Shown here: positions 1 to 64,000 of the stretch, one piece after another
Numbering within the stretch: the first letter of the stretch is position 1
How the letters are laid out: every line of letters starts with the position of its first letter
NCBI GenBank assembly: GCA_913776245.1
Contig: CAJYLO010000002.1
Coordinates: 1 to 64,000 of the forward strand
Direction: 5' to 3'
DNA from: an uncultured Chryseobacterium sp.
GTDB lineage: Bacteria; Bacteroidota; Bacteroidia; Flavobacteriales; Weeksellaceae
DNA: 64,000 nucleotides
Translations under genes and position numbers: made by a program
The notes under the pieces: model-generated
Seen by the model: the letters and a program-made list of their open reading frames with translations, nothing else
Told to the model about the DNA's origin: nothing
Database searches by the model: none

Positions 1-165
1 TGGCAATTTTGAACGCTGTAAGAAATAAGATTATTCACAGGATTTTCGCACTCGCTAAAAATGGAAAATCCTATGAAAAAAATTATATAAATAGTTTGAA
101 TATGTCATAGAAATCGGAATGACAAAATTATGTTTTTATGTTGAATCCTGTTTTATGTTGAATTT

Positions 166-270
166 GCAGCCCGACTTGAGCGGAAATCCTTTTTTGCTTG
201 CGTTTCAAGTTTTAATTAATCTGAAGTCTTCTGCAAAAAAGATTGGGAGCGGAAGGCGGAAATAGCTGCC
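166..270 (-). repeat. dispersed hairpin repeat family A, copy 1
   Basis: gcagcccgacttgagcggaaatccttttttgc...gcaaaaaagattgggagcggaaggcgg...agctgcc; similar copies at 22041, 45372 and 50872. Confidence 0.8.
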
Positions 271-336
271 ATAAAAACAATGACAAATTGCTATTCGACA
301 CAGTCAAAAGCTGTCCAAATCAACACAATCACAAAT

Positions 337-1614
337 TTAATTCAAAACTTCTTTTAATCGGTCTTTGTTCAATCGGTTTTCCCAATTGGAAACAACAACT
401 GTGGCCACCGCATTCCCAATAACATTGGTCAACGCACGGCATTCTGACATGAACTTATCAATCCCGAGAATCAGAGTCATTCCGGCAATCGGAACTTCCG
501 GCACAACTGTTAAAGTTGCCGCCAACGTGATAAATCCTGCGCCTGTAACGCCAGCTGCACCTTTGGAACTCAGCATCGCCACCAAAAGCAAACCGAGCTG
601 ATGTTCCAGAGTCAAATCGATGTTACAGGCCTGAGCGATGAACAACGCCGCCAAAGTCATATAAATATTAGTGCCGTCGAGATTGAAAGAATAACCGGTC
701 GGAACCACCAAACCAACAACACCTTTGTCACAGCCTGCGTTTTCCATCTTTTTCATCAGTCCGGGAAGTGCAGGCTCTGACGAACTTGTTCCCAAAACCA
801 GAAAAATCTCTTCTTTGATGTACTTCAGAAATTTGAAAATATTGAACCCGTTATACCAGGCCACGCTTTCTAAAATCAAAACAACGAACAACGCAGAAGT
901 CACGTAAAATGTTCCGACCAGCATTGCCAGATTTTTGAGCGATTCCACACCATATTTGCCAATTGTAAAGGCCATTGCTCCGAAAGCACCGATTGGTGCG
1001 AGTTTCATCAGGATTTCCACAATTTTGAAAATCGGAATTGTCAATGTCTGAAGAAAATCGAAAACAGGATAACTTTTCTCTGAAGTCAGCGCTAAAGCAA
1101 CTCCAAATAAAATCGCAACCAAAAGCACCTGTAAAATGTTATCACCAGTTAACGGACTAAATAAAGTTTCCGGAATAATATTGAAAATAAAACTGACCAA
1201 GGAATTATCGTGCGCGGCTTTGACATATTTCTCAACTTCTGCACCGTTCAGAGTATTTGGGTCAATATTTAATCCTTTTCCCGGCTGAACGATATGGCTG
1301 ACAATCATTCCGATTATCAAAGCTAAAGTGGAAAATGTAAAAAAGTAAATAAATGCTTTCCCGGCAACTCTTCCCACTTTTTTAAGGTCGCTCATTCCGG
1401 CAATTCCCGTGGAAACAGTCAGGAAAATAACCGGTGCAATAATCATTTTCACCAGCTTGATAAAGCCTTCGCCAAGCGGTTTCATTTTTTCGCCCAAATC
1501 GGGATAAAAATAACCGAGAGAAACACCGAAAACAATCGCAATCAATACCTGAATGTAGAGCAGCTGATAGAATTTTTTCGGTTTAGGAGGTTTTTGTTCA
1601 ATGTCCAAATTCAT
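337..1614 (-). CDS. dicarboxylate/amino acid:cation symporter (DctA/GltP family)
   Basis: 425 aa multi-TM protein with SDF-family motifs ([35 protein letters not shown]). Confidence 0.93.
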
Positions 1615-1653
1615 AAAAGGAGCTTATCTTACAAATTTAGAATTGTTTATGAA

Positions 1654-2094
1654 TTATATCGTGTTGTTCCTGATTTTTTCTGCAATTATTTCGCAGGAAT
1701 CGTCCAGCATTTTGTAAACTTTATCAAAACCATCGATTCCGCCAAAATATGGGTCCGGAACTTCCAATTCGTTATCGAGAATCAATCTGATTTTATGTTT
1801 TTGGGAATCGTCTGCCATTTTCAGAACATCCTGATAATTGTTTTTGTCCATACAGAAAATCAGATCAAACTCATCTAAATCTGATTTTTTGATGGGTCGT
1901 GATTTTTGCATCGAAATGTCGATTCCATTTTTGAAAGCGGTCTTTACAGAACGTTCGTCGGGACCGCTACCTTCTTGATAATTGATGGTTCCGGCACTGT
2001 CTATGAAATAACTATCATCGAGCTTAGATTTTAAAATTCCTTCTGCCAAAGGACTTCTGCAAATATTACCGAGGCAGACCATTAGTATTTTCAT
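1654..2094 (-). CDS. low molecular weight protein-tyrosine phosphatase
   Basis: N-terminal MVCLGNICRSPLAEG P-loop and C-terminal VPDPYFGG. Confidence 0.92.
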   Translation of the reverse strand: MKILMVCLGNICRSPLAEGILKSKLDDSYFIDSAGTINYQEGSGPDERSVKTAFKNGIDISMQKSRPIKKSDLDEFDLIFCMDKNNYQDVLKMADDSQKHKIRLILDNELEVPDPYFGGIDGFDKVYKMLDDSCEIIAEKIRNNTI

Positions 2095-2202
2095 AACTTA
2101 TTTGTAAGATGTAAAAAGTGAAAAGTAAAAATGACTATAAATTTACTGATTTATCCATTTAATTAATATTTGGGAATAACAATTAACAGATGTTATTTCA
2201 AA

Positions 2203-2287
2203 AAGCCCTTCGACAAGCTCAGGGTGACATCTCGAATACTAACCACAATTATTTAAGCATTGTCAGGCTGAGCCTGTCGAAGCCTTT
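2203..2287. repeat. long imperfect inverted repeat (cttcgacaagctcag.../...ctgagcctgtcgaag)
   Basis: ~25 bp arms, mostly complementary, about 33 bp loop, between divergent genes. Confidence 0.7.
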
Positions 2288-2361
2288 ATTAGTAAAAGAG
2301 ATAAGCCAATAAATTTAAAATAAAAAAAAGAATTCAAAATTGATTGGTTCATTAAATTTTA

Positions 2362-2381
2362 ATCGTAATATTGCAATATTA
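2362..2381. promoter_or_regulatory. putative ArsR operator 1
   Basis: Perfect 16-bp palindrome TAATATTGCAATATTA (2366-2381), 10 bp before the arsR start codon; ATCGTAATATTGCAATA recurs at 2738. Confidence 0.7.
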
Positions 2382-2391
2382 AATTATAAAA

Positions 2392-2718
2392 GTGGGGGCA
2401 ACCAAAACAGAACATTTTACCGAGCAGCAAAACAGAATTGCCAGCATCGCAAAAGCTTTAGGGCATCCGGCGAGAATTGCCATCATCGAATATTTGATGA
2501 AAGTGAATGAATGCATCTGTGGAGATATCGTGAATGAACTTCCGCTAGCTCAGCCAACGGTTTCACAACATTTGAAAGAACTCAAAAATGCGGGAATCAT
2601 TAAAGGAAATATCGAAGGTAATTCAATTTGCTATTGTATTGATGAAAAAGTAATCGAAATTATTAATTTTTATTTTTCAAAAGTCATCGAAACCGTTTCT
2701 AAAGAAAAATGTTGTTAA
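2392..2718 (+). CDS. arsR: ArsR/SmtB family transcriptional regulator
   Basis: wHTH with LGHPARIAIIEYL and LPLAQPTVSQHLKELKNAGI; CxC (ECICGD) metalloid-site-like motif; GTG start. Confidence 0.9.
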   Translation: MGATKTEHFTEQQNRIASIAKALGHPARIAIIEYLMKVNECICGDIVNELPLAQPTVSQHLKELKNAGIIKGNIEGNSICYCIDEKVIEIINFYFSKVIETVSKEKCC

Positions 2719-2737
2719 ACTTTTTTTGAAATACAAT

Positions 2738-2754
2738 ATCGTAATATTGCAATA
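2738..2754. promoter_or_regulatory. putative ArsR operator 2
   Basis: Exact 17-bp direct repeat (ATCGTAATATTGCAATA) of operator 1, upstream of the DUF6428-like gene. Confidence 0.6.
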
Positions 2755-2785
2755 AACCAAATAATTAATTTAAAATCTTACTAAT

Positions 2786-3250
2786 ATGACTCTTGAACAA
2801 ATCAAAGCGATACTTTCGACACTGGAAAATGTAGAATTTCAGTTGGAAAACGGAACTTTCGTACCGGAACACTTCCACGTTACTGAAGTTGGTCAAATCA
2901 CAAAAAACTTCATTGATTGCGGCGGTACGATTCGAAATGAAAAAGTCGTTAATTTCCAGCTCTGGAATGCCGATGACTATGAACATCGCCTTAAACCCGG
3001 AAAATTACTCAACATCATCAGACTTTCGGAAGAAAAACTGGGCATCGAAAATTCTGAAATCGAAGTAGAGTATCAATCTGATACAATTGGAAAATATGAT
3101 TTAGAATTTAATGGACAACATTTTATTTTGAAAAATAAAACAACAGCTTGTCTGGCTCAGGATGCCTGCAAAATTCCGACAGAAAAAACAAAAAGGAATT
3201 TATCCGAGTTAAGTTCTAACTCCTGCGCTCCCGGAAGTGGATGTTGCTAA
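2786..3250 (+). CDS. DUF6428-like ars-operon protein with Cys-rich C-terminus
   Basis: Position between arsR and arsC; C-terminal SCAPGSGCC. Confidence 0.7.
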   Translation: MTLEQIKAILSTLENVEFQLENGTFVPEHFHVTEVGQITKNFIDCGGTIRNEKVVNFQLWNADDYEHRLKPGKLLNIIRLSEEKLGIENSEIEVEYQSDTIGKYDLEFNGQHFILKNKTTACLAQDACKIPTEKTKRNLSELSSNSCAPGSGCC

Positions 3251-3261
3251 ATAAAAAAATT

Positions 3262-3678
3262 ATGAGTAAAAAAATCTTGGTGCTTTGTACGGGAAACAGT
3301 TGCAGAAGCCAGATTGCAGAAGGCTATCTAAGATATTTTGCAAAAGAAAAAGCGAAAATTTACAGCGCTGGCGTAGAAACTCACGGTGTGAATCCAAAAG
3401 CCATTGCGACAATGAAAGAAGACGGAATCGACATTTCCATTCATACTTCCAATAATATCGAGGAATATAAAAACATCGCCTTTGATTTTGTCATTACGGT
3501 TTGTGATAACGCCAAAGAACGATGTCCATTCTTTCCCTCAAAAGCTGTAAAATTTCATCATAATTTTCCTGATCCGGCAAAGACTACCGGAACTGAAGAT
3601 GAGATATTGGAAGAATTTAGAAAAGTCAGAGAACAAATCAAGAATTATTGTTTTAAATTCGTCAAAGAAAATCTTTAA
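3262..3678 (+). CDS. arsC: arsenate reductase, LMW-PTP-like ArsC
   Basis: KILVLCTGNSCRSQIAEGYLR, VITVCDNAKERCPFFP; internal ATG at 3262 preferred to 3241. Confidence 0.88.
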   Translation: MSKKILVLCTGNSCRSQIAEGYLRYFAKEKAKIYSAGVETHGVNPKAIATMKEDGIDISIHTSNNIEEYKNIAFDFVITVCDNAKERCPFFPSKAVKFHHNFPDPAKTTGTEDEILEEFRKVREQIKNYCFKFVKENL

Positions 3679-4169
3679 TGAACTTCATAATCAAACCCTT
3701 AGAAGCAAATCATCAGACTAAAGTTTTAGGAATCTATAAGCTAGGCATAGAAACTAAAAATGCGACTTTCAATACCACTGTTCCAACTTGGGAAGAATGG
3801 GACAAAGGTCATTTTCAGCATTCCAGATTTGTAGTAGAAACAGGAAATAACATTGCAGGCTGGATTGCTATAAGTCCGGTTTCAACTCGTTGCAGTTATT
3901 CAGGCGTTGCGGAAGTGAGTGTTTATATTCATCCGAATTTTAATGGATTAGGATTGGCTTCTGAACTGATGAAAATTTTAATTTCTGAAAGTGAAAACAA
4001 TGGAATCTGGACACTACAGTCTAGTATTTTCCCGGAAAACAAAGCCAGCATAAAACTTCATGAGAAATTCGGATTCAGAAAAGTCGGCTACCGGGAAAAG
4101 ATTTCTAAATTGGATGGCGTTTGGAGAGATACGATTCTTTTTGAAAAACGGAGCCTGAACATATTATAA
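3678..4169 (+). CDS. GNAT N-acetyltransferase, phosphinothricin acetyltransferase/ArsN-like
   Basis: YSGVAEVSVYIHPNFNGLGLASELMKILI, HEKFGFRKVGYREK; start overlaps arsC stop. Confidence 0.8.
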   Translation: MNFIIKPLEANHQTKVLGIYKLGIETKNATFNTTVPTWEEWDKGHFQHSRFVVETGNNIAGWIAISPVSTRCSYSGVAEVSVYIHPNFNGLGLASELMKILISESENNGIWTLQSSIFPENKASIKLHEKFGFRKVGYREKISKLDGVWRDTILFEKRSLNIL

Positions 4170-4173
4170 CAAA

Positions 4174-4197
4174 AAAGTCTGAACAATTTCAGACTTT
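4174..4197. terminator. bidirectional intrinsic terminator between convergent genes
   Basis: AAAGTCTGAA-CAAT-TTCAGACTTT hairpin. Confidence 0.75.
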
Positions 4198-4202
4198 AAT
4201 TA

Positions 4203-5657
4203 TTAATGAGCAATTTTCTCTTTAAGATCCTTGATGTATTTCTTCAATTCTTTATCAATTTTGGAAACATCCCGAATCGTGTCGCAAGCGTACATCACGG
4301 TTGAGTGATCTTTGCCGCCCATTTCCTCACCGATTTTTGTGAACGTTGCATTCGTATATTCTTTAGCAAAATACATTGCCAGCTGTCTCGGCAAAGCGAT
4401 TTCTCTTTTTCTTGTTTTAGATAACAGCTGCTCTCTCTGGATTCCGAAGTAATCACAGATAACCTCCTGAATATAAGGAATATTAATGGTTTTTTTCTGA
4501 GTAGTCGCCAGCTTATTGATGGTATCTTTTAAAAGATCAAGACTGAAATCTGATTTGTAAACTGTAGAGTAAGCAATTACTGCATTCACAACTCCGATCA
4601 GTTCTCTAACGCCATTGGTTTTAACTTCTGAAGCCAGATAATCCAGCATATCATCGGTTAGTTCTATTCCGTCACGGCTTAACTTATCAACGATGATTTT
4701 TCTTCTGGTTTCGAAATTTGGCGATTTGATTTCTGCTGAAAGACCCCATTTGAAACGGGAAATAATTCTTTCCTGTGTATCCAGAATATCCGCCGGCGCT
4801 TTATCAGAGGTCAATATGATTTGTTTGCCGTTCTGGTGCAGATAATCAAAAATATGGAAGAAACTGTCCTGCGTTGCTGCTTTACCGGACAGAAACTGAA
4901 TATCATCGATAATCAAAACATCAATCATCTGATAATAGTTCTGGAAGTCTGTTTTGTTCTGGGATTTAGCTGCTTTTACAAAATCCTGGATAAATTTTTC
5001 CGAAGACTGATAAAGGACAACTTTATCAGGAAAAGAAGCTTTTACTTCCAAACCTATTGCCTGAGCAAGGTGCGTTTTTCCTACACCATAACCGCCGTAA
5101 ACAAACAGCGGGTTAAAAGCTGTTGCACCAGGTCTTTTTGCAATCGATTTTGCAACCGTGCAGGCAAACTTGTTGCTTTCGCCTTCTACGAAATTATCAA
5201 AAGACTGATCTGCTTTAAGGTTAGAATCAATATTGATTTTTTTGATTCCTGGAACGACAAAAGGATTAATGTTATTTTCCTTAATAACCGGTCTTGCTTC
5301 CTGAATTTTGGGTGCCTGTGTAGAAATCCCCTTTACATTTACAGTGATTGGTTTTTCCTTTCCTGCAGGCTTATTTTCCATCACGGAATACCACAATTTC
5401 ACCCCTTTACCGATATTTTTTTTGAGCGCAGCAGACAGTAAAGACAGATAATTGTCCTCAATATATTCTTTGTAAAAATCGCTGGGAACTAGCAACGTAA
5501 GATTATTGTTCACCAAAGAAATTGGCTGAACCTTATCAAATAATAAGTCGAAAGAATTTTCTAACTTTTTGAGGTCTGTGTTATCCTCCGCTGCGTTTAG
5601 ATTGTCCCTCATGAATTGGAGACACCTATCCCAGATCAATACTAAATTTTCATTCAT
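4203..5657 (-). CDS. dnaA: chromosomal replication initiator protein DnaA
   Basis: NPLFVYGGYGVGKTHLAQAIG Walker A, LIIDDIQFLSGK, GGKDHSTVMYACDTI DNA-binding signature. Confidence 0.98.
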   Translation of the reverse strand: MNENLVLIWDRCLQFMRDNLNAAEDNTDLKKLENSFDLLFDKVQPISLVNNNLTLLVPSDFYKEYIEDNYLSLLSAALKKNIGKGVKLWYSVMENKPAGKEKPITVNVKGISTQAPKIQEARPVIKENNINPFVVPGIKKINIDSNLKADQSFDNFVEGESNKFACTVAKSIAKRPGATAFNPLFVYGGYGVGKTHLAQAIGLEVKASFPDKVVLYQSSEKFIQDFVKAAKSQNKTDFQNYYQMIDVLIIDDIQFLSGKAATQDSFFHIFDYLHQNGKQIILTSDKAPADILDTQERIISRFKWGLSAEIKSPNFETRRKIIVDKLSRDGIELTDDMLDYLASEVKTNGVRELIGVVNAVIAYSTVYKSDFSLDLLKDTINKLATTQKKTINIPYIQEVICDYFGIQREQLLSKTRKREIALPRQLAMYFAKEYTNATFTKIGEEMGGKDHSTVMYACDTIRDVSKIDKELKKYIKDLKEKIAH

Positions 5658-5762
5658 TTTTCTGCTGCTATTACCGGTAAGATTTTAGTTTTTTTAGAAG
5701 AAGACAAATATCCAATTATTAATTTTTATAAAAAAATTTTTTAGCTATTGATTATTTAAAAA

Positions 5763-5770
5763 TATATTTG
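5763..5770 (+). promoter_or_regulatory. Bacteroidota -7 element TATATTTG
   Basis: TAnnTTTG match upstream of the thioesterase gene. Confidence 0.45.
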
Positions 5771-5792
5771 TATGAATTATTATTGGCTTAAA

Positions 5793-6203
5793 ATGATACA
5801 TACAACCCACTCAATAAGAGTACGTTACGGAGAAACCGATCCTATGAAATATGTCTATTACGGAAACTATGCAGAATATTTTGAAGTAGCGAGAGTTGAG
5901 CTTTTCCGCAGTCTCGGAATATCTTATGATGAGATAGAAAAGCGTGGGATTTTTCTCCCCGTTTCGGAATATAAAATCAAATATCTGAAACCTGCACTTT
6001 ATGATCAGCTTCTGGAGATTCATACCTACATCAGAAAAATACCCGGAGTTAAAATTGAATTCGATTATGAGATCTATAATGAAGACAAAATAAAAATAAC
6101 CGAAGCATCCACAACCCTGTTTTTTCTGGATGCCCAAAACAATAAAATCTCCAGATGCCCCTCTTTTTTGATGGAATTAATTGAAAAGCACTGGAAAATT
6201 TAA
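5793..6203 (+). CDS. acyl-CoA thioesterase (YbgC/FadM-like hotdog fold)
   Basis: VRYGETDPMKYVYYGNYAEYFEVARVELFRSLG. Confidence 0.9.
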   Translation: MIHTTHSIRVRYGETDPMKYVYYGNYAEYFEVARVELFRSLGISYDEIEKRGIFLPVSEYKIKYLKPALYDQLLEIHTYIRKIPGVKIEFDYEIYNEDKIKITEASTTLFFLDAQNNKISRCPSFLMELIEKHWKI

Positions 6204-6272
6204 TTTTTGCTCAAAATTTGTATTGACTCATTAGACGACTTAACTTACAGATAATCAACAAATATTAGTCTA

Positions 6273-6794
6273 ATGAAAAATACGATCTTTTTGCTCGCAT
6301 GTTTTTTCCTTTTCTCCTGCGTAAGAAATGACATGGACCTGAAAACACTTCAGGGGCTCATTAGCAAAAGCAATTACACCAATAAGCTAAGCATTAATGG
6401 CGAGATGAAGTTTTATAACGAGGCGGGAAAAACAGATATCAGGTTTGAGGATTATCTTAAAAAGTATAATGTTACTACGTTGGTTGCCGGTGATTTTAAT
6501 CATGATGGCGAAGAAGACTACTTGGCCAATGTAAGTAATAATTTTAATAAAGCATCCTTTGCACCTTCGGAATATTTTCCTATTATTATCATTCTGAAAA
6601 GCGGAAATTATTTTATTTTCAAGCTGGATAAATTCTTTGGTGCAAAATCTGTCGGAACAAAGCTTAAGATCAGTGACAAAGATTACATTCTTCTGTTTTC
6701 TAAAGATCGCGATAATAACAATAGTATTAAAAAAGATACGCTTAATTTTGAGAATAACACAATCGCCGCTTTTGAAAAAAACAAGAATAATTAA
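6273..6794 (+). CDS. hypothetical lipoprotein
   Basis: Signal peptide with FFLFSCVRN lipobox; FG-GAP-like GDFNHDGEEDYLANV. Confidence 0.65.
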   Translation: MKNTIFLLACFFLFSCVRNDMDLKTLQGLISKSNYTNKLSINGEMKFYNEAGKTDIRFEDYLKKYNVTTLVAGDFNHDGEEDYLANVSNNFNKASFAPSEYFPIIIILKSGNYFIFKLDKFFGAKSVGTKLKISDKDYILLFSKDRDNNNSIKKDTLNFENNTIAAFEKNKNN

Positions 6795-6803
6795 ATATAT
6801 ATA

Positions 6804-8558
6804 ATGAAGAAACTATTATTAATTCCTTTAATACTTGTATTCTATTCAATTTTTTCTCAGCAGAAAACGTTCTGTAATCCTATTAATATAGATTACGGCT
6901 ATACGCCTTTCGAGGTTTTTTCGAAACAAGGAAAACACCGTGCAACGGCTGATCCGGTTATTGTCAACTTCCAGAAAAAACTATTTCTGTTTTCTACCAA
7001 TCAGGAAGGTTACTGGTACTCTGATGATATGCTGAACTGGAAATTTGTTTACAGAAAATTCCTGCGGGACAACAAATATACCCATGATCTTAATGCTCCT
7101 GCAGTCTGGGCGATGAAAGATACATTATATGTCTTCGGCTCTACTTGGGAACAGGATTTTCCGATCTGGAAAAGCACCAATCCGACAAAAGACGATTGGA
7201 AAATTGCTGTTGACACTTTAAAAGTGGGTGCCTGGGATCCGGCATTTCATTATGATGAGGATAAAAATAAATTGTATCTTTATTGGGGTTCCAGTAACGA
7301 ATGGCCGCTTCTTGGAACCGAAGTCAAAACCAAAACTTTGCAGTCGGAAGGTTTCGTAAAGCCTGTCATCAGACTAAAGCCGGAAGATCATGGCTGGGAA
7401 AGATTCGGAGAATATAACGATAATGTTTTTCTTCAGCCATTTGTGGAAGGCGCCTGGATGACCAAATACAAAGACAAATATTATCTGCAATACGGCGCAC
7501 CAGCAACGGAATTCAGTGGTTATTCTGATGGCGTCTATGTTTCCAAAAACCCTTTAGAAGGTTTTGAATATCAGCAGCACAATCCATTTTCTTACAAACC
7601 GGGAGGTTTTGCAAGAGGCGCAGGCCACGGTGCAACTTTTCAGGATAATTTTGGAAACTGGTGGCATATTTCCACGATTTTCATTTCTACAAAAAATAAT
7701 TTTGAAAGACGATTAGGAATTTGGCCGACAGGATTTGATAAAGATGATGTGATGTACACCAACACCGCTTATGGCGACTATCCTACTCTTCTTCCTCAAT
7801 TTGCTCAGGGAAAAGATTTTTCAAAAGGGTTATTTCCGGGTTGGATGTTACTCAATTATAATAAACCAGTACAGGTCTCTTCGACTTTGGGTGGCTATCA
7901 TTCCAATTATGCAGTGGATGAGGACATCAAGACTTATTGGTCTGCCAAAACCGGAAATGCCGGCGAATGGTTCCAAACTGATCTTGGAGAAGTTTCAACG
8001 ATTAATGCGATTCAGGTCAATTATGCGGATCAGGATGCAGAGTTTATGGGCAAAACGCTGGGCAAAATGCATCAGTATAAAATCTACGGCTCCAATGACG
8101 GCAAAAGCTGGAAAGTAATTGTTGACAAATCAAAAAACCAAACCGATGTTCCGCACGACTACATCGAATTGGAAACACCTGCGAAAGCCAGATTCCTGAA
8201 AATGGAAAACCTGAAAATGCCAACAGGTAAATTTGCACTAAGCGGTTTCCGGGTTTTTGGAAAAGGAGCCGGAATGAAACCTGGGAAAGTTCAGAACTTC
8301 GTGCCATTGAGAGCTGACCCCAAAAAATATGGCGAAAGAAGGAGCATCTGGATGAAGTGGCAGCAAAATCCTGATGCTGACGGCTATGTCATTTATTGGG
8401 GAAAATCACCGGACAAATTATACGGAAGCATTATGGTTTACGGCAAAAACGAATATTTCTTTACGGGAGCAGACAGAACAGATGCATATTATTTTCAGAT
8501 TGAGGCGTTTAATGCCAATGGAATCTCCGAAAGAACGGAAGTTATAAAATCAGAATAA
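6804..8558 (+). CDS. secreted family 43-like glycoside hydrolase with discoidin (F5/8C) and FN3-like C-terminal domains
   Basis: Signal peptide; HRATADPVIVNF, APAVWAM, GAWDPAFHYDEDKNKLYLYWGSS; DLGEVSTINAIQVNY discoidin-like segment. Confidence 0.85.
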   Translation: MKKLLLIPLILVFYSIFSQQKTFCNPINIDYGYTPFEVFSKQGKHRATADPVIVNFQKKLFLFSTNQEGYWYSDDMLNWKFVYRKFLRDNKYTHDLNAPAVWAMKDTLYVFGSTWEQDFPIWKSTNPTKDDWKIAVDTLKVGAWDPAFHYDEDKNKLYLYWGSSNEWPLLGTEVKTKTLQSEGFVKPVIRLKPEDHGWERFGEYNDNVFLQPFVEGAWMTKYKDKYYLQYGAPATEFSGYSDGVYVSKNPLEGFEYQQHNPFSYKPGGFARGAGHGATFQDNFGNWWHISTIFISTKNNFERRLGIWPTGFDKDDVMYTNTAYGDYPTLLPQFAQGKDFSKGLFPGWMLLNYNKPVQVSSTLGGYHSNYAVDEDIKTYWSAKTGNAGEWFQTDLGEVSTINAIQVNYADQDAEFMGKTLGKMHQYKIYGSNDGKSWKVIVDKSKNQTDVPHDYIELETPAKARFLKMENLKMPTGKFALSGFRVFGKGAGMKPGKVQNFVPLRADPKKYGERRSIWMKWQQNPDADGYVIYWGKSPDKLYGSIMVYGKNEYFFTGADRTDAYYFQIEAFNANGISERTEVIKSE

Positions 8559-8585
8559 ATAACAAATTTTAACGGATAAAAAATC

Positions 8586-8625
8586 AAGCTTTTGAAGTAA
8601 TTCTTCGAAAGCTTTTTTATTTTTT
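8586..8625 (+). terminator. intrinsic terminator after the GH43 gene
   Basis: AAGCTTTTGAAG-TAATT-CTTCGAAAGCTT followed by a T tract. Confidence 0.75.
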
Positions 8626-8788
8626 AACATTATTTTTTACGATTTTTCAATTGATATAAATTCAACAAATTCAAAACTAACATTAAAACTTATTAATAAA
8701 GCCGATTTTTATTCGAAAAAAACACAACATTTTTTCTTTAATTAAAATAATTTTATAATTTTATAATAAATAAGAGAATTAAGAGCGA

Positions 8789-9913
8789 ATGGAGTTTTTT
8801 CTGACATCAGAAGATAATGATGACCGACCGATTTACATTACCGGGAATTTTAATAAATGGAATCCGAAAGATTCAAAATTCAGAATGGAAAAGATGGATG
8901 ACAGTAACTATCATATTAACATTCCTGATGAATTATTAAATGATGAGATAGAATATAAGTTTACAAAAGGTGGCTGGCAAAATGTAGAAATTGACAAATA
9001 TGACAACATTACGCCCAACAGGAAAGTAAAAAAAGAAAAACATAAAAGCCGCAATCTTGTAGAAAAGTGGCGACTGAACTGGGGTCCGTTCAAACAGGAA
9101 TTTTTCCCGATTGTGGAATTGGTAGATGATGAATTTTATATCCCTCAGTTGGACAGGACGAGAAAAATCTGGGCTCTTTTGCCTTATGATTATTATAATT
9201 CCGGGAAGCATTATCCGGTTTTGTATCTGCAGGATGCACAGAATTTATTCAATGACGGTTCCGAATTTGGAAACTGGGAGATTGATAAAAAGCTCGCACT
9301 TCTCGCAGAATACGGACGAGGCGATTTAATCGTCATTGCAGTAGAACACGGCGAAGATGACCGAATCAAAGAATATGTTTTTGATAACGAAGATGTGACA
9401 AAAAATGCGGAAGGAAAAAAGTATCTTAGATTCATTACAGATACATTGAAACCTTGGATTGATAAAAATTATCGAACAAAAAAAGACCGGGAAAATACTG
9501 GAATTGGAGGAAGTTCTTTAGGTGGTTTGATTAGCATTTATGGAGGATTTCTTTATCCTGAAGTCTACTCCAAATTGCTGATTTTTTCGCCATCACTTTG
9601 GGTAGAGCCGGAAAACAATTTTCCGATGATAAGGTTCGAAAATCCTTATAAACTGAAGGTTTATCTCTACGGTGGTAAAAAAGAAGGCTCCCGAATGGTG
9701 GGAAGAATAAGATTATTTGAAAAGGCTTTAAAAAAATTAACAACTCAGAAATCATTTGACTTTGAAGTCAGAACGAACATCAATGACCAGGGAACACACC
9801 AGGAATTTTTCTGGTCGCAGGAATTTCCAAGAGCCGTAGAATGGCTTTACATTGACAGTCTGGAAAGTCCTGTGAAAGCCAAAAATGAATTAGAAGATAA
9901 TTTAAATCAATAG
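8789..9913 (+). CDS. alpha/beta hydrolase (enterochelin-esterase-like) with N-terminal CBM48/AMPK-type domain
   Basis: IYITGNFNKWNP...; YPVLYLQDAQNLF, GIGGSSLGGLISIYGG nucleophile elbow. Confidence 0.85.
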   Translation: MEFFLTSEDNDDRPIYITGNFNKWNPKDSKFRMEKMDDSNYHINIPDELLNDEIEYKFTKGGWQNVEIDKYDNITPNRKVKKEKHKSRNLVEKWRLNWGPFKQEFFPIVELVDDEFYIPQLDRTRKIWALLPYDYYNSGKHYPVLYLQDAQNLFNDGSEFGNWEIDKKLALLAEYGRGDLIVIAVEHGEDDRIKEYVFDNEDVTKNAEGKKYLRFITDTLKPWIDKNYRTKKDRENTGIGGSSLGGLISIYGGFLYPEVYSKLLIFSPSLWVEPENNFPMIRFENPYKLKVYLYGGKKEGSRMVGRIRLFEKALKKLTTQKSFDFEVRTNINDQGTHQEFFWSQEFPRAVEWLYIDSLESPVKAKNELEDNLNQ

Positions 9914-9969
9914 CGTCGGGCTTTAGCCCGATGAAAAATTAAAGATTGTATTTGGCTTTAGCCAAAACT
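9914..9969. repeat. paired REP-like hairpins
   Basis: tcgggctttagcccga and ttggctttagccaaa in the intergenic gap. Confidence 0.6.
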
Positions 9970-9979
9970 TAAAAAAATT

Positions 9980-11383
9980 ATGATCAAAATTTACAATAAA
10001 AAAGAATCAACAACACAAAACATATATCTGTTCAGCGAAGACGATTGGGAACAGGAAAAAAGCTCGCATCCGAACGTTGAATTGTTCTTCAACGGAAAAA
10101 AGAGCGAAGTTTTTATCAAAACAGGTTCCAATGAAATCAACTTTTTTATCGGAATTGGAAAAGATACAAAAGGATTTGAAATCCAGGCGATTGCTAACAA
10201 ATTTTCGAATGATTATAAAAAAAATCTGCAGGCAGTTCCAACTTCGGCTCATTCAAAGTTAGGATTGGATTTAACGGAAGAATTTGTGAAAGGCTTGTTT
10301 TTGGGAACTTACCTCTACCCTTTCGAGAAATCTCATCCTTTTTGGCAGGAGAATTTTGAACTTCATTTTGAAAATATTTCGGAAGACGAGGCTAAAAATT
10401 TAGCCTTGAAAACCGAAGCGCTTTGCAACGGACAATTTGCCGGAATGGAATGGCTGAATAAACCTGCTAATCACAAAAAAGTGGGCCAGATTTCAGATTT
10501 CCTGAAATCAACGGCGGAAAAATATGGCTTAAAATATAAAGCTTTCAACAGAGAGCAATCGATCCAGGAAGGCTTGGGTGCTTTTGTTGCTGTGAATCAG
10601 GGAAGTTCGCAGGAAGCGGCTTTTACGATTATGGAATACAATTGCGGAAAAGAAGGTGCCAGAACTTTCGGTTTGGTTGGGAAATGCGTGTTGTTCGACA
10701 CAGGCGGAATTTCCATCAAGCCATCGGACAATATGCATTATATGAAAAGCGATATGGGCGGAGCAAGCGCAGTTATCGGTGCGTTGATTACAGCCTCTGA
10801 ACTAAAATTACCTGTCAATATCATTGCCATTCTTCCGATTACGGATAATGCTGTTTCGGAAAATGCGTATTTGCCAAGCGATGTTGTGACAGCTTATAAC
10901 GGAAAGACTATTGAAGTCCTCAATACCGATGCAGAAGGCAGAATGACTTTGGCAGACGGACTTTCGTACTTATCAAAAAACTATAAAACCGATGTTTTGA
11001 TTGATCTGGCGACATTGACAGGAAGTTCGGTTAGAATGTTTGGCTACACTTGCGGTGCATATTTTTCTAACAATGAAGAGCTTAAAAAGAAACTGGAACA
11101 ATCAGCTGACAAAACGAATCAGCGCCTTTGGAATTTGCCGCTTTGGGATATCTGGAAAGATGATTTCACTTCGGATGTTGCGGATTTCAAGAACATTTCA
11201 ATGAAACCTTTCGGAGACTGCATTATTGCAGGAAAATTCCTGGAACAGTTTATAGAAGGTCACGAAAATTGGGCGCATTTAGATATTGCCGGCGTCGCAT
11301 TTGGAAATGTCGGTTATGCCAAAGATAAAGCTGCCACAGGTTACGGCGTTCAGCTTTTATTAGATTTAATTGAAAACTACTAG
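9980..11383 (+). CDS. M17 leucyl aminopeptidase family protein
   Basis: LVGKCVLFDTGGISIKPSDNMHYMKSDMGGASAV and NTDAEGRMTLADGL. Confidence 0.93.
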   Translation: MIKIYNKKESTTQNIYLFSEDDWEQEKSSHPNVELFFNGKKSEVFIKTGSNEINFFIGIGKDTKGFEIQAIANKFSNDYKKNLQAVPTSAHSKLGLDLTEEFVKGLFLGTYLYPFEKSHPFWQENFELHFENISEDEAKNLALKTEALCNGQFAGMEWLNKPANHKKVGQISDFLKSTAEKYGLKYKAFNREQSIQEGLGAFVAVNQGSSQEAAFTIMEYNCGKEGARTFGLVGKCVLFDTGGISIKPSDNMHYMKSDMGGASAVIGALITASELKLPVNIIAILPITDNAVSENAYLPSDVVTAYNGKTIEVLNTDAEGRMTLADGLSYLSKNYKTDVLIDLATLTGSSVRMFGYTCGAYFSNNEELKKKLEQSADKTNQRLWNLPLWDIWKDDFTSDVADFKNISMKPFGDCIIAGKFLEQFIEGHENWAHLDIAGVAFGNVGYAKDKAATGYGVQLLLDLIENY

Positions 11384-11449
11384 ACAAGAATAAGAAAGTA
11401 AATCTTTGTACATTTTACTTTTTACATCATACAAAATTTGAAATTGAAT

Positions 11450-12655
11450 ATGGAAAAAACGATAGTCTGCATCTCCTGTTATTACAAAGGTTATGACTTT
11501 ATGGATGAGTGCAAAAAACTCGGCAACAAGGTTATTCTCATCACTTCAGAAAACCTGAAAGAGAAAAACTGGCCTTGGCACGCAATAGATGAGGTTTATT
11601 ATATGCCGGAAATCGAACCTTCGGTTTGGAATCTTGACCATTTAGTTCAGGGATTCGCATACCTGATGAAAAATCACCAGATCGACGCGGTAATCGCTTT
11701 GGATGATTATGATGTAGAAAAAGCAGCCATGATCCGGGAAACGTATCGTATTCCGGGAATGGGACAAACAACACATCGCTATTTCCGGGATAAGCTGGCA
11801 ATGCGACAGCAAGCTAAAGACAACGGCATTTCTGTTCCGGAATTTTCTTCCATTTTCAATGATGCCAAGCTGCATCAGTTCACGCAGGATGTTCCCGGAC
11901 CTTGGGTTCTGAAACCACGCTCTGAAGCGTCCGCAAGCGGAATTAAGAAAATCAATTCGGCGGAAGAACTCTGGCCGGCGGTGGAAAATCTTGGTGATGA
12001 ACGGTATAAATTCCTTCTGGAGTCCTTCAAGCCGGGTGATGTTTACCACGTTGACTGTCTGGTTTACAATAAAGAAATCGTGTTTTCATGTTTCTCAAAA
12101 TACCTTTCTCCGCCAATGAAAGTTTCTCACGAAGGTGGTGTATTCCGTACCAAAACGCTGGACAAAAACTCCGATGAAGCAAAAGGTCTGAACGAAATCA
12201 ATCAACAGGTTTTAGAAAAATTCGGAATTAAAAATGGCGCAACTCACAGCGAATACATCAGAGGAACTGACGGACAATATTATTTCCTTGAAACCTCTTC
12301 CAGAGTTGGCGGAGCGCATATTCCTGATATGGTGGAAGCCGCAACCGGTGTTAATATCTGGAGAGAATGGGCAAGGCTGGAAAATGCATTATTACAGGAA
12401 ACTCAATATTCCGTTGAAGAAAGTCATAAATTATATTCAGGACTGATTGTGGCATTAGCAAAAGACAAACATCCCAATATTGAGAATTTGAAAAGCGACG
12501 AGGTAGAAAAATTTCTGCCGATCGATTATCATATCGGAATTGTTTATAAATCCGACAATACCGAAAGAATTCAGCAAAAATTAGATGAAGCTGCAACCTA
12601 TGTCACAGAAGAGATTCTGAATATCATTCCTCCAAAAGACAAACCGACAAGTTAA
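11450..12655 (+). CDS. ATP-grasp domain ligase
   Basis: PWVLKPRSEASASGIKKINS, YYFLETSSRVGGAHIPDMVEAATGVN. Confidence 0.87.
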   Translation: MEKTIVCISCYYKGYDFMDECKKLGNKVILITSENLKEKNWPWHAIDEVYYMPEIEPSVWNLDHLVQGFAYLMKNHQIDAVIALDDYDVEKAAMIRETYRIPGMGQTTHRYFRDKLAMRQQAKDNGISVPEFSSIFNDAKLHQFTQDVPGPWVLKPRSEASASGIKKINSAEELWPAVENLGDERYKFLLESFKPGDVYHVDCLVYNKEIVFSCFSKYLSPPMKVSHEGGVFRTKTLDKNSDEAKGLNEINQQVLEKFGIKNGATHSEYIRGTDGQYYFLETSSRVGGAHIPDMVEAATGVNIWREWARLENALLQETQYSVEESHKLYSGLIVALAKDKHPNIENLKSDEVEKFLPIDYHIGIVYKSDNTERIQQKLDEAATYVTEEILNIIPPKDKPTS

Positions 12656-12718
12656 GGTCAATATTTCTGAGTTTAAAGTTTTATCATTCATCAATTATCA
12701 TTTATCAATCATAAAAAG

Positions 12719-13432
12719 ATGCCTCAAATCACACATACAGATTACTATTCACATATTCTCGGAATGAGTCTTCAGGTCGAAGTTACAGGACATTTTGGTT
12801 ATCCGATTATTATGTTTCCCACTTCGCAGGGTTCTTATACTCAGAATGCCGATTTTCACTTGAACGGAAGTATTTCGCATTTCACCAATAACGGAATTTT
12901 GAAATTATTCAATGTTCAGACGATTGACAAATTCAGTTTTTATGACAAAGGCATTTCGCCTTACGAAAGAATCAGGAACTACGAAATGTACGTTCAGTTT
13001 TTAGTTCAGGAATTCATCCCTTACATTCAGAAAACACATAATACGCATCGTATAGGCATTGCGGGTGCAAGTTTCGGAGGTTATCACGCCGCGAATTTTG
13101 CGTTCAGGTTTCCGGATTTGGTCTCGCATCTTTTCTGCCTGTCAGGCGCTTTTAACATCAGGAATTTTATGGATGGCTATCAGGATCAACTGATTTATTT
13201 CAATTGTCCCGACGAATTTGTGAAAAATGACGAAGCGTGGAAATACAAACATATGCACATTGTCTTAAGCACTTCAGACCGTGATATTTGCCTGGAGCCA
13301 ACTAGAAAAATGGCAGGAATCTTAACCGAAAAAGGAATCAACCATTGGTATGATGAACAAAAATGGATAGACCACGATTGGGTGCTTTGGCGAATGGTTT
13401 TCCCGACATTTATTGGAAGATTTTTTGGGTAA
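12719..13432 (+). CDS. esterase family alpha/beta hydrolase
   Basis: RIGIAGASFGGYHAANFAFRFPDLVSHLFCLSGAF. Confidence 0.85.
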   Translation: MPQITHTDYYSHILGMSLQVEVTGHFGYPIIMFPTSQGSYTQNADFHLNGSISHFTNNGILKLFNVQTIDKFSFYDKGISPYERIRNYEMYVQFLVQEFIPYIQKTHNTHRIGIAGASFGGYHAANFAFRFPDLVSHLFCLSGAFNIRNFMDGYQDQLIYFNCPDEFVKNDEAWKYKHMHIVLSTSDRDICLEPTRKMAGILTEKGINHWYDEQKWIDHDWVLWRMVFPTFIGRFFG

Positions 13433-13537
13433 TTTAAAAAAAATGTAAAATCGTAAAATCGAATAATTGTAAAGTATTAATAATGAATTATACAAAGCAA
13501 CGATTCATCAAATCAACAAATTAACAAATTATAAACT

Positions 13538-14488
13538 ATGGCAAAAAAAATTGGAATTTTATTCGGAATGGAAGATACATTTCCGTGGGCTTTTATTGAT
13601 AAAGTCAACGAACTGGGAAAAGGCGAATATATTGCAGAACCAGTTCAAATTGATAAACTGGAGCAAGGTGCAGATTATGGCTATGCTGTGATTATCGACA
13701 GGATTTCGCAGGATGTTCCTTTCTACAGAGCTTATCTTAAAAATGCGGCGGTGAATGGAACTTACGTCATCAACAATCCATTTTGGTGGAGTGCAGATGA
13801 AAAATTTTTCAACAACGCATTAATGTCAAAAATCGGAATTCCATTGCCGAAAACCGTTTTGCTGCCTTCTCACGAAAGACCAACCAACACGTCGGAAACA
13901 TCTTTCAGAAACCTGAAATTCCCTCACGACTGGGAATATATTTTCAATTATATCGGATTCCCTGCGTATATGAAACCTCACGACGGCGGCGGCTGGAGAA
14001 ATGTTTACCGTGTGGAAAACCCGGAAGATATGTGGGCAAAACACGCAGAAACGGAGCAACTGGTAATGATGGTTCAGGAAGAGATCGTTTTCGAGGATTA
14101 TTACCGTGTTTATTGTTTAGGCAGGAAATATGTTCACATTATGCCTTACGAACCGAGAAATCCTCACCATTTAAGATACGCTACAACACACAAAACAGAA
14201 GGAAAAGAACTGGAAAAATTATTGAAAACGATTACGGACTACACCATTAAAATGAATAAAGCATTGGGTTACGATTTCAACACCGTAGAATTTGCTGTTC
14301 GAGACGGTATTCCTTACGCCATTGACTTCTGTAATCCGGCGCCAGATGCAGACAGAAACTCTGTTGGCGAAGAAAATTTCCAATGGATTGTAGAACACGC
14401 CGCAAAACTGGCGATTGAAAAAGCGAAAGATTACAAACCAGGAAAAATCAATATCGACTGGGGAACATTTGTAACCAATCAGCTTTAA
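13538..14488 (+). CDS. ATP-grasp/glutathione synthase-like ligase
   Basis: GFPAYMKPHDGGGWRNVYRV, FNTVEFAVRDGIPYAIDFCNPAPDADR. Confidence 0.82.
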   Translation: MAKKIGILFGMEDTFPWAFIDKVNELGKGEYIAEPVQIDKLEQGADYGYAVIIDRISQDVPFYRAYLKNAAVNGTYVINNPFWWSADEKFFNNALMSKIGIPLPKTVLLPSHERPTNTSETSFRNLKFPHDWEYIFNYIGFPAYMKPHDGGGWRNVYRVENPEDMWAKHAETEQLVMMVQEEIVFEDYYRVYCLGRKYVHIMPYEPRNPHHLRYATTHKTEGKELEKLLKTITDYTIKMNKALGYDFNTVEFAVRDGIPYAIDFCNPAPDADRNSVGEENFQWIVEHAAKLAIEKAKDYKPGKINIDWGTFVTNQL

Positions 14489-14499
14489 TCAGATTCTAA

Positions 14500-14528
14500 A
14501 CCTTCAGGGTTTTAGAAACCTTGAAGGT
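14500..14528. repeat. palindromic intergenic element
   Basis: ACCTTCAGGGTTTtagAAACCTTGAAGGT. Confidence 0.65.
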
Positions 14529-14568
14529 CGAAATAACAAACTACTAATTTTAAACACAAAGAAAAAAT

Positions 14569-15672
14569 ATGCACAAATTCACCATTGGTGTCGAGGAAGA
14601 ATATCAGATCATAGATGCGGAAAGCCGCGATCTGGTTTCCCATGTTTCCAAAATAATAGAAGGAGGAAAGGCTGTTCTCAGCGAAAATCTAAAACATGAG
14701 ATGCACGAGTCGGTTGTTGAGATGGAAACAGGCATCTGTGAAAATATTCAGCAGGCAAGACAGGAATTGACCGACCTCAGAAGGCACCTTGTAAAAACAG
14801 CTCATGACCAAGGTTTACGGGTTTCAGGAGGTGGAACTCATCCTTTTTCTCACTGGAAGGACAATGTCATTACACGAGCCGAAAGATATGACAAAATCGT
14901 GAGTGATATGGGCGATGTGGCAAGATCCAACCTTATTTTTGGGCTACACGTTCACATCGGTATTCCTGACCGTGAAGAAGGAATCAGAATCCAGAATGTG
15001 ATGCGTTATTTTTTACCTCACGTTTATGCCTTGTCCACCAATTCTCCGTTTTGGGTTGGCAGATTAACCGGTTTCAAATCATACAGACAGGAAGTTTTTG
15101 CTAAGTTTCCAAGAACCGGACTGCCAAGTTACTTCGGAAGTGTGGCGGAGTTTGATGCCTACGTGAATCTGATGGTGAAAACAGGAACTATTGATAATGC
15201 TAAGAAAATCTGGTGGGATCTGAGAGTCCATCCATTCTATCCTACGATTGAATTCAGGATTTGCGATATGCCGCTGACTATTGATGAAACCGTTTGTCTC
15301 GCAGCGATTATGCAATCGTTGGTTGCCAAGATATATAAGATGCATCAGCAAAATACAAGCTACAGAAGCTACAGAAGACTTCTGCTTACCGAAAATAAAT
15401 GGCGTGCCTCCAAAGATGGCATTGATGCACATCTCATTGATTTTGGGAAAGAAGCGAGCGTTCCTTATAAAGATTTGTTAGAAGAATTATTGGCTTTCAT
15501 AGATGATGTTGTGGATGATTTGGGTTGCAGAAAAGAAGTTGAATTTGCAAGAGAAATTATCAAAATGGGAACCGGCGCAGACAGACAGCTAAAAGTGTTC
15601 CACGAAAGCGGCGGCGACATGAAAAAAGTAGTGGATTATATGATCTACGAAACCGAGAAGGGACTGCTTTAA
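14569..15672 (+). CDS. carboxylate-amine ligase, YbdK/GCS2 family
   Basis: FTIGVEEEYQIIDAESRDLVSH, LHVHIGIPDREEGI, EFRICDMPLTIDETV. Confidence 0.92.
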   Translation: MHKFTIGVEEEYQIIDAESRDLVSHVSKIIEGGKAVLSENLKHEMHESVVEMETGICENIQQARQELTDLRRHLVKTAHDQGLRVSGGGTHPFSHWKDNVITRAERYDKIVSDMGDVARSNLIFGLHVHIGIPDREEGIRIQNVMRYFLPHVYALSTNSPFWVGRLTGFKSYRQEVFAKFPRTGLPSYFGSVAEFDAYVNLMVKTGTIDNAKKIWWDLRVHPFYPTIEFRICDMPLTIDETVCLAAIMQSLVAKIYKMHQQNTSYRSYRRLLLTENKWRASKDGIDAHLIDFGKEASVPYKDLLEELLAFIDDVVDDLGCRKEVEFAREIIKMGTGADRQLKVFHESGGDMKKVVDYMIYETEKGLL

Positions 15673-15741
15673 TAATTGATTATTTATAGATGTTTTGATC
15701 TCTTCTTACGTTTATCAATTATAAAGATATTTTCAATTTTG

Positions 15742-15749
15742 TAAATTTG
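15742..15749 (+). promoter_or_regulatory. -7 element TAAATTTG of the TA module
   Basis: TAnnTTTG 13 bp before ATG 15763. Confidence 0.5.
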
Positions 15750-15762
15750 CAAAAAATTGGTT

Positions 15763-15993
15763 ATGAACATCGAAGCAACCAAATTAGAACTGATGAAACT
15801 TCTTTTGAATACTCAGAAAGAAAGTGTTCTCGAAAAAATAAAAGAGATTTTCCAGAAAGAGTATCCTCAGGATTGGTGGGAAGAATTAAGTAAAGAGGAA
15901 CACCAGGAAATTGAATTGGGACTAAAAGAAGCTGAAAACGGACAACTTAAATCACATCAAGATGTGATGAAATTGTTTAATGAATGGAAATAG
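15763..15993 (+). CDS. putative antitoxin of a ParE/RelE-type module
   Basis: Small protein overlapping the start of a ParE/RelE-like gene; ATG at 15763 preferred to 15757. Confidence 0.65.
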   Translation: MNIEATKLELMKLLLNTQKESVLEKIKEIFQKEYPQDWWEELSKEEHQEIELGLKEAENGQLKSHQDVMKLFNEWK

Positions 15994-16277
15994 AAATCGT
16001 CTGGACAAATCGTGCAGAAAGAGGACTTTTAAAAACTTTAAAATATCTGAAGTCTGATTGGACAAGTAAAGAGATTCTCCGCTTGGAATATAATATCAAT
16101 AAATTTATTGAGTTGATAAAACGTCAGCCAAAACTCTTTCCTAAAACAGAAAAATTCAAAAACCTTCATAAAGGAATGGTTGATGAAAACAACTACATTG
16201 TTTACAGAATAGATGCCAGGAAGAAGCAAATTATCATAATCAATTTTAGAGACGGTAAACAAAAATCAATTTATTAA
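15984..16277 (+). CDS. type II toxin-antitoxin RelE/ParE family toxin
   Basis: EIVWTNRAERGLLKTLKYLKSDW...YIVYRIDARKKQIIIINFRDGKQ. Confidence 0.78.
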   Translation: MEIEIVWTNRAERGLLKTLKYLKSDWTSKEILRLEYNINKFIELIKRQPKLFPKTEKFKNLHKGMVDENNYIVYRIDARKKQIIIINFRDGKQKSIY

Positions 16278-16281
16278 AAGT

Positions 16282-17124
16282 ATGAATATGAGTAAAAATG
16301 ATGTAAGAATTGCACTTTTGGATATGAATAACAATCATCCGAATCAAGGAATGAGAAACATAAAAGAGCTGTCGAAGGCATTTCAGGAGCAGTCGGAATA
16401 CGAGGTTTCTGTGGCTGTTTTTGATGTCCGTTATAAAAATGAAATGCCTAATGTAGAGGATTTTGACATCTTTATCTCTTCCGGTGGTCCGGGAAATCCG
16501 CATCGTGAAGGTTATGAATGGGAACAGAAATTCGCTGATTTCCTGACACAGATCTGGGACCATAACAAAACTAACGAACAGAAAAAGTATTTGTTCTTGG
16601 TTTGCCATTCTTTCCAACTGGCCGTTATCCATTTCGGAATAGCAAACGTCTGCAGGAGAAAATCCTATTCTTTTGGCGTGATGCCGATTCATAAATCTGA
16701 GGAAGGCGACAGTGAGTTTCTTTTCCAGAATCTTCCGGATCCTTTTTATGCAGTAGATTCCAGAGCATATCAATGCATCGAACCCAATCAGGAAAAATTA
16801 GACGAATTGGGTATGAAAATAGTGGCTTTGGAAAAAATCCGCCCTACGGTTCGTTTGGAAAGAGCGATGATGGCGGTGAGATTTTCCGATGAAATTTTCG
16901 GCACACAGTTTCACCCGGAAGCTGATCCTGTCGGATTTCTTAAAAATCTGGAAGATGAAAAAAATAAGGAAGCGATGATTGAAACATTCGGGATGGAAAA
17001 ATACCTGGAAACCATTGACAGAATGAATGACGAAGATAAAATTATTCTCACACAGTCGCAGATTATCCCGAAATTTCTACAAGCCGCAGCCGGGCAAATT
17101 GTTAAAACCTTAGTCTTTAATTAG
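16282..17124 (+). CDS. class I glutamine amidotransferase-like protein
   Basis: FLFLVCHSFQLAVIHFG nucleophile and FGTQFHPEADP His/Glu; ISSGGPGNPH. Confidence 0.83.
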   Translation: MNMSKNDVRIALLDMNNNHPNQGMRNIKELSKAFQEQSEYEVSVAVFDVRYKNEMPNVEDFDIFISSGGPGNPHREGYEWEQKFADFLTQIWDHNKTNEQKKYLFLVCHSFQLAVIHFGIANVCRRKSYSFGVMPIHKSEEGDSEFLFQNLPDPFYAVDSRAYQCIEPNQEKLDELGMKIVALEKIRPTVRLERAMMAVRFSDEIFGTQFHPEADPVGFLKNLEDEKNKEAMIETFGMEKYLETIDRMNDEDKIILTQSQIIPKFLQAAAGQIVKTLVFN

Positions 17125-17207
17125 AGTAAAATGTGAGAAGTTAGAAGTAAGATGTTTAATACTTCTTATTTCTTACTATCAACTTTTAACTTAGAAAAAA
17201 CACAACT

Positions 17208-18389
17208 ATGATTCCAAAATACAGAGCTCAGTTTAATGAGGAATTTTCTCCGGATAAGTATCAGAAAGCTCAGCAATTGATAACGGAAAAATGCGGTCAC
17301 GAAGCCGCGTTTCGACTTTCTGAAAGTCCGATTTTCCTTACTAATTATTTTTGGAAAAAGCTGGATGATGCCTCTCAATCTATTATTTCTCAAATCAAAG
17401 AAATGCCTGATGATGAGTTGAGAAAAGCGATTCCTGCCAACTGTAATGTCCCGAATGACACTAAAAAGCCACATTTTATGGCAATCGATTTTGGAATCTG
17501 CCAGGATGAGAACGGAAATGTGATTCCACAGTTGATAGAATTACAAGCTTTTCCGAGTTTGTTCGGATTTCAGAAGCTGTTTGAAGAAGTAATTGCTGAA
17601 GTTTATCCTTTTCTTAATGAGCTGAGAAATTCGCTTCCGAAAGATCAATATATCAAAAAGCTGAAGCAAGTTATCGTTGGAAATGAGAATCCTGAAAATG
17701 TCATTCTTTTGGAAATTTATCCTGAAAAACAAAAAACGGCGATCGATTTCGTTTTGACCGAGCAATATCTGGGTATCAAAACAGTCTGTCTGACTAAAGT
17801 TAAAAAAGATGGAAAAAAATTATTCTATGAAAATAATGGAAAATTAGTTCCAATTAATAGAATCTACAACCGTGTGATTTTTGATGAGCTGGATAAAATC
17901 GAAGGTCTGAAAACGGAATTTGACTTTCGGGAAAATGTTGATGTAGAATGGATCACACACCCGAACTGGTTTTTCAAAATCTCAAAATATATCCTTCCCA
18001 AACTGAAGCACGAATTTGTTCCGAAAAGTTATTTCTTACCAGACTTTCCTGAAACTGAACAGTTAGAAAATTTTGTTCTGAAACCACTTTTTTCATTTGC
18101 AGGAAGTGGTGTGAACCTGAATCCTACACAGGAAATCATCAATCAAATTGAAGATAAAGAAAATTATATCCTTCAAAGAAAAGTGACTTATGCACCACTT
18201 TTTGAAGACATCAATGGCGAATTTTCCAAAGCAGAAATCCGCTTACTTTTTGCGTGGAATCCGGAAGAATTTAATCCTGAACTAATGGTAAATCTTGTGA
18301 GAATGACCAAAGCTGCAATGGTGAATGTGGATTTTAATAAAAAAGATGCGATCTGGATTGGGAGTTCTATGGCATTTTTTGAGAAATAA
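17208..18389 (+). CDS. uncharacterised protein, ATP-grasp-like C-terminal half
   Basis: NFVLKPLFSFAGSGVNLNPTQEII resembles the ATP-grasp ATP-binding segment; colinear with the ligase cluster. Confidence 0.55.
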   Translation: MIPKYRAQFNEEFSPDKYQKAQQLITEKCGHEAAFRLSESPIFLTNYFWKKLDDASQSIISQIKEMPDDELRKAIPANCNVPNDTKKPHFMAIDFGICQDENGNVIPQLIELQAFPSLFGFQKLFEEVIAEVYPFLNELRNSLPKDQYIKKLKQVIVGNENPENVILLEIYPEKQKTAIDFVLTEQYLGIKTVCLTKVKKDGKKLFYENNGKLVPINRIYNRVIFDELDKIEGLKTEFDFRENVDVEWITHPNWFFKISKYILPKLKHEFVPKSYFLPDFPETEQLENFVLKPLFSFAGSGVNLNPTQEIINQIEDKENYILQRKVTYAPLFEDINGEFSKAEIRLLFAWNPEEFNPELMVNLVRMTKAAMVNVDFNKKDAIWIGSSMAFFEK

Positions 18390-18396
18390 TATTATG

Positions 18397-18426
18397 TATC
18401 TTTGATACTATCAAATGATACTATCA
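18397..18426 (+). promoter_or_regulatory. fic promoter/operator: TATCTTTG -7 overlapping two TGATACTATCA palindromes
   Basis: TATCTTTG 18397-18404; TGATACTATCA at 18403-18413 and 18416-18426. Confidence 0.65.
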
Positions 18427-18431
18427 AAAAT

Positions 18432-19385
18432 ATGAAGCCACCCTACGAGATCACGTCAGAAATATTAAAACATATTGCATCAATTTCAGAAAAAATTGGA
18501 ATCGTGAACGCCAAATTTTTGACTAGAACCGATCCTAAACTTCGAAAGCAAAATCAGATCAAAACCATTCATTCTTCTTTAAGTATAGAAGGAAACACAC
18601 TTTCTGAAGACCAAATAACGGCTATTTTAGAAAACAAACGTGTCGTAGGGCCTCAGAAAGATATCATTGAAGTTCTGAACGCTTTGACTATTTACAAAAA
18701 TCTGACTCAACTAAAATTTGACAAAGAAAAAGATTTCTTGAAAGCACATCAATCCTTGATGAAAAATCTCATAGAAAATCCTGGAAAATATAGAACGAAA
18801 AGTGTTGGAATAGTAAAAGGGTCTAAAGTTGAACATATTGCACCACCAGCGGAAAACCTTTCTTTTTTAATGAAAGACCTTTTTGCATATTTGAAGGATA
18901 GATCAGAATTAACATTAATAAAAAGTTGTGTATTTCATTACGAAATGGAATTCATCCATCCCTTTTTGGACGGAAATGGTAGAATGGGAAGACTTTGGCA
19001 GACTTTGATTTTGATGAATGAGTATCCAATTTTTGAATTCATACCTTTTGAAACTTTGATTTCAAAAAATCAGGAAGAATATTATAACGCCTTATCAGCT
19101 TCTGACAAAGAGGGAAAATCGACCAAGTTCATAGAATATATGTTGCAAATCATCGATAGATCGCTTTCGGAACTATTAGAAAACTCGACAAAAAAACTTT
19201 CTGAAAGTGATAGGATTTTTATTTTTATAGAAAATATTAATCAGGAATTTACAAGAAAAGACTATATTGATTATTTCAAAAATATTTCTTCTGCAACGGC
19301 GAGCAGGGATTTGAAATCAGCTGTTAATAATAAAATTATCACAAAAACAGGTGACAAAAAACTGACCGTTTACAATAAAAAATGA
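18432..19385 (+). CDS. Fic family protein (class II: N-terminal inhibitory motif)
   Basis: HPFLDGNGRMGR Fic motif; SLSIEGN inhibitory-type motif; ATG 18432 preferred to TTG 18402. Confidence 0.92.
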   Translation: MKPPYEITSEILKHIASISEKIGIVNAKFLTRTDPKLRKQNQIKTIHSSLSIEGNTLSEDQITAILENKRVVGPQKDIIEVLNALTIYKNLTQLKFDKEKDFLKAHQSLMKNLIENPGKYRTKSVGIVKGSKVEHIAPPAENLSFLMKDLFAYLKDRSELTLIKSCVFHYEMEFIHPFLDGNGRMGRLWQTLILMNEYPIFEFIPFETLISKNQEEYYNALSASDKEGKSTKFIEYMLQIIDRSLSELLENSTKKLSESDRIFIFIENINQEFTRKDYIDYFKNISSATASRDLKSAVNNKIITKTGDKKLTVYNKK

Positions 19386-19457
19386 GTATTTTATCATTCA
19401 TATTCAACTAAAAACTAAAATCTCTGGCGTATTTTTTGAACGAAATCGTAAAAAACT

Positions 19458-20141
19458 ATGGTCGATTTCAAACAAATTTTATTAGGCTCTGAAGAATGGA
19501 GTTTCCTCCTGGAAACATTTCTCCGAACGGGAATAATGTTTTTTGTCATTATTTTCGGATTGAGACTCCTTGGAAAACGCGGCGTCAAGCAATTATCTGT
19601 TTTTGAGCTTGTTGTCATTATCGGCTTAGGATCTGCTGCGGGCGATCCGATGTTTTACAAGGATGTTGGAATTATGCCTGCAATTGTAGTCTTTACAATG
19701 ATCATCAGCCTTTATTCTATCATAACTTACTTCATTGGAAAAAGCAAAAATTTCGAAAAGCTGGTAGAAGGAAAACCAATTTGCCTGATTAAAAACGGCA
19801 TTTTTTGTATTGATGATTTCAAAAAAGAGGCGCTTGGCGAAGACGAATTTTTTGCAGAGCTCAGACTAAAAGGAGTTTCTCAGCTTGGGCAGGTAGAGAG
19901 TGCAATTGAAGAAATTTCCGGCGAGATCAGTGTTTTCTACTTCGATGATAACAATACGAAGTTTGGATTGCCAATAATGCCGGACTCTCTGGACCAAGCC
20001 ATAAAAACCATCCTTAGCCATTCGTATTACTCGTGTACATTTTGTGGTTATACGGAAGAATTAGAACAAGGAAAACACCTCTGCAAGATCTGCGGAAAAG
20101 ATGAATGGGTAAAGTCATCCAGCAAAAAAAGAATTTCTTAA
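19458..20141 (+). CDS. DUF421/YetF-like membrane protein
   Basis: FGLRLLGKRGVKQLSVFELVVIIGLGSAAGDP. Confidence 0.85.
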   Translation: MVDFKQILLGSEEWSFLLETFLRTGIMFFVIIFGLRLLGKRGVKQLSVFELVVIIGLGSAAGDPMFYKDVGIMPAIVVFTMIISLYSIITYFIGKSKNFEKLVEGKPICLIKNGIFCIDDFKKEALGEDEFFAELRLKGVSQLGQVESAIEEISGEISVFYFDDNNTKFGLPIMPDSLDQAIKTILSHSYYSCTFCGYTEELEQGKHLCKICGKDEWVKSSSKKRIS

Positions 20142-20797
20142 ATCATTTCTAACTCTTCAATTTTAAGCTCATCAAAATGATGAATCACCAGGTCTGCATT
20201 GTCATAATTCTGGTTTTTGCTATTCTGACTTTTATAGCCGATACAGAAAATTCCCGCAGCGTTTGCAGCCTGGATTCCGTTTGTGCTGTCTTCAATCACT
20301 ATACAATTTGATCTTCTGTTTCCTGAAAGTCTTTGTGCTTCAATAAAAATAGCGGGATTAGGTTTGGATTCCGGGAAGTCTTCACCACTGACCAAATGAG
20401 AAAAAAAAGGAAACAAATTGAAACGTTTGAAAACTCTGTCAATGGTAGATTTTGCGGCAGACGATGCCAATATTAACTGAAAGCCTGATGAATAGAGATT
20501 TGTAATCAAATTTTCAACACCATCTAATAATTTAAGAGCAGGATCTTTATCAAACAAACTGTAAAATAGGGTTCTTTTTCTTGCGATTAAATCTTCTACA
20601 TTAGAATCAATTCCGAAAATATCTTTAATCATTTGGTAAACATTTCGGGTCGATTTGCCGGTAAATCTTGAGAATAATCCTGCGTCTACCTCGATGTTCA
20701 ATTCTTTAAAATGCTGATAATAAGCCTTTTTATGAAGCGGTTCCGTATCTACAATCACGCCGTCCATATCAAAAATAACCGTATTTTTCATTCGCAA
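20138..20797 (-). CDS. HAD family hydrolase (beta-phosphoglucomutase-like)
   Basis: VIFDMDGVIVDTEPLHKKAY, LASSAAKSTIDRV, IVIEDSTNGIQAANAAG. Confidence 0.92.
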   Translation of the reverse strand: MRMKNTVIFDMDGVIVDTEPLHKKAYYQHFKELNIEVDAGLFSRFTGKSTRNVYQMIKDIFGIDSNVEDLIARKRTLFYSLFDKDPALKLLDGVENLITNLYSSGFQLILASSAAKSTIDRVFKRFNLFPFFSHLVSGEDFPESKPNPAIFIEAQRLSGNRRSNCIVIEDSTNGIQAANAAGIFCIGYKSQNSKNQNYDNADLVIHHFDELKIEELEMI

Positions 20798-20845
20798 ATT
20801 TTGCCTAGTTCATTAATTCGGTGCAAAAGTAGGGATTATGATTTT

Positions 20846-20916
20846 AACGCAAAGGCCGCAAAGATTTTTATAATTATTGATAATATTTATGATTCGTAAA
20901 GGTGCTTCGCTCATCA
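20846..20916. repeat. dispersed repeat family B (aacgcaaagnncgcaaag), copy 1
   Basis: aacgcaaaggccgcaaagatttttataattattgataatatt..attcgtaaaggtgcttcgctcatc; related to 45240 and 47349. Confidence 0.6.
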
Positions 20917-20946
20917 AAGAAATAAAAAATTATTTGTCCAGAAATA

Positions 20947-21966
20947 TTACTTAAAATTCAATTTGATAATTCTGTTTTTTCCAGCTAATATTAAAGTATC
21001 GTGATTCAGCCATTCGCAGGCATAAAGATTTTTTTCGTCAGAGATTTTTGTCCAGGTTTTTCCGTAATCTGATGAGAAACTGATGTGCTGATCTCCAACA
21101 GCAACGATCTCCCTACCTTTCGTTTTTGGCCGGAATTTCACGCAAGTCATATAACCTGCATTTTGCCCGCTGGCCTGGATTTGCCAGGTTTGTCCGCCAT
21201 CATTTGTTGTTGCAATATTGTTGATGTTATCAGCTTGTTTGGTGTAATCTCCGCCGACTGCTATTCCAAAATTTTTATCATAAAAGTCAATGGAATAAAT
21301 CCCTTCTGAAGGTGTGCCCTGAACAAATGGCGTTTCGAAAACCTGCCAGTTATATGGATTTTTCCAGTTGAATTTAAAAATTCTTGCTTTTGTTCCTCCG
21401 GTTGCAATCCATACATTCTTTCTATACATAGCAATGTTAGAATTACTTGCCGCAAAATGTGCTTCACCTTTAAAATATGTTGGCAGATTACTTTGTTTTT
21501 CTGCAAAATTTTTCTTTTTTGATGTTATTACTACTAAGGGTTTACCATTTGGGAAAGGGTCACTAATAGCAATTCCATCATTGTTATTTAAAACTTTAAA
21601 TGAATCAAAAAAAACAGTAGAATCGGTATATTTTGCAAGTTGAGAAATTTTTAAATTTTCTGCGGATATTACATAAAATTGAGCTGGTGAACCTACATTT
21701 GCGGTTTCAAAAAAGTTTTCTTTGAATTTTGCAATCACACGAAATTCTTGGTTTTTATCGTTTAGGATAACTTGATTTCCGACTTTTGGTTCGTTTATTT
21801 TTACATACCCAAACTTGGACATTGATCCGGCATACCAGACTTTTCCATCCCAGAGTTGAATAGCTCGAATGCTGATTTTATCAGTCAATAACGTATCAAT
21901 TGTGAATTTCTGAGATAATAGAAATGATGATAGGATTAATAGTGAAAATAGTATCAGTTTTTTCAT
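20947..21966 (-). CDS. secreted YCF48/BNR-like beta-propeller protein
   Basis: Signal peptide; IATTNDGGQTWQIQASG and FSSDYGKTWTKISDE. Confidence 0.75.
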   Translation of the reverse strand: MKKLILFSLLILSSFLLSQKFTIDTLLTDKISIRAIQLWDGKVWYAGSMSKFGYVKINEPKVGNQVILNDKNQEFRVIAKFKENFFETANVGSPAQFYVISAENLKISQLAKYTDSTVFFDSFKVLNNNDGIAISDPFPNGKPLVVITSKKKNFAEKQSNLPTYFKGEAHFAASNSNIAMYRKNVWIATGGTKARIFKFNWKNPYNWQVFETPFVQGTPSEGIYSIDFYDKNFGIAVGGDYTKQADNINNIATTNDGGQTWQIQASGQNAGYMTCVKFRPKTKGREIVAVGDQHISFSSDYGKTWTKISDEKNLYACEWLNHDTLILAGKNRIIKLNFK

Positions 21967-22040
21967 TTTATAAAAATAATGAAAGTTAGGTAATGTTGAT
22001 TATTATTGGGAAATTTTCCTTTTAGAAACAAAAACCAATA

Positions 22041-22122
22041 GCCCCGATTGCAATGGAAATCCTTTTTTGCGAGAGGCTATGCCGAGCAAAAAAGATTGTA
22101 ATGGAAAGCGGGATTAAGCTCC
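22041..22122 (-). repeat. dispersed hairpin repeat family A, copy 2 (divergent)
   Basis: gccccgattgcaatggaaatccttttttgc...gcaaaaaagattgtaatggaaagcgggattaagctcc. Confidence 0.65.
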
Positions 22123-22154
22123 AAAAAAAAATTCCGCAAAAGTATGCGGAATTT
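22123..22154 (-). terminator. intrinsic terminator after the APC permease gene
   Basis: Minus strand AAATTCCGCA-TACTTT-TGCGGAATTT followed by a T tract. Confidence 0.8.
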
Positions 22155-22159
22155 ATATT

Positions 22160-23701
22160 TTAATGTTTGTTGTCGATATCGATATCAACATCTTCCAAAG
22201 GTTCCTGTTCTGCCTTAAACGTTTCTCCAAATCCTCCGTTCTGAAGTTTTGAATTTCTTTTGCTATATAAGAAGTAAATAAAGAAACCTATCACAAGCCA
22301 TCCCAAAGAGTACATTTGTGCTTCTTTGCTCAGGTTGATGATCAAATAGATGTTAATCGCAATTCCTAAAACGGCAATGACCGGCAATGCAGGAACTTTG
22401 AAATTCCTTTGAAGATTCGGTTCTTTAACTCGAAGAACCCAAACCGCCACACAAACCATTGTGAAAGCGAACAATGTCCCGAAGCTGGTCATATGCGCCA
22501 AATCATTGATTGGTGTAAATGAAGCAATGACCGAAATCACACCTCCTAAAATAATCAGGTTTTTGGAAGGAACACTTGTAACCGGATTTACTTTTGAGAA
22601 GGTTTTCGGAATCAACCCGTCTTTTGACATTCCCAGGAAAATTCTGGATTGTCCCATAATCATTACCATAAGTACGGAAATCAAACCAACTGTTGCAGCA
22701 ATCGTAATGATATAACCAGCCCAAGCCTGCCCGGCAATATCGAAGGCGTAAGCCACTGGCGCTTTAATTGCATCCGGATATTTTCCTAGTGGATTGAAGT
22801 CTGTATAATGCATCATTCCTGTCAGAACCAATGACACCAAAATGTATAATAATGTACAGATTACCAAAGATGCAATGATTGCAAACGGTACATCTTTTTT
22901 AGGGTCAATCGCTTCCCCCGCCTGTGTGGAAACGGCATCAAATCCTACATAGGCAAAGAAAATCGCAGATGCTCCGGCAACAACGCCCGCATATCCATAA
23001 GCGGAATGGGAAACACCGTTTTCTGTAATGGTAGTTGCCGCAGGAATAAATGGTGACCAGTTTTCCGGATTGATGAAGAATACACCCGCAATAATAACGA
23101 AAATGATAGCAGAAACTTTCAGCATTACAATGAGGTTATTGGCTTTTGCAGCGCCTTTCGTTCCTCTCAGCAGAATCCCGATTACCACCCATACAATTAA
23201 AAATGCAGGTAGGTTCATGGAAAATCCGGAATTACCTGCAGCAAGATATGTTTGTGGGTCTGTTGTAAGCCAAGCCGGCATATGCAGCCCGAACATCTTC
23301 AGTAATTTTCCGAAATACCCGGACCAGGAAACTGCAACCGTCATAGAACCCATTGCGTATTCCAGAATCAATCCCCAGCCTATAATCCAAGCAAAGATCT
23401 CTCCTACTGTTCCGTAAGCGTATGCATAGGCCGAACCTTCAACCGGAAGAATCGATGCAAATTCCGCATAACACAATGCTGCAAAAACACAGGCAATCCC
23501 TGCAATCACGAAGGAAAGTGCCAGAGCCGGGCCTGCATTATAATATGCACCTGTCCCTGTTAAAACAAAAATACCACCTCCAATGATGGCACCAATCCCG
23601 ATAGCTGTTAAACTCCATTTTCCCAATACACGCTTAAGCTGACTTTTTTTGATGTCCGCTTCGTAAGCTTCCATTGGCTTTTTAATCCAGATATTTGACA
23701 T
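22160..23701 (-). CDS. APC-family amino acid permease (cationic amino acid transporter-like)
   Basis: LTAIGIGAIIGGGIFVLTGTGA; FAYVGFDAVSTQAGEAIDPKKDVP. Confidence 0.92.
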   Translation of the reverse strand: MSNIWIKKPMEAYEADIKKSQLKRVLGKWSLTAIGIGAIIGGGIFVLTGTGAYYNAGPALALSFVIAGIACVFAALCYAEFASILPVEGSAYAYAYGTVGEIFAWIIGWGLILEYAMGSMTVAVSWSGYFGKLLKMFGLHMPAWLTTDPQTYLAAGNSGFSMNLPAFLIVWVVIGILLRGTKGAAKANNLIVMLKVSAIIFVIIAGVFFINPENWSPFIPAATTITENGVSHSAYGYAGVVAGASAIFFAYVGFDAVSTQAGEAIDPKKDVPFAIIASLVICTLLYILVSLVLTGMMHYTDFNPLGKYPDAIKAPVAYAFDIAGQAWAGYIITIAATVGLISVLMVMIMGQSRIFLGMSKDGLIPKTFSKVNPVTSVPSKNLIILGGVISVIASFTPINDLAHMTSFGTLFAFTMVCVAVWVLRVKEPNLQRNFKVPALPVIAVLGIAINIYLIINLSKEAQMYSLGWLVIGFFIYFLYSKRNSKLQNGGFGETFKAEQEPLEDVDIDIDNKH

Positions 23702-23867
23702 AGTTTGTAATTTTTTACCCGACAGAACCGAGTGACTTTTCTATTATTTATATATTTTGAATTACGAAAATATTAAAAAATTGCTTTCATTAACTTTTTT
23801 TAACTATTTAATTTCACTTTTCGATAATAATTCCTAATAACAGAACTAATTTTCAACGTTTAAAGAT

Positions 23868-23875
23868 TATCTTTG
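23868..23875 (+). promoter_or_regulatory. -7 element TATCTTTG upstream of pnuC
   Basis: TAnnTTTG five bases before the ATG. Confidence 0.5.
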
Positions 23876-23880
23876 ATGAT

Positions 23881-24543
23881 ATGAACTTCTTCGAATCACT
23901 TACGGCGCAGTACAGCTCCTATGAAATCTATCTTATTGTATTAGAATCCGTTGCTGTCATCTTCGGGTTGTTAAGTGTTTACTTTTCTATCAAAAAAAAT
24001 ATCTGGGTCTATCCCACCGGCATAGTTTCCACAGTCTTATTTATCTATATAATGCTGGTTTTTGGATTACTGGGTGATATGCTCATCAATGTCTATTATA
24101 CGGTGATGAGCATTTATGGCTGGATTCTTTGGTCCAGGCATTCTGAAGATCACATTCATGTAGAGGTAAAAAAAGCAAGTGTAAAGGATTGGAAAGTTGG
24201 AGGAATGCTGTTTTTCGCCAGTTTGATTTTTGTCGGATTGGTTTATTATTACAAGCCTTTTATTGACAATCATTTCTCTATGAATGGCGTCAGGCTGGGC
24301 CTTTATCATCTGGATTGGGCAAATTACACAGACATCATTACCACTTCTATGTTTCTGGTCGGGATGTATTTTATGGCAAAACGTAATATCGAAAACTGGT
24401 TGTTCTGGATTGCCGCAGACCTGGTCTGCGTTCCGATGATGCAATACAAAGGTCTTTCTCTGACTGCTTTGCAATACCTGGTTTTTACCGTTATGGCAGT
24501 TATCGGCTACTTTGAGTGGAAGAAAAACTTAGTTAAGTCCTGA
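23881..24543 (+). CDS. pnuC: nicotinamide riboside transporter PnuC
   Basis: IWVYPTGIVSTVLFIYIM, YGWILWSRH, NWLFWIAADLVCVPMMQYKGL. Confidence 0.9.
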   Translation: MNFFESLTAQYSSYEIYLIVLESVAVIFGLLSVYFSIKKNIWVYPTGIVSTVLFIYIMLVFGLLGDMLINVYYTVMSIYGWILWSRHSEDHIHVEVKKASVKDWKVGGMLFFASLIFVGLVYYYKPFIDNHFSMNGVRLGLYHLDWANYTDIITTSMFLVGMYFMAKRNIENWLFWIAADLVCVPMMQYKGLSLTALQYLVFTVMAVIGYFEWKKNLVKS

Positions 24544-24765
24544 CAACTTTTCAGCATATTCCTTGGCAAAAAGTGTTTTGTCTTCCTGGAGTTTTTCAAT
24601 AGTTGAAGGCAGGATGTAATGAAAAAGGTATTGGTTTTCATCATTCAGAAAAACGATTTCCTTTTCCTCGCCATCGATCATTGATGCAAAAACATCCCAC
24701 ATCGATTGGTCTTTCAGCTTCAGTAATTCAAAAAAATCGTTGGCTTTTATTGTAATATTTTTCAT
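24529..24765 (-). CDS. hypothetical protein
   Basis: Intact 78 aa ORF in a gene gap, minus strand. Confidence 0.5.
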   Translation of the reverse strand: MKNITIKANDFFELLKLKDQSMWDVFASMIDGEEKEIVFLNDENQYLFHYILPSTIEKLQEDKTLFAKEYAEKLSGLN

Positions 24766-24866
24766 TCTTTTAATGTTTTATTGAATGTTAAAAAGGATAA
24801 GTAAAATGTTTTTATGGCTGAAATTTGTTTTTATATTTACTTCTCACATCTTACTTCTCATTTCTG

Positions 24867-25295
24867 TCAGACATCTTTGATAAAATCTTCGTACTCGTAG
24901 TAAAATCTTTCGAACCCATCCATTTTGTCGACAAAAAACTCGAAAATATCCGGCCAGGTCTGCTTGTTGAAAACGCTGACTCCGGTTTTCTCTACCCAAA
25001 TCCTGCTGATGATTTTTCCATTGTCCAGAGCATAAAACTCATCTTTGGTAAAATCGCCTACAAAATCTTCCAGAATAGATTCCAGAGACCAGATCTTCTC
25101 GTAATAAGCATTTCGATACAGCTCATCTTTCATCTCAATATCCAGAGAAACCTCAGCTTTTTTGTTGTCTGCATAGAATTTGAATGAGAAATCTTTGATC
25201 TTGGTATCATACAGCAGCCATTTCCTCGGGAAAGCTTTTCCAAAAGCTGTCCAGAATTCTGTTTTCAATTGTTGAGCTTCCTGTTTAGAGAACAT
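24867..25295 (-). CDS. DUF4268-like protein
   Basis: FWTAFGKAFPRKWLLYDTKIKDFSFKFYADNKKAEVSLDIE. Confidence 0.7.
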   Translation of the reverse strand: MFSKQEAQQLKTEFWTAFGKAFPRKWLLYDTKIKDFSFKFYADNKKAEVSLDIEMKDELYRNAYYEKIWSLESILEDFVGDFTKDEFYALDNGKIISRIWVEKTGVSVFNKQTWPDIFEFFVDKMDGFERFYYEYEDFIKDV

Positions 25296-25385
25296 TTTGA
25301 GTTTGAGAGTTTGAGAGTTTTTTTTTTGATTTATGCTGATAATAAAATTATTTTAAACAGTTTTATGAGTTGTTATATTTTTTTT

Positions 25386-26369
25386 TTACAACATCAAATC
25401 AACTTTAGCTTCGTTGAATTCCCGGATTAAATTTTCAAAGACTTTTTCAACCGGCAGGATTTCATCGATTAAAGCAGAAACCTGTCCAATTTCCAATTCG
25501 CCTTCTTCCAAGTCACCTTCAAACATACCGCGTTTAGCACGTGCTCTGCCTAAAGTTTCCTTTAACACTTCGACATTTCTGCCAGATTCGTAAAGACTCT
25601 CCAGATCGTGGAAAAATTTATTCTTAACCAGACGAACAGGAGCCAATTCCTTTAAAGTCAGCTGTGTGTCACCTTCTTTCAGTTCAACAATCTTATTTTT
25701 GAAGTTATCGTGGGAACTCGCCTCAACTGTTGCAGCAAAACGTGAACCGATCTGAACACCGTCTGCACCCAATGTCATCACTGCTCTCATCTGGCTTCCC
25801 AAACCGATTCCACCTGCGGCTATCAAAGGAATGTCAATATGTTTTCTGACGCTTGGAATAAGGCAAAGTGTAGTGGTTTCATCTCTTCCGTTGTGTCCGC
25901 CTGCTTCAAAACCTTCTGCTACAACTGCATCAACGCCCGCTTCCTGACATTTTACCGCAAACTTCACGCTGGAAACCACGTGAGCGACTTTGATGCCTTC
26001 TTTTTTAAGCGTTTCTGTATAGGTTTTCGGATTGCCAGCTGATGTGAAAACGATTTTCACACCTTCTTCCAAAATAATATTGATAATTTCTTCAAGATTT
26101 GGATATAGCAAAGCGACATTGATACCGAAAGGTTTATCTGTCGCAGCTTTGCATTTTTGGATATTTTCTCTTAAAATATCCGGATACATACTGGCCGAAC
26201 CAATTAATCCCAATCCGCCATTATTAGAAACTGCGGAAGCCAATCGCCAACCGGAATGCCAGATCATCCCGCCTTGAATAATGGGATATTTTATATTGAA
26301 AAGCTGGGAGATTCTGTTCTTTCCCTGGTATTGCTTTTTGGCAATTCCGAAGTCTATAAAACCTGACAT
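25386..26369 (-). CDS. nitronate monooxygenase/2-nitropropane dioxygenase-like protein
   Basis: YPIIQGGMIWHSGWRLASAVSNNGGLGLIG, GFEAGGHNGRDETTT, AAGGIGLGSQMRAVMTLGADGVQIGSRF. Confidence 0.93.
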   Translation of the reverse strand: MSGFIDFGIAKKQYQGKNRISQLFNIKYPIIQGGMIWHSGWRLASAVSNNGGLGLIGSASMYPDILRENIQKCKAATDKPFGINVALLYPNLEEIINIILEEGVKIVFTSAGNPKTYTETLKKEGIKVAHVVSSVKFAVKCQEAGVDAVVAEGFEAGGHNGRDETTTLCLIPSVRKHIDIPLIAAGGIGLGSQMRAVMTLGADGVQIGSRFAATVEASSHDNFKNKIVELKEGDTQLTLKELAPVRLVKNKFFHDLESLYESGRNVEVLKETLGRARAKRGMFEGDLEEGELEIGQVSALIDEILPVEKVFENLIREFNEAKVDLML

Positions 26370-26409
26370 TTTTATAATTTTTTTCAAAAATAGCTATTCC
26401 GATTGGAAA

Positions 26410-26443
26410 TAAAAAAGCCGGAAGAAAATCTCCCGGCAAAAAT
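26410..26443 (-). terminator. intrinsic terminator after the T9SS-sorted protein gene
   Basis: Minus strand GCCGGGAGATTTTCTTCCGGC followed by T6. Confidence 0.7.
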
Positions 26444-26459
26444 TAAATTTTATTATCGA

Positions 26460-29114
26460 TTAATTTTTAATAAACTTAATTGTCTGTACACCATTATCTG
26501 TAAAGATCTTGATGAGATAAGCTCCTTGTATTAGAGTATGAACATTCAGTTTTCTTTCTCCATTCAAAGATTTTTCAAAAACTTTCTTACCATCAATTGA
26601 CATAATTATAACCCTACTTATTTTCACATCACCATTGAAGTGTAATGCTTCGTTAACCGGATTTGGATAAATTTGGATTTTGGCTTTGCCATTTACATTA
26701 CTAACATTCAAATCCTCATTCCAAGCCCTTACCGGCAATGATGCTTTCGACTCACAACCACCAATGGTTTGCGTAGCATAATAAGTGGTATCATTTACAA
26801 TTATTGTATTGATTGATAAACCATTGACATGATTAGTAGCATCAGTTGCTGTAGAATACCACTTAATATTTTGACCATTTACAACAAGAACACCTAAAGT
26901 ATCTCCAGCATTAAAGGTTTGTGTAGTAGCTCCTGTTGGTGCTGTTACTGCTTCCGCTTCCGTTATTGTAAATGACTGTGTTGTACTACAATTATTTGCA
27001 TCTTTAACAGTTACTACATAAGTTCCCGCAGCCAATCCTGTTGCTGTCATTCCTGTTTGTTCAGGAGTTGTATTCCAACTATATGTATAACTACCTGTTC
27101 CACCAGTAACATTAACTGTAGCTGAACCTGTCGCGCTACCATTACAAGCAACGTTGGTTTGTGCTCCAGCTGTGGCCACTAATGCGGCCGGCTGGGCTAT
27201 AGTCACAGAAGTAACACCAGTACAACCATTAACGTCTTTTATAGTCACTGTATAAGTTCCTGGGGCAAGACCTGTTCTATTTTGGGTATTCACACCGTCA
27301 TTCCACTCAAAAGTATATGGAAATACGCCTCCAGAAGGTGTAAGTGTTATTGTTCCATTAGAACTTCCATTACAAGTAATATCGGTTTTAGTTATTGAAC
27401 CACTTACCGATGATACGGTCAGAGCTACACTATTTGAAGTTGCAGCCGGTGTGCACAATCCTGTTACCACAACTCGGTACAAATAACCATTCATAGCGGC
27501 AGTTGCTCCTGTAATAGTTAAGGTTGATGTAGTTGCACCAGAATATGGTGCAGTGTTGCTGATATTCGTAAAGCCGGAACCAGAATCAACCTGCCATTGG
27601 TAACCGGTGGCATTACTTGCAGAAGCTGTAAACGTAGTGTTAGAACCTGCACAGATCGTACTTGCACTTGGTTGGGTCGTAATTGACGGAGCAGAATTAA
27701 CGGTCAAGGCTGCGCTGTTTGAAGTTTTTGGATCGCATCCTGTAGAGCCAGAAATTACTACACGATAAACATAACCGTTCATTGCGGCAGTTGCTCCTGT
27801 AATAGTCAGCGTAGCCGTCGTTGCACCGGAATATGGTGCAGTGTTGCTGATATTTGTAAAGCCTGAACCAGTATTAACCTGCCATTGATACCCTATAGCA
27901 TTGTTAGCTGCAGCACTAAATGTGGTATTAGCACCCGCACAAATTGTGCTGGCACTTGGTTGGGTTGTAATATTTTGTTCAGGATTAACTGTTATAGTCT
28001 TACTCATGGAATGCGCACAGCCATAAGGGTCTGTATAATCGTAAGTAATAGTTTGCGTACCCGCTGCTGGATCAAATTTACCTCCACTCACTCCCGTTCC
28101 ACTATATGTTCCCCCTGCGGGAGAAGCTTCTGTTAAAGTATATAAACCACTATTACTACAAAGTGTTGGAAAATTAGCTATAGTAATCGGGTTTGACGGA
28201 CATAGTACAGTAATAGAATAATTCTGAGAACCTGAGCATCCACTGGCATCAGTCACTGTCGCAGTAAAATTAAATGTCCCTGTAGCAGTCGGCGTTCCCG
28301 AAATAGTTCCTGAGGAAGATAAAGTTAATCCCGGAGGAAGTGTACCAGCTGTAATGGCAAAACTAGGAGTTCCTAAAGCCCCTGTCTGCGTAAGCGTTTT
28401 ACTGTAAGGGCTGCCCGCAGCACCAGCTGTTAAAGCTCCGCCAGGTGTCATAGTAAACGCCGGACAAACATAAGGCGTGTAAACCACATTATCTATTCCT
28501 ATATAATCTGAATTTGTTCCGGTTGGGCCTCCACTTGTTACAAAATACCTGAATGCTATACGTCCTGATGTAGGCGCAGGCAAACCGGAAATTGTAATAG
28601 TAAACTGCGTCCACACCTTCGGATAAACTCCTGTTGTCAAGTTTGGATTTACGCTTAACAGCAATATTGTAAAATCTCCAAGTCCGGTTGGACCTGTTCC
28701 AACATTTACACTGGCTCCATTTGTACTCATACGAACTTCAAGGCGATCAGGATATTCTGTCGGGGCTGGGGTTGGTATTCTGGTATAAAACGTAAAGACA
28801 TCTCCGTTCCGCAAAGTTCTGTTCGGTGCGACGAGCCAGTTACTGATCGTATTATTGCCTGTTGTTGAGTTATAATTTGCACAAATGTACGAGTTTGCTG
28901 CACCATTATAAGAATCAAAAGGACCTGTGGGAGTGGGTACACCTTGAATCCAATTAGGATTGTTTCCAATTGTAGAACTATTATTCTGCTGATACCAACC
29001 ACTCGCTGTGAGTGTGGCAACATTGTCAAAATTCTCTGTAAAGGCTTGAGCAAAACTTGATTTCGCCCAAAACATAATTAAGAGAATACAAAATTTTAGG
29101 TAAAAATTTCTCAT
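26460..29114 (-). CDS. secreted T9SS type A sorting-domain protein with Ig-like and SprB-type repeats
   Basis: Signal peptide; putative-Ig segment (GTLPPGLTLSSSGTISGTPTATGTF), two near-identical ~95 aa Ig-like repeats, NGCTGVTSVTIAQPAAL SprB-type units, C-terminal IYPNPVNEALHFNG...GAYLIKIFTDNGVQTIKFIKN. Confidence 0.88.
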   Translation of the reverse strand: MRNFYLKFCILLIMFWAKSSFAQAFTENFDNVATLTASGWYQQNNSSTIGNNPNWIQGVPTPTGPFDSYNGAANSYICANYNSTTGNNTISNWLVAPNRTLRNGDVFTFYTRIPTPAPTEYPDRLEVRMSTNGASVNVGTGPTGLGDFTILLLSVNPNLTTGVYPKVWTQFTITISGLPAPTSGRIAFRYFVTSGGPTGTNSDYIGIDNVVYTPYVCPAFTMTPGGALTAGAAGSPYSKTLTQTGALGTPSFAITAGTLPPGLTLSSSGTISGTPTATGTFNFTATVTDASGCSGSQNYSITVLCPSNPITIANFPTLCSNSGLYTLTEASPAGGTYSGTGVSGGKFDPAAGTQTITYDYTDPYGCAHSMSKTITVNPEQNITTQPSASTICAGANTTFSAAANNAIGYQWQVNTGSGFTNISNTAPYSGATTATLTITGATAAMNGYVYRVVISGSTGCDPKTSNSAALTVNSAPSITTQPSASTICAGSNTTFTASASNATGYQWQVDSGSGFTNISNTAPYSGATTSTLTITGATAAMNGYLYRVVVTGLCTPAATSNSVALTVSSVSGSITKTDITCNGSSNGTITLTPSGGVFPYTFEWNDGVNTQNRTGLAPGTYTVTIKDVNGCTGVTSVTIAQPAALVATAGAQTNVACNGSATGSATVNVTGGTGSYTYSWNTTPEQTGMTATGLAAGTYVVTVKDANNCSTTQSFTITEAEAVTAPTGATTQTFNAGDTLGVLVVNGQNIKWYSTATDATNHVNGLSINTIIVNDTTYYATQTIGGCESKASLPVRAWNEDLNVSNVNGKAKIQIYPNPVNEALHFNGDVKISRVIIMSIDGKKVFEKSLNGERKLNVHTLIQGAYLIKIFTDNGVQTIKFIKN

Positions 29115-29387
29115 ATATTTTATTTTTGAGGTTATTCATAGTATTTTTAAAATAAATTCAACAATAACAACATATACAATCATCCTATTCACAAATATAA
29201 CTTAATTTTTAAAATAAATAAACCAATATATAATTTTATTTAAAAAATCAATTATTCAAACTCCAACAAATCAATATGAAATGTGCATTAAAAAAGCATT
29301 TATAATCAGAATATAGAAATACCAACATTCAATAGATTATAATTCTTTTTTCTTTCAAAATATCTATTTTTACAAAAAATTTACAAG

Positions 29388-30176
29388 TTGGACTTATCAT
29401 TGAGAACCGTAACGGTTACCAGATATATTTTGCCGTTGCGCGAAGGCGGATCTTTGCCGGCTCTTGCCGAGGCGGATGATGACTTCAAGTATGTGCTGAA
29501 ATTCCGTGGTGCTGGTCACGGCGTGAAGGCACTGATTTCTGAACTGATCGGCGGAAAAATCGCACAGGTTTTGGGTTTCCGGATTCCTGAACTGGTTTTT
29601 GCCCATCTTTCCGAAGATTTTGGAAGAAGTGAAGCTGATGAAGAAATCCAGGATCTTCTGAAAGCAAGCTGCGGACTGAATCTTGCGCTTCATTATCTTT
29701 CCGGAGCCATTACTTATGATCCCGGCGCGGTGAAAATTGACTCCAAACTGTCTTCTGAAATCGTATGGCTGGATGCTTTTCTTACGAATATTGACCGGAC
29801 ATTCCGCAATACGAATATGCTGATCTGGCATAAGGAACTCTGGCTGATTGACAATGGTGCATCCCTGTATTTCCATCATTCCTGGGACAACTGGGAAAAG
29901 AATGCGGTAAGTCCTTTCGTAATGATAAAAGACCACGTTTTGCTTCCACAGGCTTCTGAACTGGACGAGGTAAATGCGAGATTCAAATCCATTCTTACAC
30001 CAGAAATACTGCGAGAAATTGTAGAACTGATTCCAACCGACTGGCTCAATTGGAACGATACCGACTTGTCACCGGAAGAAATCAAAGAGGTATATTTCCA
30101 ATTTCTTTCGATAAGACTGGAACATTCTGATAACTTTTTAAATGAAGCGAAAAATGCAAGAGCCAAAGTTATATGA
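29388..30176 (+). CDS. HipA-like kinase-fold protein
   Basis: EADDDFKYVLKFRGAGHGVKALISELIGGKIAQVLGFRIPEL; WLDAFLTNIDRTFRNTNMLIWHKELWLIDNGASLYFHH. Confidence 0.78.
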   Translation: MDLSLRTVTVTRYILPLREGGSLPALAEADDDFKYVLKFRGAGHGVKALISELIGGKIAQVLGFRIPELVFAHLSEDFGRSEADEEIQDLLKASCGLNLALHYLSGAITYDPGAVKIDSKLSSEIVWLDAFLTNIDRTFRNTNMLIWHKELWLIDNGASLYFHHSWDNWEKNAVSPFVMIKDHVLLPQASELDEVNARFKSILTPEILREIVELIPTDWLNWNDTDLSPEEIKEVYFQFLSIRLEHSDNFLNEAKNARAKVI

Positions 30177-30537
30177 ATATGCGGTAATCCGCCTGGTTCC
30201 GAAACCTGAGCGTGAAGAGTTCTTCAACGTTGGATTAATTATGTTTTCAAAGAAAGAAAAATTCATCAAGGTGAAGATTCATCTATGTGAGGAAAAATTC
30301 CGGGTGATTCATTCTAAAATCGAGTTTGATGAAGTAGAGAAACACCTGGAATCCTTCGTTAATATTGCCAAAGGTGACAAATCAGCCGGTTCTATTGCCC
30401 AGCTGGATATTCCGGAACGTTTCCGCTGGCTGACAGCCGTGAAAAGCTCGATCATTCAAACGTCCAGACCGCATCCCGGAGCAAGCCGAGACCTGGAGAA
30501 AACGTTTGACCGATTATTTGAAGAGTTGGTAATGTAA
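30154..30537 (+). CDS. DUF3037-like protein
   Basis: LYEYAVIRLVPKPEREEFFNVGLIMFSKKEKFIKVK; overlaps the HipA-like gene. Confidence 0.78.
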   Translation: MQEPKLYEYAVIRLVPKPEREEFFNVGLIMFSKKEKFIKVKIHLCEEKFRVIHSKIEFDEVEKHLESFVNIAKGDKSAGSIAQLDIPERFRWLTAVKSSIIQTSRPHPGASRDLEKTFDRLFEELVM

Positions 30538-30538
30538 A

Positions 30539-30895
30539 TTATTCTCTGTGAACCAAATCCATTGAAAAAGCCGGCAGACAGATAGCAATATACTCACAAG
30601 GTTCATTGAACGGATTAGAATAGCGTACTCTTGCCCCTTTTTCAATCAAAATACTTTGGCCTTTTTCCAGAATCACTGAATCGCCATCGATCTCGAAATG
30701 TTTTTTACCGGAAATGATTAATGTAAATTCATCAAACTCGGGCGTCTGATGCGGCTCGCTCCAGTCAGGCGGTGCCACCATATGCGCAATAGAGATATCT
30801 GAATTCCGGGTCGAGTTCCCCCAATGTTCTTCAATCAGCTTTCCATCGGTGGTTGGAACAACAAAAGGATTGGCTTGTATTCTGTATTTTTTCAT
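30539..30895 (-). CDS. cupin domain protein
   Basis: DWSEPHQTPEFDEFTLIISGKKHFEIDGDSVILEKGQSILIEKGARVRYSNP. Confidence 0.85.
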   Translation of the reverse strand: MKKYRIQANPFVVPTTDGKLIEEHWGNSTRNSDISIAHMVAPPDWSEPHQTPEFDEFTLIISGKKHFEIDGDSVILEKGQSILIEKGARVRYSNPFNEPCEYIAICLPAFSMDLVHRE

Positions 30896-30928
30896 TTAGA
30901 TTTTTTTATCAGAATCAAATTTAATAAT

Positions 30929-31438
30929 CTATTTCCGGATTTCATAAACAACATTCAGTTTTTCCGGCTCACCGAAATAGGCGACGTTGATTTCATCTAC
31001 TTTTTTCGCTCCAAGCTTTTCCATTGCTTTCTGGGAACGGATATTATCTTTACCAACGTGAAAATTAACCTTATCCACGAACTGAAAAATATAATCCAGC
31101 ATCAGTTTTTTGACCTGAGGATTCAGTTTTGAGCCCCAAAATTTTCTTGCATAAAAAGTATAACCAATGAAAATCGAACTGTCTTCCAGATTATAATCAT
31201 AGAATCTGGTGCTGCCTACTATTTCGCCCGTATTTTTTTCAACAATTTTGAACGCACCTTTACTTTCCATTGCTCCTTTGAAAAAATTTTGGAAAACCTC
31301 TCTTTTATAGCGGTCTTTATTCGGATGCTGTTCCCAGATCTTCGGGTCAGAAGCTACAGAAAATAAGGATTCAAAATCGTTTTCTTCCAAAGGAATTAAT
31401 TTAACAAAGTCGTTTTCTAAAATTGGCTGGATATTCAT
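30929..31438 (-). CDS. GNAT family N-acetyltransferase (RimJ/RimL-like)
   Basis: GSTRFYDYN...GYTFYARKFWGSKLNPQVKKLMLDYIFQ. Confidence 0.85.
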   Translation of the reverse strand: MNIQPILENDFVKLIPLEENDFESLFSVASDPKIWEQHPNKDRYKREVFQNFFKGAMESKGAFKIVEKNTGEIVGSTRFYDYNLEDSSIFIGYTFYARKFWGSKLNPQVKKLMLDYIFQFVDKVNFHVGKDNIRSQKAMEKLGAKKVDEINVAYFGEPEKLNVVYEIRK

Positions 31439-31525
31439 AGTTAATAGATGATATTTGATGTTTTTGAGTTCAAAATAAATTATAATCCTAAATCTGCAAC
31501 TTGGAACCTTGCAACCTGCGTATTA

Positions 31526-32569
31526 TTAAAACAAAATCGATTTTTCCAGCTCCAACAGTTTTTGTTTCCGCCAGATTCCGCCGCCGTAACCTGTTAAAGT
31601 ACCGTTAGTTCCGATAACCCTGTGACAAGGAATAATGATTGAAATTTTATTAAGACCGTTCGCATTCGCAACCGCCCTCACCGCTTTCGGATTTCCGAGA
31701 ATATCAGCCTGTTGCGCGTAACTTCTGGTAGTTCCGTAAGGAATCGTTCTCAGGATTTCCCACACTTTTTTCTGAAAATCTGTCCCAACCGGTGAAAGCG
31801 GAACCGTGAAATCCAGTCTTTTCCCTTCAAAATATTCGTCCAATTCTTTTTCCAAAATCCTGAAATGAGGATTTTCGCCCTGCACAATATTGGCTTTGAA
31901 AAATCTTGAAATCTCTTCCAGTTCTTTGGTTAGCGATTTTCTGTCGGAGAATTCCAGCATACAGATTCCGTTCTCATTCGCACAGGCAATCATAGTTCCG
32001 AGCGGTGTTTCGATTCTTTTAAGGTCAACGATTTTTTCCATTTTTGAGTTTTTAGGAGAAGCTCCGATAATTGATTTGAAACTGTCATTGAAACCGCTCA
32101 AACTTTCATAACCGTTTTCCAAAGCTACATCCAGAACATTTTCACCTTGCTGAAGCTTTTTAAAAGCCGAATTAATTTTAAACATTCTTTGGAAAGCGTG
32201 GAAAGTCATCCCGTGATGTTTCAGAAACCAGCGTTTTACTGTAATCGGCTGTAGTCCTCTCTCAACCAAATCAATATCTTTGAATTTTAATACCGGATTT
32301 TCCGATAATTCATTCATCAGTTTCAGAATTTCTTCCGGAGTTTCATCCGGATTTTCTAATGGCTTGCAGACTTTGCAAGGTCTGTAACCTTTCTGGATTG
32401 CATCTTTTGTGTTACCAAAAAACTCAACGTTCTCAGGCTTTGGTTTTCTTGCCGTACAAGTCGGACGGCAGAAAATCCCTGTCGTTTTCACGCCCATCCA
32501 AAAAACACCTTCGAATTCCGGATTTTTTTCAAAAGATGCCTGATACATTATTTCGCTGCTCAATTCCAT
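31526..32569 (-). CDS. ada: bifunctional Ada-type regulator/methylated-DNA cysteine methyltransferase
   Basis: Ada Zn motif (GIFCRPTCTARKPK...CKVC), AraC-type HTH, and IIIPCHRVIGTNGTLTGYGGG active site. Confidence 0.92.
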   Translation of the reverse strand: MELSSEIMYQASFEKNPEFEGVFWMGVKTTGIFCRPTCTARKPKPENVEFFGNTKDAIQKGYRPCKVCKPLENPDETPEEILKLMNELSENPVLKFKDIDLVERGLQPITVKRWFLKHHGMTFHAFQRMFKINSAFKKLQQGENVLDVALENGYESLSGFNDSFKSIIGASPKNSKMEKIVDLKRIETPLGTMIACANENGICMLEFSDRKSLTKELEEISRFFKANIVQGENPHFRILEKELDEYFEGKRLDFTVPLSPVGTDFQKKVWEILRTIPYGTTRSYAQQADILGNPKAVRAVANANGLNKISIIIPCHRVIGTNGTLTGYGGGIWRKQKLLELEKSILF

Positions 32570-32659
32570 AACTGTTGTCTGAATGATACAAATTTAGTTG
32601 TTTTCCAAGGCAACCGGCAACCGAAAAATGAACAGGCATTTTTTCTTTGTCCAGATTAA

Positions 32660-34288
32660 ATGAAATATTTATCTTCCAAAACAGAAAATCAACAGTTTAT
32701 GGATAAGAGAAAACTTCGTGAATCAATTTTCAGACATCTGGACGGTATCGTTACTGCGCCGGTCATTTCTGCTTTGTCGAAGAAAAAAGTATTGGATTTT
32801 TTATTAACCAATGATTGTCTGGAACTTTCCGAAATCAATGAAAAATTTGAAGCTAATGAAGGTTATCTGAATGTGGCGTTGCGTGTTTTGGCTTCTCAGG
32901 GTTTCCTGAATTATGATTTGAATAATGAGTCCAATATTGTCAGAATTTTAAAAAATAATAAAACCGAAGAAGCATTTTCTCATCAGAATACTTATGTTGA
33001 TTTAGCCGAATTTCTGGCAGATTTCGATGTTATTAATTCCAAAGAACTGACTGAAAATCTCTGTAAAAAATGGATTCAGCTATTTGAGAAATACAAATCG
33101 TTTTTGAATGAAAATGTGGAAGAATCGACCTTAAATTATCAGATCCAAAAACATATCGAAGGGGCTTTGGTTGGACCAATCATCATCAAACTTGGGATGA
33201 GCGGAATGTTTCATAAATACTTTATGGAAGCGAGTTTCAGCGCGGAAGAATTTCATAAAAACCCGGAATATTTCGGGAAAATATTGGATTACCTTTCCGA
33301 ACTCGGCTGGTTTTCCAAGAAAGGGAAAAATTTCCAGTTCACGGAAACAGGATTATTCTTTGCAAGACGAGCAACGGCGTACGGCGTGACGGTTTCTTAC
33401 CTTCCGATGTTTGCCAAGCTGGACCAATTGATCTTCGGAAAAGCATCTGAAATAAGAGAAATCGAAGATGGTGAGGACGAGATCCACGTGAACCGCGAAA
33501 TGAATGTCTGGGGAAGCGGTGGCGCGCATCTGACCTATTTTAAAGTCATTGACGAATTCATTATCGAGATTTTCAACCGCCCGCTGAACGAACAACCAAA
33601 AGGAATTCTGGATATGGGTTGCGGAAACGGAGCGCTCCTGCAACATCTTTATGAGATCATCGAAAGACAGACTTTGCGGGGTAAACATCTGGAAGAATAT
33701 CCGTTGTTCCTGGTTGGCGCAGATTATAATCAGGCGGCACTCAAAGTGACAAGAGCTAATCTGATTAAAAATGACATCTGGGCCAAAGTAATTTGGGGTG
33801 ACATCGGAAACCCGAAACAGCTGGCGGAAGATCTGCAATCGGATTATAATATTGAACTCGGTGATTTGCTTAATATCCGAACATTCCTCGACCACAACAG
33901 GATTTGGGAAGAGGTTTTGGACATTAATTCTGACAGAATCAGCACATCAACGGGCGCTTTTGCGTTCCGCGGAAAACGGTTATCCAACAAAGATGTGGAA
34001 GAAAATCTTTTAAATCATCTCAAAAAATGGGCGCCTTATGTAGAAAAATTCGGATTGCTTTTGATCGAATTACACACGCTTTCGCCGGAAATCACGTCAA
34101 AAAACCTGGGATTAACCGCAGCGACAGCTTATGACGCAACGCACGGATTTTCTGATCAATATATTGTGGAAGTGGATGTGTTTCACAGAATTTGTAAAGA
34201 ATCCGGTTTGGAACCAGACACGAATCTTTTCAAGAAATTCCCGGATTCTGAATTAGCGACGGTGAGCATCAATCTACTGAAGAAGTAA
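32660..34288 (+). CDS. class I SAM-dependent methyltransferase with N-terminal winged-helix-like region
   Basis: GILDMGCGNGALLQHLYEII motif I; repeated EINEKFEANEGYLNVALRVL-type segment. Confidence 0.78.
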   Translation: MKYLSSKTENQQFMDKRKLRESIFRHLDGIVTAPVISALSKKKVLDFLLTNDCLELSEINEKFEANEGYLNVALRVLASQGFLNYDLNNESNIVRILKNNKTEEAFSHQNTYVDLAEFLADFDVINSKELTENLCKKWIQLFEKYKSFLNENVEESTLNYQIQKHIEGALVGPIIIKLGMSGMFHKYFMEASFSAEEFHKNPEYFGKILDYLSELGWFSKKGKNFQFTETGLFFARRATAYGVTVSYLPMFAKLDQLIFGKASEIREIEDGEDEIHVNREMNVWGSGGAHLTYFKVIDEFIIEIFNRPLNEQPKGILDMGCGNGALLQHLYEIIERQTLRGKHLEEYPLFLVGADYNQAALKVTRANLIKNDIWAKVIWGDIGNPKQLAEDLQSDYNIELGDLLNIRTFLDHNRIWEEVLDINSDRISTSTGAFAFRGKRLSNKDVEENLLNHLKKWAPYVEKFGLLLIELHTLSPEITSKNLGLTAATAYDATHGFSDQYIVEVDVFHRICKESGLEPDTNLFKKFPDSELATVSINLLKK

Positions 34289-34353
34289 TGAATTTCTTAC
34301 ATATTGAACATATAATTAAATAAAAAAAACATAATGTTCAATCCGAGAGCGTA

Positions 34354-34968
34354 TCAAATTATCTGATTTAAAGCTCTTTCCGCTTGTTTGATATGCCTCA
34401 GATTATGGTAAATCACGAACCGGAATGTATCGCCCAGTTTCAGTCTGATGAATTTGGAAATGCTGATTGAAGTTTTTGTATTTTCCAGATCAACCGTTTT
34501 TGCTTTTTCCAGAAGTCCAAGGATTTTGTTTTGCTGATTGATGAATTCGCTGATAACAGAATTATCCAGCTTTTTATGGATTGGATTAGAAACCTTGAGC
34601 GTTTTCATCTTGTTGAGTTTCTTTTTCGGAAGCATCATATTGGCAAAATAATTTCCCAGAAATCCGCTCCTGAATTCATTTTTATTGGATTTAAATCGAC
34701 TTTCTTCGATTCGGCTTTCTATCTCCGGAAGATAAAACCGGCCATAAAAATTAAGATGTTCCAGGCATTCTAAGATGCTCCAGCTGTTTTCGGAACTTCG
34801 GAAATTTAACGTTTCATTATTTTGATTGAGTAATGAATCAGTAAATACAATGTTATTTATCGTAATGGTTTTGAGTTCATTAAGTAATTGATCGACCGGA
34901 ATTTTCATTATCATAAAATTTTTACAAAAGTCTGAAAACCCGTTTACAAAAATATTGACTGAGGTCAA
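34354..34968 (-). CDS. DinB-like protein
   Basis: SWSILECLEHLNFYGRFYLPEIESRI...GDTFRFVIYHNLRHIKQAERAL. Confidence 0.82.
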   Translation of the reverse strand: MTSVNIFVNGFSDFCKNFMIMKIPVDQLLNELKTITINNIVFTDSLLNQNNETLNFRSSENSWSILECLEHLNFYGRFYLPEIESRIEESRFKSNKNEFRSGFLGNYFANMMLPKKKLNKMKTLKVSNPIHKKLDNSVISEFINQQNKILGLLEKAKTVDLENTKTSISISKFIRLKLGDTFRFVIYHNLRHIKQAERALNQII

Positions 34969-35492
34969 GATTTTTTCAATCTCGACAAGGTTTCGGGCGA
35001 CATCCTGAGATAATTGGCGATATATTTATTGGGAATCTGCTGAAACAATTGCGGACTTCGTTTCAGAACTCTTTCGTACCGGATTTTCGGCGAACTGTAC
35101 AAAAGATCTTTCTCACGTTCAATCTGTTGCAACACAAGATCTTCCAGAATCGAACTCCAAAGTTTCAGATTGTCATTGCTGGAATTAATGAATTCATAAA
35201 AATCTTTTTTGGACGCCACTTTCACCGTCGAAGCTTTTAACGCCTGAATATAAAATTCCGAAGGCTTGCCAGACAAAAACGAATCCAATGAAACAATGAT
35301 ATTTTCTTTATATCCAAAGCGAATAATCCGTTCTTCATTTTCATCTTCAATAAAAATCCGGATGCTCCCTTCTTGTACGAAATAGATATTGGTATCAATG
35401 CTTCCCGGAGTTTTGAGCAATTCATTCCGTTTCAGCGTTTTTGTGTTCCAATGTAAATTCTGTAACAAAATCTGAATCATAGTTAATAACAA
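34965..35492 (-). CDS. Crp/Fnr family regulator (cNMP-binding domain)
   Basis: IYFVQEGSIRIFIEDENEERIIRFGYKENIIVSLDSFLSGKPS; C-terminal YLRMSPETLSRL. Confidence 0.85.
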   Translation of the reverse strand: MLLTMIQILLQNLHWNTKTLKRNELLKTPGSIDTNIYFVQEGSIRIFIEDENEERIIRFGYKENIIVSLDSFLSGKPSEFYIQALKASTVKVASKKDFYEFINSSNDNLKLWSSILEDLVLQQIEREKDLLYSSPKIRYERVLKRSPQLFQQIPNKYIANYLRMSPETLSRLKKS

Positions 35493-35527
35493 AAAATAAA
35501 CCTCAAAAATGAGGTTTTAATTTGAAT

Positions 35528-35830
35528 TTATTTGATGCTTTTGACCCTAATCATTCCTTTGTTTTCGTGGTACATCATACACATAATTTTGCCGTCTCTT
35601 TCCGGGCAGTCTTTAGTATGAACAAAAACAAGTGATACTTTTTCACCGTCTTTCTTATCATTCAGAAGATCCGAATTACATATCAAATAATCATTATTTT
35701 CTCCGATTCTAAGGTAAGTTCCCGTACAGTCTCTTACAATTGTACCTGACTGTTTACTATTGTTAACCGAAGCGCAGGAAAATAATAATGCTGCGAAAAT
35801 GACTGATAGGAAAAAGTTTGCTGATTTCAT
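35528..35830 (-). CDS. hypothetical lipoprotein
   Basis: Signal peptide with LLFSCASV lipobox. Confidence 0.65.
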   Translation of the reverse strand: MKSANFFLSVIFAALLFSCASVNNSKQSGTIVRDCTGTYLRIGENNDYLICNSDLLNDKKDGEKVSLVFVHTKDCPERDGKIMCMMYHENKGMIRVKSIK

Positions 35831-35888
35831 AATTTTTATTTGAAGTTAAAAGTACAATTTTTAATCAAACACTTTATAATGATTTTAT

Positions 35889-35896
35889 TAACTTTG
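35889..35896 (+). promoter_or_regulatory. -7 element TAACTTTG of the second TA module
   Basis: TAnnTTTG 16 bp before ATG 35913. Confidence 0.45.
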
Positions 35897-35912
35897 ATAA
35901 AAATCTATCACA

Positions 35913-36167
35913 ATGAGTTCTACAACATTACATACCATTACCGAAAAATTGAAAAATGAGCCTGAAGAGATTCTCAAGCAGGTTTTGGGATATCTGGATG
36001 GAATTTTGGAAAACAAAAAAGAGAAAAATTGGTTTCAGCATAATACGAATTATCAACTCACGGAACAACAGAAACGTGAATTAGACGCAATGGAAAATCT
36101 GACCGATGAAGATTTTATGCCTGCTGAAGAATTCCACAGAAATATGAAAGAAAAATATGGCTTTTAA
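35913..36167 (+). CDS. putative antitoxin (addiction module component-like)
   Basis: 84 aa protein overlapping a ParE/RelE-like toxin gene. Confidence 0.65.
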   Translation: MSSTTLHTITEKLKNEPEEILKQVLGYLDGILENKKEKNWFQHNTNYQLTEQQKRELDAMENLTDEDFMPAEEFHRNMKEKYGF

Positions 36168-36450
36168 AATAGAATATACACATCAAGCTGAAATTGATGT
36201 TGTAAAAGCTGTTGATTATTACATTGAAAAAGCGTCACCTAAAATTGCAAAATCATTTTATAGTAAGCTGATTGAAGCCGAAAAAACTTTAAAATCAATC
36301 TCTTTTTTTCAAAAAATCCACAATGATTTTCATAAACTACCATTGAAAATATTTCCTTATATTATCATTTACAAAGTAGATAAAGAAAACGAAATTATCA
36401 AGATTTTCAGAATCTTCCACACCTCACAAAATCCTGAAAAATATCCATAA
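36157..36450 (+). CDS. RelE/ParE family toxin
   Basis: KIEYTHQAEIDVVKAVDYYIEKASPKIAKSFYSKLIEA...YIIIYKVDKENEIIKIFRIFHTSQNP. Confidence 0.82.
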   Translation: MAFKIEYTHQAEIDVVKAVDYYIEKASPKIAKSFYSKLIEAEKTLKSISFFQKIHNDFHKLPLKIFPYIIIYKVDKENEIIKIFRIFHTSQNPEKYP

Positions 36451-36481
36451 AAAAACCGAAAGACACATCTTTCGGTTTTCA
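36451..36481. terminator. bidirectional intrinsic terminator
   Basis: AAAACCGAAAGA-CACA-TCTTTCGGTTTT between the toxin and carB. Confidence 0.8.
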
Positions 36482-36500
36482 TTTTTGTAAGGTCGGAAAA

Positions 36501-39500
36501 CTACATCGCCTCCATTTTAAACGTCATACTCTCAATCACTTTCAGAATTGCTTCCACAGTGTCCATTGAGGTCAGACAAGGAACACCGTTCTCCACGGAC
36601 ATTCTTCGGATCTGGAAACCGTCTCTTTCGGATTGTTTGCCTTTGGTCATTGTATTGACCACGTATTGCACTTTTCCTTTCTGGATCAGATCGATCAGGT
36701 TCACATCTTCTTCCCCGATTTTGTAACCGATTTTTGTCTGAATTCCTTTTTCTTCAAAGAATTTCGCCGTTCCTTCCGTTGCCCAGATTCGGAAACCTGC
36801 ATTGTTGAAACGCTTGGCCAGTTCTGATGCTTCTTCCTTGTCTGCATCTGCTACTGTGAAAAGAATAGCTCCGAAAGTCGGAACTTTTCTTCCGGCTCCG
36901 ATCAAGCCTTTGTACAAAGCCTTTTCCAGCGTCAGATCTTTACCCATCACTTCTCCGGTCGATTTCATTTCCGGTCCGAGGGAAATATCGACTTTTGTTA
37001 ACTTGCTGAAAGAGAAAACCGGAACTTTCACATAAACGCCTTCCTTGTTAGGAACCAATCCGGATTGATAACCTAAATCTTTCAATGACGATCCGAGAAT
37101 GGCTTTGGTTGCCAGATTTGCCATCGGAACATCTGTGATTTTCGATAAGAAAGGAACGGTTCTGGACGAACGTGGATTCACTTCGATGACGAAAACTTCG
37201 CCGTTGGAAATCACGTACTGGATATTCATTAATCCAATGACATTCAGACCTTTTGCTAATCTTATCGTATAATCTTCTAATGTTTTGATTTGAGTTTCCG
37301 TCAAAGTTTGAGGCGGATAAACTGCAATTGAATCTCCGGAGTGAACTCCAGCTCTTTCGATATGTTCCATAATTCCGGGGATCACCACCGTTTCGCCGTC
37401 AGAAATTGCATCCACTTCCACTTCTTTTCCGGTCAGGTAGCGGTCAATCAGAACCGGATGTTCCGGGCTGGCGTCCACCGCATTTTCCATATAGTGAGCA
37501 AGTTCTTTTTCAGAATAAACGATTTCCATTGCTCTTCCTCCCAACACATAACTTGGGCGAACCAAAACCGGATAACCGATTTCGTTGGCAATCACAATCG
37601 CTTCTTCTTTTGATGTCGAAGTTTTCCCCAATGGTTGTGGAATTCCCAAATCCTGAAGGGCTTTTTCAAATTTATCTCTGTTCTCTGCTCTGTCCAGATC
37701 TTCAAGAGAAGTTCCCAAAATCTGAACGCCGTGAGCCGCCAGTTTATCTGCCAGATTAATCGCTGTCTGGCCTCCGAACTGTACCACAACGCCTTTTGGC
37801 TTTTCGAGTTCGATGATGTTCATCACGTCTTCTTCCGCCAAAGGTTCGAAGTATAACTTATCCGAAATCGAGAAGTCTGTGGAAACCGTTTCCGGATTGG
37901 AGTTGATGATAATCGCCTCGTAACCCATCTGCTGAATCGCCCAAACCGAATGAACCGTCGCATAATCGAACTCAACGCCTTGTCCGATTCTGATGGGACC
38001 TGAACCCAAAACGATGATTTTCTCTTTTTCGGAAACGACGCTTTCATTCTCTTCTTCATAAGTTCCGTAGAAATAAGGCGTTTCCGATTCGAATTCAGCG
38101 GCACAAGTGTCCACCATTTTGTAAACCGGCATTATTCCGTTGTCTTTTCTGAAACGGAAGACTTCATTTTGAGTCGTTTCCCAAAGATGAGCGATATTCA
38201 AATCGGCGAAACCTAATTTCTTAGCTTCGAGAAGAATTTCTTTATTGAATTGATTGTCTTTGATTGTCGTTTCGAAATCAATCAGTTTTTTGATTTTCCA
38301 GATGAAGAATTTATCGATTTTGCTCCACTCTACAATCTGTTCCCAATCGTAACCTCTTCGCAAAGCATCGCCGATAATGAACAATCTTTCGTCATCACAA
38401 ACCCGGATTCTTCTTTCTATTTCTTCGTTTGTCAAAGCATCCGCTTGTTTTTTCTTTAATCCTAAATGACGGATTCCGGTTTCCAGAGAGCGGATGGCTT
38501 TCTGCAAAGACTCTTCGAAGTTTCTTCCGATGGCCATTACTTCGCCTGTCGCTTTCATCTGCGTTGACAATCTCCTGTCAGCTGTTTCAAATTTATCGAA
38601 AGGGAATCTCGGGAATTTCGTTACCACATAATCCAAAGCCGGCTCAAAACAAGCGTAAGACGTTCCTGTTACCGGGTTTTTGATTTCGTCCAATGTCAGA
38701 CCAACTGCAATTTTCGCCGCGATTTTTGCAATAGGGTAACCGGTTGCTTTACTCGCTAAAGCCGATGAACGCGAAACTCTCGGATTCACCTCGATGATAT
38801 AATAATTGAAAGAATGCGGGTCTAATGCCAACTGAACATTACATCCACCCTCAATTCCTAAAGCTCTGATGATTTTAAGGGAAGCATTTCTCAACAACTG
38901 ATATTCTCTGTCAGAAAGCGTCTGCGAAGGTGCCACCACAATAGAATCTCCTGTATGAACACCAACTGGGTCGATGTTTTCCATATTGCAGACCACGATG
39001 GCGTTGTCGTTGGAATCTCGCATTACTTCATATTCGATTTCTTTGAAACCAGCGATTGACCTTTCAATCAAGCATTGTGTTACCGGCGAATGTTTCAAGC
39101 CCAATTCAGCGATTTCACGAAGTTCAGTTTCGTTGGAAGCAATTCCACCTCCTGTTCCGCCCATTGTAAAGGCAGGACGGACAATCACAGGATAACCCAG
39201 ATTGTCAGCAAAATCCAAAGCGCCTTCAACAGTTGTTACGATATCAGACTCAGGAACCGGTTCGTTCAATTCACGCATCAATTCACGGAACAAATCTCTG
39301 TCTTCCGCCTGATTGATTGCGGAAAGTTTAGTTCCCAAAACTTCAACTTTGCATTCTTCAAGAATTCCAGATTTCTGTAATTCAACCGCCATATTCAGTC
39401 CAGTTTGTCCTCCCAAAGTCGGAAGAAGCGCATCCGGACGTTCTTTGCGAATGATTCTGGAAACGAATTCCAAAGAAATCGGTTCAATATAAACTTTGTC

Positions 39501-39680
39501 GGCAATCTCCACATCCGTCATTATCGTAGCAGGATTGGAATTGATCAAAATCACTTTGTAGCCTTCTTCCTTCAAAGAAAGGCAAGCCTGTGTTCCCGAA
39601 TAATCAAATTCCGCAGCCTGACCAATAATGATTGGACCTGAGCCGATTACTAAAATGGTTTGTATATCTTTTCTTTTCAT
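36501..39680 (-). CDS. carB: carbamoyl-phosphate synthase large subunit
   Basis: 1059 aa; two ATP-grasp halves ([19 protein letters not shown] and [21 protein letters not shown]). Confidence 0.98.
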
Positions 39681-39776
39681 TTTTACTTTTTTTTGTCCGA
39701 AGTCCGATGACAGAAGTCGGAAGATTTTTTATTTTATTTTTTGCGTTGCTTTGTCATTCTGAAAGAATCTCGACAA

Positions 39777-40313
39777 CTAATACTTTATCTTTATTTCTTT
39801 ATTATGCAGTTTATCCAATTCATAAATGATTCTGTCCGAAAGATTAAAATCAATTCCTTTTTCGATACAAACTTGTTTTAATTTTTGTAAATAATCAATA
39901 TAAAAATCAATCTGTTTTTCAACAGAAGAAAAATATTTTGGCATCTCCACACCATAAATAAATCGATAAACCCGTTGGTCAATAATCTGATAAATATTTG
40001 AATTTTTAAATCTCAAAATTGTGGAGGCCATTGCTAGCTGTATTCCTTTTGTTTTTAAAAGTTGGCTTAATATCGTAATTGTATGTTCTACATCCAGAAT
40101 TAAATTTTCTTTAGTTATTTTATTTAAAAGTGAAAGCGTTTTATCATCAAGAAGAGAATATCTATTCACTTTCCAAAGAACAATTTCATTAATAATGTCT
40201 TGGTTGAAATCAGTATCCAAATCATCCAATTTTGATGTGAGTTCAAGTTGATATTTATAATTTACATTTTGTAAATCATCGTTTGTAATTTCAATATCAA
40301 AAATTGTTTTCAT
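39777..40313 (-). CDS. helical, DNA-glycosylase (HhH-GPD)-like protein
   Basis: LLKTKGIQLAMASTILRFKNSNIYQIIDQRVYRFIYG resembles HhH-GPD-type helical core; no catalytic residue confirmed. Confidence 0.4.
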   Translation of the reverse strand: MKTIFDIEITNDDLQNVNYKYQLELTSKLDDLDTDFNQDIINEIVLWKVNRYSLLDDKTLSLLNKITKENLILDVEHTITILSQLLKTKGIQLAMASTILRFKNSNIYQIIDQRVYRFIYGVEMPKYFSSVEKQIDFYIDYLQKLKQVCIEKGIDFNLSDRIIYELDKLHNKEIKIKY

Positions 40314-40595
40314 CTAAATATTTACTTCGTTTTCTGAAATCCCATTAGAATCCATTATTGTAAAAATAGTTTCCTCTGTATTTTTGCAAAGCTTTACAAG
40401 TTTCTGAACATTTGCATCTTCTATACTTTCAAAATGCTTTAGTTTAAAATCATATTCATCACCGATATCAAAAGCATCCTCCAAATGTTTTAATTCTCCT
40501 GACATTGCAAGATTTACAATTTGTGTAAAAATAATTCCTCTTGCTTCGATAAGATTTTGAATAACTTCTAATATTTTTTCTCTATGATTTTGCAT
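40314..40595 (-). CDS. small hypothetical protein directly upstream of the glycosylase-like gene
   Basis: 93 aa ORF whose stop abuts the next start codon. Confidence 0.5.
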   Translation of the reverse strand: MQNHREKILEVIQNLIEARGIIFTQIVNLAMSGELKHLEDAFDIGDEYDFKLKHFESIEDANVQKLVKLCKNTEETIFTIMDSNGISENEVNI

Positions 40596-40601
40596 TTTAA
40601 A

Positions 40602-40751
40602 TTTCGGCTAAAGCCAACTTATTGTTAATCTCCATTCCGTAGGTTAAAACATACGGCTATTAACATTGAACCCTTCGGGTTCCTTTGACTGTCTTTATAT
40701 TTCTCCATAGGTTTCACCTACGGCTACTGATATTGAATCCTTCGGATTCTG
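40602..40751. repeat. REP-like hairpin cluster (family C), copy 1
   Basis: Alternating hairpins ggctaaagcc, ccgtaggttaaaacatacgg, gaacccttcgggttc, ccataggtttcacctacgg, gaatccttcggattc. Confidence 0.75.
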
Positions 40752-40776
40752 TGATCTTTCCTTTTTATTTTGACAA

Positions 40777-40930
40777 CCTACTTTACTCCTCCTTTTGCTT
40801 ACTTCACTCTTCTGACAGTCTACTTCACTCTTCTGATTGTCTACTTTGCTCTTGTAACGGTCTACTTTGCTCTTGTAATTGTCTACTTTGCTCTTGTAAC
40901 GGTCTACTTTGCTCTTGTAACTGTCTACTT
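40777..40930. repeat. 21-bp tandem repeat array (~7 units)
   Basis: Unit tctactttgctcttgtaacgg; unit starts at 40777, 40798, 40819, 40840, 40861, 40882, 40903, 40924. Confidence 0.92.
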
Positions 40931-40969
40931 AAGACCTATTAGCTTACAGAAGCAAAGTTTTAATTAAAT

Positions 40970-42043
40970 TTATTTCTTAAAATCCTCCATCAGAGTGATG
41001 AATTCATCAAAAAGATAATTCGCATCTTCCGGACCGGGACTGGCTTCCGGGTGGTATTGTACTGAGAAACAAGGATGAATCTTATGCTTCACACCTTCGT
41101 TCGTTCTGTCATTCAAAGCGATATGAGTTTCTATTAAATCTGTATTTTTTAAAGATTCCTGGTCAATGGCGTAACCGTGATTTTGCGAAGTAATCGCGAC
41201 TTTGTTTTTCTCTAAATCCAAAACAGGATGATTGCCGCCTCTATGTCCAAATTTCAGTTTGTAAGTTTTTGCGCCACAAGCCAAACCAATCAACTGATGA
41301 CCAAGACAAATCCCGAAAATCGGAACTTTCCCCAACAATTTCTGAATCATTACCAAGGCGTTCTGATTATCCTCCGGGTCGCCGGGACCGTTGGAAAGCA
41401 TTATGCCATCCGGATTCATCAGAAGAATTTCTTCGGCCGTTGTATCGTGGGAAACCACGATGATGTCACAGTTTCTCTGAGACAACTCGCGGATGATTCC
41501 CAATTTGGAACCGAAATCTACCAAAACCACTTTAAAACCTCTTCCCGGACTGGCGTAAGACGTTTTTGTAGAAACCTGTTCTACTTGATTTGTTGGAAAT
41601 TGAGTCGCTTTTAGCTCTTCGATTACAGCTTTTTCATCTGCATCGGCATTCACGATTTTTCCCTTTTCAACACCTTTGCTTCTGAGGATTCTGGTCAGTC
41701 TTCTGGTGTCGATGCCGGAAATTCCGGAAAGGTTTTTCTTCTCGAACAATTCATCCAGCTTCATTTGCGCTCTGAAATTGGAGGGCAAATCGCAAAGTTC
41801 CTTCACGATTAAACCTTTGATCACCGGCTCGATGCTTTCATAATCGTCACGGTTGATGCCGTAATTGCCAATCAACGGATAGGTCATACACACAATTTGT
41901 CCGCAATAACTTGGGTCAGAAAGTAATTCCTGATAACCCGTCATTCCTGTGTTGAAGACCACTTCTCCCGCTGTGTCCTGCTCTGCTCCGAAGCCCGTTC
42001 CGTAAAAAACTTCGCCGGATTCTAATACTAATTTCTTTTTCAT
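40970..42043 (-). CDS. carA: carbamoyl-phosphate synthase small subunit
   Basis: KLVLESGEVFYGTGFG, PIFGICLGHQLIGLACG, FSVQYHPEASPGPEDANYLF. Confidence 0.97.
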   Translation of the reverse strand: MKKKLVLESGEVFYGTGFGAEQDTAGEVVFNTGMTGYQELLSDPSYCGQIVCMTYPLIGNYGINRDDYESIEPVIKGLIVKELCDLPSNFRAQMKLDELFEKKNLSGISGIDTRRLTRILRSKGVEKGKIVNADADEKAVIEELKATQFPTNQVEQVSTKTSYASPGRGFKVVLVDFGSKLGIIRELSQRNCDIIVVSHDTTAEEILLMNPDGIMLSNGPGDPEDNQNALVMIQKLLGKVPIFGICLGHQLIGLACGAKTYKLKFGHRGGNHPVLDLEKNKVAITSQNHGYAIDQESLKNTDLIETHIALNDRTNEGVKHKIHPCFSVQYHPEASPGPEDANYLFDEFITLMEDFKK

Positions 42044-42125
42044 TTTTACTTTTTATGTTGGAAGCTGGAGGATGGATGTTGGAAGTCTTCCATCTTCCTG
42101 CTTCTCTCTTCCTTCTTTTTATCTC

Positions 42126-42149
42126 AAAAAAAACACGCCCGAAAGCGTG
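42126..42149 (-). terminator. intrinsic terminator immediately after pyrB
   Basis: Minus strand CACGC-TTTCGG-GCGTG followed by T8. Confidence 0.75.
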
Positions 42150-42158
42150 AATCAATTT

Positions 42159-43061
42159 TTATTTTTTGGAGTCGATGAATTGGTATCCTTTGTTTTCCAA
42201 ATCGTATTTAAGGATGGCCATTCTTGCAAAAACGCCGTTCTGCATTTGTTTGAAGATTCTCGACCTTTCGCATTCAACTAATTCTGAATCAATTTCCACG
42301 CCTCTGTTGATTGGTGCCGGATGCATAATGATGGATGTTGGTTTCATTTTCGCTTCTCTTTCTTTTGTTAACCCGAATTTCTTCAGATAATCTTCGGATT
42401 TGAAATTGAAGTTTCGCTCGTGGCGCTCGTGCTGGATCCTCAGCAGAATCAAAACATCCACTTCCTTCACCAGATCATCGAACTGCATATAAGTTCCGTT
42501 CACCAGCATTCCTTCATCGAACCAGAATTCCGGACCGGAGAAATAAACTCTTGCGCCTAATCTTCTGAATAATCCTGCATCCGAATTCGCAACGCGGCTG
42601 TGTTTCACATCGCCTACGATTCCGATTTTAAGTCCTTCGATTTTCCCAAATTCCTGAATGATGGTCAACGCGTCCAAAATAGCCTGAGTCGGGTGATGTC
42701 CTGTTCCGTCACCGGCATTCACAATACTGAGTTTGGTATCTTTCAGCGCATCATAATATCTGTTTTCCGAATGTCTGATAACAGCTACTTCCACCCCAAT
42801 CGCTTCCAGAGTTTTGATGGTATCCAGCATTGTTTCGCCTTTGGCAATCGAGCTTTTCTCGGCTTCAAAGTCGATGACTTGAAGTCCCAGTTTTTTTTCT
42901 GCTACTTCAAAGCTGGTTTTGGTTCTGGTACTGTTCTCAAAAAATAAGTTGGCCGCAAAAACATCACCTTCAATTTTGCTAATCTTACCCTCCGAAAAAG
43001 CCTGAGCTTCTTTTAAAATATTTCCTATACTGTCTGTAGAAATGCGTGAAAGCTTAATCAT
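42159..43061 (-). CDS. pyrB: aspartate carbamoyltransferase catalytic subunit
   Basis: [45 protein letters not shown]. Confidence 0.97.
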
Positions 43062-43074
43062 AATTAAAATTTTT

Positions 43075-43106
43075 AAATAAAAAAACGAAGCCTAAAAGAC
43101 TTCGTT
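43075..43106 (-). terminator. candidate attenuator terminator in the pyrB leader
   Basis: Minus strand AACGAAGTC-TTTTA-GGCTTCGTT followed by TTTTTTATTT, ~22 nt before the pyrB ATG. Confidence 0.75.
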
Positions 43107-43179
43107 AAATATAAAAAATATTGTTGTTGTCGGCAAACCTGCCAATTATTTTTGTCGCTAAATTCTGTACCAAATTCAT
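43105..43179 (-). CDS. candidate pyrB leader peptide (MNLVQNLATKIIGRFADNNNIFYI)
   Basis: 24-codon ORF just after a TATCTTTG -7 motif; its TAA overlaps the base of the terminator hairpin; absent from the ORF track (too short). Confidence 0.55.
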   Translation of the reverse strand: MNLVQNLATKIIGRFADNNNIFYI

Positions 43180-43185
43180 TGGTTG

Positions 43186-43193
43186 CAAAGATA
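43186..43193 (-). promoter_or_regulatory. -7 element TATCTTTG of pyrB
   Basis: TAnnTTTG on the minus strand, 6 nt before the leader ATG. Confidence 0.55.
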
Positions 43194-43276
43194 CCAATAT
43201 TTTTAATATTATGAAATCTCTCCCAAAATATTTTATGTTAAATCAATGAACGTCTACTCTTGTCAATTTTTTTATT

Positions 43277-43284
43277 TACTTTTG
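43277..43284 (+). promoter_or_regulatory. -7 element TACTTTTG of the Lrp/AsnC gene
   Basis: TAnnTTTG 18 bp before ATG 43303. Confidence 0.4.
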
Positions 43285-43302
43285 AAATAATGATTCACCA
43301 TT

Positions 43303-43764
43303 ATGAGTTTGGATAAAAAAGACAAATTAATTCTTCAGCTCCTCCAAGAGGATTCTACGTTATCTGTGAAAGAAATCTCCGAAAAAATCGGATTGACTTT
43401 CACGCCGACTTACGAACGCATCAAAAACCTTGAAAAACAAGGTGTGGTGGAAAAATACGTTGCCATTCTCAACCGGGAAAAACTCGGAATCAACATTGTG
43501 GTCTATTGCAATATCCGCCTTAAGGAGCAATCTCAGAAAACCCTTAAGGAATTCGAAGATTACATTTCGAAATACGATGAAGTCCAGGAAATCACAAGCC
43601 TTTCCGGCGAGTATGATTATATGCTGAAAATTCTTGCGAACGATATTAATTCCTACAATGATTTTACCGTAAATATCATCTCCAACAGTCCTCACATCGG
43701 TCAATATCATAGTTCTATTGTGCTTCACGAGGTTAAAAAAACGACTAAATTTAAGTTGGATTGA
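43303..43764 (+). CDS. Lrp/AsnC family transcriptional regulator
   Basis: LDKKDKLILQLLQEDSTLSVKEISEKIGLTFTPTYERIKNLEKQGVVEKYVAILNREKLG. Confidence 0.95.
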   Translation: MSLDKKDKLILQLLQEDSTLSVKEISEKIGLTFTPTYERIKNLEKQGVVEKYVAILNREKLGINIVVYCNIRLKEQSQKTLKEFEDYISKYDEVQEITSLSGEYDYMLKILANDINSYNDFTVNIISNSPHIGQYHSSIVLHEVKKTTKFKLD

Positions 43765-43913
43765 TTTTTTTAAAACGCAAAGTCGCAAAAGGTTTTATCT
43801 ATAATACTCTTCAAAGTCGCAAAGGATAAATTTTCTAACTTGATAACGTTAAGATTTTGCGCCTATAAAACAGTTTCATTGTCTAATTACTTTATGCCTT
43901 TGCGATAATAAAC

Positions 43914-45218
43914 TTAACCCAACAATTTGTCTCGCACTTTATTGAACTGATATTCGATTTCATCGAGACAAAGATTTCCTAAACTGCCTTGATGCGTGTG
44001 ATTCAGTTCCTTGTGATCGTATTCAAAAACGTTATTTTCAATTTCTTGTCCGATTTGGATGTACGCATCGCGGAATGAATTTCCTTTTTTCACTTCTTCG
44101 TTGATTTTTTCTACGCTGAAGATGTATTTGTACTTTTCATCATTCAAAATATTGTCTTTCACTTCGATGTTCGGAAGCGTGTAAATCAGGATTCCCAAAC
44201 ATTCTTTTAAAGAATCGATGGCAGGAAAAAGGATTTCTTTGGTCAATTGCAAATCTCTGTGATAACCAGAAGGCAGATTATTCGTCACCAAAATCAATTC
44301 ATTCGGCAATGCCTGAATTCTGTTGCATCTTGCTCTCACCAATTCGAAAATATCAGGATTTTTCTTGTGTGGCATTATACTGCTTCCCGTTGTAAATTCT
44401 TTCGGAAAATTGATGAAATCAAAATTCTGACTCAAATAAAGACATACATCGTAAGAAAACTTAGACAAAGTTCCAGCCAAAACCGAAAGCGAATTTGCTA
44501 ATAACTTTTCAGATTTCCCACGCGTCATTTGCGCATAAACAACGTTATAATTCAGCGTTCTGAAATCCAATTTATAAGTTGTGCTTTCCCTGTCAATCGG
44601 GAAAGAGGAGCCATAACCAGCAGCCGAACCGAGTGGATTTTTATTGATGATATTCTTCGTTGCAAACAATAATTCCAAATCGTCAACCAGAGATTCTGCA
44701 TACGCCCCAAACCACAATCCAAAAGATGATGGCATCGCAACCTGAAAATGTGTGTAACCGGGCAACAAAACATCCTTGTGCTGATTCGCTTTGTCTTTCA
44801 GTATTTGAAAAAACGAATCCGTCAGTTCTGTGATTTCTCTGATTTCATCTAATAAATATAGTTTTATATCCGTCAAAACCTGGTCATTTCTTGACCTTGC
44901 GGTGTGAATTTTTTTTCCTGTTTCTCCAAGTTTCTCGATGAGAACCGATTCGATTTGTGAATGAATGTCTTCTGCTGTTTTATCGATTTCGAAACTTCCA
45001 TTTTCGATGTCGGTAAGGACTTCTTCCAAAACTGCTACAATTGCCTGCTCTTCATCCAAACGAATCAAACCAACTTCTGCCAGCATTTTTGCGTGAGCAA
45101 TAGAACCCAACACATCGTATTTTGCTAATCGGTCGTCAAAATCCAGGTCCTTGCCGACCGTGAATTTTGTGACCAAATCATTGGTTTTTACACTGTCTTT
45201 TTGCCAGATTTTTTTCAT
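43914..45218 (-). CDS. argH: argininosuccinate lyase
   Basis: TGKKIHTARSRNDQVLTDIKLYL, GSSIMPHKKNPDIFELVRAR. Confidence 0.97.
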   Translation of the reverse strand: MKKIWQKDSVKTNDLVTKFTVGKDLDFDDRLAKYDVLGSIAHAKMLAEVGLIRLDEEQAIVAVLEEVLTDIENGSFEIDKTAEDIHSQIESVLIEKLGETGKKIHTARSRNDQVLTDIKLYLLDEIREITELTDSFFQILKDKANQHKDVLLPGYTHFQVAMPSSFGLWFGAYAESLVDDLELLFATKNIINKNPLGSAAGYGSSFPIDRESTTYKLDFRTLNYNVVYAQMTRGKSEKLLANSLSVLAGTLSKFSYDVCLYLSQNFDFINFPKEFTTGSSIMPHKKNPDIFELVRARCNRIQALPNELILVTNNLPSGYHRDLQLTKEILFPAIDSLKECLGILIYTLPNIEVKDNILNDEKYKYIFSVEKINEEVKKGNSFRDAYIQIGQEIENNVFEYDHKELNHTHQGSLGNLCLDEIEYQFNKVRDKLLG

Positions 45219-45239
45219 TTTTTAATATTTTGATATTTG

Positions 45240-45314
45240 AACGCAAAGTGCGCAAAGATTTTTTTTAATTTTATTGAAAATATTTTAAGGTTCGCAAAGG
45301 CGCTGACGCTCAGC
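45240..45314. repeat. dispersed repeat family B, copy 2
   Basis: aacgcaaagtgcgcaaag...ttgaaaatattttaaggttcgcaaaggcgctgacgctcagc. Confidence 0.75.
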
Positions 45315-45371
45315 TAAGATTAACTTTTAAAATTCTTTTTAATTGAAGACAAATCTTCAACTTTGCGAAGC

Positions 45372-45475
45372 GCAGCCCGACTTGAGCGGAAATCCTTTTT
45401 TGCCAACCTTAAAGTTCTATTTAAACTTAAATCGTCTGCAAAAAAGATTGGGAGCGGAAGGCGGATTAAGCTGCC
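45372..45475 (-). repeat. dispersed hairpin repeat family A, copy 3
   Basis: gcagcccgacttgagcggaaatccttttttgc...gcaaaaaagattgggagcggaaggcggattaagctgcc. Confidence 0.8.
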
Positions 45476-45492
45476 CAAATCTTTAAAATAAT

Positions 45493-46575
45493 TTATAATA
45501 TTTTCTCTAATATTTTGATGTAAATATCGATTCCTTCCCTGATTTCGTCGATGTAAACAAACTCGTCTGCGGTATGGGAACGCAGACTGTCACCAACGCC
45601 CAACTTAACAGACGTGCAAGGGATAATCGCCTGGTCGGAAGAGGTCGGCGAACCGTAAGTTGTCCTTCCCACAGCCAAACCCGCCTGAACGAATGGATGA
45701 CTGACTTCTATTTTTGAGGAATTGAGACGGAATGACCTCGGTGTCAATTTCGATTTCATCTGGGACTGGATGATTTCGAACACTTCCCGGTTCGTGTATT
45801 CGTCTGTCACACGTACGTCCAAAGTGAATTGACATTTTTCCGGAACTACGTTATGCTGAGTTCCCGCATTGATAACCGACAAAGTCACTTTCACCTCGCC
45901 CAAATAATCAGAGACTTTCGGAAATTTGAAATCCAGAATATTCTGCAAATCCTGCATACACTTCACAATCGCATTGTCATTGTTAGAATGCGCCGCGTGG
46001 GAAGGCGTTCCCGTCATTTCTCCATCAATCACCAGCAAACCTTTTTCCGCAATTGCGAGATTCATTTTGGTTGGTTCGCCTACGATGGCTAATTCTACAT
46101 TCGGGAGTTGTGGGAACAATGCTTCGATACCGTCCAAACCAGAGATTTCTTCCTCAGCTGTCAAAGCAATCAGGAGATTATGAGTCAAATCTTCACCTTC
46201 ATAAAAATAAAGAAAGGTCTGCGCCATTGCTACCAAAGACGCACCGGCATCGTTGCTTCCCAAGCCGAACAATTTCCCGTCTTTTTCCACCGGAATAAAC
46301 GGGTCCAAAGTGTAAGCTTTGTTCGGTTTTACCGTGTCATGATGTGTGTTTAGAAGGATCGACGGTTTTCCTGCGTCAAAATGTTTGTTGGTTGCCCAGA
46401 TATTGTTTTTGAAGCGGTTGATTTTAATTTGATGCTCATTGAAAAACCCTTCAATGATGAGGGAAACGTTATATTCGTCACGGCTCATAGACGGCGTTGC
46501 GATCAGTTTTTTCAGCAATTTGACTGCATTTTCCATAAGTTCTTCTCTGCTAAAGACAGATTTCAGTTCCTTCAT
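45493..46575 (-). CDS. argE: M20 family N-acyl-ornithine/citrulline deacylase
   Basis: LLNTHHDTVKPNKAYTLDPF, GLGSNDAGASLVAM, ALTAEEEISGLDGIEAL; in the arginine operon. Confidence 0.88.
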   Translation of the reverse strand: MKELKSVFSREELMENAVKLLKKLIATPSMSRDEYNVSLIIEGFFNEHQIKINRFKNNIWATNKHFDAGKPSILLNTHHDTVKPNKAYTLDPFIPVEKDGKLFGLGSNDAGASLVAMAQTFLYFYEGEDLTHNLLIALTAEEEISGLDGIEALFPQLPNVELAIVGEPTKMNLAIAEKGLLVIDGEMTGTPSHAAHSNNDNAIVKCMQDLQNILDFKFPKVSDYLGEVKVTLSVINAGTQHNVVPEKCQFTLDVRVTDEYTNREVFEIIQSQMKSKLTPRSFRLNSSKIEVSHPFVQAGLAVGRTTYGSPTSSDQAIIPCTSVKLGVGDSLRSHTADEFVYIDEIREGIDIYIKILEKIL

Positions 46576-47341
46576 TTCCTAGTTTTATTTGTTCGGATAA
46601 TTTTTCTTCTTTGATTAGAGCCACTTTCTGAACGCCATTTTCTTTGGCACGGAAAGCATTCTCTAGTTTCGGCAAAATGCCTTTATGGAGTTTTCCTTCG
46701 GATTTTAAATCAGAAAATTCTTGTTTGTTGATTGTTTTCAAATTCGAATTCTCATCCTCAATATTTTCTAAAACCCCGTTTTTATCGAAGCAGAAAAGCA
46801 ATTCCGTATCGAAATGTTTTGATAAAGCCTGAGCAATGGTTCCGGCAATCGTATCTGCATTGGTGTTGAACAGATTCCCTTTTTTATCGTGAGTGATTGC
46901 AGAAAACACCGGAACCAAACCCAGATTTATCATATTAATCATCAATTCGTGATTGATACTTTTTTCATTGATATCGCCAACAAATCCAAAATCAATTGTT
47001 GGATGTTCGCGTTTTTCAGCCTGAATCATATTGCCATCGGCACCAGAAAATCCAATCGCATTGCAGTTGAAGCTTTGCAGTTTGGCTACCAAATTTTTAT
47101 TGATTCTTCCCGCATAAACCATCGTTACCAACTTCAACGTTTTTTTGTTGGTGATTCGTCGTCCGTCAATCATTGTCTGCGTGATTTTCAGTTTTTCAGC
47201 CAATGCTTCTGCTAATTTTCCTCCGCCGTGAATCAGGATTTTAGCGCCTTTTATTTCTGAAAATTGTTCAAGGAAAGACTTCAATGCTTTTTTGTCATCG
47301 ATAAGCGTTCCTCCGATTTTTATGATGTGTAATTTTTGCAT
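46550..47341 (-). CDS. argB: N-acylglutamate kinase (acetyl/succinylglutamate kinase)
   Basis: KIGGTLIDD, ILIHGGGKLAEALAEKL, NTNADTIAGTIAQAL. Confidence 0.93.
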   Translation of the reverse strand: MQKLHIIKIGGTLIDDKKALKSFLEQFSEIKGAKILIHGGGKLAEALAEKLKITQTMIDGRRITNKKTLKLVTMVYAGRINKNLVAKLQSFNCNAIGFSGADGNMIQAEKREHPTIDFGFVGDINEKSINHELMINMINLGLVPVFSAITHDKKGNLFNTNADTIAGTIAQALSKHFDTELLFCFDKNGVLENIEDENSNLKTINKQEFSDLKSEGKLHKGILPKLENAFRAKENGVQKVALIKEEKLSEQIKLGNEGTEICL

Positions 47342-47348
47342 TATTTTT

Positions 47349-47421
47349 AACGCAAAGAGCGCAAAGGTTTTTATTAATTATTGAAAATATTTTAAGGTTC
47401 GCAAAGGCGCTGACGCTCAGC
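47349..47421. repeat. dispersed repeat family B, copy 3
   Basis: aacgcaaagagcgcaaag...ttgaaaatattttaaggttcgcaaaggcgctgacgctcagc. Confidence 0.75.
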
Positions 47422-47439
47422 AAATATTTATTCTAATTT

Positions 47440-48393
47440 TTATTTTAATTCATCTAATATTTCAGAGAAAACCGCTTGAGCAGAAAAGATTCTGTTTTTT
47501 GCCTGCTGATAGATGATTGAGTTTTCGCCATCCATTATTTCATCACTCAGCTCAAGATTTCTACGAACCGGCAAACAATGCATTACTTTTGCGTCGTTAG
47601 TCAATGCTAATTTTTCGTTAGTTAACATCCAGTTACCTTCAACCTTTGGCATATTCGCATAATTATCAAACGACGACCAGTTTTTTACATATACGAAATC
47701 CGCATCTTTTAAAGCTTCGTCCTGATCGTGAATTACAGGTGTGTCTTTCGTGAAATTTTTATCCAAATCATAACCTTCCGGATTGGTAATTACAAAATCA
47801 ACATCCATCTGCTGCATCCACTCTGTAAACGAATTTCCGACAGCCTGCGCAATCGGTTTGATGTGAGGCGCCCAAGTCAAAACTACTTTTAGTTTTCTAT
47901 CTTCCGGCCAGTTTTCTGTAATTGTGATGCAATCCGCCAAACTTTGTAACGGATGTCGAGTTGCAGATTCCAGAGAAACGACAGGAACTTTAGCGTATTT
48001 CAGGAATTGGCTCAGAATACTTTCGTTCACATCATCTTCTTTGTTTTTCATTCCCGCAAAACATCTCACAGCAATGATATCGCAATATTGATTCAGAACC
48101 TCTATTGCATCTTTGATATGTTCGACTGTGTCGCCATTCATCACAGTTCCGTCAGCAAATTCCAGATTCCAAGCTTCTTGTGCTGCATTAAGAACCAGGA
48201 CATTCAGTCCTAAATTCTGAGCAGCGATTTGGGAACTTAATCTTGTTCTGAGACTTGAATTAAGGAAAACCAAGCCAATCGTTTTTCCTTTGCCTTTCGT
48301 TGGATTTTCTAACGGATTTTCTTTTATTTTTAAAGCTTTTGCAATGATTTCCTGCAAATTATCTATATCGTAAACGGAAGTGAAATTTTTCAT
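47440..48393 (-). CDS. argF': N-acyl (probably N-succinyl)-ornithine carbamoyltransferase
   Basis: FLNSSLRTRLSSQIAAQNLG, NLEFADGTVMNGDTVEHIKDA, ESATRHPLQSLADCITI, MHCLPVRRNLELSDEIMDG. Confidence 0.92.
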   Translation of the reverse strand: MKNFTSVYDIDNLQEIIAKALKIKENPLENPTKGKGKTIGLVFLNSSLRTRLSSQIAAQNLGLNVLVLNAAQEAWNLEFADGTVMNGDTVEHIKDAIEVLNQYCDIIAVRCFAGMKNKEDDVNESILSQFLKYAKVPVVSLESATRHPLQSLADCITITENWPEDRKLKVVLTWAPHIKPIAQAVGNSFTEWMQQMDVDFVITNPEGYDLDKNFTKDTPVIHDQDEALKDADFVYVKNWSSFDNYANMPKVEGNWMLTNEKLALTNDAKVMHCLPVRRNLELSDEIMDGENSIIYQQAKNRIFSAQAVFSEILDELK

Positions 48394-48519
48394 CTTATTT
48401 TTTTTATCGCAAAGGCGCTAAATTATTTTATGTAATTCGACTTTTATAAGTCGCAAATTTTAATGCACGATTTTTGCGACTTTTCAACATTATAATTATT
48501 GATTTCTTGGGCCTTTGCG

Positions 48520-49689
48520 TTATTTAAATTCTATAATTTCTTTTTTCGAATCAATCGCTTTCAAGGTTTTTTCCAGAGCGTTGATGAACAAATCGGATTC
48601 TTTTTCCGAAATATTGAGCGCGGGTAAAATCCGCAGAACGTTTTTATTATTGGCATTTCCGGTGAAAATAAAATGTTCAAATAACAATTCTTTCCTAACA
48701 TCTGCACAAGCTTGGTCGAGCTCAATTCCGATCATCAGTCCGCGTCTTTTGATGGTTTTGATGTGAGGAAAATGTTTGATTTTTTCTTCGATATATCTTC
48801 CGATTTTTTCAGAATTTTCGATTAAACTATCTTTTTCGATCACTTCCAACACCGCTAATCCGGCAACACAAGCGAGATGATTTCCGCCAAACGTGGTTCC
48901 CAACAATCCGTAACTCGCCTGGAATTTTGGACTAATCAAAACACCACCAATCGGGAAACCATTTCCCATTCCTTTGGCAACCGTAATCAAATCCGGTTTG
49001 ATGTCAAATTCCTGATGTGCAAAGAATTTTCCTGAACGTCCGTAACCTGACTGAACTTCGTCCAAAATCAAAATCACATTATTGTCTTTGCACAATTTTT
49101 CAATCGTTAAAATGAAATCTTCTGTTAACAAATTAATTCCGCCAACCCCTTGGATTCCTTCGATAATGACTGCAGAAATTTCGTTCTGATTTCCATCAAA
49201 AATCGATTTCAATTCTTCCGAATTATTGAATTCACATTTGATAAAATTCTCAGATTCGTTGACTGGCGCAACAATTTTTGGATTGTCCGTAACCGCAACT
49301 GAGGCGGAAGTTCGTCCATGAAAAGCTTCTGAGAAATAAACCACTTTCTTTTTCCCGTTATGAAATGAAGCCAGCTTCAAAGCGTTCTCATTCGCTTCCG
49401 CTCCGGAATTACATAAGAACAACGAGTAATCTTCGTAACCTGATAATTTCCCCAACTTCTCAGCCAATTCTTCCTGAATTTTGTTCTCCACAGAATTGGA
49501 ATAAAAACTGATTTCCTCCAATTGATTTTTCAACCTTTCAACATAATGCGGATGATTATGACCAATGGAAATCACAGCGTGACCACCATAAAAATCGAGG
49601 TATTGCTGACCGTTTTCGTCCCACAAAAAAGAACCTTGGGCTTTTACTGGATTGATGTTAAAGAGTGGATATACGTTGAATAAATTCAT
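48520..49689 (-). CDS. argD: acetylornithine-type aminotransferase
   Basis: FLCNSGAEANENALKLAS, LILDEVQSGYGRSGKFFAH, TVAKGMGNGFPIGG. Confidence 0.95.
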   Translation of the reverse strand: MNLFNVYPLFNINPVKAQGSFLWDENGQQYLDFYGGHAVISIGHNHPHYVERLKNQLEEISFYSNSVENKIQEELAEKLGKLSGYEDYSLFLCNSGAEANENALKLASFHNGKKKVVYFSEAFHGRTSASVAVTDNPKIVAPVNESENFIKCEFNNSEELKSIFDGNQNEISAVIIEGIQGVGGINLLTEDFILTIEKLCKDNNVILILDEVQSGYGRSGKFFAHQEFDIKPDLITVAKGMGNGFPIGGVLISPKFQASYGLLGTTFGGNHLACVAGLAVLEVIEKDSLIENSEKIGRYIEEKIKHFPHIKTIKRRGLMIGIELDQACADVRKELLFEHFIFTGNANNKNVLRILPALNISEKESDLFINALEKTLKAIDSKKEIIEFK

Positions 49690-49706
49690 TTTACTTTTTT
49701 ATTTTT

Positions 49707-49730
49707 AACGCAAAGCGCGCAAAGATTTTT
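49707..49730. repeat. dispersed repeat family B, partial copy
   Basis: aacgcaaagcgcgcaaagattttt. Confidence 0.5.
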
Positions 49731-49760
49731 TATTTTCAAACTGCTTTTAAGTCGGAAAGT

Positions 49761-50726
49761 TTAGAACGCCAAAGGTTTTAAATTCAAGCCTAAATTTTGC
49801 TCCCAACCATTCGCGATATTCATATTCTGAACAGCTTGTCCGGATGCGCCTTTCAGAAGGTTGTCAATTGCGGAATGAACTGCTATTTTATTTCCTTGTT
49901 TTTCGATCTGGATGACGCAGAAATTGGTATTGACAACCTGTTTCATATCAATCGCTTTTTCTGAGACTTTAACGAAAGGCGAATCTTTGTAAAAGTTTTT
50001 ATATAAATAGTAAATCCTTTCTAAATCCCAATCACATTCGACAATAGAACTTGTAAAAATCCCTCTTGCGAAATCTCCGCGCCAAGTAATAAAAATGAGT
50101 TCAACTTCTTGATTATTCAGCAAATTGACTTGTTTTAAAATCTCATCAACGTGCTGATGATTCAAAGTTTTGTAAGCCGAAATATTATCATTTCTCCAAG
50201 TGAAATGCGTTGTCGCCTGCAACGACTGTCCTGCTCCGGTTGAACCAGTGATTCCCGTTGTATAAACATCTTTCAGCAGATTTCCTTTCGCTAAAGGCAG
50301 TAACGCCAACTGAATCGCAGTCGCAAAGCATCCCGGATTAGCAATGCTTTTTGAATTTTTAATTTCATTAGAATAAATCTCAGGTAAGCCGTAAACAAAA
50401 CTTCTGTTTTTAAATTCTCCTTCTAATCGGAAATCGTTCCCTAAATCAATAATCAAAGTTTCCTCTGACATTTTGTTCTCGTTGAGCCAATTCTGACTTT
50501 CTTTATGCGGAAGACAAAGGAAAAGAATGTCGGTTTGTGACATTTCATTTGTCAAAACTAAATCACAAATCGACTCCAAATCCGGATACAAATCCGAAAT
50601 ATTCAGACCAGAATTGGAACGGCTGAACAAAAACTTTAATTCTATATTCGGATGAAAAGCCAGCAACCGAACAAGTTCGCTTCCTGTGTAACCGTTGGCT
50701 CCGATGATTCCGACTGATTTTTTCAT
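49761..50726 (-). CDS. argC: N-acyl-gamma-glutamyl-phosphate reductase
   Basis: VGIIGANGYTGSELVRLLAFHPNIEL, ANPGCFATAIQLALLPL. Confidence 0.96.
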   Translation of the reverse strand: MKKSVGIIGANGYTGSELVRLLAFHPNIELKFLFSRSNSGLNISDLYPDLESICDLVLTNEMSQTDILFLCLPHKESQNWLNENKMSEETLIIDLGNDFRLEGEFKNRSFVYGLPEIYSNEIKNSKSIANPGCFATAIQLALLPLAKGNLLKDVYTTGITGSTGAGQSLQATTHFTWRNDNISAYKTLNHQHVDEILKQVNLLNNQEVELIFITWRGDFARGIFTSSIVECDWDLERIYYLYKNFYKDSPFVKVSEKAIDMKQVVNTNFCVIQIEKQGNKIAVHSAIDNLLKGASGQAVQNMNIANGWEQNLGLNLKPLAF

Positions 50727-50729
50727 ATA

Positions 50730-50820
50730 ATTATTGAACCCCTTCGGGTTCTGATGATTTGTAATTTATTTTTCCATAGGTTTCACCTACGGCTATTCAT
50801 ATTGAATCCTGTCGGATTCG
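50730..50820. repeat. REP-like hairpin cluster (family C), copy 2
   Basis: attgaaccccttcgggttct...ccataggtttcacctacggct...attgaatcctgtcggattcg. Confidence 0.75.
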
Positions 50821-50871
50821 TTATATTTCTCGCAGATTTTTCTGATTTAACAGATTTTAATTGAATTGCAC

Positions 50872-50949
50872 GCAGCCCGACCTGAGTGGAGCTCTTTTTC
50901 TTTTTTTCAAAAAGAAAAAAGCGGGAACGGAGGGCGGATTAAGCTGCCC
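50872..50949 (-). repeat. dispersed hairpin repeat family A, copy 4
   Basis: gcagcccgacctgagtggagctctttttc...gaaaaaagcgggaacggagggcggattaagctgcc. Confidence 0.75.
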
Positions 50950-50957
50950 AAATTATT

Positions 50958-52151
50958 CTAATTCAATTTATTGACCTGATGATAGATGTTGAGCGAGTTG
51001 CTGAGGATTTTGGTAAATCCTTTCACATCTTCACCACTCCAAGCGAGATTTTCTTCGCCGTAACTTCCAAATTTTGAAGACATCAAATCATTTTCAGACT
51101 CGATTCCGTTCAGAATGAAACGATACGGATGAAGCGTGATGAATACCTTTCCATTCACGGTTTTCTGAGAATCCTGCAAAAATGATTCGATATTTCTCAT
51201 CACCGGGTCAAGGAAAAGTGCTTCGTGAAGCCAGTTCCCATACCAATCTGACAACTGCGATTTTATCATCTGCTGGTATTTTGATAAAGTGTGTTTCTCC
51301 AGTAAATGATGCGCTTTGATGATGATTGACGCTGCAGCAGCCTCGAAACCAACACGACCTTTGATGCCGACAATCGTGTCCCCAACGTGGATATCACGGC
51401 CAATTCCGTAAGGTGAAGCCAATTCCTCAATCTTCTGAATCGCCAAAACCGGATGTGAATACGTCTTGCCATTGACAGAAATCAGTTCTCCGTTTTTGAA
51501 TTCGATTTCCAGTTGAGAAGATTCTGTTTTTTCGATTTGTGACGGAAACGCTTCTTCCGGAAGGTAGTTCTGCGAAGTCAGAGTTTCTTTTCCGCCGACG
51601 GAAGTTCCCCAAAGTCCTTTGTTAATGGAATATTTAGCTTTCTTAAAATCCATTTCGTAATTATGATTTTTCAGGAATTGAATTTCGTCTTCCCGAGAGA
51701 GACTCAAATCACGAATCGGTGTGATGATTTCGATTTTCGGACACATCACATTGAAGATCAAATCAAAACGAACCTGATCATTTCCTGCGCCCGTACTTCC
51801 GTGCGCAATCGCATCCGCACCGATTTCCAAAGCGACTTCGGCAATCGTCTGCGCCTGGATCGTTCTTTCTGCACTGACCGACAATGGGTAAGTATTGTTT
51901 TTCAAAACATTACCGAAAATCAAATACTTCACACAATCGTTATAATATTTCTCCGAAGCATCAACAAACCTGTAAGAAGCCACACTTAATTTTTCTGCTT
52001 TTTCTTTAAGCGAAACCTCATCATTTTCATCAAAGCCACCTGTATTAACTGTAACGGCGTGAACTTCGTAACCCAGAATTTCACTCAGATATTTGGCGCA
52101 ATAAGAAGTATCCAAACCTCCGCTGAATGCCAAAACTACTTTCTTACCCAT
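50958..52151 (-). CDS. argG: argininosuccinate synthase
   Basis: KKVVLAFSGGLDTSYCAKYLSE; AIAHGSTGAGNDQVRFDL. Confidence 0.97.
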   Translation of the reverse strand: MGKKVVLAFSGGLDTSYCAKYLSEILGYEVHAVTVNTGGFDENDEVSLKEKAEKLSVASYRFVDASEKYYNDCVKYLIFGNVLKNNTYPLSVSAERTIQAQTIAEVALEIGADAIAHGSTGAGNDQVRFDLIFNVMCPKIEIITPIRDLSLSREDEIQFLKNHNYEMDFKKAKYSINKGLWGTSVGGKETLTSQNYLPEEAFPSQIEKTESSQLEIEFKNGELISVNGKTYSHPVLAIQKIEELASPYGIGRDIHVGDTIVGIKGRVGFEAAAASIIIKAHHLLEKHTLSKYQQMIKSQLSDWYGNWLHEALFLDPVMRNIESFLQDSQKTVNGKVFITLHPYRFILNGIESENDLMSSKFGSYGEENLAWSGEDVKGFTKILSNSLNIYHQVNKLN

Positions 52152-52722
52152 TGTTGTTATTTATAGATTCAAAATTTTTCTTTTTCTCTTTATTCAGATT
52201 ATCAGGAACGAAAAGCATTGCCGTGCAAAGGCAATTTTTACGTTCCTTCATCATCAGAATATCATAATTCACACAGTTTTTACAACCATTCCAGAATTGC
52301 TCGTCCTGAGTCAGTTCTGAATATATGACTGGTTTGTAACCGAGATTACTATTAATTTTCATCACAGCCAAACCTGTTGTTAAGCCGAAAATCTTAGCTT
52401 TGGGATATTTTTCCCGGGATAATTGGAAAATTCTTTCCTTAATCTGAGTTGCCAGACCCAGATTTCTAAATTGAGGCGAAACTATCAATCCGGAATTGGC
52501 GACATATTCTCCATTCGTCCAGGTTTCTATATAACAGAAGCCCGCCCAGGTTCCATTTTCGTCAATGGCGATGATAGAATTACCTTCCGAGATTTTTCTA
52601 CTCAGATATTCGGAAGAGCGTTTTGCAATACCTGTTCTGCGTTTTTTTGCGGAATCTTCCATTTCGTTTCTGATTGCCTCTACATAAACCAAATGTTTCT
52701 CTGAAGAAACTTCTAATTTCAT
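52144..52722 (-). CDS. GNAT acyltransferase, candidate N-acylglutamate synthase
   Basis: ANSGLIVSPQFRNLGLATQIKERIFQ GNAT motif; overlaps argG start; C-terminal CKNC...CLC. Confidence 0.75.
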   Translation of the reverse strand: MKLEVSSEKHLVYVEAIRNEMEDSAKKRRTGIAKRSSEYLSRKISEGNSIIAIDENGTWAGFCYIETWTNGEYVANSGLIVSPQFRNLGLATQIKERIFQLSREKYPKAKIFGLTTGLAVMKINSNLGYKPVIYSELTQDEQFWNGCKNCVNYDILMMKERKNCLCTAMLFVPDNLNKEKKKNFESINNNNG

Positions 52723-52743
52723 TTATATTATCTAATTATGGCG

Positions 52744-52751
52744 CAAAAATA
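52744..52751 (-). promoter_or_regulatory. -7 element TATTTTTG of the arginine operon
   Basis: CAAAAATA on plus (TATTTTTG on minus), 22 bp before the GNAT ATG. Confidence 0.45.
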
Positions 52752-52783
52752 GAAATAATTATCTTAATTATACAAATAAAAAA

Positions 52784-52825
52784 GATAATATTATCTGTTA
52801 AATTTACATTAATAATAATATTATC
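52784..52825. promoter_or_regulatory. putative operator pair GATAATATTATC / AATAATATTATC
   Basis: Perfect 12-bp palindrome at 52784-52795 and an 11/12 match at 52814-52825, 30 bp apart. Confidence 0.45.
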
Positions 52826-52858
52826 TTTATTAAAAAAAATAATATTGCTAAATTATTA

Positions 52859-52866
52859 TATATTTG
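52859..52866 (+). promoter_or_regulatory. -7 element TATATTTG of the zinc-ribbon/HTH gene
   Basis: TAnnTTTG 16 bp before ATG 52883. Confidence 0.5.
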
Positions 52867-52882
52867 CTAAAAAAATATAGTT

Positions 52883-53308
52883 ATGGAAAATCAATGTCCA
52901 AAATGCAGCAATCAAAACATTTCTAAAAGCGGAATCATAAAAGGAAAACAACGGTTCTACTGCAAAAACTGCAATTACTACTTTACTGTTAAAAAATTAG
53001 GAAAACAAATTGATGACTACTACGTTACTAAGGCTTTACAGCTCTATCTGGAAGGATTAAGCTTCAGAGAAATTGAAAGAATCATTGGCGTTTCCCACGT
53101 CAGCATCAGTTCCTGGATTAAGAAATATAATATTACCAGACCGCCACATTCAGAATTCCATCCCGTTTATAAAGTCTTGAAACAAAATGAATTGATAGAA
53201 TACATTTCGCAAGAAAATAATCTTGAAAACTCAGGACTGATCATTACTCAGTTTGCCGATAAGTATATGTTAATCAAATGGGAACGATTTAAAAAAGATT
53301 CAAGATAA
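52883..53308 (+). CDS. IS1 InsA-like zinc-ribbon plus HTH protein (standalone, likely domesticated)
   Basis: CPKCSNQNISKSGIIKGKQRFYCKNCNYYF; FREIERIIGVSHVSISSWIKKY; no InsB-like catalytic ORF follows. Confidence 0.75.
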   Translation: MENQCPKCSNQNISKSGIIKGKQRFYCKNCNYYFTVKKLGKQIDDYYVTKALQLYLEGLSFREIERIIGVSHVSISSWIKKYNITRPPHSEFHPVYKVLKQNELIEYISQENNLENSGLIITQFADKYMLIKWERFKKDSR

Positions 53309-53424
53309 AGGGAAAAAGATACAACTAACTATACTATTAGCATTAATATATATTAAATTTTTGTAAACAAAATATTAATAACAATTTGGCAATCACAAAA
53401 TAAACACCAAATTTTTATTAATAA

Positions 53425-54804
53425 ATGAAGAAAATTCTCACTTTTATAGGATTAGCTTTAATCAGCTCTTCTCTATATTCTCAAGGCTCACCAGATTACG
53501 GCAGTGGATTAAAACTAAATCTCAATCCGGAAGGTGACAAGTATGTAAGATTTATTCTTTGGAACCAGATCTGGTTGAGAAATACGGATATGAATCCAGG
53601 AACTCTGGTTTCTGACGAAGCCACAAAAAATACCTGGAACATTGGAAACCGAAGACTGAGAGCGCTTGCCTATGCACAAATTACCAAAAGGTACATGATT
53701 TTGATGCACTTTGGGATCAACAATCAGACTTTTATTAATGGCGGCGGATCCGGAACAAGCGGAACAGGCGGCTATGGAAACGGTAAAAAACCACAAATGT
53801 TTTTCCACGATGCCTGGAATGAATATGCAGTTGTTTTACCAGGAGAAGCGGGAAAATTCAGTTTAAGCTTAGGAGCCGGCCTTCATTATTATATGGGACT
53901 TTCCCGGATGACAATGGCTTCAACACTTAATTTCCTGACTGTTGACTCTCCTATTTTCACATGGCCTCTGATTGATAACTCCGACCAATTCGCGAGACAA
54001 ATGGGAGTTTTCGCCAAAGGAAAATATGGCAAACTGGAATACCGATTCAGTTTAAACAAACCGTTTGCAACCAACCTTACACCAGTCGATGTTACGAATC
54101 CGGCCGCAAGAGTTGCCGTTGACAATAACGGAAATCCGGAATTCTCAAAAGCCGGTTATGTGGAATACCAATTCCTTGATTCGGAATCCAATCTTTTGCC
54201 TTTCAAAGTTGGTTCATATTTAGGGACTAAAAAAGTTTTCAATATCGGAGCAGGTTTCTACCATCAGAAAGACGGCACAAGAACTTCCGTTAATTCCCAA
54301 ATTGAAAAACACGACATTGCGCTTTATGCTGTTGATGCTTTTGCAGACCTTCCGCTTGGAAACTCCAAACATAAAATGGCGCTTTCTGCTTATACCGGAT
54401 TTTACAATTACAATTTCGGCCCGAACTATCTCAGAAATCTCGGCATTATGAATATTGGAACTTCTGATCCTTCATTCGTTGGTGATAAAGCGATTGCAGG
54501 CGCCGGAAATCTTCAGCCGATGATCGGAACGGGAAACATCTATTATCTGCAGGCCGGATTACTCTTGCCAAGCAATGCTGACAAACCAAAAATCAGAATC
54601 CAGCCTTTCGCAGCCTATACCAATAAAAATTTCAAAGCTTTGGAAAATTCTTCTTCGCAATTTGATATCGGTGCAAACTGGTTTATAGACGGACATCACG
54701 CAAAACTGACAACACAGTATTCTACACGGCCAACTTACACAAGTGCTTCGGCAGAACCGAAATCAAAAGGAGAATTCATCCTTCAGTTCCAGATTTATCT
54801 ATAA
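53425..54804 (+). CDS. outer-membrane porin-like protein
   Basis: Signal peptide, aromatic beta-strand pattern, C-terminal EFILQFQIYL. Confidence 0.75.
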   Translation: MKKILTFIGLALISSSLYSQGSPDYGSGLKLNLNPEGDKYVRFILWNQIWLRNTDMNPGTLVSDEATKNTWNIGNRRLRALAYAQITKRYMILMHFGINNQTFINGGGSGTSGTGGYGNGKKPQMFFHDAWNEYAVVLPGEAGKFSLSLGAGLHYYMGLSRMTMASTLNFLTVDSPIFTWPLIDNSDQFARQMGVFAKGKYGKLEYRFSLNKPFATNLTPVDVTNPAARVAVDNNGNPEFSKAGYVEYQFLDSESNLLPFKVGSYLGTKKVFNIGAGFYHQKDGTRTSVNSQIEKHDIALYAVDAFADLPLGNSKHKMALSAYTGFYNYNFGPNYLRNLGIMNIGTSDPSFVGDKAIAGAGNLQPMIGTGNIYYLQAGLLLPSNADKPKIRIQPFAAYTNKNFKALENSSSQFDIGANWFIDGHHAKLTTQYSTRPTYTSASAEPKSKGEFILQFQIYL

Positions 54805-54833
54805 AAATTATTAACACCAAATCTTAATATACA

Positions 54834-56414
54834 ATGAGCGATTCACATCACGTACAGTACGAGAACCTGAGCGACAAGCAAAAAAACCGCACCATTTGGA
54901 GCGTGATTATGGCTTCATCTCTCGGCACCCTTATCGAATGGTATGATTTCTATATCTTCGGAAGTCTGGCAATTGTCCTAGCCACAAAATTCTTTCCGGC
55001 AGATAATCCAACAGCAGCTTTCCTATCAACTTTAGCAACATTTGCGGCAGGTTTTGTGGTGAGACCTTTCGGAGCATTATTCTTCGGAAGGCTAGGAGAT
55101 TTAATCGGCAGAAAGTACACATTTCTGGTAACGCTTCTGATTATGGGATTCTCGACATTTCTTATCGGATGCATCCCAAGTTATGAAACCATTGGCTTTA
55201 TGGCGCCGGTTTTAGTTTTAATCCTGAGACTTTTACAAGGTCTTGCTCTCGGAGGCGAATATGGCGGCGCGGCAACTTATGTAGCAGAGTATGCACAGCC
55301 CGGAAGACGCGGCTATTGGACTTCTTGGATCCAGACTACGGCAACAGCAGGTCTGTTCATCTCATTAATCGTCATTTTGATTACAAAAACATCACTTTCT
55401 ACAGAGGAATTTGATCGCTGGGGATGGAGAGTTCCGTTCTGGATTTCAATTCTAATGGTAATCGTTTCTTATTTCATAAGAAAGAATATGAAAGAATCGC
55501 CACTTTTTGCAAAAGCGAAAAGCGAAGGAAAAACATCAACCAATCCATTGAAAGAAAGTTTCGGGAACAGGTTTAATTTTAAATTCGTTTTGCTCGCACT
55601 TTTCGGAGCAGCGATGGGACAAGGTGTGATCTGGTACACAGGACAATTCTACGCAATGAGTTTTATGCAAAAAGTAATGAACATAGACACCACCCAGGTA
55701 GATTCCCTGATGGCTATCGGATTATTCCTGGGAACGCCATTCTTCGTATTCTTCGGCTGGCTGTCTGATAAAGTCGGAAGGAAAGCTGTGATGATGACGG
55801 GAATGCTCATTGCCATTTTAGCTTACAGACCTATTTACAGCGCAATGTTCAATTCTGTGGATGTTGCTAAAAAAGAAGTTGCCAGTGGCGGAATTACAGA
55901 AAAAAGAACTGTAAAGGTTCATGACAAAATTGCTACAGACAGCCTGATTACTTTCCATAAAGAAATTGCTTACACCGATGGAACTCTAATGAAAAAAGAC
56001 AGTATCATCCATTGGTCAGCAGCCGGACCCGTGATGAAAGATGGAAAAATTGAGGAACCTAAAGTTACAAAATCGGTCAAAATCAACGATGACACCAAAT
56101 GGTATTTAGTATTCCTGGTGTTTATTCAGGTGATTTTTGTAACGATGGTTTATGGTCCGATTGCAGCTTTTTTGGTGGAAATGTTTCCTGTGAGAATCCG
56201 ATACACCTCTATGTCACTGCCTTATCATATTGGAAATGGTGTATTTGGCGGATTATTGCCGGCGGTTGCAACTTATCTGGTGACCACAGGAAAAGATGCC
56301 GGACACGAAGGCTGGTACCTGGAAGGTTTATGGTATCCCATCGGTGTAGCTGCCGTATGTCTTGTGATCGGTCTGGTTTACATCAAAAACAAAAATCAGA
56401 ATATCCACGAGTAG
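54834..56414 (+). CDS. MFS transporter, metabolite:H+ symporter (MHS/ProP-like) with a large loop insertion
   Basis: GTLIEWYDFYIFGSLAIVLATKFFP; FGRLGDLIGRKYTFLVTLLIMG; ~80 aa polar insert. Confidence 0.9.
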   Translation: MSDSHHVQYENLSDKQKNRTIWSVIMASSLGTLIEWYDFYIFGSLAIVLATKFFPADNPTAAFLSTLATFAAGFVVRPFGALFFGRLGDLIGRKYTFLVTLLIMGFSTFLIGCIPSYETIGFMAPVLVLILRLLQGLALGGEYGGAATYVAEYAQPGRRGYWTSWIQTTATAGLFISLIVILITKTSLSTEEFDRWGWRVPFWISILMVIVSYFIRKNMKESPLFAKAKSEGKTSTNPLKESFGNRFNFKFVLLALFGAAMGQGVIWYTGQFYAMSFMQKVMNIDTTQVDSLMAIGLFLGTPFFVFFGWLSDKVGRKAVMMTGMLIAILAYRPIYSAMFNSVDVAKKEVASGGITEKRTVKVHDKIATDSLITFHKEIAYTDGTLMKKDSIIHWSAAGPVMKDGKIEEPKVTKSVKINDDTKWYLVFLVFIQVIFVTMVYGPIAAFLVEMFPVRIRYTSMSLPYHIGNGVFGGLLPAVATYLVTTGKDAGHEGWYLEGLWYPIGVAAVCLVIGLVYIKNKNQNIHE

Positions 56415-56520
56415 CAATAATTGATGATTGATAAAAGATAAATGATTTTAACATCATCAATAAAAACCAAAAAACACATTATAAATTAATTCACTTTTAT
56501 TAATTTTAAAACTAAGAAAA

Positions 56521-56748
56521 ATGGACGGACTAAAAAAAATATTAGGTATAGTTTGGATTTTACTCGCTTTGGTAGTGCTCTACTTCGGGCTGACAGTGAT
56601 GGGAATTCCTAAGCTAAGCTCCGGCAAGCAGGAAGATCTTGTTTTCGGGATCATCATTGTATTTATTCTCTTGCCGATTGTTGCCGGCGGCCTGGCAGTT
56701 TTTGGCTACTATTCATTGAGCGGTGATTATTCCGAAGAGAAAATGTAA
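56521..56748 (+). CDS. small two-TM membrane protein
   Basis: 75 aa, two hydrophobic helices, colinear with the MFS and symporter genes. Confidence 0.65.
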   Translation: MDGLKKILGIVWILLALVVLYFGLTVMGIPKLSSGKQEDLVFGIIIVFILLPIVAGGLAVFGYYSLSGDYSEEKM

Positions 56749-56830
56749 AGAAAATCCCGGATGAATCTATTGATAATTGGTGAATAATAAATGTTTTATT
56801 CATCAATTATCTTTTATCAAAAAATCATTT

Positions 56831-57025
56831 ATGAAGAAAAGACACGAACAGAAACTGATTATTCTGAGCTTTGGATTATTAATTTTATTCAGCGCTCCGA
56901 TAATACTTTTGTTCAATAGCGAAAAGGAAGTGCTCGGGTTTCCCTTGATCCATGTTTACATCTTTGCGGTTTGGCTTTTCTCTGCGCTCACTTCATTAAT
57001 CATTTTAAAAAAATACGATGAATAG
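56831..57025 (+). CDS. small two-TM membrane protein
   Basis: 64 aa from internal ATG; overlaps the start of the symporter-kinase gene. Confidence 0.6.
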   Translation: MKKRHEQKLIILSFGLLILFSAPIILLFNSEKEVLGFPLIHVYIFAVWLFSALTSLIILKKYDE

Positions 57026-59681
57026 CCTTGCATTATTTGCCGTTGTGATTCTATATCTTGCCCTTCTTTTTATTGTGGCTCACAGCGCCGAAAAAAAGAA
57101 GAGTAAAATATGGGTGAACAATCCTTACATCTATGCATTATCGCTTGCTGTTTATTGTACCGCCTGGACCTATTACGGAAGCATTGGTGTTGCTGTAAAT
57201 AACGGTCTGGATTATCTCCCGATTTACATTGGTCCAATTATTATAATCCCAGCCTGGATTTATATCAATCGAAAAATAATCCGTATTGCCAGGATCAATA
57301 AGGTCAGTAGTATTGCAGATTTCATTTCCCTACGCTACGGGAACAGCCGTTCGTTTGGAGCTATTATTACATTAGTCTGTATTTTTGGGATCATTCCGTA
57401 CATCGGACTACAGATTAAAGCGATTTCCGAAACGTTCCATTTGGTGACCAACACACCAATTTCTCAAAATATTTTTACTGATAATGCGACTTATGTTGTC
57501 GTACTTTTAGCATTATTCTCATCCTATTACGGAACACGTTACGTTGATGCATCCGAAAAGAGATTAGGAATCATTTCCGCTGTGGCACTGGAAAGTTTCT
57601 TGAAATTAATTTTCTTAATCGTTCTTGGCATATTTGTTACATTTTTTGCTTTTGACGGATTTTCTGACATCTATGAAAAAGCGAGTCAGTTCTCCGATTT
57701 TAAAGCTAAAAATACCTTTTCCGGCTTGGAAGGAAGCATCAACTGGATCATTCTGTGCCTGATTTCTGCCTCAGCCATATTCCTGTTACCCAGACAATTT
57801 CACACGACTATTGTTGAGAACAGGCAGGAAAAACATCTGAAAACAGCGATTTGGTTTTTTCCGCTTTACCTCCTGATCTTCAACGTATTTGTATTCCCGA
57901 TTGCCTGGGGCGGACGCATCATTTTCGAAGGTCAAAACGTGAATCCGGAATTCTACTCCATTCTCATTCCGCAGCATTTTAACAATCAACTGATTACAGT
58001 TCTGGTTTTCCTTGGCGGACTGAGTTCTTCGATCTCAATGGTCATCATTTCAAGCATCACATTATCGGTTATGCTTTCCAATAATCTGATTATTCCTTAT
58101 GGCTGGCTGGAAAAACTAAAATCGGACAACGACATCCAAAATACCAGAAATATCACGAATATCAGAAAAGTCAGCATTTTTATCCTGATTGTCACTGCAT
58201 TTGTTTTTTACAAATTTTTCATACTCAGAAACAGCCTTTATTCAGTTGGGTTGATTTCGTTCGTTGTGATTTCTCAGCTCGGACCTTCCTTTTTCGGAGC
58301 CATTTTCTGGCGAAGAGGAAGTTACAAAGGCGCAGTGACAGGATTGATCGCAGGATTGATCATCTGCTATTTCGGGTTGATTATTCCACAATATTACTTT
58401 TCTTACAATCAGGAATTCAAAGGATTTCTGCGAGATATGTACAACTGGTTCAGCTTTTTCAATATTCCTTACCTCAGTAGTATTTCGCAGATTTTTTTCT
58501 GGTCAATTTTAGTAAATTTATCATTATTTGCTATTATTTCGGTTAGCCAGAAAGGTGATTACCGCGAGCGTAATTTTGCTGAGATCTATATTGATGTTGA
58601 TAAATACATTCAGAACCACGAAAATGCATTTATCTGGCGCGGAAAAGCCTATGTTTCCGACATCCGAAATATCCTGATCAAATTTCTCGGAGAAAATAAG
58701 ACCGAACAGGCGCTTCGAATTTTCAATCTTAAATACAACATCGATACCAGAACTGAAACTGCCGACGCAAGATTCATTAAGTTTTCCGAGAATCTTCTGG
58801 CGGGCAGAATCGGGACCGCGTCCGCTAAAATCCTTATTGAAGGTGTAGCGCACGAAGATAAAATTTCTCTAAAAGAAGTTTTGGAAATCCTTGAAGAATC
58901 CAAGGAAAACATCAGCCTGAACAAGAAACTCACTGAGCAAAGCCGCGCACTGAAAGAACTTTCCGAAGAATTGAGCTCTGCCAATGAAAACCTGATCTTC
59001 AAGGACAAACAGAAAGATGATTTTCTGGATTCTGTAGCACATGAACTGCGAACGCCAATTACAGCGATTCGGTCTGCCGGAGAAATTTTGGCGGACGATG
59101 ATGATATTCCGCTGGAAATCAAAAGGGAATTTCTTAACAATATTATTACGGAGTCTGACCGATTGAATGAAATCATCAATGATATCCTTTACCTCGACAA
59201 ATTAGAACACGGCGAGATCATTCTGAATATTCAAAATAACGATATCATTTCTACTTATGAAAAAGCATTAAGCCCGATCAGCCATCTGCTTGCGCAAAAG
59301 AACATCCATCTGAGTATGGTTAATCTTCTGCACGAAACCGTTTTCAGGTATGATGAGTCAAGACTGATCCAGGTTTTTCAGAACATTCTCGGCAATGCGC
59401 TTAAATTCACCGATGATCAGGGAACAATACAGGCTAAATTCCAGGAAAAAGATGATAAGCTTGTGATTTCGATCTTCAATACCGGCAAGCAGATTCCGGA
59501 AGAAGACCTCAACCTGATCTTTGACAAATTTTATCAATCGAGGAATCAGAACATCAGAAAACCTCTGGGAAGCGGACTCGGGCTTTCGATATGCAAAAAA
59601 ATAATGGAAGCTCATCTTGGAAGCATCTCAGCTAAAAATATGGAAATCGGTGTAGAATTTCAGATCTTAATGAAAAAGTAG
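57018..59681 (+). CDS. sodium:solute symporter-histidine kinase fusion (CbrA-like)
   Basis: N-terminal SSS region (AWTYYGSIGVAVNNGLDYLPIYIGP), FLDSVAHELRTPITAIRSAGEIL H-box, LGSGLGLSICKKIMEAHLG G2 box. Confidence 0.92.
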   Translation: MNSLALFAVVILYLALLFIVAHSAEKKKSKIWVNNPYIYALSLAVYCTAWTYYGSIGVAVNNGLDYLPIYIGPIIIIPAWIYINRKIIRIARINKVSSIADFISLRYGNSRSFGAIITLVCIFGIIPYIGLQIKAISETFHLVTNTPISQNIFTDNATYVVVLLALFSSYYGTRYVDASEKRLGIISAVALESFLKLIFLIVLGIFVTFFAFDGFSDIYEKASQFSDFKAKNTFSGLEGSINWIILCLISASAIFLLPRQFHTTIVENRQEKHLKTAIWFFPLYLLIFNVFVFPIAWGGRIIFEGQNVNPEFYSILIPQHFNNQLITVLVFLGGLSSSISMVIISSITLSVMLSNNLIIPYGWLEKLKSDNDIQNTRNITNIRKVSIFILIVTAFVFYKFFILRNSLYSVGLISFVVISQLGPSFFGAIFWRRGSYKGAVTGLIAGLIICYFGLIIPQYYFSYNQEFKGFLRDMYNWFSFFNIPYLSSISQIFFWSILVNLSLFAIISVSQKGDYRERNFAEIYIDVDKYIQNHENAFIWRGKAYVSDIRNILIKFLGENKTEQALRIFNLKYNIDTRTETADARFIKFSENLLAGRIGTASAKILIEGVAHEDKISLKEVLEILEESKENISLNKKLTEQSRALKELSEELSSANENLIFKDKQKDDFLDSVAHELRTPITAIRSAGEILADDDDIPLEIKREFLNNIITESDRLNEIINDILYLDKLEHGEIILNIQNNDIISTYEKALSPISHLLAQKNIHLSMVNLLHETVFRYDESRLIQVFQNILGNALKFTDDQGTIQAKFQEKDDKLVISIFNTGKQIPEEDLNLIFDKFYQSRNQNIRKPLGSGLGLSICKKIMEAHLGSISAKNMEIGVEFQILMKK

Positions 59682-59725
59682 AAAGAGAGTACCCTTCGGG
59701 TTCTCCAAAAACAATTAAATCAACA

Positions 59726-60088
59726 ATGAAAAAAATATTAATCGCGGACGATGAACATAAAATTCTGATGTCTCTGGAATACAGCTTCAGGAAGCAGGGT
59801 TATGAAGTGTTTATTGCAAGAGACGGAACCGAAGTTCTGGAACTGCTGAAAACCATAACGCCGGACGTCATTCTGCTCGACATTATGATGCCGAAACTTG
59901 ACGGTTACAGTACATTGAAAGAAATCAAGTCAATGGAAAATCTCAGCCGGACCAGGGTGATCTTGCTGAGCGCAAAAACCAATCCGAAAGATATTGAAAA
60001 GGGAATGGGATTGGGCGCCGATGCTTATGTCACCAAACCCTATTCCATCAAGAAGCTGATTCAGCAGATCGAGGAAATGCTTGAGTAG
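59726..60088 (+). CDS. single-domain response regulator
   Basis: KILIADDEHKILMSLEYSFRKQGYEV...DVILLDIMMPKLDGY...VTKPYSIKKLIQQIEEML; no output domain. Confidence 0.93.
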   Translation: MKKILIADDEHKILMSLEYSFRKQGYEVFIARDGTEVLELLKTITPDVILLDIMMPKLDGYSTLKEIKSMENLSRTRVILLSAKTNPKDIEKGMGLGADAYVTKPYSIKKLIQQIEEMLE

Positions 60089-60142
60089 AGCAAGAGAAAG
60101 ATTAAAGAAACAAGATTTATAAAAATTAAAAATATTAATAAA

Positions 60143-62050
<1,908 letters not shown>

Positions 62051-62089
62051 TTTGAATTTGAGAGTTGGAGAGTTGGAGGTTTGGGAACT

Positions 62090-62224
62090 AAATTGATTTT
62101 TTTTAAACCTACTCTAAAGGGAAGAAATCAATCTGTGAATTCTGTCAAAATCAAGAGCCTACTCAAATCTAAATTCAAATTGATTTTCTTTGACCCTAAT
62201 CTAAAGGGGAGGAAAATCAATTTT
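62090..62224. repeat. two-unit palindromic repeat after acs
   Basis: aaattgatttt...ctactctaaagggaagaaatcaat (62090-62133) and aaattgattttctttgaccctaatctaaaggggaggaaaatcaatttt (62176-62224). Confidence 0.7.
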
Positions 62225-62232
62225 ACATACGA

Positions 62233-62260
62233 TAAAAGCCATCTTTTTGGGATGGCTTTT
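62233..62260 (+). terminator. intrinsic terminator after acs
   Basis: aaaagccatc-tttttg-ggatggctttt. Confidence 0.65.
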
Positions 62261-62341
62261 GTCATTTTGTCATATTATTTTTGAAGGGAGTCGCTTCGTC
62301 GTTCCTTCGTCGATCCTTCGTCCAAAGTCTGTTTTTGTGAT

Positions 62342-62905
62342 TTATAGGGTTTGTGATTTTTCTGTCAGATTGGCAGGGTTATCGGTCGCTTTTACGGTAA
62401 TCTTATCTCCGGATAAATCTGCATTGTTAGCAACAGCTGTATATAACCATTCGAAACCGCTGTCTAAAGCAGAACCCTCTTCCACGAGACTTCCGTCAGC
62501 ATTTTCTATTCTTACAGTTACCGATGCGACCTGGAAGTCATCTGTCGCTGTAATTTTGATAACATCGCCTTTTTTTCCAGTATAGCCAGAGAGGTCTATT
62601 TTTTCTATTTTAGGCGCATTGAGAAGATCTGCAACCGCTACATTATATGTACTTACGCCGTTTGCCTGGTCTGCATCTGCATCGTAGAGTTCCTTTCTGT
62701 CCGGATCATTAAGCACTGCTTTTGCATAGAGCACAGCTCTTTGGAATTTCTGCTGCTGCTCTTTTTGTTTTTGGGAGTCTTCTCCTGTTTTGTCTTTTGG
62801 TGCTTTGGAGACAATGGTTTTGCCGTTTCTCTGGCTGAAGACGATCAGGTCTCCTACTTTGCCGCTAAGGCCGTGTGTGATGATGTTGTTTTTACTCTCT
62901 GCCAT
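62342..62905 (-). CDS. hypothetical protein, DUF6266-like N-terminus with Ig-like C-terminus
   Basis: GLSGKVGDLIVFSQRNGKTIVSKAPK N-terminal motif; beta-rich C-terminal half. Confidence 0.5.
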   Translation of the reverse strand: MAESKNNIITHGLSGKVGDLIVFSQRNGKTIVSKAPKDKTGEDSQKQKEQQQKFQRAVLYAKAVLNDPDRKELYDADADQANGVSTYNVAVADLLNAPKIEKIDLSGYTGKKGDVIKITATDDFQVASVTVRIENADGSLVEEGSALDSGFEWLYTAVANNADLSGDKITVKATDNPANLTEKSQTL

Positions 62906-63119
62906 CGTTTGTAGTTTAAATAGGTTAATAATTTAATGAAATGTGAAAATAAATATTTTTTACATACAAAACGAAATTTTGATTAATTTATTTTTAAAAA
63001 AATATTATGTTAAATTGAATTATATTTTATATTCCATTTTTTGATGAATATTATGTTAAATCATATATTTAATTTGTTGAATATGAGGATATTCTTTAAA
63101 TTTGGTTAAGACTGAAACT

Positions 63120-64000
63120 ATGGAAGAATCATTAACCAGAGAAGATCTTTTAAATACTAAAATCTCTTTTCAAAGAGATACTTGGTCGGAAATAAAAAAT
63201 GATGTAGAATTAATTAAAACATTGGATTACATAAAAAATGAGACGCTAAACATTCAAATTGGAAATTTAAGAAAACAGCTTGCTGCAGGTAATAAGGAAT
63301 ATTACGATAATAACAAAAAAAAATTACCCGCAGTAACTTTTAGTGGTAGTTTTGAATTACGACGTACTCTTAACAACCTAAAAAATTACAATCCTATTAT
63401 TGTTATTGATATTGATAAATTAGATAGAGAAACAATGTCAAAGGTTTATAATGACTTAATAAATGATCAGATCGTTTTATCATTCTGGAAGTCACCTTCA
63501 AATAATGGATTTAAAGGTATTGTTCCATTGAAATACAATATTGAAAATATTTTTAAATTTGATTATGATTTTCTTCATAAGTGTGCATTTAGAAAACTTT
63601 CACAATATTTTTCAGAAAAATATTCTATTGATTTAGATAAGAGCGGTAGTGATATTACTAGGTTATGCTTTCTGTCTTCAGATAAAAATTTAGTTTTAAA
63701 AGAAGAAGTAGTTTTTTTTGAAATTACCAATGAGGATATAATTTTAGTTAAAAGAAATAAAGAATATTCAAAACAAATATTAAGATTTTCTAATAGTCGA
63801 GATGCATTATATAATCCAGCAAATAAAAATTCTCCTCGAGATAGATTAATTATGTCAGACATAATTAGGTACTTATATAGGAAAGGAAAATCAATTACTG
63901 ACACTTACGATAGCTGGTGTAAAGTTGCTATGGCTATCTCAAACACTTTTACTTATGAAATAGGATTGAAATATTTCAAAAAATTGAGTATTTTAGATAG
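63120..64000 (+). CDS. VirE N-terminal-domain (BT4734/BF3469-like) protein, truncated by the window end
   Basis: Open frame from ATG 63120 to the window end: VTFSGSFELRR...IIVIDIDKLD...SFWKSPSNNGFKGIVPLKY...KSGSDITRLCFLSSDKNL. Confidence 0.75.
   Translation, partial: MEESLTREDLLNTKISFQRDTWSEIKNDVELIKTLDYIKNETLNIQIGNLRKQLAAGNKEYYDNNKKKLPAVTFSGSFELRRTLNNLKNYNPIIVIDIDKLDRETMSKVYNDLINDQIVLSFWKSPSNNGFKGIVPLKYNIENIFKFDYDFLHKCAFRKLSQYFSEKYSIDLDKSGSDITRLCFLSSDKNLVLKEEVVFFEITNEDIILVKRNKEYSKQILRFSNSRDALYNPANKNSPRDRLIMSDIIRYLYRKGKSITDTYDSWCKVAMAISNTFTYEIGLKYFKKLSILD

Follow-up and report, generated by a model that had tools for sequence, protein, structure and literature searches.

The run of genes at positions 8789-18389 of the stretch of DNA analysed here (64,000 nucleotides from an uncultured Chryseobacterium sp., referred to below as the window) raises the question of what a set of amide-bond-forming enzymes, encoded beside a peptidase and two esterases, might make. 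Our reading is that the cluster probably carries the genes for an NRPS-independent amidoligase pathway whose product is a small gamma-glutamyl or amide-type peptide metabolite, and the pathway itself is well supported. The host genome (3.13 Mb, 88% complete, Bacteroidota) has Epilithonimonas species as its closest named relatives, with 91% identity in AG3. The eight colinear open reading frames of the initial annotation are all intact, lie on the + strand near the positions first drawn, and follow the order EstA, M17, AG1, EstB, AG2, GCS2, GAT, AG3. That gene list overlooked one insertion, a type II toxin-antitoxin pair lying between GCS2 and GAT. The features are as follows.

8586..8614, + strand, terminator-like hairpin upstream of the cluster (12-pair stem, then a T run)
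8789..9913, + strand, EstA, PF00756 esterase, 374 aa (PF00756, E 5e-26)
9980..11383, + strand, M17 leucyl-type aminopeptidase, 467 aa (PF00883, E 3e-101)
11447..12655, + strand, AG1, ATP-grasp enzyme resembling L-amino-acid ligases, 402 aa (ATP-grasp_4; 4wd3, 3vot/BL00235)
12719..13432, + strand, EstB, short PF00756-like esterase, 237 aa (PF00756, E 1e-9)
13538..14488, + strand, AG2, ATP-grasp ligase of predicted RimK/LysX/Ddl fold, 316 aa (AlphaFold2 model and Foldseek; no Pfam family)
14569..15672, + strand, GCS2, YbdK-family carboxylate-amine ligase, 367 aa (PF04107, 2e-67; PRK13515)
15763..16277, + strand, inserted type II toxin-antitoxin pair (ParE-like toxin, PF05016, below cut-off)
16282..17124, + strand, GAT, class I glutamine amidotransferase, 280 aa (PF00117, 2e-11)
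17208..18389, + strand, AG3, ligase of predicted glutathione-synthetase/glutathionylspermidine-synthetase fold, 393 aa (AlphaFold2 and Foldseek)

The hairpin sets the cluster apart from an upstream glycosidase gene (6804-8558), and no + strand terminator was seen in the gaps between cluster genes. AG1 most likely starts at the ATG at 11447, not at the TTG at 11438. Domain searches placed EstA, M17, EstB, GCS2 and GAT in firm families; AG1 fell into a general ATP-grasp family, and AG2 and AG3 yielded almost nothing. An Rfam search near the cluster returned no element, and the Bacteroidota promoter pattern showed no excess over chance across the window. Two Flavo-1 RNAs (RF01705; 161-267 and 22036-22119) lie in the window away from the cluster, REP-like palindromes (TCGGGCTTTAGCCCGA, CTTCAGGGTTTTAGAAACCTTGAAG) are found in the intergenic gaps at 9914-9970 and 14502-14530, and an ArsR-like regulator gene followed by a gene for an arsenate-reductase-like phosphatase occupies 2392-3678. 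Directly downstream of the cluster, a gene for a Fic-domain protein (18402-19385) matches SoFic in PADLOC (3.9e-45). It is the only such match, none of the eight cluster genes corresponding to a known anti-phage defence system, and that reading was set aside. Spread of the cluster by plasmids was also considered, and no match was found.

The GCS2-GAT adjacency is interrupted by an antitoxin-like gene (15763-15993) and a ParE-like toxin gene (15987-16277), the latter scoring 22.0 bits against PF05016, just under the cut-off of 23. Among 80 named relatives, only E. bovis carries a toxin-antitoxin pair at this position, and the pair is therefore a passenger outside the pathway. A TAAATTTG box lies just 5' of the pair and is promoter-like for Bacteroidota by eye.

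Gene order was compared by two routes. A search of 198 Bacteroidota genomes for AG2 was positive in 72, and in the other 71 of these 11-20 kb around the gene was mapped; a scan for AG3 relatives, with one genome per species, gave 80 further named loci. Four architectures emerged. The first (A), the full eight-gene order seen here, belongs to the Chryseobacterium group (Chryseobacterium, Epilithonimonas, Elizabethkingia, Halpernia and Soonwooa) and is kept there by ~30 named species. The second (B), in Flavobacteriaceae and Cytophagales, has a divergently transcribed PF00756-like gene, the counterpart of EstA outside the Chryseobacterium group, followed by EstB-AG2-GCS2-GAT-AG3; examples include Maribacter, Hymenobacter, Dyadobacter and Arsenicibacter, and the core also recurs across the 71 mapped genomes. 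In the third (C), an M29 aminopeptidase takes the position of GAT, in Ignavibacteria, several Verrucomicrobia (Spartobacteria) and two further families. The fourth (D), in families f17, f20, f24, f28 and f30, has the order AG2-F9-GAT; in most cases EstB precedes it and a second esterase or AG1 follows. F9, a circularly permuted ATP-grasp protein, stands in the place of AG3 next to GAT. Its best solved relative, 3n6x, is also the second fold match of AG3, and any kinship between the two would rest on this common match, since their direct profile comparison is weak (7.5% probability).

The arrangement is conserved far beyond chance, its order being kept in tens of named species, and is not a local accident. 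The GAT stop and the AG3 start share 4 bp in many Flavobacteriaceae, and GCS2, GAT and AG3 all overlap in one genome (L191). One genome (L195) has an M42 peptidase gene beside GAT-AG3, and an M24 gene lies nearby in a single case. Elsewhere, one genome has AG3 in fusion with a Na+/solute symporter (PF00474; L182:4637-7240), and in a related genome AG3 lies 18 bp downstream of such a symporter (L185:6984-8369). In f23/f26 genomes the AG3 gene shares a few bases with an Amidohydro_3 gene (L187:6747-9388 and L188:6050-8763), and an Amidohydro_3-like gene precedes GAT in L218.

Across the 198 genomes, AG2 was found in 72, GCS2 in 62, GAT in 50 and AG3 in 60, with all four in 34 and none in 122. 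Within families the pattern was near all-or-none: f2 had three genomes with all four, 14 with none and one lacking only AG2, f15 had seven with all and eight with none, and f33 had four with all and two with none. Fisher tests on co-occurrence gave extreme values; since such tests ignore kinship, presence was also shuffled within families 20,000 times, and for none of the ten gene pairs was the observed agreement reached in any shuffle (0/20,000). Linkage itself is not universal, which counts against the pathway to some degree: in several families AG2, GCS2 and AG3 lie apart, although they still occur together. Scattering without co-occurrence, named in the initial annotation as an observation that would speak against a pathway, is therefore not the pattern in relatives, where gain and loss of the genes coincide even when they are unlinked. 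This shows that the core ligases and GAT form a co-inherited functional unit, common to ~30% (about a third) of the sampled Bacteroidota and to some Verrucomicrobiota.

Two members of the core could be placed firmly. GCS2 was correctly identified at the outset as a YbdK/GCS2 carboxylate-amine ligase: besides its PF04107 match, it scores 530 bits against the NCBIfam model PRK13515, passing the cut-off of 371, and its nearest solved structures are those of YbdK (1r8g/1tt4). Against the glutamate-cysteine ligase equivalog it reaches 365 versus a cut-off of 409, and other such models score lower still. GAT has the catalytic triad and the glycine-rich oxyanion loop of class I glutamine amidotransferases, and the catalytic residues said to be retained (Cys108, His211 and Glu213), together with the GGPG loop, are invariant in 21 aligned relatives.

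AG3 was nearly unannotated before structure prediction. Its only sequence domain match is to GSP_synth (6.8e-4, 19.4 bits versus a cut-off of 29.3), and no amidase domain was found in its 393 residues, so that a glutathionylspermidine synthetase function is not supported by its domains; polyamine use by AG3 is a candidate activity at most. The AlphaFold2 model (pLDDT 91, pTM 0.90), made for what had been listed as an ATP-grasp-like protein, is matched in Foldseek by yeast glutathione synthetase (1m0w, 4e-15) and 3n6x (6e-15) at a TM of about 0.6, and further by human glutathione synthetase, homoglutathione synthetase, Gss, trypanothione synthetase, YgiC, YjfC and Cp1B. We therefore predict with high confidence that AG3 has the fold of eukaryotic-type glutathione synthetase and glutathionylspermidine synthetase.

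This fold raises the strongest rival to the proposed pathway, owing to YgiC/YjfC and Gss: a gamma-glutamyl-peptidyl polyamine resembling glutathionylspermidine, for which GCS2 would make the gamma-glutamyl bond and AG3 would add spermidine or another polyamine. The fold of AG3 is common to Gss, trypanothione synthetase, YgiC and YjfC, its best profile match in the PDB is YgiC (0.014), and YgiC/YjfC have been described as peptidylpolyamine synthetases (PMC12568646). The same type of fold, however, occurs in glutathione synthetase and Cp1B, whose substrates are amino acids; the recurrent cluster neighbours include no recognised polyamine gene, and GAT would be left without an obvious role. We consider such a conjugate unlikely, if a serious competitor.

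The other two ligases are more general in character. Both had been called ATP-grasp enzymes from the start, and for AG1 the ATP-grasp_4 domain agrees. Among solved structures it comes closest to the L-amino acid ligases 4wd3 (4e-15) and 3vot (BL00235, 2e-10), and although it falls below the cut-offs of the NCBIfam models, it belongs with these ligases by sequence relationship; the corresponding activity is predicted. AG1 occurs in 43 of the 198 genomes, all 43 of which also carry AG2. It is linked to the core in a few groups only, and many core-bearing genomes are without it. AG2 has a weak match to a RimK-family model (TIGR00768, 1.8e-8, below cut-off), and its AlphaFold2 model (pLDDT 92.5) is matched best by ArgX (3vpc, 5e-14), then by Ddl, LysX and PsnB, in keeping with its status as a second ATP-grasp ligase. 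The predicted fold is a general one that does not fix the substrate. The presumed ATP and metal residues (Lys146, GGGW, and E251/D263/N266) are >90% conserved, the exceptions being three outliers.

Matches of AG2 to PsnB and LysX/ArgX, whose substrates are a peptide or a carrier protein, are what would be expected if an enzyme of RimK/PsnB-type fold modified a ribosomal peptide, as in graspetides, or tagged a protein. A precursor, however, is lacking from the cluster gaps, where a search found no small open reading frame conserved between distant genera; conserved small frames lay in the flanks or resembled shadow frames of neighbouring genes. The search covers near-cluster precursors only, within which limit it agrees with the initial annotation, excludes the locus from graspetide clusters as such, and favours a non-ribosomal amidoligase route. 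With no export gene in the cluster, and with the relatives of GCS2, AG1 and AG3 acting on small molecules, a ribosomal product or protein tag seems improbable.

The chance is slimmer that the cluster makes a glutathione-like low-molecular-weight thiol, with GCS2 forming gamma-Glu-Cys, AG3 adding the last residue and the PF00756 esterases acting like S-formylglutathione hydrolase. The combination of GCS2 with a glutathione-synthetase fold does follow the logic of glutathione synthesis, but GCS2 lies below the glutamate-cysteine ligase equivalog cut-offs, and AG1, AG2 and GAT would go unexplained. Bacillithiol synthesis, moreover, is present with or without the cluster: BshC was found in 196 of the 198 genomes and is not complementary to it, which rules out replacement of bacillithiol.

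The remaining genes encode hydrolases. EstA had been described as a CBM48-type esterase, of which the esterase assignment stands (PF00756) and the CBM48 part does not, no such domain being detected at E 1e-3. It is Fes/feruloyl-esterase-like by sequence matches, and its nearest solved relatives are named 'Isoamylase N-terminal domain protein', the alignment spanning the esterase part only. EstB, the second esterase, was likewise recognised by PF00756. Its gene adjoins AG2 in most clusters, and 70 of the 72 genomes with AG2 have a relative. Serine-esterase residues are kept in most relatives: the GxSxG region around the nucleophile, Asp189 and a His-Asp-Trp motif. Homologues in two f15 genomes (L053:10464-11189 and L062:10558-11271) lack the catalytic Ser and His and are still clustered; they are pseudo-esterases, which hints at a binding role there. 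The M17 aminopeptidase assignment is sound, with the metal-site motifs VGKCVLFDTGG, KSDMGG and NTDAEGR visible in the sequence. It is the sole M17 peptidase found in the 88%-complete genome, and may therefore be a housekeeping enzyme of general role that is merely located in the cluster. The gap between M17 and AG1 is near-constant across Chryseobacterium (140-142 bp, L107-L131) and without a conserved open reading frame, possibly a promoter or leader.

Ligation-based catabolism, in which ligases would tag a foreign amine as in Puu-like gamma-glutamylation for degradation by the peptidase and esterases, is the least likely reading of all, since the two esterases and aminopeptidase beside the ligases and the few genomes with AG3 fused to or adjoining a Na+/solute symporter, or overlapping an Amidohydro_3 gene, are offset by the lack of any recurrent oxidase or dehydrogenase, the cost to catabolism of three to four ATP-consuming ligases, and a GAT that matches PF00117 and not the gamma-glutamyl-hydrolase family.

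For the NRPS-independent amidoligase pathway, a route could run as follows. GCS2 would use ATP to activate the gamma-carboxylate of glutamate (or an analogue) and join it to an amine, and AG3 would then activate the remaining carboxylate as an acyl phosphate, both as expected from their families; this would be the step order of glutathione or trypanothione synthesis. GAT, which adjoins AG3 or its substitute where these genes are clustered, would probably supply AG3 with ammonia taken from glutamine and so yield a primary amide. GAT is absent from 20 genomes that retain AG2, GCS2 and AG3, so ammonia transfer cannot be universal, and these genomes may either dispense with it or use free ammonia instead. 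AG2, which is LysX/Ddl-like, and AG1 where present might add further residues or make a dipeptide building block. EstA, EstB and the aminopeptidase (of family M17 in this genome and M29 in other phyla) could serve in trimming, deprotection or turnover of the product, and the recurrence of esterases with aminopeptidases of unrelated families (M17 and M29, singly M42 and M24) suggests peptide trimming or turnover. The cluster lacks a transporter gene in this genome, and its product therefore probably stays inside the cell.

The non-ribosomal amidoligase pathway first suggested for this locus thus gains from conserved order, co-inheritance and the lack of a precursor; its product we propose from sequence, and its substrates, order of steps and synthetic direction we infer, since no cluster enzyme has a characterised close relative. 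More tentatively still, the product may be an amidated gamma-glutamyl oligopeptide of an undescribed class (a cofactor, osmolyte or signal), made without ribosome or NRPS by a core of GCS2, a glutathione-synthetase-fold ligase and a class I amidotransferase. A co-inherited set with intact recognisable catalytic sites implies a useful, overlooked metabolite, and the AG3 fold with the GCS2/GAT pairing turns an 'unknown ligase cluster' into a matter for concrete, cheap assays. The unusual standalone ligases are also potential amide-bond biocatalysts.

Several known systems can be set beside this one. Carbamoyl phosphate synthetase (CarA/CarB) partners a class I glutamine amidotransferase with an ATP-grasp enzyme, as the cluster pairs GAT with AG3, but AG3 has a different ATP-grasp-type fold and the link between the two here is one of neighbourhood only. 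The NAGGN osmolyte system is recognised by asnO, ngg and M42 peptidase genes. As in glutathione and trypanothione synthesis, the cluster unites a GCS2-family ligase with a ligase of glutathione-synthetase fold; unlike them, its GCS2 is of the YbdK/PRK13515 type, it adds AG1/AG2 and an amidotransferase, and it exists alongside bacillithiol synthesis. AG1 is related by sequence to L-amino-acid ligases (BL00235, 4wd3) and to the dapdiamide synthase DdaF, but is part of a larger set and is missing from many core genomes. In predicted fold, AG3 resembles Cp1B and YgiC/YjfC, which are standalone amide-bond ligases, Cp1B making a pseudodipeptide in NRPS-free E-64 synthesis (PMC12568646). AG3 shares only about 12-16% identity with them, however, and the E-64 cluster is without a GCS2 or GAT partner. 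Amidoligase clusters as a kind are already known from comparative genomics. Iyer, Abhiman, Burroughs and Aravind reportedly predicted amidoligase neighbourhoods in 2009 that combine ATP-grasp and GCS2-type ligases with peptidases and GATases and no NRPS. In the literature searched, which leaves the 2009 survey aside, no report of this gene set or its product was found. Relative to the 2009 neighbourhoods, the present analysis contributes the fold assigned to AG3, the exchange of M17 for M29 and the statistics on co-inheritance.

Follow-up and report, generated by a model that had tools for sequence, protein, structure and literature searches.

In the genome of an uncultured Chryseobacterium sp., the gene of aspartate carbamoyltransferase (pyrB), the first of the genes dedicated to pyrimidine synthesis, is preceded by a short stretch of DNA whose organization raises the question of how expression of this gene is controlled. 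The region is part of a window of 64,000 nucleotides, the whole stretch of DNA analysed (assembly GCA_913776245.1, contig CAJYLO010000002.1, positions 1 to 64,000), for which a first-pass annotation had proposed a leader peptide and attenuator akin to pyrL of the enterobacterial pyrBI operon. The -7 motif, the reading frame, the hairpin, the T tract and the start codon of pyrB, which it had placed in this order on the minus strand, were all found, as were the overlap of the leader stop codon with the base of the hairpin and the U-rich stretch in front of it. A further hairpin inside the leader ORF (43145–43130) had been overlooked. The features of the region are, by position in the window:

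43186 to 43193, minus strand: -7 promoter element TATCTTTG (TAnnTTTG), assigned from the sequence and conserved in the leaders
43181 or 43180, minus strand: predicted transcription start, placed by the spacing from the F. johnsoniae motif, with a predicted 5' UTR of 1–2 nt
43105 to 43179, minus strand: leader ORF of 24 codons, MNLVQNLATKIIGRFADNNNIFYI, with its ATG at 43179, its stop codon TAA at 43107–43105 and a conserved frame
43130 to 43145, minus strand: first hairpin TTGGCA-GGTT-TGCCGA, a candidate pause hairpin within the leader ORF
43107 to 43119, minus strand: U-rich tract AUUUUUUAUAUUU, a candidate UTP-sensitive pause region
43077 to 43106, minus strand: intrinsic terminator AACGAAGTCT-TTT-AGGCTTCGTT, with its stem at 43106–43084 followed by a T tract
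42159 to 43061, minus strand: pyrB, aspartate carbamoyltransferase of a Bacillus-like type, with its ATG at 43061

In this arrangement, the stop codon TAA overlaps the base of the terminator and the ATG of pyrB is located 22 nt past the terminator stem. RNA folding of the window leader suggests that both hairpins coexist (z-score -2.87), and a competing antiterminator fold, which was looked for in the same way, was not seen. The leader has no match to Rfam covariance models at gathering score; two Flavo-1 RNA motifs (RF01705) are found above this score at other positions of the window (22036–22119 and 161–267, both on the plus strand). Since transcription in F. johnsoniae starts 4–5 nt after the G of the TAnnTTTG motif (PMC6847099), the 5' UTR is predicted to encompass 1–2 nt, which would make the transcript effectively leaderless. 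Few mRNAs of the Bacteroidota are leaderless, with a share of 5.5% in F. psychrophilum (PMC9723704), and this rarity counts against the interpretation that we favour.

We propose that the region acts as a pyrBI-type, UTP-sensitive and translation-dependent attenuator, a reading that we consider probable from its sequence features (with a probability of roughly 0.78), whereas translation-dependent attenuation of some kind appears very likely. Its operation would resemble the UTP logic described for pyrBI of E. coli (PMC10135430). We infer that transcription starts 1–2 nt ahead of the leader ATG and that a ribosome loads immediately on the leaderless end. The ribosomes of these Bacteroidota are not known to use Shine-Dalgarno sequences. 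At ample UTP, RNA polymerase would cross the U tract fast and the terminator would fold before the ribosome gets there, thus ending transcription before pyrB. At scarce UTP, the polymerase would pause in the U tract, perhaps with help from the hairpin, which would then lie about 11 nt behind the 3' end of the RNA, and the leader ribosome could catch up. Once at or near the stop codon, this ribosome would cover the 5' arm of the terminator and permit readthrough into pyrB.

The organization found in the window extends to its relatives. Among pyrB loci collected from GTDB species and other genomes of the Weeksellaceae, the leader set comprises 93 loci, corresponding to 67 distinct DNA sequences in 27 clusters (with less than 80% identity) from about 25 genera, with the named loci closest to that of the window belonging to Epilithonimonas and Chryseobacterium. 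All 93 have one architecture in common, in which a first hairpin inside the ORF is followed, after about 11 nt, by a U-rich tract and a terminator whose base is usually located at the stop codon of the ORF. Nearly all leaders contain the TAnnTTTG motif, an ATG that usually follows 6 nt further on, a short ORF (usually of 19–26 codons), a U-rich end and a terminator with a stem that is mostly of the CGAAG...CTTCG type. The alignment of upstream regions that had been recommended as a check on the first-pass annotation speaks in its favour, as the open frame, the U-rich end, the terminator and the near-leaderless start are kept across about 25 genera. A point against our interpretation comes from one genus (g31, loci L141, L142 and L143), which contains a third, divergent PyrB type and a pyrB without clear leader. 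At L143, a terminator-like hairpin is found about 60 nt before pyrB within a longer reading frame.

In 67 of 67 distinct sequences and in all 27 clusters, the frame defined by the leader ATG stays free of stop codons at least up to a point 16 nt short of the terminator; this holds for 1 of 67 sequences in the +1 and 26 of 67 in the +2 frame (1 and 8 of the 27 clusters). The stop codon, for which all three types occur, overlaps the stem base in most sequences, and the ORF enters or crosses the terminator in seven clusters. The pN/pS of the ORF amounts to 1.24 in Epilithonimonas, to 18 in Chryseobacterium, where synonymous changes are few, and to 0.64 in six sequences of the FPLDD group. Judged by these ratios, the residues of the leader peptide are under no purifying selection within Epilithonimonas and Chryseobacterium, and the feature that appears to be maintained is translation up to the terminator rather than the residues. 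As for the U-rich codons named in the first-pass annotation, the lack of peptide conservation within genera makes a U-rich RNA tract the better reading.

In the leaders, U accounts for 68–81% of the bases in the stretch from -12 to -5 ahead of the terminator, and C and G are almost absent. The first hairpin varies in sequence between leaders and is fixed in position: the best leader hairpin ends 16–28 nt before the terminator in 24 of 27 clusters, compared to 8.6 expected from shuffles, and the median distance from its 3' end to the first UUU is 11 nt. Against dinucleotide shuffles, its summed z is 6.3, with individual significance in only 6 of the 27 clusters, and this small number also counts against our proposal. 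As its sequence changes, the hairpin was not aligned across genera by MAFFT, and it was assessed by shuffle and position tests in place of covariation counts, since counts of base-pairs would be circular for hairpins that were picked as the best in each leader.

To what extent such an arrangement would be encountered by chance is illustrated in a background sample of 321,367 bases from this genome, where both strands together contain 424 TAnnTTTG sites, 40 of which have a short ORF nearby and a single one, the pyrB leader itself, has a terminator at the end of this ORF. The 12 nt upstream of the pyrB terminator are the most U-rich among 45 strong terminators in these 321 kb, and the leaders as a group differ from the same terminators in their upstream U (p = 2.6e-10, calculated from clusters that are related and hence not an independent sample). 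Inspection of four genomes revealed no such leader upstream of pyrEF or pyrG, which is another point against our reading.

The closest known parallel is provided by pyrL of E. coli K-12, where the hairpin GCGTCT-GAAAAA-AGACGC is followed, after 10 nt, by UUUUUCUUCCCGUU, the terminator and pyrB, and which is thus alike in the order of its elements and the spacing between hairpin and U tract. The match of this pause-type hairpin and the conservation of the leader both support the pyrL-like character assigned in the first-pass annotation, and the function (UTP response and masking by the ribosome) is, as stated there, putative. Since no local alignment with E <= 100 relates the leader peptide to enterobacterial pyrL, the Weeksellaceae leader would work like pyrBI, whereas common descent is not supported. 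Several features set it apart from its E. coli counterpart: the start is near-leaderless, the leader has about half the length, the U tract lies directly next to the terminator, the ORF usually stops at the base of the terminator rather than past it, and a Bacillus-like pyrB follows. The conserved hairpin may reflect another real difference, as in vitro work suggests that the pause in E. coli pyrL needs no hairpin (PMC9291695). In the same order of bacteria, the attenuators reported for F. psychrophilum (PMC9723704) resemble the proposed one in their short translated leader and the regulation of elongation, but they precede amino-acid operons, and we found no mention of pyrB in the main text of that study. 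In the literature, covered mostly without subscription papers, attenuation of pyrB was not found to be reported for Bacteroidota, and the attenuator proposed here is apparently new and convergent with pyrBI.

In a tree of PyrB sequences, the Weeksellaceae group with Bacillus, apart from other sampled Bacteroidota, with a support of 1.0. The pyr operons of Bacillus are under the control of PyrR, which acts via terminator-based attenuation, and thus share with the Weeksellaceae leader the use of a terminator in the control of pyr genes. Unlike in these operons, the window leader shows no antiterminator fold and PyrR is not found above the curated cut-off in any of 60 sampled Weeksellaceae, with positive controls being detected, nor at 1e-10 in the genome of the window itself. 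A PyrR-dependent attenuator was therefore rejected. PyrR is located directly upstream of pyrB in nine genomes from other families of the Flavobacteriales, and a PyrR-like gene is found upstream of pyrB at most loci of a phylum-wide sample, while a strong terminator within 300 nt of pyrB was seen at none of the 40 loci inspected outside the group with the leader. We find it reasonably probable that the Weeksellaceae have swapped a PyrR-controlled pyrB for a Bacillus-like one and have independently evolved a UTP attenuator of the pyrBI kind with leaderless leader peptide and hairpin-aided pause, where the direction of transfer can only be inferred since Firmicutes were sampled from near hits.

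At nearly all loci, pyrB is followed by carA. In the window, a strong terminator (CACGCTTTCGGGCGTG with T8; 42149–42134, minus strand) is located between both genes, and control by the attenuator may thus be limited to pyrB alone. Between carA and carB, two directly neighbouring ORFs (39777–40313 and 40314–40595, both on the minus strand) have no Pfam match, and about six 21-nt tandem repeats are found downstream of carA (40800–40930). In seven genomes of the Weeksellaceae (G045, G046, G055, G058, G065, G066 and G068), of which G045 (83%) and G068 (56%) are incomplete, no aspartate carbamoyltransferase was detected above the TIGR00670 cut-off, and some genomes lacking the enzyme may need external pyrimidines.

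A translation-dependent attenuator of the same layout could also respond to a different signal than UTP, for instance the speed of transcription or overall translation capacity. A ribosome that gets to the stop codon is all that the conserved frame and terminator require, and UTP itself is unreadable from sequence, yet the U tract shows specific conservation and stands out among the terminators of this genome, and the product of pyrB serves the pathway to UTP, which renders such a signal unlikely. It is very improbable that the ORF encodes a functional microprotein, with the terminator merely ending its transcript and pyrB being expressed from another promoter. The wide retention of the ORF and the pN/pS of the FPLDD group would agree with this role, but the residues change freely within two genera, the length of the ORF varies, it crosses the terminator in some genera, and the space between terminator and pyrB is scant for a second promoter.

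In an attenuator of the trp or his kind, scarcity of an amino acid would stall the ribosome at the corresponding codons, with formation of an antiterminator. Leader peptide and terminator are both present, the peptide often contains Ile, Phe, Asn and Tyr towards its end, and leaders of this kind are those reported in F. psychrophilum (PMC9723704). However, the fold contains no antiterminator pairing, no run of residues is common to all genera (with NNN being found in Epilithonimonas but not in Chryseobacterium), and stalling would not obviously free pyrB. As both hairpins coexist instead of forming alternative terminator and antiterminator folds, this type of attenuator was rejected, and we regard it as extremely improbable. 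We assign next to no probability to the control of pyrB by PyrR or by a divergent regulator of the AsnC/Lrp type, where the leader would be a bystander, despite the role of PyrR in Bacillus, from which the nearest PyrB relatives come, and the AsnC/Lrp-type gene that is located divergently beside pyrB in the window: an AsnC neighbour is found at only 6 of 35 leader loci, all of which contain the leader, and the 60 Weeksellaceae contain no PyrR above cut-off.

The favoured mechanism, UTP-sensitive attenuation of the pyrBI type, relies on a ribosome that closely follows RNA polymerase, and it counts against it that we found no demonstration of transcription-translation coupling in Bacteroidota in the literature. 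If our reading is correct, a textbook RNA switch would have evolved convergently in another phylum, where the states before and after are visible in the absence of PyrR and the presence of the attenuator, and transcription and translation would be coupled in these Bacteroidota. Since the switch needs a ribosome close behind RNA polymerase, the pyrB leader would constitute a natural reporter for this coupling, and it would also offer a reporter for leaderless initiation in Bacteroidota.
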